Shown: piece by piece, positions 1 to 39,765 of the stretch | How positions within the stretch are numbered: the stretch's first letter is position 1 | How the letters are laid out: every line of letters begins with the position of its first letter | NCBI GenBank assembly: GCA_035635555.1 | Contig: DASQAT010000057.1 | Location: 1-39,765, forward strand | DNA length: 39,765 nt | DNA from: Candidatus Dormiibacterota bacterium | Lineage (GTDB): Bacteria; Acidobacteriota; Polarisedimenticolia; Gp22-AA2 | Direction: 5' to 3' | Notes under the pieces: model-generated | The model's database searches: none | What the model was told of the DNA's origin: nothing | What the model saw: only the letters and a program-made list of their open reading frames with translations | Made by a program: the position numbers and the translations under genes

Positions 1-1
1 G

Positions 2-34
2 GAATCGGTCTTCCGCTACCTGGTCGCCGGATGA
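2..34 (+). CDS. 3' end of an unidentified upstream gene (partial)
   Basis: The first bases read as ten codons ending ESVFRYLVAG and then TGA at 32-34, in the same direction as the regulator that follows about 70 bases later. The segment is too short to identify. Genes upstream of NtrC-type regulators are often sensor kinases, but nothing visible here tests that. Another frame could be the real one. Confidence 0.3.
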   Translation, partial: ESVFRYLVAG

Positions 35-61
35 GGCGGGGCAACGACTTGCACCAGCCCT

Positions 62-86
62 TCCCTCCCCCCTGCGTGGGGAGGGA
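62..86. repeat. 9-bp perfect inverted repeat (hairpin) ahead of the first regulator gene
   Basis: TCCCTCCCC at 62-70 pairs exactly with GGGGAGGGA at 78-86 around a 7-base loop. No T-run follows, so it is not a classical intrinsic terminator. It lies between the upstream stop codon (34) and the ribosome-binding site (GGAGGG, 93-98) of the next gene. It could stabilise or terminate the upstream message, or be a copy of a dispersed palindromic element. No second copy was noticed in this window. Confidence 0.4.
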
Positions 87-105
87 CAGGGTGGAGGGTC
101 GATGA

Positions 106-1455
106 ATGGACAGCGTCCTCGTCATCGACGACGAGAAGAACATCCGCGCGCTTCTGGCCAAGGTGCTGAGCCAGGACCAGGTCGAGGTGTATTCGGCGGG
201 GACGGGGGCCGAGGGCATGCAGATGGCCGACGAGCACGAGCCCGACCTGGTGCTGCTGGACCTCCGGTTGCCCGACACCAGCGGCCTGGAAGTCCTGCGC
301 CTGCTCAGGGCCCGCCACCCGGAGGCCATCGTCATCATGATGACCGCCTTCGGCCAGGTGGAGAGCGCGGTCGAGGCCATCAAGTCCGGCGCCACCGACT
401 ATCTCGAGAAGCCGTTCGACCGCCTGGACAAGCTGCGCGTGGCCGTGGGTCGCGCGCTCGAGGAGTCGCGGGCGCGCCGCGAGATCCACCGCCTGCGCGA
501 GCTGCAGGAGAAGATGTACGGCGCCGACCGCATGGTGGGGGACTCGTCGTTCACGCGCGGGCTGCGCGATCTGATCCGCCAGCTCGCGGCGAGCGAGGCC
601 CAGACGATCCTCGTGCAGGGAGAGACGGGGACGGGCAAGGAGCTGGTGGCGCGGGCGCTGCACTACGGCAGCGCGCGGCGCGAGCTGCCCCTCATCGAGG
701 TCAACTGCGCGGCGATCCCGGACACGCTCTTCGAAAGCGAGCTGTTCGGCCACGAGAAGGGCGCCTTCACCGGAGCGACCGACCAGAAAAAGGGGCGCTT
801 CGAGCTGGCGGATGGCGGGACGATCCTGATCGACGGCGTGAGCGAGCTGCAGCCGTCGCTTCAGGGGAAGCTCCTGAGGGTGGTGCAGGAACGCTCGTTC
901 GAGCGCCTGGCGGGCACCCGGACGATCTCGGTGGACGTGAGGATCCTGGCCTCGACCCAGGCCGATCTCGAGGCGCTGGTCCTGGCCGGGAGCTTTCGGA
1001 AGGACCTGTTCTACCGGTTGAACGTCATCCGTATCGAGATTCCGCCGTTGCGGGATCGACTGGAGGACGTGCCGGTCCTGGCACAGCAGGTCCTGCTCGA
1101 GATCGCGCGGAAGGCGGGCGCCCCGCCGAAGCGGCTGACGAAGGGGGCCCTGGACCGGCTGATCCGGCACGCGTGGCCGGGGAACGTGAGGGAGCTGCAG
1201 AACGTGCTCGAAAGCGCCGCGATCCTGGAGGACGGAGCGGAGATCCCGGCCGAGGCGGTCCGGGTCGGAGACGTCAGGCCCGCCTCTCCGGTCGCGGCGG
1301 CGGTGCAGAAGCTTTGTTCACTGGCCCAGATCGAGGAGGCGTACATCCGCGAAGTCCTGCGCATCACCGGCAACAACCGCAGCGAGGCGGCGCGGATCCT
1401 GGGCATCAACCGGAAGACCCTCCTCGAAAAACGCAAGCGATACGGGATTCCCTGA
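106..1455 (+). CDS. NtrC-family sigma-54-dependent response regulator with altered Walker B
   Basis: 449 aa with three domains. The receiver (about 1-115) has acidic residues D8/D9, phospho-acceptor D52, T80 and K102. The AAA+ domain (about 140-370) has Walker A GETGTGKE (172-179), the sigma-54 contact loop GAFTGA (219-224) and the arginine-finger segment FRKDLFYRLNV. A Fis-type helix-turn-helix (NNRSEAARILGINRKTL) is at the C-terminus. Such proteins use ATP hydrolysis to open sigma-54 promoters. The Walker B segment reads LIDGVSEL where the family has DE, so the catalytic glutamate is Gly244. That predicts poor ATP hydrolysis. GGAGGG at 93-98 selects this ATG over the out-of-frame ATG at 102. 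It is first in a co-directional run with dksA-like, lapAB and gpmI; no cognate kinase is visible. Confidence 0.93.
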   Translation: MDSVLVIDDEKNIRALLAKVLSQDQVEVYSAGTGAEGMQMADEHEPDLVLLDLRLPDTSGLEVLRLLRARHPEAIVIMMTAFGQVESAVEAIKSGATDYLEKPFDRLDKLRVAVGRALEESRARREIHRLRELQEKMYGADRMVGDSSFTRGLRDLIRQLAASEAQTILVQGETGTGKELVARALHYGSARRELPLIEVNCAAIPDTLFESELFGHEKGAFTGATDQKKGRFELADGGTILIDGVSELQPSLQGKLLRVVQERSFERLAGTRTISVDVRILASTQADLEALVLAGSFRKDLFYRLNVIRIEIPPLRDRLEDVPVLAQQVLLEIARKAGAPPKRLTKGALDRLIRHAWPGNVRELQNVLESAAILEDGAEIPAEAVRVGDVRPASPVAAAVQKLCSLAQIEEAYIREVLRITGNNRSEAARILGINRKTLLEKRKRYGIP

Positions 1456-1497
1456 GGCTCGCGCTCGGCCCGCGGGACGGAAAGGACAGCTTCCACG

Positions 1498-1857
1498 ATG
1501 GCGATGCCCAAGAAACAGGTCGAAACGTACAAGAAGCGCCTCCTCGAGAAGAAGAAGGGACTGTCGGAGGCGTACAACAAGAACAAGACCTACGGCAGGC
1601 TGACGGAGGACGAGGGGACGCAGGACCTCGCGGACAAGGCGTCGAGCGCCTACACGAAGGAGTTTCTCTACTCCCTCTCCAACACCGACCGCGAGGTGCT
1701 GCAGCAGGTGGACGCGGCGCTGCAGCGCATCGCCAAGGGGGCCTATGGCGTGTGCGTGGAGTGCGCAGAGGAGATCGAGAAGAAGCGTCTCGAGGCGGTG
1801 CCGTATGCCAGCCATTGCCTCTCCTGCCAGGGAAAGGTCGAGAAGGGGCTTCTGTAG
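1498..1857 (+). CDS. TraR/DksA-family zinc-finger transcription factor
   Basis: 119 aa. The N-terminus is a basic, coiled-coil-like helix. A four-cysteine zinc finger follows: C86-x2-C89 and C107-x2-C110. Between them lies a DxxDxA tip motif (D43-L-A-D46-K-A48), the acidic tip that DksA inserts into the RNA polymerase secondary channel. Members of the family modulate initiation, often with ppGpp. The protein is shorter than E. coli DksA (151 aa), as is common for the family outside Proteobacteria. The start is ATG 1498 with AAAGGA at 1481-1486; ATG 1504 is a possible alternative. It sits 42 bases after the sigma-54 regulator and 21 before lapAB, suggesting one transcript. Confidence 0.9.
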   Translation: MAMPKKQVETYKKRLLEKKKGLSEAYNKNKTYGRLTEDEGTQDLADKASSAYTKEFLYSLSNTDREVLQQVDAALQRIAKGAYGVCVECAEEIEKKRLEAVPYASHCLSCQGKVEKGLL

Positions 1858-1878
1858 GATCGGCCCCTCGGGACAGCG

Positions 1879-3261
1879 ATGAAGATCCGCACCGTTCTCT
1901 ACCTGATGTTCGGGGCGATCGTCGTCATCGTCCTGTCCATCCTCTACGGCACGAACAAGGACACACTCGACAGCCAGATCGTCTTCGGCCACGGCCTGCA
2001 CATCCCCGTCTGGTTCGCGCTGCTCCTGGCGAGCGGTGTGTCCATGCTGGTACCGCTCCTGTTCGGCGTTCTGCGCGATCTGCGTCGCATGCTGCGTGAT
2101 TTCAGCGTCAGGCGCCAGGCGCGCTCACGCCAGGAGGCGGAGGAGCTCTACCTGCGCGGCGTCGAGTCGATGCTGAACGGACGCGAGGAGAGAGCCCTCG
2201 AGCATTTCAACGAGGTGCTGGCGATCGACCCGAACCATTTCGAGGCCCTCCTGAAGGGAGGGGAGGTGCTGCGGGGACTGCGGCGCTACGCCGAGGCGAT
2301 CGAGTTTCACCGGCGCGCCGCGCGCGTGAAGGAGGACGACCTGCACCCGCTCTACTCGCTGGTCTCCGACTACGAGGAGTCGGGAGCGCGGGAGAACGCC
2401 AAGGGTGTCCTGAATCGCATCATCGAGCTGAACCCCAAGCGCTCCCTGGCCGCCAGCCGGAAGTACCGGGCCATCTGCGTCAGCGAAGGCGCCTGGGAGA
2501 AGGCCTGGGAGATCCAGAAGCGCATCGAGGACCAGCTCTCCGACATGGGCCGCTCGCGCAAGGCGGAGAAGAAGTACCACCTCGGCATCCGCTACATGCT
2601 GGCGCAGAGTCTTCTCCAGGCCGGCAAGGCCCGCGACGCGGTCGGCATGCTCCGCCGGCTCGTCGCCATGGAGCCGGCCTTCGTCCCGGCCCCCCTCGCC
2701 CTGGGCAGGGCGCTCCTGGCTCTGCGGCAGCCGGAGGAGGCCGTCGAAGTGTGGGATAAGGCGTACGAGGCGACCGGCCACCCGATCTTCCTGAGCACCA
2801 TCGAGGACCACTATCTGGGCCAGGAGCAGCCGCGCCGGGCGATCGAGGCGCTCAAGGCGGCGATCTGGAAGAGCAAGAAGGACATCATCCCCCGCTTCTT
2901 TCTCGGGAAGCTTTACTACCGTCTCGAGATGATCGACGAGGCGCTGCAGCAGTTCTCCCAGATGAAGGGCCGGGTGACCTACTTCCCCGCCCTGCACTAC
3001 TACCTCGCCAAGATCATGGAGCGCCAGGGAAACATGCGCGAGGCCCTGACGGAGCTCGAGCTCGTTCTGCGTCAGGCCGAAGTGCTTAAAGTGGAATACA
3101 TCTGCGCCACCTGCTCCCGCAAGCACCCCGCCTGGGTCGATTACTGCGAGCGCTGCGGAGAATGGAACAGCATCGTGGTCGATTTCCAGGAGGAGCGTCC
3201 GATCGAGGAGCTCGGCATCAGCACCGCCCCCGTCTACACCGCCGAGTCGGGGGAGGGGTAG
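1879..3261 (+). CDS. lapB: LapA-LapB fusion: membrane-anchored TPR protein with C-terminal rubredoxin-type metal knuckle
   Basis: 460 aa. The N-terminal 65 residues carry two hydrophobic segments (about 5-24 and 42-63) joined by a short loop containing FGHGLHIPVW, which matches the LapA/DUF1049 layout. A TPR solenoid then fills about 75-400. The C-terminus has CATC and CERC pairs (C409, C412, C423, C426), the rubredoxin-like knuckle of LapB/YciM. LapB works at the inner membrane with FtsH to control LpxC and thereby LPS synthesis. E. coli encodes LapA and LapB as two adjacent genes with one LapB membrane helix; here they seem to be one polypeptide. The TAG stop (3259-3261) is immediately followed by the first codon of gpmI in the same frame. 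Confidence 0.85.
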   Translation: MKIRTVLYLMFGAIVVIVLSILYGTNKDTLDSQIVFGHGLHIPVWFALLLASGVSMLVPLLFGVLRDLRRMLRDFSVRRQARSRQEAEELYLRGVESMLNGREERALEHFNEVLAIDPNHFEALLKGGEVLRGLRRYAEAIEFHRRAARVKEDDLHPLYSLVSDYEESGARENAKGVLNRIIELNPKRSLAASRKYRAICVSEGAWEKAWEIQKRIEDQLSDMGRSRKAEKKYHLGIRYMLAQSLLQAGKARDAVGMLRRLVAMEPAFVPAPLALGRALLALRQPEEAVEVWDKAYEATGHPIFLSTIEDHYLGQEQPRRAIEALKAAIWKSKKDIIPRFFLGKLYYRLEMIDEALQQFSQMKGRVTYFPALHYYLAKIMERQGNMREALTELELVLRQAEVLKVEYICATCSRKHPAWVDYCERCGEWNSIVVDFQEERPIEELGISTAPVYTAESGEG

Positions 3262-3264
3262 CTG
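3249..3264 (+). promoter_or_regulatory. ribosome-binding site and CTG start of gpmI, abutting the lapAB stop
   Basis: The purine run GGGGGAGGGG (3249-3258) lies about 5 bases before CTG 3262. It overlaps the last codons and TAG stop of the lapAB reading frame. Termination and re-initiation therefore occur at adjacent codons in the same frame. This is the site that decides the gpmI start. Confidence 0.6.
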
Positions 3265-4818
3265 GCCGCCAACGCTCTCCCCGCGGTCCTCGTCGTCCTC
3301 GACGGCTGGGGCCACAGTGACGCCACCGAAGGAAACGCCATCGCGGCGAGCCGGCCGCGCTTCATGGAACGGCTCGCCCGCGACTTCCCCACGGGTCTGC
3401 TCGCGGCCTCCGGCGAAGCGGTCGGCCTGCCGCCGGGCGTGATCGGAAACTCCGAGGTCGGCCACCTGTGCCTCGGCGCCGGGCGTGTCGTCCTGCAGGA
3501 CCTGTCGCGCATCAACCGCGCCATCCGCGACGGCGAGTTCGACCGGAACGAGGTCCTCGCGGAGGCGTTCGCCGCCGCGGCACGCGAGGGGGCGGCCCTC
3601 CATGTCGTGGGGCTCCTCAGCGACGGCGGGGTACACAGCCACATCGACCACTTCGAATCGATCGTCCGGTCGGCGGCCAGGCGCGGCGTGCGGAACCTCT
3701 TCCTGCACGCCTTCACCGACGGCCGCGACACGCCCCCCCGGAGCGCGCTTGCGTACGTGCGACGCGCCGAGTCGATCCTGCGCGAGATCTCCCTGGGACG
3801 CATCGCGACGGTCTCCGGGCGGTACTACGCCATGGACCGCGACACGCGCTGGGACCGCACCGAGAAGGCGTACCGGGCCCTGGTCCTGGGCGAGGGACAG
3901 GCGCATCCATCCGCCCTCGCGGCGGTCGAGTCCGGATACGCCGCGGGGCTTTCGGACGAGTTCTTCGTGCCGTCGATCGTGCGCGGATCCGCCACCGGTT
4001 CGGGGCGCGACACGCGCGTCCTGGACGGCGACGCCCTGGTGTTCTTCAACTTCCGCGCCGATCGCGCGCGCCAGCTCACACGCGCCTTTACCGAGACGGC
4101 GTTCGGCGGCTTCCCCCTGCCGGCCCGGCCCGCGCTCGCCCGGTTCGTGTGCTTCACGGCCTACGACCGCTCCTGGACCCTTCCGGTCGCGTTTCCGCCG
4201 CAACGGCTGACCGGAATCCTGGGCGAGGTCGTCAGCCAGGCCGGCCTTCCCCAGCTGCGCATCGCCGAGACCGAGAAGTACGCGCACGTCACCTACTTCT
4301 TCAACGGCGGCGAGGAGCACGTCTTCCCCGGCGAAGAGCGCTGCCTCGTCCCCTCGCCGAGGATCGCCACCTACGACACCCAGCCGGAGATGAGCGCCCC
4401 CGAGCTGACCCGGGAGGTCCTGCAGCGGCTCGCCCGGAAGCCCCGCCAGGTGGTCATCCTGAACTACGCCAACGCCGACATGGTCGGACACACCGGGAGG
4501 TTCGACCCGACCGTCGCCGCCTGCCGGGTCATCGACCGTTCCGTCGAGGCGGTGGTCGGGGAGACCCTGCGTCTCGGCGGCTTCGCGGTCGTGACGGCGG
4601 ACCACGGCAACGCCGAGCAGATGATCGATCCCGCGAACGGGACGCCGGTCACGGCGCACACGATGAACCCTGTCCCGGTGCACGTGGTCGCCCCGGGGAT
4701 GGAGGGGAAAAGGGTGCGGGAGGGGGGGCTTCTGTCGGACGTCGCTCCGACGATGCTCGCGATTCTGGGCCTGCGCCCCCCCGACGAGATGGAGGGCCGG
4801 TCACTGCTGGTGGGCTAG
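3262..4818 (+). CDS. gpmI: 2,3-bisphosphoglycerate-independent phosphoglycerate mutase
   Basis: Cofactor-independent mutase interconverting 3- and 2-phosphoglycerate using two Mn ions and a phosphoserine intermediate. The family N-terminal motif LDGWG, the catalytic serine in GNSEVGH (Ser64 in this numbering) and metal ligands in NYANADMVGH and TADHGNAEQM are all present. LDGWG lies upstream of the first ATG (3364), so an ATG start would delete essential sequence. Between the preceding stop and LDGWG no ATG, GTG or TTG exists in frame. The only plausible initiator is CTG at 3262, directly after the lapAB TAG, with GGAGG at 3252-3256. This gives 518 aa, the normal family length. Readthrough of the TAG is the alternative. 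Confidence 0.9.
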   Translation: MAANALPAVLVVLDGWGHSDATEGNAIAASRPRFMERLARDFPTGLLAASGEAVGLPPGVIGNSEVGHLCLGAGRVVLQDLSRINRAIRDGEFDRNEVLAEAFAAAAREGAALHVVGLLSDGGVHSHIDHFESIVRSAARRGVRNLFLHAFTDGRDTPPRSALAYVRRAESILREISLGRIATVSGRYYAMDRDTRWDRTEKAYRALVLGEGQAHPSALAAVESGYAAGLSDEFFVPSIVRGSATGSGRDTRVLDGDALVFFNFRADRARQLTRAFTETAFGGFPLPARPALARFVCFTAYDRSWTLPVAFPPQRLTGILGEVVSQAGLPQLRIAETEKYAHVTYFFNGGEEHVFPGEERCLVPSPRIATYDTQPEMSAPELTREVLQRLARKPRQVVILNYANADMVGHTGRFDPTVAACRVIDRSVEAVVGETLRLGGFAVVTADHGNAEQMIDPANGTPVTAHTMNPVPVHVVAPGMEGKRVREGGLLSDVAPTMLAILGLRPPDEMEGRSLLVG

Positions 4819-4863
4819 AAGCCGCGCGAACCAGCGAGGCTTCCGGCTCCCGGGAAGGGCCGG

Positions 4864-5547
4864 TTGAGGATCGTTGCGCGCGCCGCGGCACGCCTCCTCG
4901 AGGCGCTTGTCCCGGTGCTGTTTCCCGCCGACTGCCTGGCGTGCGGAAGGGCGCTCCCCTGTCGCCAGGAGGGGGGTGTCTGCGCGTCCTGCTGGGAGAG
5001 CCTGCCCTGGCTCCCGGGCTACCGGCCGCGCCGCGGCCCCCTGCAGGCCCTCCTCTGGGGGGCGGAGTACGAGGGGACGATCCGCCACCTCGTCCACGGC
5101 TTCAAGTTCGCCGACATGGACTACCTCGGCCCCGCCCTCGGCAGGCGCATGGTCTTCCGGCTCGCCCCTCTCATCTTCGCGGAGCGTCCCGATCTCGTCG
5201 TGCCGGTACCTCTGCACCTCTGGCGCCGCTATCGCAGGGGATACAACCAGGCCGAACGCCTGGCCCTCGCCATTGCCCGTCGCACCCTCCTGCCTCTGGA
5301 CACGGCCGCCCTGAGGCGGCGCCGCGCCGGGCGCCGTCAGCTCGGCCTGTCGCGCAGCGAGAGGCTGCGGTCCCTGGCCGGATGCTTCGTGGCACGACCC
5401 GGACGGGCCCGCGGCCGCACCATCCTGCTGGTCGACGATGTCGTGACCACGGGAGCGACGCTCGAGGCGTGTGCCCGAGCGCTTCTCGCCGCCGGGGCCC
5501 GGCGCGTCATCGGGTGCGTCCTGGCACGCACGCCACGAAGTCGGTGA
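4864..5547 (+). CDS. comF: ComF-family phosphoribosyltransferase-like protein
   Basis: 227 aa, 45 bases after gpmI. The N-terminus has a cysteine cluster (C24, C27, C33, C40, C43) typical of the ComF zinc-binding region. The C-terminal half is a type I PRTase fold with the PRPP-binding loop ILLVDDVVTTGAT at about 187-199. ComF proteins are linked to DNA uptake and processing during natural transformation; the PRTase substrate is not established. The best start is TTG 4864, giving the usual hydrophobic lead-in to LFPADCLACG. The spacing suggests cotranscription with gpmI, which may be incidental to function. Confidence 0.85.
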   Translation: MRIVARAAARLLEALVPVLFPADCLACGRALPCRQEGGVCASCWESLPWLPGYRPRRGPLQALLWGAEYEGTIRHLVHGFKFADMDYLGPALGRRMVFRLAPLIFAERPDLVVPVPLHLWRRYRRGYNQAERLALAIARRTLLPLDTAALRRRRAGRRQLGLSRSERLRSLAGCFVARPGRARGRTILLVDDVVTTGATLEACARALLAAGARRVIGCVLARTPRSR

Positions 5548-5607
5548 GCCGGACGCGCGCGAGTCCCCGACAACTCCGCCGAGCGAGGGCCGGCGGCGTC
5601 GCCCCGG

Positions 5608-6069
5608 TCAGACGCTCAGCTTGCGAAGGAACCGCTTGCGCTCGAGCTGCGCCAGGTGGGCGTAATAGGGACCGTTCTCGCGCAGAAGGCGGTCCCAGGT
5701 GTCGATGAACAGGACCAGCCGATCGACGCCGTCCTTGGGGAGCCACACACCGTGGTCGTTGATGCACTTGTAGATGGCCACGCCGGAGTTCGCCGAATAA
5801 TTGACGGGCCGCATGATGCCGATGCAGTACGGGCACTTGACGATGCGCCGCGTTTCATCCTCCCCAAGACGGTAGGCGGGGGCCTCCGACCGCGAGTAGG
5901 CCGTGAGCCGCTTGACGCGGTCGGCCGGCAGCGACTTCGGCCCGATCTCGATGATCCACTTCAGACGACCCTCCTCCAGCCAGGTCCCGCCGCACCCGTC
6001 GCAGATCTCGACCGGTACATTGCAGTACCTCTTGGCGGCCATCGCGCCGCCGCAGCCCGAGCAGAACAT
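5608..6069 (-). CDS. tandem zf-TFIIB zinc-ribbon protein
   Basis: 153 aa, probably cytoplasmic. Two zinc ribbons of the zf-TFIIB type are visible. The first uses C3, C6, C23 and C26 and continues with GGTWLEEGRLK, the family hallmark. The second uses C79, C82 and C102, with H106 or D105 where a fourth cysteine is usual, followed by GVWLPKDGVDRL. No enzyme domain is present. The start at 6069 is chosen because GGAGGAG sits just upstream; ATG 6096 lies in frame but has no such site. The gene is convergent with comF. Function is unknown; such proteins are thought to bind metal or nucleic acid. Confidence 0.8.
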   Translation of the reverse strand: MFCSGCGGAMAAKRYCNVPVEICDGCGGTWLEEGRLKWIIEIGPKSLPADRVKRLTAYSRSEAPAYRLGEDETRRIVKCPYCIGIMRPVNYSANSGVAIYKCINDHGVWLPKDGVDRLVLFIDTWDRLLRENGPYYAHLAQLERKRFLRKLSV

Positions 6070-6093
6070 CGAATCTCCTCCCGAAGTCGTGTT

Positions 6094-6122
6094 CATATAC
6101 GACCAAAAGCCGTGTCCCGCAA
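6094..6122 (-). promoter_or_regulatory. candidate sigma-70 promoter of the zinc-ribbon gene
   Basis: On the minus strand TTGCGG (6122-6117) and TATATG (6099-6094) are separated by 17 bases and lie about 25 bases before the start codon. The -35 box is weak and the -10 box is good. Only the sequence supports it. Confidence 0.4.
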
Positions 6123-6276
6123 CGCCTTTCAGAGAATGTCCTGTCAGCATAATGCGGGGGCCCGCGCCACGCGCGCCGGGGTCGGCCGATGGTCGCGGGG
6201 GGGGCGGCCGTGCCCGCCGACGGCGGTTGTCCTTGCCGCGCACGCGAGGAGGTGACACAATTCCCGCGCCGGGAGC

Positions 6277-6486
6277 ATGGCGCAGGTGCGAATCGAGACG
6301 AAACCATCGAGGGTCAGCCGCCTGCCGCGTCCATTTCGCCGTCGGCTCCGCGGGCGCGCGGCTGTGGGCGCGGTCATCACCCTCGTCACCTTCCTCGGAT
6401 CCGTGCTGGCCGCGACCCTGGGACCGGTGGCGGGTGACCCGCTGCCGGCCCCTCTGCTCCTGCTGCTCACGCTGATCCGGGGATAG
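6277..6486 (+). CDS. possible small membrane protein (69 codons)
   Basis: An open frame from ATG 6277 to TAG encodes a basic N-terminus (about 1-28, rich in Arg) and then one or two hydrophobic stretches (AAVGAVITLVTFLGSVLA and PAPLLLLLTLI). A GGGAG lies just upstream. No family is recognised. It fills part of the 582-base gap between the zinc-ribbon gene and the cyclophilin-like gene. The reverse strand is also open here, as expected at this GC content, so this may be chance. Confidence 0.25.
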   Translation: MAQVRIETKPSRVSRLPRPFRRRLRGRAAVGAVITLVTFLGSVLAATLGPVAGDPLPAPLLLLLTLIRG

Positions 6487-6518
6487 GAGCGTGTCCGAGG
6501 AGCCTGTGGGACCGCGGT

Positions 6519-6547
6519 TTGACAGCCCCCACATCCTGTCGTAGCAT
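6519..6547 (+). promoter_or_regulatory. sigma-70-type promoter of the cyclophilin-like gene
   Basis: TTGACA (6519-6524) and TAGCAT (6542-6547) are separated by exactly 17 bases. The -35 is a perfect consensus. Transcription would start near 6554, leaving a leader of about 100 bases that contains the hairpin and palindrome listed next. Confidence 0.65.
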
Positions 6548-6555
6548 CATGGGGG

Positions 6556-6603
6556 CGCGCGGCCTTGTCGCCGCGCGTCGTTGTTTGAGGGCCGGTGCAC
6601 CGG
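6556..6603 (+). promoter_or_regulatory. structured 5' leader: 8-bp GC hairpin and 12-bp palindrome
   Basis: CGCGCGGC (6556-6563) pairs perfectly with GCCGCGCG (6570-6577) around a 6-base loop, followed by TCGTTGTTTG, a terminator-like layout. Downstream, CCGGTGCACCGG (6592-6603) is a perfect 12-base palindrome. Both lie between the promoter and the gene at 6652. They could act as attenuator and operator, or the hairpin could simply protect the 5' end. Confidence 0.45.
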
Positions 6604-6651
6604 TATCCCCCGTTGTGGAAGAGAATCGAACTTGGCGATGAGGTGCGAGAG

Positions 6652-7644
6652 ATGAATGCTTGTTCCCTTATGAAGCGAAGCGGGTCGGCCGCGCGGCGTG
6701 CGGGCGCGCTCGTTCCCCTGTCCCTGGCGCTCTCTGCGGCGCTCCTGAGCGCCCCCTCCCCGGCCCTCGGCGAGGACGCGGCCAAGCTGTACGTCCACAT
6801 CGAGACGCCGGGACGGTTCTCGTACTCGGGCGACCCGACCCAGGTCTCGATTCTCTTCAAGAACGAGGGGACCGCCGCGTGGGTCAACCCGGGTCTCGAC
6901 ATCGAGGCGGGGTTTCAGGTGTTCGACAGCGACGGGAACAAGCTGGAAAGGGCGAAGGTGCCGGCGGCGTCCAAGGAGGGGCAGCCGAAGATCCTCGAGG
7001 CGAACGCCTACTTCGGGAAAATCGTCAACCTCAACGAGCACTTCCCGAAGATCTCCGGAATCGGCACGTATCGCATCACCTGGTCGGCCGCCGGCATTCC
7101 CGAGCAGACGCTGGCGACGCGCATCATCAGGAAGTACGACCCTTCGAAGGAGTACCAGGCGGTCATCGACACCGACTTCGGCAAGATCGTCATTGATTTC
7201 TATAAGGATCTGGCCCCGTTCCACACCCGGAACTTCATCGACCTGGTCAACCTGGACTTCTACAACGGCCTCCTGTTCCATCGGATCGTGAAGGGTGAGT
7301 CGATCTTCGGCGGCTCGCCGACGGCCGACGAGCGCGGCTCGCCCGGCTACAACGTCTCGCCCGAGCCGAACGGGCTCAAGGTCCTGCCGGGTGTCGTGGC
7401 CCAGGTGCGCAACTCGCAGACCGGCGCCGAAGAGTCGGGAAGCATCTTCATGATCGCCGCGACCGCACAGCCCGACATGGACGGGAGGGTCACGGTGTTC
7501 GCGCGCGTCGTCGAGGGACTCGACACCGTGAAGACGATCGCCAACGTGCCGACCGTCGGCAGCGCCCCGCGCTCCGCCAGCCGCCCGATCAAGGACATCG
7601 CGATCAAGAAGGTCGAGATCCGGGAGAAGAAGACGAAGTCCTGA
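6652..7644 (+). CDS. secreted cyclophilin-type peptidyl-prolyl isomerase-like protein
   Basis: 330 aa. A signal peptide (basic start, hydrophobic core, cleavage near PALG-ED) precedes an Ig-like beta region (about 45-165) and a C-terminal cyclophilin domain (about 167-320). The domain has TDFGKIVIDFY, the conserved NFIDLV and the catalytic arginine in LLFHRIV. The next positions, normally F-M-x-Q before GG, read E-S-I-F-GG, so three active-site residues of classical cyclophilins are replaced. It may fold as a cyclophilin but have little isomerase activity. ATG 6652 is preferred because it gives a full signal peptide; ATG 6670 is possible. It has its own promoter (6519-6547). Confidence 0.82.
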   Translation: MNACSLMKRSGSAARRAGALVPLSLALSAALLSAPSPALGEDAAKLYVHIETPGRFSYSGDPTQVSILFKNEGTAAWVNPGLDIEAGFQVFDSDGNKLERAKVPAASKEGQPKILEANAYFGKIVNLNEHFPKISGIGTYRITWSAAGIPEQTLATRIIRKYDPSKEYQAVIDTDFGKIVIDFYKDLAPFHTRNFIDLVNLDFYNGLLFHRIVKGESIFGGSPTADERGSPGYNVSPEPNGLKVLPGVVAQVRNSQTGAEESGSIFMIAATAQPDMDGRVTVFARVVEGLDTVKTIANVPTVGSAPRSASRPIKDIAIKKVEIREKKTKS

Positions 7645-7742
7645 GCCCGGGCCCGCAGGTCCTGACGTTCCCCCCCCGCCGCCCCAGGTGGTTCGTGCCG
7701 GCCGGCATCGCCGACAGGGTCCGTTCGGCGCATGCGGGCGAC

Positions 7743-7772
7743 TTGAAGGCCCCGGAAGGGCCGATCTAACAT
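7743..7772 (+). promoter_or_regulatory. candidate sigma-70 promoter of the GWxTD-yvcK-S26 run
   Basis: TTGAAG (7743-7748) and TAACAT (7767-7772) are spaced by 18 bases, about 30 bases before the start at 7803. The spacer holds a small inverted repeat, GGCCC-CGGAA-GGGCC. Support is from sequence only. Confidence 0.45.
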
Positions 7773-7802
7773 GGGGCCACGCGACAGCGTGCGGAGGACC
7801 TG

Positions 7803-9362
7803 ATGCGCGGCGCACTTGCGATCCTGGCGGCGGGCATGATCGCCGCGGCCCCGGTCATCATCCCAGAGCGCTCGTCGCAGGCCCTCGCCCGCGCCGACGA
7901 ACGGCGCCCGGGGGCGCGTCCCGCGCCGAAGAGCGCCAACTACGATGCGCCGACCGAGCGCTGGCGCGAGGGACCGGTGCGCTACCTCCTGACGGGGGAG
8001 GAAGACCAGGCCTACCGTCTCCTGTCGACCGACGCCGATCGGACCGCCTTCATCCAGAAGTTCTGGGCCAGCCGCGACCCGGTCGCTTCGACCCCCGACA
8101 ACGAATACCGGAGACGGTTCTTCGAGCGCGTGGCCGAGGCGAATGGACTGTTCACCGATTCCACCAAGCAGGGATGGAAGACCGACCGCGGCAAGATCTT
8201 CATCCTGCTCGGCCCCCCCGACGACCTCGAACAGGAACAGACCCGCAACGATTTCCTGCCGAACGTCGTCGTATGGACGTACCGCAATCCCCCCGGCGGC
8301 GAACGCATGAACGCCTTGCCGGTCGTGCGCTTCATCAGGGACTCGACCGGCGAGTACCGCCTGTCGAACGATGTCTTCATGCCGGGATTCGAGACGAGCG
8401 CCGGCATCACCTTCCAGATCCAGGCCATGCAGATGAAGAGCCTGCCGCAGCAGAAGACCTTGCTGGACACGATCGTCAGCGGGCGCGCCCCGGCCGACTC
8501 CGGCCCGTTCAGGACGCACGACGACTTCTTTCGTGTCCATGACGGCAGCACCTTGACCGTCCTCACTCTCGGCGTGAAGACCGACCTCCTGGCCGGCCGG
8601 CCCGAGGAGCGCGCCGACCTCCAGGCGGCGGGACACGACGCCGGAAGCGGCGCCGGCCCGTCGTCGGAAAACCCGGCGGAAGCCCGGTTCGAGGCTGTGG
8701 CCCGCCTCGTCGGCGCTTCGCCCGAACTGCCCACGTATGATTTCACCGGCCCCAATGGTCTGCGCTCGGGAGCGACCGGCCGGGTCCTCGATTCGTCCGG
8801 ATACAGCATGTTCCAGGGGGCGCTTCCTCTCCGGCCGGGCACGTACACGGCCTACTTTGGTGTCGTCGATCGTCACGATGGCCGGGTGTACTCGTACAGG
8901 GAGAGTCTCGCGGTCCCGGACCTGCGCGCGGAACAGTTCCGGCTGAGCCGGATCACGCTCGCCAGCCTCCTGGAGCGCATCGAGGGGGGCGGCAACGCCT
9001 ACACGACCCCCTTCGTGCTCGGCGACCTGCGCGTGCTGCCGCGCGCGGACGACGTGTTCAGGAACGGCGAGGAATTCGCCTTCTACTACCAGATCTACGG
9101 ACCGGCGACCGATCCGATCGACGGGCGGCCCGACCTGGACGTCGAGTACCAGTTCTTCGTCGCCGAGCGGGACGGGGCGGGCGGCCTGAAGTTCGTGACG
9201 CTCGGCAAGCCGATCCGCCTCACCCGCCAGCGCAGCCGGGTGCAGGGGTACACGCTGCCGCTCCGGGACTGGCCGCCGGCCACCTACCGCCTTCGTGTCC
9301 AGGTGAAGGACAACCTGAACGAAGAGCGCTCCACCGAGGAGGTCTCGTTCCGCATCCTGTGA
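7803..9362 (+). CDS. GWxTD-domain secreted protein
   Basis: 519 aa with an N-terminal signal peptide (hydrophobic to about residue 25). The family signature is at about 120-140: a run with FWASRDP, then GWKTDRGKIFILLGPPD. The GWxTD domain is widespread in Acidobacteriota, Bacteroidota and related lineages, and its biochemical role is unknown. The rest is beta-rich and lacks cysteine-based or catalytic motifs that can be recognised. The TGA stop overlaps the GTG start of yvcK (GTGA, 9359-9362), implying translational coupling with a cell-wall or carbon-flux regulator. An envelope role is likely. Confidence 0.85.
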   Translation: MRGALAILAAGMIAAAPVIIPERSSQALARADERRPGARPAPKSANYDAPTERWREGPVRYLLTGEEDQAYRLLSTDADRTAFIQKFWASRDPVASTPDNEYRRRFFERVAEANGLFTDSTKQGWKTDRGKIFILLGPPDDLEQEQTRNDFLPNVVVWTYRNPPGGERMNALPVVRFIRDSTGEYRLSNDVFMPGFETSAGITFQIQAMQMKSLPQQKTLLDTIVSGRAPADSGPFRTHDDFFRVHDGSTLTVLTLGVKTDLLAGRPEERADLQAAGHDAGSGAGPSSENPAEARFEAVARLVGASPELPTYDFTGPNGLRSGATGRVLDSSGYSMFQGALPLRPGTYTAYFGVVDRHDGRVYSYRESLAVPDLRAEQFRLSRITLASLLERIEGGGNAYTTPFVLGDLRVLPRADDVFRNGEEFAFYYQIYGPATDPIDGRPDLDVEYQFFVAERDGAGGLKFVTLGKPIRLTRQRSRVQGYTLPLRDWPPATYRLRVQVKDNLNEERSTEEVSFRIL

Positions 9363-10417
9363 GCGATCTGCGGGCGGTCCCGGCGAACCATGGACTTCCG
9401 CGCGGGCTCAGGGTCGTCGCGCTCGGCGGCGGCACCGGCCTGCCGGTCGTGCTGCGCGGCCTCAAGCACGCGATCGCGGCCTGCGGGGGTAGCCTGACCG
9501 GCATCGTGAACGTGACCGACGACGGCGGGAGCAGCGGGCGCCTGCGCCGCGATTACCACGTCCTGCCGATGGGGGACATCCGCAACTGCCTCGTGGCGCT
9601 GTCGGAGAACGAGCCGCTGATGTCCGCCCTGTTCCAGTATCGCTACCGCGGCAAGGGAGAGCTCGGCGGCCACAGCGTCGGCAACCTGATCTTGACGGCC
9701 CTCGCCGACTGCCAGCGCTCCTATCTCAGGGCGATCGAGACCTCGGGCGAGGTGCTCAAGATCCGTGGCCGCATCCTGCCGGCGACGCTCGAGAACGTGG
9801 TGTTGCGGGCCCGCTTGAGCGACGGCCGCGTCATCCGCGGACAGTCGCGCATCGCCAGGAGCCCCGGGTCGATCGAGTGCCTGATGACGTCCCCGTCCCG
9901 GCCCGTGCCCGCGCCGGGCGTCCTGCGCGTTCTGCGCGAGGCCGATCTCATCGTCCTGGGACCCGGCAGTCTGTTCACCAGCATCCTGCCCAATCTCCTG
10001 GTGCGCGGCGTGACGCGCGCCATCGCCCGCTCCCGCGCGGTCCGCGTGCTGGTCGGAAACCTGATGACCCAGCCGGGTGAGACCTCCGGGTTCTCGGCCG
10101 AGGACCACGTCCTGGCCGTCGAGCGCTGCGCGGGCGCGGGTCTTCTCGACTACTACCTGACCAACGTCCGCCCGATCCGCTCCGCCCTGCGCCGGCGCTA
10201 CGCCCGCGAGGGGGCGGAGCCCGTGCCGCTGTCCCCGGCGGCCGCGCGGCGCCTGGGGATCACGCTGGTGGAGCGCGATCTCGTGCGCGAGGAGCCCGGC
10301 GCCCGCCTGGTGCGGCATCACGAGGGAAAGCTGGCCCGCGCCCTGGCGTCGATTCTCCGCCGTCACGCGATCCGGCGGCTCCCCCGGAGAGGCGCGGACA
10401 GCGCGGTCGCGTCATGA
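9359..10417 (+). CDS. yvcK: YvcK/CofD-like gluconeogenesis factor
   Basis: 352 aa with GTG start. The glycine-rich GGGTGLPVVLRGLK near residue 23, VNVTDDGGSSGRLR and LPMGDIRNCLVAL are signatures of the YvcK branch of the CofD-like family. YvcK proteins bind UDP-sugars such as UDP-GlcNAc and are needed for normal morphology and growth on gluconeogenic carbon sources. They are regulatory rather than F420-making enzymes. It overlaps its neighbours by 4 bases on both sides (GTGA upstream, ATGA downstream), so all three genes are probably translated together. Confidence 0.92.
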   Translation: MSDLRAVPANHGLPRGLRVVALGGGTGLPVVLRGLKHAIAACGGSLTGIVNVTDDGGSSGRLRRDYHVLPMGDIRNCLVALSENEPLMSALFQYRYRGKGELGGHSVGNLILTALADCQRSYLRAIETSGEVLKIRGRILPATLENVVLRARLSDGRVIRGQSRIARSPGSIECLMTSPSRPVPAPGVLRVLREADLIVLGPGSLFTSILPNLLVRGVTRAIARSRAVRVLVGNLMTQPGETSGFSAEDHVLAVERCAGAGLLDYYLTNVRPIRSALRRRYAREGAEPVPLSPAAARRLGITLVERDLVREEPGARLVRHHEGKLARALASILRRHAIRRLPRRGADSAVAS

Positions 10418-10968
10418 AGCTCAACCTGAGCGATGAGCCGCTCACGGCCGAGCTCCTGGCCGAGGCGCTCGGCCGCACCGGCTCGGCCGTCATCTCGGTG
10501 AACGGCACCAGCATGCATCCGACCCTGCAATTCGGCTGGCGCGTCTATCTCCGGCCCGCGCACGGCGACGATCTGAAGGTCGGCGACATCGCGGTCTTCC
10601 GCGGCGACCACTACCTGGTGATTCACCGGCTCGTCTGGAAGGAGCGGGCGGGCGGCGCCGTGCGCCTGGTGTTCCGGGGAGACTACAACCGCGTGCGCGA
10701 GCGGGTCGACCCGGCCGCAGTCATCGCCCGGGTCGTGGCGGTCGAGATCCCGGGGAGGAAAAAAGGAATGGAGCGGGTCGTCGCCATCGAGCCGGACATC
10801 CTCGCCTACTTTTACCGCATCGGCTATGCCTTCGGTCGCATCCTGCCCCCGCTGGCCCCGAAACCGGTCGAGCCGGATGGCCGGATCGGGCCGTTCGGAC
10901 GCATCGCGCGCGCCGCATTCGCCGGCATGGAGCGGGTTCTTTCGTTCTTTCTCCCCGAGAGACGGTAG
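10414..10968 (+). CDS. S26-family signal-peptidase-like serine peptidase
   Basis: 184 aa. The S24/S26 fold is marked by the nucleophile motif GTSMHPTL (Ser33) and, about 38 residues on, VIHRLV (His71). The Ser-His pair resembles the SipW/ER-type branch, not the Ser-Lys pair of classical LepB. No N-terminal membrane anchor is present. The C-terminal 50 residues contain mildly hydrophobic, aromatic stretches (ILAYFYRIGYAFG, VLSFFLPERR) that might contact membrane. ATG overlaps the yvcK TGA. The substrate is unknown; the coupling suggests an envelope-related target. Confidence 0.75.
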   Translation: MKLNLSDEPLTAELLAEALGRTGSAVISVNGTSMHPTLQFGWRVYLRPAHGDDLKVGDIAVFRGDHYLVIHRLVWKERAGGAVRLVFRGDYNRVRERVDPAAVIARVVAVEIPGRKKGMERVVAIEPDILAYFYRIGYAFGRILPPLAPKPVEPDGRIGPFGRIARAAFAGMERVLSFFLPERR

Positions 10969-11122
10969 GATTCTCCGCCCGCACGTCGATCGCCGCCGAC
11001 GCCCGACCCGCAACCCCGTGTTCCCGCTGCCGTTTAGAGCGTCGTCAAGGCCCTGACGAGCGCGCCCCCCCTCAATTGTCCCGGTGCGCGACAGATCGAT
11101 CCGAAAAATGCAGCCCGCTTCC

Positions 11123-11150
11123 TTGACTCTCGATCTTCGAAATTTATATT
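11123..11150 (+). promoter_or_regulatory. strong sigma-70-type promoter of the second sigma-54 activator
   Basis: TTGACT (11123-11128) and TATATT (11145-11150) are 16 bases apart. They sit in a short AT-rich island within the 237-base gap 10969-11205, which is otherwise GC-rich and holds no recognisable gene. The start codon lies 55 bases downstream, preceded by GGAGGA (11191-11196). Confidence 0.65.
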
Positions 11151-11205
11151 AACCCGTTGTATTGAGCATGACTTCCAGCACGACCCGCGCGGAGGAGCCG
11201 GAGGC

Positions 11206-12573
<1,368 letters not shown>

Positions 12574-12594
12574 ACCCGCCGGACCAGTCCCTTC

Positions 12595-13377
12595 TCAGAA
12601 CGACCGCGTCTCCCCCGGTTTCAGGACCTGGAGCCGCCTGTCGTCCTTGAAGGCGGCGCGCACGTCCGCCTCGCTCGACAGGCCGGGAAACGTCGCGAAG
12701 TGCATCGGCACGATCGCCACCGGCGTGAAGTATTTCCGGATCGCGAGCGCCGCGGTCTTCGGGTCCTCCGTGTAGGGACCGCCCCCGACGTTCAATAGGA
12801 TGATACTCGGCCGGTACAGCTCCTGGATGAGGGCCATGTCCCCGAAGATCCAGGTGTCGCCCGTGTGATACAGCGTCCGTCCGTCGGAAAACGTCAGGAC
12901 GAACCCCAGCGGCCGGCCGCCCGGTTCGCTTGAGTGCATCGCCGGGACGAGGTTCACCTTCACGTCGCCGAAGGTGAACGTGCCCCCGACGTTTCCCCCC
13001 TTGGTCTGGGCGTCGGGCAGACCCAGGCCCTTGACGTAATCGAAGGTCCCGACGACCGCCGCCCCGCTCGCCTTCGCGATCTCGGCCGCGTCCGCGGAGT
13101 GGTCGGAGTGCGAGTGGCTGACCAGGATCGCCGCCGGCTTGTAGCGCGACAGGTCCTTGTAGTCCTCAGGTGTTGAGGGGTTCTGCCTGAGGAACGGGTC
13201 GATCAGAAGGTGCGTGCCGCCCGGCGACACGACCTCGAAGGCGGCGTGACCCAGCCAGGTCACCTTGATCTCCTTCCCGCCTCCGGCCTCGCCCTTCTTC
13301 GTCTGCCCCTGGACGGCGGAGGACGCCGCCAGCGCCACGACCAGGCCCACGGACATCCAGACACTTTCGGTGGTCAT
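12595..13377 (-). CDS. secreted MBL-fold metal-dependent hydrolase (UPF0173/UlaG-like)
   Basis: 260 aa with a signal peptide ending near AVQG-QT. The metallo-beta-lactamase motif HSHSDH (H88, H90, D92, H93) and later metal-site regions (VPAMHSSE, YHTGDTW, VPMHFATFPG) are present. The family hydrolyses diverse phosphoesters, lactones or thioesters; the substrate cannot be told from sequence. The start ATG 13377 has AAGGAG just upstream. It is the last gene of the minus-strand chain and meets the sigma-54 activator tail to tail with a 21-base gap. Confidence 0.85.
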   Translation of the reverse strand: MTTESVWMSVGLVVALAASSAVQGQTKKGEAGGGKEIKVTWLGHAAFEVVSPGGTHLLIDPFLRQNPSTPEDYKDLSRYKPAAILVSHSHSDHSADAAEIAKASGAAVVGTFDYVKGLGLPDAQTKGGNVGGTFTFGDVKVNLVPAMHSSEPGGRPLGFVLTFSDGRTLYHTGDTWIFGDMALIQELYRPSIILLNVGGGPYTEDPKTAALAIRKYFTPVAIVPMHFATFPGLSSEADVRAAFKDDRRLQVLKPGETRSF

Positions 13378-13402
13378 CGATTGTCTCCTTTGCCACACGC
13401 TC

Positions 13403-13906
13403 TCAGTCGGTGCCGACCCTCGGACTGCGGCGCTCCAGAAGGAGGACGTCGCGCCAGGCCCCTCCGAGCCTCCCCAGTCGCTCCCGCCTCCCGACGTCGC
13501 GAAATCCGCAGCGGCGGTGCGCCGCGAGGCTCGCGACGTTCTCCGGGAAGATTCCGGCCTGCAGCGTCCAGATCCCTTCATCCTCCGAGGCCCTGACGAG
13601 CGCCTCGAGGAGAGCCCGCCCGACGCCTCGGCCGCGGGCCGACTCCGCGACGTAGACGCTGACCTCGGCCACCCCGGCGTAGACGCAGCGGCCGGACACG
13701 GGGCTGAGCGCGGCCCAGCCGAGAATCGCCGGGCCGTCCCGCGCCACCAGACGCGCCGCGCACAGATGATCGCTGTCCCACTTTTCCCACGCCGGAGCCT
13801 GGGTCTCGAACGTCGCATGTCCCGTCGATATCCCCTCGAGGTAGATGCCCCGGACCGTCTCCCAGTCGTCGGGACGGAGAGGCTCGATGGCGGGCCGGTC
13901 GTTCAC
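13403..13906 (-). CDS. GNAT-family N-acetyltransferase (phosphinothricin acetyltransferase-like)
   Basis: 167 aa. The opening [19 protein letters not shown], followed by the TGHATFE segment and the acetyl-CoA loop [11 protein letters not shown], match the PAT/YwnH branch of GNAT enzymes, which acetylate amino groups of small molecules. The C-terminus [16 protein letters not shown] is also family-like. The GTG start (13906-13904) overlaps the TGA of the upstream ybjQ-like gene in a GTGA junction, and its length matches the family. The natural substrate is not predictable. Confidence 0.85.
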
Positions 13907-14235
13907 GACTGCGGCTCCACGACCACCGCCGTCCCGTAGCACAGGACCTCGGTCACCCCCTGCATCACCTCGTTGGCATCGTACCGGATGCCGATGACGG
14001 CGTTCGCGCCGAGAGCCTCGGCGTGCTGCAGCATCTGCTGGAAGGCTTCGGCACGCGCCTTCTCGCACAGCTCCGTGAACAGGGAGATGTTGCCGCCGAC
14101 GATCGTCTGCAGCGACGCGCCGATCGTGCCGATGACCGAGCGGGAGCGGACCGTGATCCCCCGCACGACACCCAGAGTCGTATGGACCTTGAAGCCCTCG
14201 AGAGTGAACGCGGTCGTGGTCATCGACTGTCGCAT
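13903..14235 (-). CDS. YbjQ/UPF0145 family protein
   Basis: 110 aa. The motif order is typical of the family: a beta start, then [20 protein letters not shown], followed by the helix with [25 protein letters not shown]. The family is small, oligomeric and of unknown function, sometimes called heavy-metal-binding-like. ATG 14235 is selected by AAGGAG 4 bases upstream; ATG 14223 would have a poorly spaced site. It is coupled to the downstream GNAT gene. Confidence 0.85.
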
Positions 14236-14284
14236 GAGTCTCCTTGTGCGCCGTCAGCCAGGAGGGATCCGGAGCATCGAGGCG

Positions 14285-14883
14285 TCACGTGGTCGTCCGG
14301 CCCGGCCCGCGCCGGCGCCACTGTTCTGGGTAATCGAGGACGAGTCCGTCGGCGTCGACCGGCAGCTCGGCCCGGAAGCCGTTCTGTAGATTCTCGTAAA
14401 GGTAGACGCCGCACCCCTTCTCCGCACGCAGGCAGCAATAGCGCTGTCTCACGCGGGAGACCCGGAGATCCGGAACGGCGATGTAGACGACTTCGACATC
14501 GGCCGCCCCGCCGGGTCGCAGGCCCAGCCGCCGAATCGGCAGGGTGTTCGTGAACGGAGTCGCCGCAATGTCCAGATCGATGCATCCGTCCAGGTCGGTC
14601 AGGGCCGTACCCGCGCCGTCTGCCCCAGGGACGGCCGGTTCTCCGGTCGCAGGTTGACTTCGAGCGCGAGCAGCGGAGAACCGCGGCCCGCGCGTCGAGG
14701 CCACACCCGCCCCCCGCGCCTCCCTGGCGACCGCCACCTGGTCGACATAGACGAAGTCGGGGAACCGGCTGCGGAACCAGGCACACCGTCGCGGTTGATC
14801 GAAAGGATCGCCGGCGCATCCGCGCGCGTGGCGGCGTGCCTGTCGAAGCGAGGCTCTCCGGCGCTCCCGCGCGACCGGCTCAT
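14285..14883 (-). pseudogene. decayed GNAT acetyltransferase fused to the remnant of a glycolipid-binding-domain gene
   Basis: Two broken genes lie in series. From ATG 14883 (ATGA overlap with the gene upstream) one frame reads a GNAT N-terminus (ADAPAILSINRDGVPG). A second frame continues with FPDFVYVDQVAVAREARGAG, the acetyl-CoA-site region. The first frame then resumes with SPLLALEVNLRPENRPSL, again GNAT-like. Large internal segments are missing between these pieces. From about 14610 the second frame reads GCIDLDIAATPFTNTLPIRR and ends with FRAELPVDADGLVLDYPEQW, the C-terminal half of the glycolipid-binding-domain (DUF1089) family, with its N-terminal half absent. Neither gene can make a normal protein. 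An intact frame from 14737 might still yield a truncated product. Confidence 0.65.
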
Positions 14884-15476
14884 GGGACGGGCGGCGGATT
14901 GCAGGCGATCGCGGTCAGCACCCCCTCCCGGTCGAAGGTGACCTGCGATGGGTAGATCTCGCTGCCGTGGTAGTAGGTGCACACCCATCCCTTCCTGCTC
15001 TTGCGGGCCGTGACCTGGTCCGGGAGGATTGTCCATCGTCTCTCTCCCGGATCGCCCATCGCCAGAATCAGGACCGCCGCGGCGGTGCGTCGGGCCTCTT
15101 CGGCCTTCCTGACATTCTTCAAGCCGGGCCGGTAGCCCTCCGGTGAGGACGGATTGAGCGCCCGCACGTCGCCGCTCTCCTCGACCTGCGCCACGAGCGA
15201 GACTGCGTTCGGGAACGGAGGCCGTATCCCTCGCGCGCGGGTCAGGACGTAATAGAACCGCCGGTCGGCATAGACCGCCTCCACGGTCTCGTTCCGGAAC
15301 CGGGCGGGTCCCTCGTCGCATCCATATCCCGGGCGCACACGATCGAGCCACGCCTTGAAGATCTGCAGCTCTTCGGTCGGCGTCTTCCCGCCCGCTGCGC
15401 CGACCGACACGGGAAAGGCGGCGGCGCAGCAGAGCAGAAGCGCCGCCGTCGCGACGACACCCGCGCGTTCGCTCAT
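14880..15476 (-). CDS. secreted protein of unknown function
   Basis: 198 aa with a clear signal peptide (VVATAALLLCCAAAFPVSVGA). The mature part contains VRPGYGCDEGPARFRNETVEAVY and, near the end, WVCTYYHGSEIYPSQVTFD; no family is recognised. ATG 15476 overlaps the upstream TGA (ATGA) and has a GGGGGAG site. It may form a unit with the preceding gene (15473-15946). Localisation is probably periplasmic. Confidence 0.75.
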   Translation of the reverse strand: MSERAGVVATAALLLCCAAAFPVSVGAAGGKTPTEELQIFKAWLDRVRPGYGCDEGPARFRNETVEAVYADRRFYYVLTRARGIRPPFPNAVSLVAQVEESGDVRALNPSSPEGYRPGLKNVRKAEEARRTAAAVLILAMGDPGERRWTILPDQVTARKSRKGWVCTYYHGSEIYPSQVTFDREGVLTAIACNPPPVP

Positions 15477-15946
15477 GCTTCGTTCTCCCCCGGGGGAGCC
15501 CCCGGCACGGCCCACCCCTGTTTCACGAGCACGTCCCGCCAGTCCCCGTTCGCCATCCCGGCCGCGACGAGCACGTCGCGCCAGTCGTTCATCGATTCCT
15601 TCCCCGCGCGCCTGAGCCTGTCGATGTCGCCGGCCGACAGCCTCACGATCGCCAGGTGGACCCTCGACCGATCCAGGGCGCGGGAGGGACCCTCCAGAAA
15701 CGGCAGGATCAATTGTCCGAGGACCCGAGTCGCCTCCCGCCAGTCGCCGGCCCGGAACCGCCGCGCGATCTCCACGCGAACGCTCCAGTCCGGCTCGAAC
15801 GGCCGGTCGAGGAGGGTCTCGATCGTGGCGGGGTCGAGCCGAACGGCTGTCAGAACCTCCTGCAGCCGGACGACATCACGTCGCCGCATCGCCTCGAGAA
15901 AATCGGCCGTCAGCCCTGCGGCGGCCAGCAGCTCGTCGAGCGTCAT
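15473..15946 (-). CDS. hypothetical protein with a duplicated C-terminal 14-residue motif
   Basis: 157 aa, soluble and mainly helical, without signal peptide. ATG 15946 (MTLDELLAAAGL) is chosen because upstream codons read as intergenic sequence. The C-terminus carries two copies of DWRDVLV 14 residues apart. They are encoded by two 20-base segments (15525-15544 and 15567-15586) that differ at one base, so the duplication is recent or maintained. No homologous family is recognised. Confidence 0.65.
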   Translation of the reverse strand: MTLDELLAAAGLTADFLEAMRRRDVVRLQEVLTAVRLDPATIETLLDRPFEPDWSVRVEIARRFRAGDWREATRVLGQLILPFLEGPSRALDRSRVHLAIVRLSAGDIDRLRRAGKESMNDWRDVLVAAGMANGDWRDVLVKQGWAVPGAPPGENEA

Positions 15947-15978
15947 CTCGGCCGAGGCTCGAGGTCCCCGGTCCGGCC

Positions 15979-16395
15979 TCACGGCACCCCGAAGGTTGCG
16001 TCGGGCGCCCGGGCGGGCCACGGGGTGTCTGGTTCCAGACCGACCCACTCCAGCGCGGGCCCGATCTCGCGAAAGATCCGGAACTGATCTGGATCGGCTT
16101 CCGTGACGAGCTCGAACATGCGAACCAGGCCGAAGGCCTCGTCCGTGACCACCACCAATGCGCGCCGCGCGTCGCGCCGGAACGGGTTGTTCTGGGCGAC
16201 GGCGTGCACCCCCGCGCCGGTCACGGGAATCTCAATCACCTCCCGGAAATCGACGATCTGCCGAAAGCCCGGGTCGAAGCGGGCATTCGACCGCAGACTC
16301 TCCGCATGGGCGAAGATCTCGGCGTCCGTCAGCACCCCCCATCCCCTCGAGAATACGATCCCGCGCGGCACATCGATCAGATACGAATCGGACAT
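15979..16395 (-). CDS. STAS/SpoIIAA-like hypothetical protein
   Basis: 138 aa. It starts with YLIDVPRGIVFSRGWGVLTD and contains FRQIVDFREV and ARRALVVVTDEAFGLVRMFE. This order of a short beta hairpin and alternating strands and helices resembles the STAS/SEC14-like regulators seen in many environmental bacteria, although no phosphorylatable serine motif is obvious. AGGAGG six bases upstream fixes the ATG at 16395. Function unknown. Confidence 0.7.
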   Translation of the reverse strand: MSDSYLIDVPRGIVFSRGWGVLTDAEIFAHAESLRSNARFDPGFRQIVDFREVIEIPVTGAGVHAVAQNNPFRRDARRALVVVTDEAFGLVRMFELVTEADPDQFRIFREIGPALEWVGLEPDTPWPARAPDATFGVP

Positions 16396-16446
16396 CGAGA
16401 CCTCCTGCAAGACCCTCGGCCGAATCGGCTCACGATCCCCGCGGGT

Positions 16447-16905
16447 TCATGCGCGAACGAGAAACTCCTGTCCCTGGGCCCCGCCCTCGAGGAGACGGAT
16501 ACGCTCGCTCCTCCCCTCCACCGCGACCTCCAGGACCTCGAAGCGCCACCGGCTCGCGACCTTCTGCGCCTGCACGTGCAGCATGGCCCGGCCCGCCGGT
16601 CCGTGCAGCGGCGTCGAGAATCTCGCGATACCGGACGGACCGCTCACTCTCAAACTGCCGTTCACCCACCACCCAGGACGGACAGGCTCACCGAGCTCCC
16701 TTCGCACTTCCGAGTTCGACCTCGCTTTGGCCACCGCTTCCTTGTAGACCTGCGATGACTTGAATCCGCGAAAGAACACCGACAGGAAAAGACGCGCGAA
16801 CGCCACCACGCCAAAGACCAGCGCCCCCGTGGTGGCGCGTTTGAGCCACGTGTCGCCCGGCCGTTGCCGATTCCCCGGCACCGACGGTGGAAACAACCCG
16901 GTCAT
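16447..16905 (-). CDS. Coa1-like membrane-anchored protein
   Basis: 152 aa. One transmembrane helix lies at about 25-45 (TTGALVFGVVAFARLFLSVF). The C-terminal domain contains VYKEAVAKARSNSEVRRELG and WVNGSLRVSG, matching the cytochrome oxidase assembly factor Coa1 family. Bacterial members are not functionally defined, and no oxidase genes are nearby. ATG 16905 is preferred, with GGAGAG upstream. Confidence 0.75.
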   Translation of the reverse strand: MTGLFPPSVPGNRQRPGDTWLKRATTGALVFGVVAFARLFLSVFFRGFKSSQVYKEAVAKARSNSEVRRELGEPVRPGWWVNGSLRVSGPSGIARFSTPLHGPAGRAMLHVQAQKVASRWRFEVLEVAVEGRSERIRLLEGGAQGQEFLVRA

Positions 16906-16954
16906 CAGCCGGCTCTCCCTGTCCACCTCACTGTTTCGGCGACGCCCCGAATCA

Positions 16955-17299
16955 TCATCCCCCACCCCCGCCGTCGCGGGCCTGCACAAGGCGCTTCGGC
17001 GCGACCGCCCGCCACGCGTGTTCAAGAATCTGCCGCACCTTGCGCGGATGGACCTTGGCCAACCTGATCAGTATGGCCGGGTAGTGCAAGTAGTGATCGG
17101 TGATGTAGAACGTCGTCGGATCTTCCTGCAGGAGCGCCTCACGCACGGGGAATTCGACCCGGACGACCAGCGACTCGCCGTCCTCGCGGAGCCGCGCGAG
17201 AAATTTTCCACGGACCTTCAAGGCCTGTGTCCCATACGAGACTCCCTTTTCAACCCCAGGAAGGGCAAGCGCGATGTCGCGGACCTTTTCATAGGTCAC
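16955..17299 (-). CDS. MmcQ/YjbR-family DNA-binding-like protein
   Basis: 114 aa, the usual family length. Recognisable elements are YEKVRDIALALPGVEKG near the start, the LKVRGKFLARL strand, and FYITDHYLHYPAILIRL with the closing helix. The fold is CyaY/MmcQ-like; DNA binding is proposed in the family but unproven. The GTG start (17299) overlaps the TGA of a tiny upstream frame (GTGA). A second, divergent member lies at 20226-20585. Confidence 0.8.
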   Translation of the reverse strand: MTYEKVRDIALALPGVEKGVSYGTQALKVRGKFLARLREDGESLVVRVEFPVREALLQEDPTTFYITDHYLHYPAILIRLAKVHPRKVRQILEHAWRAVAPKRLVQARDGGGGG

Positions 17300-17385
17300 A
17301 GAGGCGGCATCCCGATCAGCCCAGCCCAGCACTGCGGTAGAGCCAGCACGACGAGCGAGATGACCCAGATGGACCTCTTGCTCAT
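17296..17385 (-). CDS. 29-codon signal-peptide-like mini-ORF linking VOC and YjbR genes
   Basis: ATG 17385 overlaps the VOC stop (ATGA) and the TGA at 17298-17296 overlaps the YjbR GTG start (GTGA). The peptide starts MSKRSIWVISLVVLALPQCW, a basic N-terminus plus hydrophobic core like a signal peptide, and stops soon after. It could be a coupling leader, a micropeptide, or the remnant of a secreted-protein gene whose body was deleted. Confidence 0.4.
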   Translation of the reverse strand: MSKRSIWVISLVVLALPQCWAGLIGMPPL

Positions 17386-17780
17386 GATTGAGCCCCCGGG
17401 ATTGTTCCATCTGTGACGGCGTGGGTGGCGATTTGCCAGGTGTTGCCCCATTCATCCTGCACCATGCCGCGACGATCGCCATAGGGCGTGTCAGTTGGCT
17501 CTTCGAGGGCACGAGCGCCGGCCCGGAGGGCCCGCCGATAGGTTCCCTCGACGTCGTCGACATAGACGTAGAGGAAGGCGGGCATCGGGTCGCGGGTCCC
17601 GGCCTCGCTGACCATGACGATCGAGTCACCGATCGTGATCACGGCGGGTCGATCGGGCCGATAGTCTCCCGTTGCCCCGAACACCTGCTTGAGGAATTCG
17701 ACGAGCCGTTCCGCACCCTCCACGACGATTCTTGGAGTCACGGTATGCCAGCCTTCAGGGGTGAAGCGGGAGTTGCTCAC
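17382..17780 (-). CDS. VOC/glyoxalase-superfamily protein (PhnB-like)
   Basis: 132 aa. It opens with WHTVTPRIVVEGAERLVEFL and FGATGDYR, continues with AVITIGDSIVMVSEAG, and ends with YGDRRGMVQDEWGNTWQIATH, the pattern of PhnB/3-demethylubiquinone-like VOC proteins. The fold supports metal-dependent chemistry or antibiotic binding; the substrate is unknown. The GTG start (17780) overlaps the stop of the disrupted gene upstream. Confidence 0.85.
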   Translation of the reverse strand: MSNSRFTPEGWHTVTPRIVVEGAERLVEFLKQVFGATGDYRPDRPAVITIGDSIVMVSEAGTRDPMPAFLYVYVDDVEGTYRRALRAGARALEEPTDTPYGDRRGMVQDEWGNTWQIATHAVTDGTIPGAQS

Positions 17781-17962
17781 CAGATGCCCGGGACGAGACG
17801 CTTGGTCCGCGTCATGTACAGCTCGTAGTCTTCAGGAGGGCCAGATACATCTCCCGCACCTCGATCGAGATCGAGCCGAGATCCGCGTCCGATTCGTAGA
17901 AGAGCCACAGCCCTCTCCGGTTCTTCGCCAAGGACGACCGTCTTCGCCAGTCTAGGGTCCAT
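17777..17962 (-). pseudogene. small gene with two compensating frameshifts
   Basis: One frame is open from ATG 17962 to TGA (61 codons) and reads sensibly at both ends (MDPRLAKTVVLGEEPE and DYELYMTRTKRLVPGIW). The middle is poor in that frame but reads GLWLFYESDADLGSISIEV, then REMYLALL, in another. By hand count 24 of 27 middle codons end in G or C in the second frame, against 8 of 26 in the first. The original protein was therefore probably about 60 residues, and two opposite single-base-scale shifts now flank its centre. Sequencing error is the alternative. Confidence 0.5.
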
Positions 17963-18272
17963 GTCCGGCCTTCTGAGCCGCATGGACACGACGCCACACG
18001 CGAAGTCGACTCAGGTAATCTTCGCGTGACTCAAAGACTATGTACTGCAGGATCGCGGACCAGGCTATCGCTACGTGACGATAGCCTGCCCACTGGCCAC
18101 GGTACAGTTGCACCTGGCGCCCCGTAAGAACAATCCTGCCCAGGCGATTCTGAAGCTCGGGAAACTCGACCAGGAATCCCTGGACGTCCGCGGGCTCCAC
18201 TCGCGCAGTGTGGATCCACAGCAGCTTGCCGGGCATTCCTTCAGGCGTCAGGGTCACGGCTGCGTCAGGCAT
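17952..18272 (-). CDS. hypothetical protein, tandem paralogue of its upstream neighbour
   Basis: 106 aa. No named family is recognised. The C-terminus reads WSAILQYIVFESREDYLSRL, which aligns with WEFVGYYLVFDSLQEYKARV in the gene at 18265-18567. This suggests duplication followed by deep divergence. The start ATG 18272 overlaps the upstream stop by 8 bases. The protein appears soluble, with a beta-rich first half. Confidence 0.6.
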   Translation of the reverse strand: MPDAAVTLTPEGMPGKLLWIHTARVEPADVQGFLVEFPELQNRLGRIVLTGRQVQLYRGQWAGYRHVAIAWSAILQYIVFESREDYLSRLRVWRRVHAAQKAGHGP

Positions 18273-18567
18273 TTGCCCGCCCCAGGAGGCGTCGCCACCA
18301 GGGAGGTCTGGTCATCTTGACGCGCGCCTTGTACTCTTGCAGTGAGTCGAAAACGAGGTAGTAACCTACGAACTCCCAGGCAACGCCGGCGGGCAGCCCT
18401 CGAACCCAGGAGTCCGGATCGTCGCTCGGGATGGTCCCTGTCACGAAACTACGACCTGCAACCGTCTCGAGCTTCGCTCGCTCCAGGATCACCATCGCCG
18501 ATTGGTTTGGCGGTGCATAGGCCAAGACAAGCCCAATCAGCTTCCCGTCAAGATTCGGAAGATCCAT
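18265..18567 (-). CDS. hypothetical protein, tandem paralogue of its downstream neighbour
   Basis: 100 aa from ATG 18567, supported by GGAGAGGA just upstream. The body has alternating strands (MVILERAKLETVAGRSFVTG) and the shared WEFVGYYLVFDSLQEY motif, then a basic tail. Function is unknown. Its TGA lies inside the sequence that starts the next gene. Confidence 0.6.
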   Translation of the reverse strand: MDLPNLDGKLIGLVLAYAPPNQSAMVILERAKLETVAGRSFVTGTIPSDDPDSWVRGLPAGVAWEFVGYYLVFDSLQEYKARVKMTRPPWWRRLLGRANA

Positions 18568-18637
18568 GAAGTCCTCTCCACCAGGTCCAGCGGTCACCCC
18601 ACGATCCTAGCTCCCAGTTCCATGCATGCCTCCTGCG

Positions 18638-18940
18638 TCAATCGCGCCATGCCCAGCCGCGCAATTCATAGTATCGGCGTCGCGGCGTGCCTCGGAGCGG
18701 ATCGATCCGATTCCGCCGACACCACACGGTGTGGCCGACGACGCCGACCATCCCGCCGACGACCGGCACAAGGAGGGCCCAGTGCCCTGCGACACGAGTC
18801 AATGCGAGAGTCACGCCGATGACCATGGCCCACTTGAGTATCTTGCGCCACGCGGGTGTCTCGATCTCGAAGACGGCGAAGGTCGCCTGCCCGACCACGG
18901 CAAGCCCAAGCAAGACGGCCAGCTCAATCTTGACGTCCAC
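18638..18940 (-). CDS. small integral membrane protein
   Basis: 100 aa with about three hydrophobic helices (IELAVLLGLAVVGQATFAVF, ILKWAMVIGVTLAL and ALLVPVVGGMVGVVGHTV) and a basic C-terminus. The GTG start at 18940 has AGGAGG six bases upstream; codons further up read as leader. No family is recognised. It follows the secreted gene at 18951 after 10 bases. Confidence 0.6.
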   Translation of the reverse strand: MDVKIELAVLLGLAVVGQATFAVFEIETPAWRKILKWAMVIGVTLALTRVAGHWALLVPVVGGMVGVVGHTVWCRRNRIDPLRGTPRRRYYELRGWAWRD

Positions 18941-18950
18941 GGCAATCCTC

Positions 18951-19553
18951 CTACTGCGTTTCCCCTGAGACCTCGGCCTTCTCAAGCACGATGCGCGCCG
19001 GGCAGCAGTTCAAGTGACCATAGGCCGACTGAAGGCTGAAGTGTCCGTCGCTCGACCTGATCAGGAGACCGTCGCCGGCATAGTCGAAGCGCCCGGTGAC
19101 GATGACCTTGACCTCCCTCTCCTTGGAAGCCGCAAGAGCCCGCCTTAGAGCATCACGCTGTTGATCATCCAGCGGGGCCAGTTTCGATGGCGTCTGCCAA
19201 TGGACCGGCGGGCCGGCTCCCGCGAGCGCTCCTGATACTGTCGCTTTGACGAATCGTTGCATGGACCAACCGCGCGCGTACGTGAAGGCTTCGTCCTCCC
19301 CGGCAAAGTCGAGCCAGGCTCGCGCTCCCGTGCTGCGGGCCGAGGAGCACGCATCGTCCCTGAGGCCACAATACTCAAGCCCCACCTCCACGGTCTCACG
19401 CACCCGAACGTGCCTGTTCGCGAATTCCAGCGGACGGTTCACAAGATCGCAGAGCGTGGTGTCCGCGATTTCGGGCGGAGCGTTCGGGGCTGCGATCATG
19501 CTGGTGGCAAGGATCTCGAGTGCCAGAACGACGGGCACCTCAGTGACCGGCAC
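18951..19553 (-). CDS. secreted hypothetical protein, cysteine-containing
   Basis: 200 aa. A hydrophobic N-terminus (VVLALEILATSMIAAPNA) acts as a probable signal sequence. The mature region starts TTLCDLVNRPLEFANRHVRV and ends SAYGHLNCCPARIVLEKAEV. This OB-like beta pattern with conserved Cys recurs in uncharacterised secreted proteins. The GTG start at 19553 has AGGAGG nine bases upstream. Function unknown. Confidence 0.65.
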   Translation of the reverse strand: MPVTEVPVVLALEILATSMIAAPNAPPEIADTTLCDLVNRPLEFANRHVRVRETVEVGLEYCGLRDDACSSARSTGARAWLDFAGEDEAFTYARGWSMQRFVKATVSGALAGAGPPVHWQTPSKLAPLDDQQRDALRRALAASKEREVKVIVTGRFDYAGDGLLIRSSDGHFSLQSAYGHLNCCPARIVLEKAEVSGETQ

Positions 19554-19566
19554 GACCGCAAGCCTC

Positions 19567-20052
19567 CTAGGGCCGAGAATTGCCGTTGTCCATATCGGAC
19601 ATGATCAGCCAGCGACCGTCGGCACCCTTGCGAAGTGTGAGCGTGAACTTCCCGATGTCGGGCTCCCCCTTCTCCCTCGCAAAGCCCCCGATGATATAGG
19701 CCACCGAACCCTCTGCCGCGAAGGCCAGGGCACGCAGCGCAAGCGGCCCACCTTTGCCTGTATATTGCTTCTGGATCTGAAGGCGACCCCTGACTGGAGG
19801 AACCCCGCTGGAGAGGACGAACCCGTCCTCGGCGAAGAGCGCGGCAAGCGCGTCGGCATCCTTGTTCCGCCAGGCGAGCTCGTAATCGGAAAGCACGCGT
19901 GCCAACGGCGCGGGCAGCGTGACGCTCAGCAACGGCAGCAATACGGTCATCTCACGTGGTTCGCCTGGCGTCTGCGCGCTGGTTTGCCCCGCGAGCAAAA
20001 ATGAGGCTGCTAGAACCAAGACTGCACTCTGCACGCGCCTCGCGCCCACCAT
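19567..20052 (-). CDS. secreted DUF4440/SnoaL-like protein
   Basis: 161 aa. A signal peptide (SAVLVLAASFLLAGQTSAQT) precedes a SnoaL/NTF2-like domain. Its helix-strand pattern is typical: LSDYELAWRNKDADALAALF, AEDGFVLSSGVPPVRGR and WLIMSDMDNGN. These domains are small cone-shaped folds found in isomerases and in many proteins without known activity. ATG 20052 is preferred because GGGAGGAC lies just ahead. The frame stays open upstream to an ATG at 20217 that encodes a second signal-like segment. Confidence 0.75.
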   Translation of the reverse strand: MVGARRVQSAVLVLAASFLLAGQTSAQTPGEPREMTVLLPLLSVTLPAPLARVLSDYELAWRNKDADALAALFAEDGFVLSSGVPPVRGRLQIQKQYTGKGGPLALRALAFAAEGSVAYIIGGFAREKGEPDIGKFTLTLRKGADGRWLIMSDMDNGNSRP

Positions 20053-20217
20053 CGTGTCCTCCCTTCCGCAACTACGGCTTCTCGAATCGGATTTGTCCCC
20101 TAGCTCGGCCAATTCGCGGGGCGTGAGAAAGTGACCCCTCTTTCCGGCGGTTTCTTCCCCGGCAGCCCATGAGGTGATGCTGGCAACCAGAGCGCAAGAT
20201 ACAACGAAGGCCTTCAT
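20053..20217 (-). pseudogene. possible truncated secreted-protein start, in frame with the DUF4440 gene
   Basis: From ATG 20217, preceded by GAGGTAG, the frame encodes MKAFVVSCALVASITSWAAG, a credible signal peptide. A short hydrophilic stretch follows and runs without a stop into the DUF4440 gene. Either a secreted-protein gene lost its body here or the DUF4440 protein has a longer, double-signal form. The first seems more likely because the downstream start has its own ribosome-binding site and signal peptide. Confidence 0.35.
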
Positions 20218-20225
20218 TGTGTTCG

Positions 20226-20585
20226 CTACCTCGTTCGAGCCGACGATCGTTTCGGCCGGCTCCTGGGAGCGTTGAGGCTGTAGCTCCGTTCGACCAAGTC
20301 TTTCAACAAGCGCCAGTCCACCTCGCGATCCACCCAGGCGCTGACCCAGCCACGGTTGCCGATGTAGGGGGTGCGAAAGAATCGAACCTCGTCGATCAAG
20401 AGCGGCTGGACACCATCCGCCGCTTTCACCGCGATAGAAGGGCGGCCACGGTAGAACTCGAACACAGCGAAGGTTTTCTTCCCGACCCGAAAATTGGGAT
20501 GCCCCCAGGCCTCGACTTCAGAGACCCCGGGGAGCGACAGGCACAGGTCACGAAGTTTTTCGAGCATCCGGTCTGCCGATTTCAT
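20226..20585 (-). CDS. MmcQ/YjbR-family protein
   Basis: 119 aa from ATG 20585; a GTG at 20597 is the alternative. Family elements include LEKLRDLCLSLPGVSEVEAW, GHPNFRVGKKTFAVFEF and the RFFRTPYIGNRGWVSAWVD region near the active surface. It is only distantly similar to the copy at 16955-17299, so it is a separate acquisition or an old duplicate. Its start overlaps the end of the MOSC gene. A DNA-binding role is proposed for the family but unproven. Confidence 0.8.
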   Translation of the reverse strand: MKSADRMLEKLRDLCLSLPGVSEVEAWGHPNFRVGKKTFAVFEFYRGRPSIAVKAADGVQPLLIDEVRFFRTPYIGNRGWVSAWVDREVDWRLLKDLVERSYSLNAPRSRPKRSSARTR

Positions 20586-21354
20586 GATGATCAGCACCTA
20601 CCTCCCCCAGTTTCCTTGTCTCGGCCGCCGGATGGAGGATTATGCTCTGTCCGACCGCCAGTCGACCGATGCGAGTGACCGCTCCGTAGATCCCCGCGTT
20701 GTTCTGGTTCGCACGAACGACCGCCTTGAGCACTTCTGGAGCAGGACTTGCCGAGTCGGGATCAAGGTTCACCATCGAGCAGCGAACGTCGCGCATCGTG
20801 ACGGTGATGGCGGGGGCGTCGTCCCCATCGCCGAATGCGAGCACACCACCCAACCACTCGTCCTCCTGGAAGGGAACCGATCGCAGCAGACGGACCACAA
20901 CATTCGGGCGAAACCGTCGCACGTCCGGGCTCCGCCCTGCGAGTCGTCCGATCTCGCGCACCGTATCGGAGGCGATCACGGAGATGCTCCCTTCATCGAA
21001 GATGCCTTGATTCAATTGCATCATCTGCACAGGAGCCCCGTACCGGCGTCCGACCTCCGTCGCCAGGTCCTCCCCGAAGACAAGCATCTCTTTGCCATCG
21101 GGCGTGCGAACATGCGTGGGAAGTTCTCCCTGGGCACCGTCTTCGCGTCGGTGCGGGACAAACAGGACCAGGTCGGGAAGGCTGCTTGCCGACAGCCACG
21201 GGAACCCGCTGCGGTCGTCAAGGCGCCGGAATGCAAGACGCCTGTCACCCTCGAGGCCGTGCCATCCCAGCTTGGCGACCTCGAGTCGTTCGCCGCCCAT
21301 GGACTTCACGGGATACCGGAAGATCGCCTCTACATGTCCGATTTCTACAGGCAT
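20548..21354 (-). CDS. MOSC-domain protein (YcbX/MOSC N-terminal type)
   Basis: 268 aa. The N-terminal beta-barrel domain begins VEAIFRYPVKSMGGERLEVA and contains GLEGDRRLAF. The MOSC core contains RFRPNVVVRL and the cysteine motif RDVRCSMVNLD, where Cys is the presumed molybdenum ligand. Such proteins reduce N-hydroxylated compounds or carry sulfur to molybdenum cofactor. No electron-transfer domain is attached. The last 15 or so residues overlap the YjbR gene start. Confidence 0.85.
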   Translation of the reverse strand: MPVEIGHVEAIFRYPVKSMGGERLEVAKLGWHGLEGDRRLAFRRLDDRSGFPWLSASSLPDLVLFVPHRREDGAQGELPTHVRTPDGKEMLVFGEDLATEVGRRYGAPVQMMQLNQGIFDEGSISVIASDTVREIGRLAGRSPDVRRFRPNVVVRLLRSVPFQEDEWLGGVLAFGDGDDAPAITVTMRDVRCSMVNLDPDSASPAPEVLKAVVRANQNNAGIYGAVTRIGRLAVGQSIILHPAAETRKLGEVGADHHEIGRPDARKTS

Positions 21355-21404
21355 GTCACACCGGCTCGGACTTATGGGTGAGGCGGGGCATCGTCACGTG
21401 TGCG

Positions 21405-22406
21405 TCAGTCTCGTGCTGAATACCAGTCCAACACTCGTAAGGCGCGGAGGGTGTTCCACCGGCTCGGCCGGCCCTCGCCCTCGTCCGTCTCGAACAACAT
21501 CTTGCCGGGGTACCGGGTCTCGAGCGGCCACCTGCCGTCGTCGTCGCGCTTCGACGCCACCAGGTCGATCGCCTCGGCTGCGCGCTCGTCGGGCGCGACG
21601 CCGGCGCGGCGCAGGTACTCGAGCCCCCGCAGCACGTCGTAATGCCACCACGTCGGGAAGGCGAAGCGCGTCCACGCGGTGTCGCCCTTGCGATCTCGCT
21701 CGATCACTTCGCCGGTCGACCTCCGGCGGAAGAGTCGGCGCTCGAGGAGGTACTCCTGTCCACGGAGAGAGGCCCGGGTCACCTCTGGGCTGCCCCCGAC
21801 GGCCCGTTCGTATTCGAGCAGGGCTTCGAGCACGCAGATCGTGGTGTTGAACGACGACCGCGTCGAGCCGCTGGCGGCCTCGCAGTTCCAGCCGCCGTCG
21901 GGCAGCTCCTCGGCGAGCAGCCGGTCGACGATGCCCAGGACGTCCTGGCCGAAGTAGGCGCCGCCCGCCCCGACCTGCCCGTTGATGCAGGGCTCGACCT
22001 CGCCGGCGAAGAAGGGGTTGTCGTCCGCTTCCCGAGGACCGCATCCTTGCCACGTCACACGGTCGCGGACGAGGCCCACCGCGCGCCGTGCCTCGTCGCT
22101 GGCGGGATCGAGACCCATCTCCTTCAGGAGTAACAGGACGTGCATCGTGGAATCCCACCCGCGGTTCCACGCGGCGCCGCCCCACCGCCCGTCCGGCGCC
22201 TGGAGGGCGAGCAGCCGCGCGCCCGCGCCCTCGCTCGCGACCCTTGCACGCTCGGCCCCGACTTCGTCCGCGGGCGCATCAGTCAGGTCGCGCATCACCT
22301 GCCAGCGGATCGAAGGATCGGAATCAAGCAGCCAGCGTATGACCGAGCTCTGTGACGTCGAGACTTTCCGTTTGGCTGGATGAGTCGCCATCTTGTCAGA
22401 CGCCAT
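21405..22406 (-). CDS. prenyltransferase/squalene-cyclase repeat-like protein
   Basis: 333 aa. An alpha/alpha-toroid pattern is visible with repeated QAPDGRWGG, LPDGGWNCEAASGSTRSSFN and KRDDDGRWPLETR, resembling the squalene-hopene cyclase/prenyltransferase superfamily. The catalytic DxDD motif of cyclases is not seen, so it is probably not a triterpene cyclase. ATG 22406 overlaps the upstream stop; ATG 22391 or a later start is possible because the first 20 residues look non-conserved. Confidence 0.75.
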   Translation of the reverse strand: MASDKMATHPAKRKVSTSQSSVIRWLLDSDPSIRWQVMRDLTDAPADEVGAERARVASEGAGARLLALQAPDGRWGGAAWNRGWDSTMHVLLLLKEMGLDPASDEARRAVGLVRDRVTWQGCGPREADDNPFFAGEVEPCINGQVGAGGAYFGQDVLGIVDRLLAEELPDGGWNCEAASGSTRSSFNTTICVLEALLEYERAVGGSPEVTRASLRGQEYLLERRLFRRRSTGEVIERDRKGDTAWTRFAFPTWWHYDVLRGLEYLRRAGVAPDERAAEAIDLVASKRDDDGRWPLETRYPGKMLFETDEGEGRPSRWNTLRALRVLDWYSARD

Positions 22407-23034
22407 CGCGATGAGCCGCCTTTTGAATTTGCTCCAGCGCCTGCCTTGCCAGAATCGAGTGCAGGGGCGAACGCGCTGACCAATCTTTGAGCACTTCGTC
22501 CGAACACATCTGTGCTGACGGAACGCTCCCCGTCATGGGATCGTCGTGAAGGGTGAAGCAGCTATCGAACGACTGAAGTGCGTCCAGGAAGGTTGCTGCA
22601 CTCACTGTCTTTTGACAGTGGCCCCCAGCCGCAGCAATGGGGAATGGAACAGGACCGTCGAGACAAAATCCCGAGCCATCGAGAAGTGCCTGCCAGATGA
22701 CGATCCAGTATTCGTTGTTGCCAGCTCCCGCATCGTGCGGCTTTCTAATCAGGACGAGGTACCTTGTGCCGGGACTATAGGACTCTGGGTTCCTTGGAGT
22801 GCAGGATGACTCCGTATACCGGAACACTCGGATGTTGTGGGGGGCCGCCTGCGTTCGATCTCGAAACCACTGCTCAATCTTGAAGTCTACTGTGCGCTCG
22901 GCCACAGAGACGACCTCGCCTACCGCAATTCCATCTGCGAACCAGTGCTGCACGTGGAATGGCGACACGTCGATTGCTCCTTGAGTCGTCGCCGCGACCA
23001 CAATCCAAATGGCGGAGCGGGTTGCCAGTCTCAT
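22396..23034 (-). CDS. secreted hypothetical protein, NTR-like
   Basis: 212 aa with a signal peptide (MRLATRSAIWIVVAATTQG). The pattern ADGIAVGEVVSVAERTVDFK, then FRYTESSCTPRNPESYSPG, then RYLVLI is reminiscent of NTR/TIMP-like OB domains in bacterial secreted proteins, but identity is not secure. Six cysteines suggest disulfides. ATG 23034 is preferred over GTG 23043. It is divergent from the OCD-BolA gene. Confidence 0.6.
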   Translation of the reverse strand: MRLATRSAIWIVVAATTQGAIDVSPFHVQHWFADGIAVGEVVSVAERTVDFKIEQWFRDRTQAAPHNIRVFRYTESSCTPRNPESYSPGTRYLVLIRKPHDAGAGNNEYWIVIWQALLDGSGFCLDGPVPFPIAAAGGHCQKTVSAATFLDALQSFDSCFTLHDDPMTGSVPSAQMCSDEVLKDWSARSPLHSILARQALEQIQKAAHRDGV

Positions 23035-23069
23035 TCGTCTCACTGTGCGTCTCGGGATCGTTGTCCTGG

Positions 23070-23099
23070 ACTATACGCCCAACTCCCCGGCCTCAACAA
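23070..23099 (-). promoter_or_regulatory. candidate sigma-70 promoter for the minus-strand run starting at 23034
   Basis: On the minus strand TTGTTG (23099-23094) and TATAGT (23075-23070) are separated by 18 bases, 36 bases before the start codon, inside the divergent intergenic region. No equally good promoter was found for the plus-strand gene at 23175. Confidence 0.45.
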
Positions 23100-23174
23100 G
23101 GTTCTCGGGGCTTCGACTGCGGTAGTGGATGCAGCGGGGCGGCCGGGGCGGACATGGGCTAACATCCTCATGCC

Positions 23175-24407
23175 ATGACTCTCTATCTGACTGAGGATGA
23201 CGTCGCGCGGCTGCTTCCGATGGAGGCCTGCATCGAAGCGGTCGAGGCCGTATTCCGCCAATGGGGGGAGGGGCGTGCGGACAACAGGCCGCGGGCCCGG
23301 GCGGTGGTGCGCGGCGCGATGCTGCACGCGCTGGCGGCGGGGTCAGAGGTCTGGGGAAGGTTGGCCGCGAAGGTTTACGCCACGTCGCGCGGCGGGGCGC
23401 GATTCGTGGTTCTGCTGTTCGACGCGACGGACTCCAGCCTGCTGGCGGTGATCGAGGGGGACCGGCTCGGGCAGACGCGCACGGGCGCGGCTTCAGGCGT
23501 GGCTTCGCGGTGGCTGGCGCGCAAGGAGGCGCGCTCGCTGGCGATCATCGGGACGGGCTGGCAGGCGCGCGGTCAGGCGAAGGCGGTCGCGATCGTGCGG
23601 CGGCTCGAGGAGATCCGGGCCTTCGGCAGGGACCGCGATCGTCTGCGTGAGTTCTGCCGGGACACGGAGGCGGCGTGCGGCGTGAAGACTGTGCCGTGCG
23701 AATCGGCCGAGGAGGCCGTGCGCGGCGCGGACATCGTGGTGACCGCCACGTCGTCGGCGAAGCCGGTCCTCGAGGGGGCATGGCTGCAGCCCGGGACTCA
23801 CCTCAACGCGGTGGGGAGCAACAGGGCGGATCGCCGCGAGCTCGACGAAGAGGCGGTCGGTCGCGCCGGCCTGATCGTCGTCGATTCGATCGACCAGGCG
23901 CGTCTGGAGGCGGGCGACCTGCTCGCCGTCGGGGGCGGGGCGCCGATCGAGCGCGCCACCGAGCTCAAGGACGTCGTGGTCGGCGCGAAGCCGGGGCGGC
24001 GGGACGACCACGAGATCACGCTGTTCAAGTCGATCGGTGTCGGCCTGGAAGACCTCGCGGCCGCCTCTCTCGTCTACGATCGGGCCATCGCGCAGGGGGT
24101 CGGGCGGCCGCTTTTGTCCGCGGCGACGGGCGCCTCCACCGTGCGCGAGCGTATCGAGGCGATCCTGCGCGAGAGATTCGCCCCAGTGCACCTCGAGATC
24201 CACGACGACAGCGCGCGGCACGCCGGGCACGCGGGGGCCGCGGCGGGTGGCGGGCACTTCGAGGTCGTCGTCGTCTCCGCGGCGTTCGAGGGGAAGCCCC
24301 TCCTGGATCGTCACCGGATGGTCAACGACGCTCTGCGGGAGATGATCGGCCGGGAGATCCACGCCCTCGGGCTCAGGACACTGGCTCCCGGCGAGCCGGT
24401 CCGTTGA
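23175..24407 (+). CDS. ornithine cyclodeaminase/mu-crystallin protein fused to a BolA domain
   Basis: 410 aa in one uninterrupted frame. Residues 1-320 are an OCD/mu-crystallin domain: YLTEDDVARLLPMEACIEAV, GRLAAKVYAT, the Rossmann loop AIIGTGWQARGQ, and DIVVTATSSAKPVLEG with HLNAVGSNRADRRELD. This family uses NAD(P) to deaminate or reduce amino or imino acids. From about 322 the sequence becomes a full BolA domain: VRERIEAILRERFAPVHLEI, RHAGHAG, GGHFEVVVVSAAFEGKPLLD and RHRMVNDALREMIGREIHAL. BolA proteins partner glutaredoxins in Fe-S and redox regulation. A GTG at 24141 could start BolA alone, but it has no ribosome-binding site and no stop precedes it. It overlaps the HDAC gene tail by 35 bases. 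Confidence 0.9.
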   Translation: MTLYLTEDDVARLLPMEACIEAVEAVFRQWGEGRADNRPRARAVVRGAMLHALAAGSEVWGRLAAKVYATSRGGARFVVLLFDATDSSLLAVIEGDRLGQTRTGAASGVASRWLARKEARSLAIIGTGWQARGQAKAVAIVRRLEEIRAFGRDRDRLREFCRDTEAACGVKTVPCESAEEAVRGADIVVTATSSAKPVLEGAWLQPGTHLNAVGSNRADRRELDEEAVGRAGLIVVDSIDQARLEAGDLLAVGGGAPIERATELKDVVVGAKPGRRDDHEITLFKSIGVGLEDLAAASLVYDRAIAQGVGRPLLSAATGASTVRERIEAILRERFAPVHLEIHDDSARHAGHAGAAAGGGHFEVVVVSAAFEGKPLLDRHRMVNDALREMIGREIHALGLRTLAPGEPVR

Positions 24408-25353
24408 AGGCGCCCAGGGCGCGCAGGTGCGCCTCGACGGAGGCGCCGAGCGCCTCCAGGTTGTAGCCCCCCTCCAGGAGCGAAACGATCCGGCCGTCGC
24501 AGTGCCTGTCCGCGGCCTCCTTCAGGATCGTGGTCATGGCGGCGTACCCCTTCTCGGTCACGGCCATGCCGGCCAGCGGGTCGTCGCGGTGCGCGTCGAA
24601 CCCAGCGGAGATCAGGATCGCCTCGGGCTGCACGCGGTCGATCTCCGGGCGCAGCACTTCCCGGAACACCTGGATGTACTCCTCGTCCCCCGAGCCGGCG
24701 AGCATCGGGTAGTTCAGGGTGTGGCCCGCGCCGCGCCCGGTGCCGCTCTCGCGGGCCGAGCCGGTCCCGGGGTAGAACGGGTACTGGTGCGTGCTGAAAT
24801 AAAAGACGCTGTCGTCGTCCTCGAACATGTGCTGCGTGCCGTTGCCGTGGTGCACGTCCCAGTCGACGATCAGGACGCGCCCCAGCCGGTGCCTCTCTTG
24901 AAGGTGCCGCGCGGCGACCGCGATGTTGTTGAACAGACAGAAGCCCATGGCGCGGTCGCTTTCGGCGTGGTGCCCGGGCGGCCGGGTGCACACGAACGCG
25001 GCGCGCGCCGTCCCCGACACGACCGCGTCGCACGCCGCCACGGCGCCCCCGGCCGACAGCAGGGCCGCGTTCCACGACCCGGAGGAGACGGCGGTGTCGG
25101 GGTCGAGCTGCACGGGGGCCCGCTCGCAGGCCCGGCGGATCGACTCGATGTGTTCGCGGGTGTGGACGCGCGCGATGAGGTCGATGGGGCAGGGCTCGGG
25201 TCGGATGACGAGCAGCCGGTCGAGGAGACCGTGTCTCTTCAGATGATCCCGGATCGCCGCGATGCGCTCCGGGCGCTCGGGATGCCCGGCCCCGTTCGAG
25301 TGCCCGAGGCAGTCCTCGTGGAAGACGAAGGCGACCGGCTCGCTCTTCTTCAC
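24373..25353 (-). CDS. class II histone deacetylase-like hydrolase
   Basis: 326 aa. Canonical arginase/deacetylase motifs are present: HPERPERI near the N-terminus, RPPGHHAE, DWDVHHGNGTQ (zinc ligands), SAGFDAH and LEGGYNLEAL. Bacterial relatives deacetylate acetylated lysines, polyamines or small molecules. The GTG start 25353 lies 2 bases after the TAG of the M16 gene. The frame is open far upstream through that gene, but those residues are a shadow of the M16 frame. The C-terminus overlaps the OCD-BolA 3' end tail to tail. Confidence 0.9.
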   Translation of the reverse strand: MKKSEPVAFVFHEDCLGHSNGAGHPERPERIAAIRDHLKRHGLLDRLLVIRPEPCPIDLIARVHTREHIESIRRACERAPVQLDPDTAVSSGSWNAALLSAGGAVAACDAVVSGTARAAFVCTRPPGHHAESDRAMGFCLFNNIAVAARHLQERHRLGRVLIVDWDVHHGNGTQHMFEDDDSVFYFSTHQYPFYPGTGSARESGTGRGAGHTLNYPMLAGSGDEEYIQVFREVLRPEIDRVQPEAILISAGFDAHRDDPLAGMAVTEKGYAAMTTILKEAADRHCDGRIVSLLEGGYNLEALGASVEAHLRALGAFNGPARREPVS

Positions 25354-25355
25354 GC

Positions 25356-26908
25356 CTACTTCTCGAACAGCTCCTGCGCCTTGACGATCAGCAGGCGCTC
25401 CCGGTTCAGGGGGAGACGGAACGACTCGATCTCCTTGTCCTCCTTGAGGAGCGCCTCGCTCGTGGTCGGGGTCTGGTAGGTGATCGGCGTCGGCTTTCCG
25501 GACAGGAGCGTCTCCTTCAGGGCCGCGGCGTTCTCGGTGACGATGGCGACCGCCAGGTTCGCCGCCTGCAGATGGCGCTTGACGGCGGCGTTGACGTCCT
25601 CGAGCTTCAGACGCGCCAGCTCCTCCTGGACCCGGTCGATGAAGAACTTCGTGCCGTAGAACTCCGAGTCCAGCTGGTAGCCGAGCCGGCGGCTCTGGTC
25701 CTGCGCCCACAGACGCGAGTAGTTCAGGAGGTACTTGCGGGTCGCCTCGAAGTCCTGCGCGCTGAGGCCGCGGTCCACGAGCATCTTCAGCTCGCGCGTC
25801 GCCTGACGCAGCGCGAACAGGGCATTGACGGGCGGAACCGGGCGGATCCAGATGCTGAAGAACTGCTGCCGGCGCGGGATGTTCGTGAGCGGGAAGGTGC
25901 TGCCGCCGTCCTGGATGAAGTTCTCGGTGTACGAGTAGTCTCCGTAGTTGAGACCGCGATCGCCGCGCATCTTGTTCATCAGCCGGCCGTTGAAGGTGCG
26001 GTGCTCGCCGAGGTACGAATTCGCCACCAGAAGAGCGTAGAAGTCCTTGTCGGCGCGCGTCACGCCGATCGGGAAACCGATCGAGATCGCCGTCGCCGGG
26101 GCGGGCTTCTCGACCAGGGTCACCTCCATGCCCGAGAGCGGCTTCGGCTTCGGAAGCGCCACGAGTGGCGGCGCCCCCTGGGGCAGAGTGGCGAAGTCCG
26201 TCTTCAGCGACTCGATCATGCCGTCGGGATATCCGCCCGCGACTCCCAGGACGACGTTCCCCTGCGTGTAGAACTTCCGATAGTGCGCCTTCAGGTCGTC
26301 GAGCGTGATCGACTTGAGCCCCTGCACCGTGCCGATGTCGAGGTTTCTGTACGGGTGCCCCCGGTACATCGTCCAGTCGAGGGTCGCCTTCCCCAGCCCT
26401 TCGTCTTCGTTGCCTCGCAGGTTGGTCTCGATGGCGGCCACCAGGTCGTCGCGGCTGCGCTTGAAGTCGCTCTCGTCGAAGCGCGGGCGCAGCAGCACCG
26501 ACGTGAGAAGGTCGTAATACGCCTTCGCGTGGTCGCGGTGCACGCTGCCGATGAAGGTGGTGACCTCCTTGTCCGCCATGGCGTCGATGGTCGCGGCCAT
26601 GGGGTACAGGCGCTCGGTCACTTCCTTGTAGGTCAGGTCCTTCGTCCCCCCCTGGGCGATGGTCATCGCCGTGAGGACGTTCAGCCCTTCCTTTCCCGCC
26701 GGGTCGTTGATCGCCCCGCAGCGGAACTGGATGCGGAACGCGATGAGAGGCGAAGAGGGACTCGGCAGGAGACTCGTCCTGAGCGGCGAGCCGGCGGCCG
26801 GATTCGAGATCGGCTTCATCGTCTTCTTCTCCTTCGAGTCCGCCGCCCCCGCAGGGAGGACGCCGAGAAGCGCGGCGAGGGGGACGGCGAGCGGCACCAG
26901 GCGCCGCC

Positions 26909-26912
<4 letters not shown>
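25356..26912 (-). CDS. M16-family peptidase homologue lacking the zinc motif (regulatory subunit)
   Basis: 518 aa with a signal peptide (VPLAVPLAALLGVLPAGAA). It has the two-lobed M16 fold, with IAFRIQFRCGAINDPAGKEG and GLNYGDYSYTENFI, but the HxxEH site is replaced (TIAQGGTKDLTYKEV), so it should be catalytically inactive. Such subunits pair with an active M16 partner in the periplasm or outer membrane. The ATG overlaps the TGA of the catalytic gene upstream (ATGA), as expected for a heterodimer. Confidence 0.9.
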
Positions 26913-28318
<1,406 letters not shown>

Positions 28319-28362
28319 TCGGGGTTCTCCTTCACGCGTGGCGTGGGGATCTTAGCACACGC

Positions 28363-29214
28363 TCAGCGGGCCGCCCGGCGCGCGATCCCGATCACGTTCG
28401 GCACCGGCCAGGCGCGGCGATTCTCGTCGCCGCCGACCCACTCGCGCTCGAGCCCCCCGCTGTTTACGTACAGCTGCGCCTCGGGCCCCCCCTCGACGTA
28501 CATGGCGCGCGCGAGACCCAGCGGCAGCTCCAGCAGGATGTCGATCAGATCGTGCGTGCTGTAGGGCGAGCGCGCGTGGATGAACAGGATGCGCCCGCGC
28601 CCGTCCCGGCCGATCGCCGCCGTGCTCCAGCGCTGCGGCTGCTGCGTCCAGACGTTCGTCCCCCGGCAGGAGATCATCCGGATGCTCTGCACGAGGGTGC
28701 CGTACTTGCCCCTCAGGGTCTCGAAGTCGTCGCAGTCCCGGTCGATGAGCGAGACGGACGGCACCGAGGCGTCGAGGCGATCGAAGGCCAGGATGGTGCG
28801 ATCCTTCGACAGGCGCGGGTTGTTGACGTGTGTCGTCGTCTTCATCAGCGACACGCTGGTGCGGTGGTCGGTCTGGTACATGCTGGCGTTGATGGCCGCC
28901 ACCAGGCCGCCGCGCACACACCAGTCCCTCGCGGTCAGCGCCCGCTCCTGATCCGGGGCGGACGCGTTCATGAGACGGAGGTCGAAACGATTCGGATCGA
29001 CGCGCAGGACCCTCACGATCGAGTCGCCGCGCTCGGAGGGGTGCGTGGCCGGGAACTCTCCCAGATCGAGACCCGGCTCGAGCGGGTTCCAGGCCTGGGC
29101 CGGCTGCTTCTTCTGCTCGGCGGCACCCGGCGGCGACGGGCGCTCCGCGGGCACGCCGGCGACGGCGACGGTCATCATGAGACCGGCCGCGGCCGCTCCC
29201 GCGATCCGTCTCAG
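28363..29214 (-). CDS. secreted phosphodiester glycosidase-domain protein (NAGPA-like)
   Basis: 283 aa if translation starts at CTG 29214. The mature region has [20 protein letters not shown] and ends with [18 protein letters not shown], the NAGPA/exopolysaccharide phosphodiester glycosidase pattern, which removes sugar-1-phosphodiester caps. ATG 29178 would leave only half a signal peptide without a basic start and has no ribosome-binding site. CTG 29214 gives [20 protein letters not shown], a full signal peptide, with GGAGG nearby, and overlaps the RidA TGA (CTGA). The start is the least certain part. Confidence 0.8.
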
Positions 29215-29624
29215 GACCCCTCCTCCGCCCGGCGGCCGCGCACGATCGCCTCCGCTTCGATCTCGACCAGCATCTCCTCCGAGATCAGCCGGCGCACCTC
29301 GACCATGCTCGTGGCCGGGCGCACCGATCCGAAGACCTCGCGGTGGGCCCGGCCGATCGCCTCCCAGTCGTCCATGCGGACGACGTAGATACGCGTGCGC
29401 ACGACATCGTCCAGGCGCGCCCCGGTCCGCCGCAGGGCCGACTCGATGTTCCGCAGCGTCTGCGCCGCCTGCGCGTACGCGTCCCCCGGGCCCACGATCC
29501 GTCCTTCGGCGTCGGTGGCGGTCGTGCCCGAAACGTGCACGTGCCGCCCGACACGGACGGCGCGCGAGTAGCCGACCAGCGGCTCCCAGCGCGTCCCGCT
29601 CGACACTCTGATTCGCTCCGTCAT
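29211..29624 (-). CDS. RidA/YjgF-family protein
   Basis: 137 aa. Family marks are [35 protein letters not shown] and the arginine in [18 protein letters not shown], then [12 protein letters not shown]. RidA hydrolyses reactive 2-aminoacrylate-type enamines. The ATG overlaps the cupin TGA (ATGA). Its place in the same broad neighbourhood as an OCD-type enzyme is suggestive of amino/imino acid chemistry, but that gene is on the other strand. Confidence 0.9.
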
Positions 29625-29986
29625 TCGGCGGCTCGCTTCGCGTAGGCGTCGGCGCCCAGAAGGTGCAGCGACACGTACGCCTCGTCCCCCACCACCCAGG
29701 AATCGTGCCCCGGGGGGATGGCGAACAGGTCTCCGGGCTTCAGCAGGACCTCCTCTCCATCGTCCATGACGACCATCGCCCGGCCCGACACGACGAGCCC
29801 GACGTGCTCGACCCGGCACGAGGAGGTCTTCGCGATCGGCTTTACGTGCACCGACCACTTCCAGCCCGGTTCGTAGGCGGCGCGGCCGACGGTCAGTCCG
29901 CCGATCGTCACCAAGTCGAATCGTCCTTTCTCGAAGTCGCGGCCGTCGTCCGCCTTCTCGAAACGTCTGATCGTAATCTGCGCCAT
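29621..29986 (-). CDS. small cupin protein
   Basis: 121 aa with a single cupin fold. [20 protein letters not shown] and [20 protein letters not shown] form the two motifs, and one HxH-type metal pair is reduced (CRVEH). It probably binds a small ligand or metal. It lies 6 bases after the SnoaL-like gene and overlaps RidA. Confidence 0.85.
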
Positions 29987-29992
29987 CGGCCG

Positions 29993-30490
29993 TCAGTCCT
30001 GGCCGTCGCCCAGGACGTCCCCCATCGGGAAGTGCAGGCTGTCGTGCTCGTGCAGGACTTTCCATTTTCCCGACGATTTCTCGAGGACCAGAGTCATCGC
30101 GCCCCGCAGCTGCGCCTGGTTGTCGCCTGCCGCGAGGTCGACGCTCATGGACGCGACGACCAGGACGTAGCCGGGGCCCAGCGGGGTGATGTCCATCGTC
30201 CCGAGCGACACCGTGTGCGTTCCTTGCGTCCCGGCGAGCTTGTCGAGCTCGGCGCGGATCGAATCCCAGCCGCGATTGATGGACCCCATCTCGGCCATGG
30301 ACACTTCCGGCTTCCGGCTCACCATGTCCAGGATGGCGGTCGGGTCGGCCCCGTTGTTGGCGTCGATGTAGGCCCGCACGAACCGCTGGATCTCTTCCCG
30401 CGTGGCCGGCCCGCTGTCCGCGGCTCGCACGGCCGCCACGGCGCCGATGACGACGGCCATCAGGATCAGGACGTTCCCTGCGCGTGCCAT
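29993..30490 (-). CDS. secreted SnoaL/NTF2-like protein
   Basis: 165 aa with a signal peptide ([18 protein letters not shown]). The body has [40 protein letters not shown] and a final [14 protein letters not shown], typical of SnoaL-like domains that lack an assigned enzyme activity. GGGAGAG precedes the ATG. It resembles the copy at 19567 only in fold. Confidence 0.8.
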
Positions 30491-30515
30491 GATTGCGCTC
30501 TCCCTGCGCCGTTCC

Positions 30516-31259
30516 TCAGGCGCGTTTCGGGTGATCGAAGGATCCCTCCCGCAGGAACTTCAGGGTCTGCTGTATCACTCCACGACTCTTCATGATGAAG
30601 GCGTGCGTGCGCGGGACGACCAGGAAGTCGGTCATTCCCCCGATCCTGGCCCTCTCTACGCCCACGAACCCGTCGTCCGGCCCGCGAATCAGCGCGGAGA
30701 AGATCGGGTTGATGCTCCGTCTGCCCGTGATCACGCCCAGCTCGAACGCGACCGGACCGAGGCGGGCCGGCAGGCCGTCGGGATCCGTCCCGATCCGCGG
30801 GCGGTTCGGCCCCGCGACCCTGCGGGCCAGCGGGATCTTCCGCAGCAGGTCGGCGAGCTCGCTCCCGCCGTTCGGAGGGCTGAGCATCACGACCCTTCCC
30901 ACGTTCGGCAGCGGATGCTCCTTCAGGTAATAGCGAACCAGGATCCCGCCGAACGAATGGGTCACGAAATGCACCCGCCGGTCCCCGGTCGGCTTGTGCT
31001 CCGTCAGCCGCGCATCCAGGTCGCCGGACAGGTCTTCGATCCTCCTTCGCCCCGCGCTATACCCGATGTTGACGACTTCGTAGCCGTCCCGCGCGAGCGC
31101 CGTCTCGAGCTTCTTCATCGAGCGCGGCGAGCGGCTCAGACCATGGAGCAGCACGACGATGTCCCGCTCAGGCACGGATGCCTCCGCGGCCCGGGCCCGC
31201 GCCAAGCCGAGCCCCCCCAGGGTCGCGAGCAGGACGAGGACCCGGAGCGCCCGCCGCAC
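30516..31259 (-). CDS. secreted alpha/beta-hydrolase lipase
   Basis: 247 aa with a signal peptide ending near ARA-AE. The oxyanion region IVVLLHGLSRSPRSM and nucleophile elbow THSFGG (Ser102) are typical of PGAP1/LipA-like lipases; a histidine near the C-terminus (PRTHAFIM) is the likely third triad residue. It probably hydrolyses esters in the periplasm or outside the cell. The GTG start 31259 follows the DUF4242 stop by 6 bases. Confidence 0.85.
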   Translation of the reverse strand: MRRALRVLVLLATLGGLGLARARAAEASVPERDIVVLLHGLSRSPRSMKKLETALARDGYEVVNIGYSAGRRRIEDLSGDLDARLTEHKPTGDRRVHFVTHSFGGILVRYYLKEHPLPNVGRVVMLSPPNGGSELADLLRKIPLARRVAGPNRPRIGTDPDGLPARLGPVAFELGVITGRRSINPIFSALIRGPDDGFVGVERARIGGMTDFLVVPRTHAFIMKSRGVIQQTLKFLREGSFDHPKRA

Positions 31260-31265
31260 GCCGGC

Positions 31266-31538
31266 TCAGTCCGCCGTCGTCGGGTCGATCACCGTCCGGA
31301 TCCGCGAGATGCGGTTCGCGGGAAAGCCCCCCTTCTGGGCGTGCTTGCGGACGGCCTCCTCGTTCGGCGCGATATACACGCAGTAGACCCGGTCGTCCGT
31401 CACGTAGCTCTGAACCCACTGGATCTGCGGCCCCATCTCCCGCAGCACGCCGCAGGACTTCTGGGAGATCGCCTGCAGCTCCGGCGCGGTCAGCTTTCCG
31501 GCGCCGGGAATGTCCCTCTCGATCACGTATTTGGGCAT
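31266..31538 (-). CDS. DUF4242 (SCO4226-like) protein
   Basis: 90 aa. MPKYVIERDIPGAGKLT opens the ferredoxin-like fold, followed by VQSYVTDDRVYCVYIAPNEE and the closing ISRIRTVIDP. The SCO4226 family binds nickel in one studied member. ATG 31538 has AGGAGGAGG just upstream, inside the 3' end of the preceding gene, which it overlaps by 16 bases. Confidence 0.85.
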   Translation of the reverse strand: MPKYVIERDIPGAGKLTAPELQAISQKSCGVLREMGPQIQWVQSYVTDDRVYCVYIAPNEEAVRKHAQKGGFPANRISRIRTVIDPTTAD

Positions 31539-32143
31539 GCTCCTCCTCCTCCTTTTGTGGTGTACCAGTCGAGCGCATCGTCCATCCGGTCGTTGCCCCA
31601 GAACAGCTCCCCTCCGACCACGCACGTCGGAGCGCCGAAGATCCCCAGGTCCCAGGCCGTCTCGGTCTCGCGACGGAGCCGCTCCTTGTTCTCGGCCGAA
31701 ATCGCCAGCCCGATCACGCGGGCGCCCTGCTGGCCGATCGTCCCCAGAATTTCTTCAATGACCGTCGCGTCCGAGACGTCGCGGTCGTACGCGAAGTTCG
31801 CCCGGTAGACGCCGCGCACGAACCCGGGCAGCCAGCCCTGGCCCGCCCCGGCGCACGCCACCCGTGCGGCCAGGACGGAGTTCCTGGGGAACACAGTCGG
31901 CTTCTTGAAAGGCAGACCATGCTTGCCGCAGAGCCGCTCGACGTCGCGCCACATGTAGCGGCCCCTCGCGGGGTACAGGTTGAACGGCGAGTCGTTCCAT
32001 CCCTGGCGCCGGAAGATCGGCCCGAGCAGGAACGGCTTCCACTCGAACGGCACGCCCCGGGAGCCGGCGACCGCCTCGATCCGCAGCGCGGCGACGTACG
32101 AGTAGGTGCTCGCGAACTCGAACCAGAATTGAACCGGTGCCAC
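31523..32143 (-). CDS. 2-hydroxychromene-2-carboxylate isomerase-family (DsbA-like) protein
   Basis: 206 aa. A thioredoxin/GST-kappa fold opens with VQFWFEFASTYSYVAALRIE, with the catalytic serine region in place of CxxC. RRQGWNDSPFNLYPARGRYM and the late DLGIFGAPTCVVGGELFWGN are family marks. Members isomerise naphthalene-degradation intermediates using glutathione, but many have other roles. GTG 32143 is chosen because AGGGAG sits six bases ahead; the GTG at 32173, overlapping the cupin stop, is the alternative. Confidence 0.85.
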   Translation of the reverse strand: MAPVQFWFEFASTYSYVAALRIEAVAGSRGVPFEWKPFLLGPIFRRQGWNDSPFNLYPARGRYMWRDVERLCGKHGLPFKKPTVFPRNSVLAARVACAGAGQGWLPGFVRGVYRANFAYDRDVSDATVIEEILGTIGQQGARVIGLAISAENKERLRRETETAWDLGIFGAPTCVVGGELFWGNDRMDDALDWYTTKGGGGACPNT

Positions 32144-32169
32144 GACACTCTCCCTCAACCCGGGCTCGT

Positions 32170-32568
32170 TCACTCCGGTCGAGCCAGCTCTTCGCTCTCG
32201 CTCCCCAGCGACCAGAGCGACAGCAGCTCGCTCGTGTCGAAGGCGGGGGCAGCCGCGCTGAAATACCGCAGGACCACCTGCCCTTCGTTCCGGATGCCGT
32301 GGGGGGTGTCCGCGGGGACGAAGACGCAGTCACCTGTGCCCACCGTCTGCGTCTCGGTCCCGACGGTCATGAGACCGCCCCCTTCGAGGATGAAATACAC
32401 CTGCTCGGGCGGATGACTGTGGACCCGCTGCTCGCCCCCCGGCTCGATCTGGACCAGCGTCGTGGTCAGGTGGTGGGCCTGGGAGGTCCGGGGTGAAGCG
32501 AGCAGGTACGAGGTGATCCCTTCCGGCCTGCAGTAGCGCGGGGCCTTGGCCTTCGTCAGAATCTGCAT
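32170..32568 (-). CDS. cupin-domain protein
   Basis: 132 aa. The first motif is RVHSHPPEQVYFILEGGG and the second is GDCVFVPADTPHGIRN. The histidines and glutamate for a metal site are present (H50, H52, E55, H91 region). Function is unknown, as with most small cupins. ATG 32568 follows GGAGGAAGAGG. Confidence 0.88.
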   Translation of the reverse strand: MQILTKAKAPRYCRPEGITSYLLASPRTSQAHHLTTTLVQIEPGGEQRVHSHPPEQVYFILEGGGLMTVGTETQTVGTGDCVFVPADTPHGIRNEGQVVLRYFSAAAPAFDTSELLSLWSLGSESEELARPE

Positions 32569-33083
32569 TGTCCTCTTCCTCCATCACGATTCTCCTCACG
32601 TCCAGGCCGGGTCGTGCCAGGCGAGCGCGGCAGCCCGCCGCCCAGGAGGCCCATCGCAAAGACGAACGCGCTGCCGCCAATGATGCCGCACAACATGTCC
32701 CCGAGCGTGTCCGACAGTCCCAGTTGCGTCTTCGTCCCACAATAATGGTCCGACAGGTATTCGGCAAACTCCCAGAACACCGCCGCGGCGCAGGTGAGAC
32801 CGAACACGACGACTCCGATGCCGGTCCGGTTGATCCCGCCGATGACCCCGGCCTCCGACGCAAGAACGCCGGCCCGCCAGAAGAAAAAGGCGATGGCGAG
32901 TCCGCCCAGAAGGTGCATGACAATGTCGGCGGTCGGGTGGGCCACGTAGAGGCGGAGCATCCGGGACAGCAGGATGTGGAAGACGAAGACCGCGGCGGGA
33001 GCCCACCCGGCCTCGAACAGGGCGCCTGTCGACCAGTGCCGGTGGATTCCCAAGACCTCGATCTCCCGCGGTCTCCTAGGCAC
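32556..33083 (-). CDS. membrane protein resembling the DUF2238/VanZ-like group
   Basis: 175 aa with about four hydrophobic helices. It has MHLLGGLAIAFFFW and later WEFAEYLSDHYCGTKTQLGL and SDTLGDMLCGIIGG, which recall DUF2238-like membrane proteins. The GTG at 33083 overlaps the upstream stop by 8 bases; other starts are possible. The C-terminus is basic. Function is unknown. Confidence 0.65.
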   Translation of the reverse strand: MPRRPREIEVLGIHRHWSTGALFEAGWAPAAVFVFHILLSRMLRLYVAHPTADIVMHLLGGLAIAFFFWRAGVLASEAGVIGGINRTGIGVVVFGLTCAAAVFWEFAEYLSDHYCGTKTQLGLSDTLGDMLCGIIGGSAFVFAMGLLGGGLPRSPGTTRPGREENRDGGRGQCRF

Positions 33084-33546
33084 GCCGCTCGAACTTTGGC
33101 CCTGACACTTTGAGCAACAACCCGGCACCGACCTTCGACACGGCCGCCTCGACGCTCAGTCGCTTCGAGCGGGCAAGGACGTCCTTCGGTACCCAACGCG
33201 GAAACGGCGTCACCACCGTCCGATGATGGCCTCGCGCCGTGTGTTCCTCGCGGATGGCCGCCAGCCCGCCTTTGGGCAAGCGGCTCGCGAGACGCACCAG
33301 CGCCGGCCACAGCCGCCGATGCACGAACGTCACCTTGCCACCCGCTAGCCGACACACCAGCACCTGCTCCGAGTCGCGCACCGCGTCGAACACCTGATAC
33401 ATGTGACGTGACATCGGATGGCCCCACCAGCTGCCCCGGACAGGCTCGCCGGCAATCGCTTCCACCAGGCTCGGGACGGCGCCGCGGGCCGCCATGAGCA
33501 CGACGCCGTGCTTCTTGACGAAGGTCAAAGCGTCCCGCCCGGTCAC
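33076..33546 (-). CDS. conserved hypothetical protein (DNA-glycosylase-associated type)
   Basis: 156 aa, soluble. FVKKHGVVLMAARGAVPSLV, GEPVRGSWWGHP and KVTFVHRRLWPALVRLA form a recognisable conserved pattern seen in uncharacterised, sometimes AlkZ-associated, proteins. That link is from memory and not secure. The GTG start is 33546. It is followed by the membrane gene with an 8-base overlap. Confidence 0.6.
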   Translation of the reverse strand: MTGRDALTFVKKHGVVLMAARGAVPSLVEAIAGEPVRGSWWGHPMSRHMYQVFDAVRDSEQVLVCRLAGGKVTFVHRRLWPALVRLASRLPKGGLAAIREEHTARGHHRTVVTPFPRWVPKDVLARSKRLSVEAAVSKVGAGLLLKVSGPKFERRA

Positions 33547-33638
33547 CGCGGACCGCCCTTCTCAGCGCTGATTCTCGCTCTGAATCGTCGATCGTCCCCG
33601 AGTATAACCCTGCGCCCTGACTCTGTTGCGGCGGGTTG
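33547..33638 (-). other. 92-base gap after VanY with a possible degenerate recombination site
   Basis: The gap between the VanY stop and the gene at 33546 starts with GGCTGAC overlapping the VanY stop (33644-33638). It contains GAGTCAGGGCG and GGTTATAC further on. No gene or terminator is visible. See the cassette-boundary findings. Confidence 0.3.
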
Positions 33639-33650
33639 TCAGCCGGCTTC
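33635..33650 (-). repeat. shared 3'-end box, VanY copy
   Basis: The plus-strand 16-mer GTTGTCAGCCGGCTTC covers the last Ala-Gly codons and TGA of VanY. It matches GTTGTTAGCCGGCTCC at the end of the carbonic anhydrase gene (37956-37971) at 14 of 16 positions, although the proteins are unrelated. Confidence 0.45.
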
Positions 33651-34181
33651 TTCCAGCACGGCCCAGTGCCATGGCTCGTACGCTATTCCAAACCGATTTC
33701 CGCGCGGATACGTCATGGCGAAACCGAAGCGATGCGCGTGCCGGACGAGCCAGGCGAATGCCACGGTCGTCTCGAACTCCTCGGTGAGCGGCGGGCAGCC
33801 TGGCGTCGCGAGGTCGACGGCTCTGCCCGTGTGGTGCTCGCTGTAGCCCGGAGGCGTGTTCACCTTCAAAATGCCCTCGAGTGACTCGCCGGCTCTGATC
33901 TTCCGCTCGAAAATCTGCCGCTGGTATTCCAGGCTCCTGAAGGCCGAGACGAGCAGCAGCGCGACGCCATCCTGCTGCGCCGCGGCCCGGAGCCCGCTCC
34001 ACCGGCCGGCGGCGTGGGGCGCTAGCTGCCGGTCCCGTCCGTAGATGTCCACGCCGACCGACACGAGGTTCTTGGCCTCGGCATAAGACGGCATGTGTCT
34101 GTCCACGCCGTAGGAAGCAGGGATCCCCAGGTCCGCCAAGGTCCGCGCCACGCGCGCGTCGTAAGGTTCGTCGGTCCTCAC
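33639..34181 (-). CDS. VanY-type D-Ala-D-Ala carboxypeptidase (M15B)
   Basis: 180 aa. LLLVSAFRSLEYQRQIFERK, YSEHHTGRAVDL (zinc ligands H116 and D123) and the C-terminal EPWHWAVLE are the M15B signature. It trims peptidoglycan stem peptides. No signal peptide or anchor is present, which is unusual for an envelope enzyme, so it may be a shortened cassette-type gene. The GTG start overlaps the upstream TGA (GTGA). Confidence 0.88.
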   Translation of the reverse strand: MRTDEPYDARVARTLADLGIPASYGVDRHMPSYAEAKNLVSVGVDIYGRDRQLAPHAAGRWSGLRAAAQQDGVALLLVSAFRSLEYQRQIFERKIRAGESLEGILKVNTPPGYSEHHTGRAVDLATPGCPPLTEEFETTVAFAWLVRHAHRFGFAMTYPRGNRFGIAYEPWHWAVLEEAG

Positions 34182-34648
34182 TCGCTGACCCTATTCAGCC
34201 GGAGCCAGCTCACCAGAGCCGCAGCAAGGACTCCGGGCGTAAGCACCTGGTGAACCAGCCTGAAGCGAAGCACATCGACCGATCGGTCGGAGAGGCGGCC
34301 AAGATAACCGGTGTTCGATGCCGCCACTGTCGCCCCCAGGGCCAGGACCAGCGCACCGACGTGCAGCGCTCTCGACCAGTCTCGAGACCGCACCCCCTCC
34401 GCAACTCCGACACCGATCGCGAAAGGGATGAGCACCCACGCTGCGCCCCCGAGAAAATGCGCCAGAAACCGGTGCGGGCCCGCGCTTCGCACCGTGAGCC
34501 CCGTCACGAACAACATGACCCACAACGAAAGCAACAACAGCACCGCCACCCTGGCGGCCTGGATCGAACGGGCCTCGAACTCGAGATGAGCCCAGGCGCC
34601 GAGAGCGAACAGGACCGCCATGAGCAGGAGTCTGAGGAGATCACCCAT
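34178..34648 (-). CDS. multi-pass membrane protein of unknown function
   Basis: 156 aa with about five hydrophobic helices, such as LLLMAVLFALGAWAHLEF and VAVLLLLSLWVMLFVTGL. No family is recognised. It overlaps the DUF4386-like gene by 8 bases and VanY by 4, so the three are probably translated together. Confidence 0.65.
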   Translation of the reverse strand: MGDLLRLLLMAVLFALGAWAHLEFEARSIQAARVAVLLLLSLWVMLFVTGLTVRSAGPHRFLAHFLGGAAWVLIPFAIGVGVAEGVRSRDWSRALHVGALVLALGATVAASNTGYLGRLSDRSVDVLRFRLVHQVLTPGVLAAALVSWLRLNRVSE

Positions 34649-35345
34649 GGCTTGCCCGCTCTTCCCACCGTGCCACGTTCACGCCCTTCACAAGCAGCCA
34701 GAGGCACAGTGACAATTCCCCAATAAAGGCAGGAACCAGAATGGCGGGGAACAACGCATTCGCGACCTTGGGGGCCAGAAGCAGCGCAAAACTGTTCGTC
34801 AGATAGCACACCCCGGCAATCTGCATCAAAACGCCTAGAATCTTTGGCAGATAGCCCGATCTCGCAATCAAGTATCCAAGAACAATGCACTCACAACCAA
34901 AGAATATCAACCCGATGCCAAAACCGTATCCATCCGACTTGACAGACAGGTACGCCAGAGCATGTCGCTGGTGTGGTTCGAATGCGTTCAGATAATCCGC
35001 GCTTCCCAACAGGAACAAAGCCACCAGGAGAGCCAACTTGTTGGCGACCATGACAGCGCTCTGTATCAAATTGAACAACACCGCAAGCAACGCCAGATAT
35101 TTGTGTACCGGTCTGAGCAAGACATAGAAAATCAGCATCAACGGCACATCACACACGTGCATGACAAGGTCGCCGACTATTCCTATGCGCCAGAGCAACT
35201 GAGAAGCCACAATATTATTGGCCGTGGCTGTAGCATCGCCTGACACGATGAGTCTGTCTCTGAGTCGCGACTCCTCGGGAAATCGCTCGTAATACGACAT
35301 GACCTCCGGAGGAGGCTTCGGATCCCGGTCCCTCTTCGCGATCAT
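34641..35345 (-). CDS. DUF4386-like membrane protein with atypical N-terminus
   Basis: 234 aa. From RLIVSGDATATANNIVASQL onward it follows the DUF4386 pattern, with about five membrane helices. The usual first helix before this point is missing and replaced by a hydrophilic segment (PPPEVMSYYERFPEESRLR). The local base composition is unusually AT-rich: 26 of 60 bases are G or C in 34861-34920 by hand count, far below the rest of the window. This supports recent transfer. AAGGAG lies 11 bases before the ATG. Confidence 0.75.
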   Translation of the reverse strand: MIAKRDRDPKPPPEVMSYYERFPEESRLRDRLIVSGDATATANNIVASQLLWRIGIVGDLVMHVCDVPLMLIFYVLLRPVHKYLALLAVLFNLIQSAVMVANKLALLVALFLLGSADYLNAFEPHQRHALAYLSVKSDGYGFGIGLIFFGCECIVLGYLIARSGYLPKILGVLMQIAGVCYLTNSFALLLAPKVANALFPAILVPAFIGELSLCLWLLVKGVNVARWEERASHG

Positions 35346-35361
35346 TCGCGCTCAGTCTCCT

Positions 35362-35387
35362 TTCGGATGCACGCGGTAGTCAACCGA
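35362..35387 (-). repeat. weak 3'-end box at the SRPBCC-peroxiredoxin stop
   Basis: The minus strand reads GGTTGACTACCGCGTGCATC across the TGA. It resembles GCCTGACAAACGCATGCAGC at the VOC end, allowing a one-base gap. The downstream leader of the DUF4386 gene contains CTGAGCGCGA, also present upstream of the VOC gene. Weak on its own. Confidence 0.25.
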
Positions 35388-36396
35388 CACGTGCGCGGAG
35401 CCAGGCAGTCACTGCGGGCGCATCGGCGGTGGACGGGAATACGGGGTAGATCACGTGCACAATTCGTGACCCCTCCAGAATCAGGCTCAGGCGCTTGAGG
35501 AGAGTCCAGTCTCCGTACCGGAAAGTCGGGAGTCGCAGGGCATGGGTGAGCTCGAGGCGGGCATCGCTCAGGATCGGGTAGGGCAGGTGGAGCCGCTCAG
35601 CCATCTCCCGCTGATACTCGGTTGACTGAGTACTGAGACCGTAGACGGTCGCTCCCAGGCGTTGGAGGTCCGCGTAGTGATCACGAAAGGCACAGTTTTG
35701 AGGCGTACAGCCCCGGGCGCCCGGAATCTCGTCCCAGCCTGGCGGCGAGTCCTGGGTCGGGACCCCGGTGCGCGGGTACGCATAGACCACCGACCACCTC
35801 GTCGGAGAAGCGCCCAGACGGACGGAGCGGCCGTCGGTGCTCGGCAGATCGAGCGGCGGGACCTCGAGACCCGGCAAATGGCCGCAGGCCCCGTCGTCCG
35901 TCGGTGCGGGAAGGTCGGCCGGAAGCGAGTAGAGGTCGTCCGAGCGCCGCTCCATGTAGGACTTGAGCGCCTCGAGCCTCTGTCGCACCTCGCGCAGGAA
36001 GAGAACCGAGGCGATTGGGCCTGCAAGCGCCCGAAGCCAGCGGGGCCTGGTGGAGAAATTGAACCGGTACGTTACGCGGGTCAGTCCAGACCCGACGTCC
36101 TCCTGACGGAGGCTGGCGGCGAAGGACTCGAGTACGGCCGGTCCCTTCGTCATTTTCACCGCAGCGACGACCGGCCGATCGAAGGATAGGTAGATTGTCT
36201 CCATGGCAAGGCCCCCGAACCCGTTTCGAGCGGTGCATCGAGCCTTGACCCCGGGGCCGGCCGCTTCCGCTCCCTCCAGAAGACAGGCCTCCTTCAGAAA
36301 GGGATCCCACTCCAGCCGTCGCGCGTAATCGTGAATGAGATCGAAAACCGCCTCCGGCCTCGCGCGAATCTCGATCGCGGCCTCGACAGTCCTCAT
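35380..36396 (-). CDS. SRPBCC (START-like) domain fused to a BCP/PrxQ-type peroxiredoxin
   Basis: 338 aa in one frame. Residues 1-150 are a SRPBCC/polyketide-cyclase domain (AAIEIRARPEAVFDLIHDYA, WDPFLKEACLLEG) that should bind a hydrophobic ligand. After a linker, residues 175-338 are a thioredoxin-fold peroxiredoxin: LPGLEVPPLDLPSTDGRSV, VYAYPRTGVPTQDSPPG and GARGCTPQNCAFRD. C230 and C235 are spaced like the peroxidatic and resolving cysteines of BCP/PrxQ. An attractive but unproven role is detoxifying lipid hydroperoxides held by the SRPBCC pocket. ATG 36396 follows a G-rich site; codons upstream look like leader. Confidence 0.88.
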   Translation of the reverse strand: MRTVEAAIEIRARPEAVFDLIHDYARRLEWDPFLKEACLLEGAEAAGPGVKARCTARNGFGGLAMETIYLSFDRPVVAAVKMTKGPAVLESFAASLRQEDVGSGLTRVTYRFNFSTRPRWLRALAGPIASVLFLREVRQRLEALKSYMERRSDDLYSLPADLPAPTDDGACGHLPGLEVPPLDLPSTDGRSVRLGASPTRWSVVYAYPRTGVPTQDSPPGWDEIPGARGCTPQNCAFRDHYADLQRLGATVYGLSTQSTEYQREMAERLHLPYPILSDARLELTHALRLPTFRYGDWTLLKRLSLILEGSRIVHVIYPVFPSTADAPAVTAWLRARVG

Positions 36397-36434
36397 TGCT
36401 AATCGCCCCCCAAAGCCGCCACCCGCGCCTCGAC

Positions 36435-36884
36435 CTATAGGACCCGCTCGAACACGCGAATGCCCGACCACTTCTGATCGTTCTTGGACCAGAGGGGTTT
36501 GAGAACCAAGCGGTCGCCCGTAAGCTCGAACGGTCGCTCTTCGTCGCGGCCGATGAAGAGGCCGTACAGGTCGCCCTCGGCATGGTGAACCACGATCCCC
36601 CTGGCGGCATCGACGCGGTAGGTGCCAAAGTACGCCGCGTAGGCATCAAGGAGCGCTTCCTTCTCCTGAGGCGTCACTCGGTACGGATCGCCCGAGGCCA
36701 CCTTGGGATGCGGCTGCTTCATGATCTGAATCGCCATGTGCCCGGTCGCGTCGTAAACAAGAAACCCTTTCGGCTCGGTGCCATACGGAAAGACTGCGGG
36801 ACCTGAGGCCGGCCTGTCCTCGTACGAGACAAGCCTCCAGGAACCAACAAGCCCCTGTGGAGCATCGCGTGCGTTCTCCCTCAT
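36435..36884 (-). CDS. lipocalin-like domain protein
   Basis: 149 aa. It begins LVGSWRLVSYEDRPASG and contains FLVYDATGHMAIQIMKQ and YFGTYRVDAARGIVVHH, the lipocalin_5 pattern. No signal peptide is present. Ligand unknown. GGGAGG lies six bases before ATG 36884. This ATG overlaps the true stop of the frameshifted membrane gene upstream (ATGA). Confidence 0.85.
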   Translation of the reverse strand: MRENARDAPQGLVGSWRLVSYEDRPASGPAVFPYGTEPKGFLVYDATGHMAIQIMKQPHPKVASGDPYRVTPQEKEALLDAYAAYFGTYRVDAARGIVVHHAEGDLYGLFIGRDEERPFELTGDRLVLKPLWSKNDQKWSGIRVFERVL

Positions 36885-37295
36885 TGAGAGCCTCCCGTCC
36901 GCCCACCAGGTAACGGAGGTGGGTATTGCATGGCTGACCTGCTGCTCTTTGCCAGGACGACAGCCAACAGAACAATATCGATCATGAGACTGAATACAAT
37001 GAGGGCCCCATCTTCAGAAGACTCACCGACGCACCATCGCAACACTGAGACATGCCAGCCAGGTCCCGAACCATGCCGGCGCGTTGACCGTTACACTATC
37101 GACAAGGCTAGTCATGAGCTGCTGCATCGCGTCCGTCACCGGCGAGCGGGCACCGCGATCGATCGACTGGGAGAGCATGCGCGACTGCGCCACGATAAGC
37201 TGAGGCAGGTAATAAGTCTGGATGGCACCCAGGATACCTAGACTCCCCAGGATGATGCCCGATACGCCGACCGAGGTGACCCAACGAGGTCTCAT
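36881..37295 (-). pseudogene. frameshifted small membrane protein gene
   Basis: From ATG 37295 the frame encodes two hydrophobic segments (VTSVGVSGIILGSLGILGA and WFGTWLACLSVAM) and stops at 37023. Shifting by one base just before that stop opens ESSEDGALIVFSLMIDIVLL, a third membrane segment. That frame ends at 36881 with TGA overlapping the lipocalin ATG (ATGA), as is typical of this run. The intact protein would be about 137 aa. One base has been gained or lost near 37025, or the sequence contains an error. No slippery motif is seen. The 90-residue product may still be made. Confidence 0.55.
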
Positions 37296-37310
37296 GAATT
37301 CAGCCCCCGG

Positions 37311-37925
37311 CTACCCTGCTGCGCGCCTCAGCGGTCGCACCGTGACGGCGCCAAGGATCAGACCAGCGAGAAGCACGAACGCGACGACTCCCCGCGGCGA
37401 GACCACGCCACCCAACAGCGTGTCAACCGCCAGCGAGCTCAATGGGAAGCCCAGGCCGAGCGCGAAAATTGTCGCAGAGGCCCAACCATGGACCCGGACC
37501 GCGCTGCGCCGCAAAACCAAGGATTGCGTCATGCCCAACAAGAGCCCGCTGATAGTGCCCACGACGGCAAAGCTCAAAGCCCTCCCGAGAACTCCAACGC
37601 GCGCGACGTTCATTGCATGCCCTGTCAGGACGCGCCCACCCTGCTCCACCACGACCACTCCCAGCGCCAGACCAGCACCCAGCCCAACGCAGCTTGCGAC
37701 TACCCACTGGTACGGCCGAGCCACCAGGGACCGCATGTGGTGCAACTGGCTGAGACCGAGAATGCCACCGACTAGACAGGTCACAGCCGGCGTAACGAGC
37801 ATCATGCCAACGACAGCTGCGATGGGCCCCCCGAGGATGAGGCCCGCAACCATACCGGCCCCCAGGCCCACGGCCGTTATCAGCGTCCAGCCGAGCCCAA
37901 AGCGTTTGCTCTTCGAGTCCGCCAT
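37311..37925 (-). CDS. polytopic membrane protein of unknown function
   Basis: 204 aa with about six glycine-rich membrane helices in three similar pairs, such as VGLGAGMVAGLILGGPIAAV and VGLGAGLALGVVVVE. The repeated VGLGAG suggests internal duplication. No family is recognised. The ATG follows GGGAGG. It lies 34 bases after the carbonic anhydrase stop. Confidence 0.7.
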   Translation of the reverse strand: MADSKSKRFGLGWTLITAVGLGAGMVAGLILGGPIAAVVGMMLVTPAVTCLVGGILGLSQLHHMRSLVARPYQWVVASCVGLGAGLALGVVVVEQGGRVLTGHAMNVARVGVLGRALSFAVVGTISGLLLGMTQSLVLRRSAVRVHGWASATIFALGLGFPLSSLAVDTLLGGVVSPRGVVAFVLLAGLILGAVTVRPLRRAAG

Positions 37926-37955
37926 GATTGCCTCCCGTCACACGTTGAGTATGGC

Positions 37956-37971
37956 GTTGTTAGCCGGCTCC
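37956..37971 (-). repeat. shared 3'-end box, carbonic anhydrase copy
   Basis: Plus-strand GTTGTTAGCCGGCTCC spans the last Ala-Gly codons and TAA of the carbonic anhydrase gene, so the minus strand reads GGCTAACAACGCC. It is the partner of 33635-33650. It resembles the R'' end of integron attC sites, in which the cassette gene stop codon often lies. Confidence 0.45.
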
Positions 37972-38589
37972 GGGTACACCGTCGAAAAAGTCAACGACTC
38001 CAGTGTTCAGCGAATACTCGGCTCCCACGACGAGGAGCCCATCCTTCTGGATGGACTGCTCAAGGACTTCCGATCCATGTCGCAGATGGTCGGCCGAGAC
38101 GCGGATGTTGGCCCGAACGGCCTTCCGCACGAGAGCATCCGCCTGATCCCGGAATTCCTCCATCAACAACGCTTCCACGGATGGCCGGATACGGTCAACG
38201 ATCGACCGGAGGTTCCGTGACTGGCCCTCCGAGGGACGCCCAAGCTCCTCGATGGTTGCCAGAACAGCCCCACACTCGGTGTGACCCAGGACCACAACGA
38301 GCCGAGTGCCGAAACGCTCCGCGGCGAACTCGACGCTCCCGATTTGAGAAGGGGCGACGATGTTCCCGGCGACACGGATGACAAACAAGTCACCAAGTCC
38401 TTGATCGAAGACGATCTCCGCCGGCACCCGCGAATCGGAACATCCGAGAATGATGGCAAACGGCTCCTGGCCTGCCGCCAGCTCGCGGCGACGCGTCTGG
38501 CCAGTGAGTGTGTCACGGCGACGAACGTCCATCACAAATCGGCGGTTCCCCTCGCGCAAGCGTTCGAGGGCTTCTTGGGCAGCGATCAT
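37960..38589 (-). CDS. beta-class carbonic anhydrase
   Basis: 209 aa. Zinc ligands are visible in CSDSR (C50, with D52 and R54 as the catalytic dyad) and HTECGA (H103, C106). The family loop RVAGNIVAPSQIGSVEFAAE is intact. It interconverts CO2 and bicarbonate in the cytoplasm. There is no transporter or signal peptide. Its 5' leader is shared with the VOC gene, and its 3' end is shared with VanY. Confidence 0.95.
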   Translation of the reverse strand: MIAAQEALERLREGNRRFVMDVRRRDTLTGQTRRRELAAGQEPFAIILGCSDSRVPAEIVFDQGLGDLFVIRVAGNIVAPSQIGSVEFAAERFGTRLVVVLGHTECGAVLATIEELGRPSEGQSRNLRSIVDRIRPSVEALLMEEFRDQADALVRKAVRANIRVSADHLRHGSEVLEQSIQKDGLLVVGAEYSLNTGVVDFFDGVPGAG

Positions 38590-38608
38590 CGACGTTTCAT
38601 CCTCGTCC

Positions 38609-38665
38609 GCCTGACGCCCCGGGTAAGCTGCAGCACGGCGCGCGCGACAACGCCGCCATCAGAGC
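38609..38665 (-). repeat. attC-like boundary between DUF1697 and carbonic anhydrase genes
   Basis: 57 bases. The minus strand starts near the DUF1697 stop with GCTCTGAT and ends with GTCAGGC (complement GCCTGAC, 38609-38615), 19 bases before the carbonic anhydrase ATG. A palindromic GCTGCAGC lies inside. The end boxes pair imperfectly. Orientation, size and position are as expected for an attC site, but the match is degenerate. Confidence 0.35.
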
Positions 38666-39189
38666 CCTCCGTTACCCACCACCCTGGCGATCGTGGTGAT
38701 GGTATTCCAGTTGCGCGTGGTAACCGGGACCCCAAAGAGCCGGTCGAACTTGCCGAGGTGGCCGATAGCCTTCATCTGGCGTCGGTAAACGCCGAAGACA
38801 AACCGGTTGTCCGCCGCGAGGATCTTCACCAGCCACCTGCCGCTGGAAGGAAAGCTTATGGGCGTCGATGGCATCGAGCGGGGGCGTTTGGACAGGATGC
38901 TCACGAAACGAACGATATCGGGTCGCAGGGCCTGGTCCGCGAAATGATTCTGAGACGTCAGCCTGACAATCTCGCGACCGTGGCAGATCATGATCTCCGC
39001 CTCAAAGGGAAGCCTGCGTGCCATTTCGGCGCGGAGTTTCGCCCGGGTGACTGGCCGCCGGATCACGAAGGTGCCCGCCGCGCCGATGTTGACAACATCG
39101 AGGTGCTTGAGTCGTTCGGCCAGTGTCGAGGGTCGGAATGTCCTGTGACCGCCGACGTTGACTCCTCTCAGAAGAACCACGAGTGCCAC
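38659..39189 (-). CDS. DUF1697 family protein
   Basis: 176 aa. It opens with VVLLRGVNVGGHRTFRPSTL, the family signature, followed by DVVNIGAAGTFVIRRPVTRA and a C-terminal TTRNWNTITTIARVVG, also characteristic. Function is unknown. GTG 39189 is chosen since GGAGGG lies just upstream and residues before it are translated intergenic sequence. Confidence 0.88.
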   Translation of the reverse strand: MALVVLLRGVNVGGHRTFRPSTLAERLKHLDVVNIGAAGTFVIRRPVTRAKLRAEMARRLPFEAEIMICHGREIVRLTSQNHFADQALRPDIVRFVSILSKRPRSMPSTPISFPSSGRWLVKILAADNRFVFGVYRRQMKAIGHLGKFDRLFGVPVTTRNWNTITTIARVVGNGGL

Positions 39190-39210
39190 GCGTTCCCTCC
39201 TCGTCGCGCC

Positions 39211-39280
39211 GCCTGGCGGCAAATTTGCGCAAGCAAATGTGATTCGAGTCCGGTGGGTCGGCTGCATGCGTTTGTCAGGC
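39211..39280 (-). repeat. attC-like 70-base site between VOC and DUF1697 genes
   Basis: The minus strand starts with GCCTGAC (39280-39274), which contains the VOC stop codon, and continues AAACGCATGCAGCC. It ends with GCCAGGC (39217-39211), which pairs with the first box at six of seven bases. Between them is a perfect stem ATTTGC-loop-GCAAAT (39223-39238), like the variable hairpin of integron attC sites. The length is inside the attC range. The inner L boxes are not clear, so the site may be degenerate. Confidence 0.45.
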
Positions 39281-39691
39281 CGGCACCGCGTGGCCCCTTG
39301 ACTCGAACGAAGAGAGCTCACTAATCGTGACGTAGTATCCGTCCGGATCCCGGAGCGAGAACTCCTTTGTCCGAGTATTCGGGTTCGCGTGCGGCTCCTC
39401 TTCGAGTCGACCGACGAGAGCGCGCGCCCTTTTCAGTGACATATCGAAATCGTCGACGCGAAAGAACAAGAGGAGCCCGTTGCCAGGTGTTGCCTCGTCC
39501 CGGCTCATCAAGGACGGATGTTCGTGCGCTCCCCACTCGTGGAGGCAGAGCAAAACAGTTCCGTCCGAATCGAGGATCTGACTGAAATAGGGATGGTCCG
39601 GTCGTTTCTCGGGCTGGCCGAAGAGCGACTGGTACCATTTGAAGCTACTCGGCACATCGCTTACGCCGATGATCGTCCAGGTGCGCTTCAT
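39275..39691 (-). CDS. VOC/glyoxalase-superfamily protein
   Basis: 138 aa. TIIGVSDVPSSFKWYQSLFG and LLLFFRVDDFDMSLKRARAL, then FSLRDPDGYYVTISEL, form the paired beta-alpha-beta VOC modules. A histidine pair near HEWGAHEHPS may bind metal. The family includes lyases, dioxygenases and fosfomycin/bleomycin-resistance proteins; none is specifically indicated. It is bounded by GTCAGGC upstream and GCCTGAC downstream, like a mobile cassette. Confidence 0.88.
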   Translation of the reverse strand: MKRTWTIIGVSDVPSSFKWYQSLFGQPEKRPDHPYFSQILDSDGTVLLCLHEWGAHEHPSLMSRDEATPGNGLLLFFRVDDFDMSLKRARALVGRLEEEPHANPNTRTKEFSLRDPDGYYVTISELSSFESRGHAVPA

Positions 39692-39708
39692 GACGTCTTC
39701 TCCCGTCG

Positions 39709-39740
39709 GCCTGACGGTCGCGCTCAGCGGCGCGGCGGAG
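39709..39740 (-). repeat. attC-like right half upstream of the VOC gene
   Basis: The minus strand reads GCCGCTGAGCGCGACC and then GTCAGGC (39715-39709), 17 bases before the VOC ATG. The order resembles the L'-R' end of attC sites (CTGAxGCGCGAC then GTTAGGC in many cassettes). The box is the exact complement of the GCCTGAC at the gene's other end. Confidence 0.35.
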
Positions 39741-39742
39741 TC

Positions 39743-39765
39743 CTACAAGGCAAGGCGCATCTCGT
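39743..39765 (-). CDS. 3' end of a further minus-strand gene (partial)
   Basis: The last bases read EMRLAL and then TAG (39745-39743) on the minus strand, co-directional with the VOC gene. Too short to identify; another frame is possible. Confidence 0.25.

Follow-up and report, generated by a model that had tools for sequence, protein, structure and literature searches.

How does a single gene of a soil bacterium come to encode an SRPBCC ligand-binding domain followed by a peroxiredoxin? This question is raised by a locus on contig DASQAT010000057.1 of a Candidatus Dormiibacterota bacterium (assembly GCA_035635555.1), which was analyzed over a stretch of 39,765 nucleotides, referred to as the window. 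A preliminary description had placed the gene in one frame at positions 35380-36396 and had assigned to it a START/polyketide-cyclase-like domain and a BCP/PrxQ domain containing the cysteines C230 and C235 in the sequence GCTPQNC. These assignments were borne out, in the case of the second domain as PrxQ-like. The gene is located on the minus strand, with an ATG start codon at 36396 and the stop codon at 35380-35382, and its 338 codons are not interrupted by an internal stop. In Pfam searches, Polyketide_cyc2 (PF10604) was identified at residues 1-149 with 64.6 bits (cut-off 27.4), Redoxin at residues 178-326 with 48.9 bits (cut-off 26.6), and AhpC-TSA at residues 228-290 with 49.5 bits (cut-off 26). 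Since both domains far exceed their cut-offs within one unbroken frame, chance is excluded for the two-domain gene. The type II toxin family Rv0910 was also considered for the SRPBCC half and was ruled out (12.4 bits, cut-off 100).

An AlphaFold2 model of the fused protein, calculated from 48 aligned rows, consists of two domains with a mean pLDDT of 92.8; their relative orientation was not informed by paired rows, no relative being fused, and the pTM is 0.69. Model residues 1-156 were superimposed on tetracenomycin aromatase/cyclase (3tvq; Z 19.6, rmsd 2.3, 148 aligned residues), and residues 172-338 on Mycobacterium tuberculosis BcpB (5epf; Z 20.9, rmsd 2.1, 151 aligned residues). The N-terminal half thus combines the Polyketide_cyc2 profile with a helix-grip fold, and the C-terminal half the AhpC-TSA/Redoxin domain with the PrxQ/BCP fold. 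In the model, a single helix (residues 119-156) extends from the SRPBCC domain and lies between both domains. The two cysteines of the motif RGCTPQNC are five residues apart, at a helix modeled for residues 230-239. An internal start at M147 may give rise to an additional free peroxiredoxin.

The linear motif PxxxTxxC is typical of PrxQ/BCP peroxiredoxins. It is absent from the peroxiredoxin of the window, which has E at position -7 and A at position -3 from C230 and a YPxT sequence in front of an insertion; therefore, the domain is called PrxQ-like and was not filed as PrxQ. A widespread PrxQ-like subfamily was noticed in which YPxT and GCT are separated by an additional stretch of about 16 residues, so that the usual PxxxTxxC is broken, and the members that were tried scored below every NCBIfam cut-off.

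The combination of the two domains had been described beforehand as one not known as a standard architecture, and the domain-architecture search agreed, giving a full-length match solely in the genome of the window itself (G000) across all genome sets searched. The fusion was identified in 1 of 60 genomes comprising G000 and its relatives, in 1 of 297 of the phylum and in 1 of 41 of the class, and was absent from two other groups (0 of 398 and 0 of 297) and from the 11 genomes behind the named loci; these sets overlap partly, and in the 297 of the phylum, the 398 and the other 297, at most a few candidates per genome were scored. Among GTDB contigs, 12 loci were found, each with one half and none at full length. 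Of the plasmid records, 70 matched, but in none did a single place cover 80% of the query, and no fusion was found on the viral contigs searched. A literature search, including one on peroxiredoxin domain architecture, retrieved no account of an SRPBCC-peroxiredoxin fusion, as judged by the titles listed.

Among the loci compared, 22 contain an SRPBCC relative and 47 a peroxiredoxin relative, counts that include duplicates of the same place, and both are present only at the locus of the window. Matches to both halves were absent from each of the 11 genomes behind the named loci, and an unfused neighboring pair was not identified in any genome searched. Because no other locus examined holds both halves, nothing points to a functional partnership that has been conserved.

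The separate halves are found in related genomes. In the same-genus genomes G001 and G003 (the G003 contig being identical with QHXX01000023.1), the SRPBCC gene stands alone, is 86% identical and ends with MERSR-stop or LERSR-stop; where these free genes stop after ERSR, the protein of the window continues with RSDDLYS. Of the other genomes of the genus, G004 contains an SRPBCC relative of 42% identity and G002 (75% complete) none. A metagenome-assembled genome titled Ignavibacteriales (L045, JACPSI010000047.1) was noticed to contain an SRPBCC gene with 80% identity to that of the acidobacteria, which may be due to transfer or to wrong binning. In G026 (68% identity, same class) and G006 (56%, same family), and also in Pseudomonadota, the peroxiredoxin has a gene of its own, encoding about 185-200 residues; plasmids from Agrobacterium, Streptomyces and haloarchaea also gave matches to this half.

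At the junction, the sequence of the SRPBCC gene in G001 and G003 is GAGCGCTCACGATGA, and the G026 gene starts with ATGCGCTCGGACGAC. DNA homology swaps partner between bases 35948 and 35947, with positions 35948-36399 being homologous to G001, G003 and JACPSI010000047 and positions 35435-35947 to the G026 peroxiredoxin gene. Nearly the whole of both coding regions is retained, the loss amounting to about two terminal SRPBCC codons and the peroxiredoxin start codon. Six bases, GCGCTC, are common to both parents near the junction. The features of the locus are listed in Table 1.

Table 1. Features of the fused gene and its surroundings, in positions of the window
Feature	Positions	Strand	Remarks
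Fused ORF: SRPBCC/START-like domain, then PrxQ-like peroxiredoxin	35380..36396	-	338 aa
SRPBCC half, residues 1-150	35947..36396	-	85-86% identical to stand-alone gene of same-genus genomes
Peroxiredoxin half, residues 151-338 and stop	35380..35946	-	About 68-70% identical to stand-alone G026 gene
Fusion junction	35937..35960	-	SRPBCC relatives GAGCGCTCACGATGA (stop); window GAGCGGCGCTCGGACGAC; G026 peroxiredoxin ATGCGCTCGGACGAC
C230 codon, presumed peroxidatic cysteine	35707..35709	-	Conserved alignment column
C235 codon, presumed resolving cysteine	35692..35694	-	Sequence and alignment
Lipocalin_5 gene, upstream of fusion	36435..36884	-	
DUF4386 gene, downstream of fusion	34641..35345	-	G+C 0.53 (window 0.66)
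VanY gene	33639..34181	-	In G003, the homologue lies in this array as a cassette with attC L057:13886-13979
attC right-half remnant, before glyoxalase gene	39709..39734	-	17.1 bits; 4/300 shuffled windows
attC left-half remnant, glyoxalase stop codon	39257..39280	-	20.1 bits; 2/300 shuffled windows
attC right-half remnant, before carbonic anhydrase gene	38609..38634	-	24.5 bits; 0/300 shuffled windows
Weak attC left-half-like stretch, VanY stop	33621..33644	-	12.8 bits; 37/300 shuffled windows; suggestive by position only
Chromosomal backbone adjoining array	26364..31125		Collinear with G003 contig C54 beside its array

The setting of the SRPBCC gene was examined in the sister genome G003. There, an intact attC site follows directly after the stop codon of the SRPBCC gene and a second one lies just before the gene, the two sites being L057:16849-16941 (63.6 bits) and L057:16227-16322 (77.0 bits). 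In G003, SRPBCC constitutes an integron gene cassette. In G001, an attC right half (23.5 bits) was identified after the SRPBCC gene. The regions of both genomes contain a series of attC sites, all of which score better on the gene strand with a covariance model; matches to an attC pattern numbered 17 in G001, 8 in G003 and 1 in G000, and 0 with the reversed pattern as control. A bulge-free palindrome scan missed even attC sites visible by eye, and a gap-tolerant scan and the covariance model were used instead. Candidates outside 88-103 bases and identical ones were dropped, 18 sites were kept, and the model was built from 17 of these, one site of 102 bases being left out by hand. In the literature searched, nothing was found on SRPBCC integron gene cassettes, and no peroxiredoxin cassette was among the matches listed, as judged by title.

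The backbone, VanY and SRPBCC are collinear between the window and G003, and therefore the window holds the same array. In the interval between VanY and SRPBCC, G003 contains a gene read by eye as alcohol-dehydrogenase-like, plus a frame of 144 codons, and the window contains the peroxiredoxin half, DUF4386 and a frame of 156 codons. Four attC half sites were identified in position-weight scans of the window, each on the gene strand, and at two of these the TGA of the R'' core is the stop codon of the preceding gene. With the covariance model, no full attC was found in the window, including the fused ORF, and with the filters off the best match in 30000-39765 had an E-value of 0.009 and was located inside the VanY frame. 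Nor did the gap-tolerant scan detect any there; an early attC pattern allowing up to three mismatches matched 3 times in L057, twice in L056 and nowhere in the window, and nhmmer models of the half sites gave matches in the window no better than the best in shuffles. Rfam gave no match, and repeats of the array kind were not present in the window. Beside the fusion, attC-like remnants had been read by eye at first; the best of them, after the stop codon of the fused gene, was reached in 43 of 1000 shuffles and is not significant, and the others were reached in 235 of 1000 and more.

The genome of the window contains six attC sites by the covariance model, all outside the window, and an integron integrase (TIGR02249, 429 bits, cut-off 265) at L096:1441-2469 on contig C13, which reads toward a contig end about 0.3 kb further on. 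The array beyond the integrase seems to be split over several contigs, and we infer that the contig of the window belongs with that of the integrase.

Several observations were made on the surroundings. Across positions 31500-39765, small genes that are unrelated to one another are closely packed on a single strand, much as in an operon (a DsbA-like gene named by eye, VanY, DUF4386, lipocalin, carbonic anhydrase, DUF1697 and glyoxalase). The attC sites of this stretch are mostly eroded; the orthologous G003 array retains them. The very end of G003 contig C54 (L057:17963-18141) has a counterpart of 179 bases in the window (21399-21577) at 95.5% identity, far higher than the roughly 80% of the rest. 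Outside the array, positions 17421-17772 are 83% identical to L057:12417-12768, a gene within the G003 array region.

For the peroxiredoxin, the free gene of G006 (L060:8006-8581) has as its stop codon the TGA inside an attC right half (26.4 bits, 0 of 300 shuffles); this attC is cut down onto the end of the peroxiredoxin ORF. A degenerate attC-like stretch was noticed upstream of this gene, near L060 position 7283. Near the G026 gene, the closest relative of the peroxiredoxin, no attC was found. The peroxiredoxin presumably arrived as a cassette.

The gene is most probably a fused integron cassette, in which two neighboring cassettes were joined in frame on loss of the attC between them. In the lineage of the window, the cassette following SRPBCC would have carried the PrxQ-like peroxiredoxin, and a deletion would have taken the last SRPBCC codons, the attC, the leader of the next cassette and the first two bases of the peroxiredoxin start codon, leaving one in-frame ORF. 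Both domains are intact in one ORF, the halves are free genes in relatives, and the G003 SRPBCC gene lies between two attC sites of the orthologous array; the shared chromosomal place, the integron integrase of the genome and the half sites of the window are further support. The attC between the halves is lost in the window, and G003 has one in the corresponding place. As to the cassette state of the halves with their own attC, SRPBCC has an intact site in G003, and the peroxiredoxin a right half only in G006 and none at G026. The fusion is known from one draft assembly.

It is unlikely that the fusion was produced by an ordinary deletion or rearrangement unrelated to integron cassettes, with the array being merely a neighbor. 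Such an origin would agree with the finding that no significant attC remnant touches the fusion and with the location of the nearest peroxiredoxin relative, that of G026, outside any array. However, attC follows SRPBCC in two same-genus genomes, intact in G003 and as a right half in G001, the fusion sits in the same array as in G003, and the free peroxiredoxin of the same family ends in an attC half, all of which argues against such an origin.

With respect to function, the C-terminal half would by analogy act as a two-cysteine thiol peroxidase, with C230 attacking the peroxide, C235 resolving and a thioredoxin-type reductant completing the cycle. The N-terminal half is a putative binding domain for small hydrophobic ligands, tethered via the long helix; among the window neighbors scanned, no polyketide genes were identified. 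Each half is expected to keep its own activity, without demonstrated cooperation. The columns conserved among 34 aligned free peroxiredoxin relatives are kept in the peroxiredoxin half (34 of 46 were retained in the alignment, 12 duplicate or fragmentary rows being dropped besides that of the window), and in the SRPBCC alignment 13 of 21 rows were retained, 8 being dropped besides that of the window. In the SRPBCC half, the changes unique to G000 relative to G001, G003 and L045 comprise 10 synonymous and 2 non-synonymous ones, a count that also spans the time before the fusion, and pairwise dN/dS is 0.15-0.17 relative to G003 and G001. Judged from these substitutions, the SRPBCC half is under constraint, and the sequence of the fused gene suggests no hint of decay.

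The gene had originally been interpreted as a self-contained lipid hydroperoxide scavenger, and separate genes for the halves in close relatives had been named beforehand as evidence against this; the halves are indeed such free genes, and the interpretation is unsupported. That the fusion was selected as a scavenger, with the SRPBCC pocket presenting a hydrophobic peroxide to C230, appears rather improbable. It is consistent with the conserved residues kept in both domains, the end-to-start, in-frame junction, the purifying selection on the SRPBCC half and the continuous helix leading out of this domain in the model. Against it stand the failure to find the halves fused or adjacent anywhere else in what was searched, including the 11 genomes behind the named loci, and the retention of the SRPBCC gene without the peroxiredoxin in its genus.

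An assembly or base-call error that joined two separate genes only in the draft sequence is highly improbable: the assembly is a single draft of 59 contigs with 2.23% contamination and the contig ends inside the array, but the end of one gene meets the start of the other almost exactly and in frame, the join contains no attC, the repeat at which such arrays would misassemble, and the shared stretch of 6 bases does not suffice for an assembler to merge two sequences, which makes a chimeric contig unlikely.

Integrons have a known role in the shuffling of entire genes. If the gene was formed by the joining of two cassettes, its mode of formation is the interesting part and the enzyme part is ordinary, the product being, as far as its sequence tells, a peroxiredoxin with an added binding domain. 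A clean joining of unrelated domains by attC loss, if true, would let one ask how often arrays create new multidomain proteins, and the value of this case lies in a sister genome in which one partner, at the corresponding chromosomal position, is unfused and still flanked by attC. More tentatively, chromosomal integrons could be domain-shuffling devices, in which erosion of attC leads to overlapping genes and then to one multidomain enzyme; here, a ligand-binding module would have been joined to a peroxidase, which would now act on the ligand of the module or on peroxides of that ligand, a possibility that is rather doubtful.

Compared to known proteins, the SRPBCC half resembles Polyketide_cyc2/START-like proteins such as tetracenomycin ARO/CYC (3tvq) and MSMEG_0129 (5z8o), with the PF10604 match covering residues 1-149 and fold matches of Z 19.4-19.6, but is only 14-16% identical to them. 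The peroxiredoxin half shares with the PrxQ/BCP proteins M. tuberculosis BcpB (5epf) and X. campestris PrxQ the fold (Z 20.9 over 151 residues for 5epf), the GCT motif and the cysteines five residues apart. It differs from canonical PrxQ in that the insertion of its subfamily moves the conserved YPxT away from GCT, and it reaches 47.6 bits with the NCBIfam PrxQ model, whose cut-off is 260.

For the formation of the gene, the closest precedents are fused cassettes of class 1 integrons. When the first attC is lost in part or entirely, neighboring cassettes turn into a single unit, a rare process that has been described, for example, for blaGES-1/aacA4 (PMC4670013). Fused AAC(3)-Ib/AAC(6')-Ib' and AAC(6')-30/AAC(6')-Ib' proteins are named for class 1 integrons of P. 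aeruginosa (PMC3656343), and Acidobacteria are listed among the phyla with an attC model of their own (PMC8352920). The likeness consists in the merging of cassettes on attC loss and in the AAC proteins being described as fused, the same process probably having acted here. The fused class 1 cassettes are resistance genes in Pseudomonas, whereas the locus described here is a chromosomal acidobacterial array with unrelated domains.
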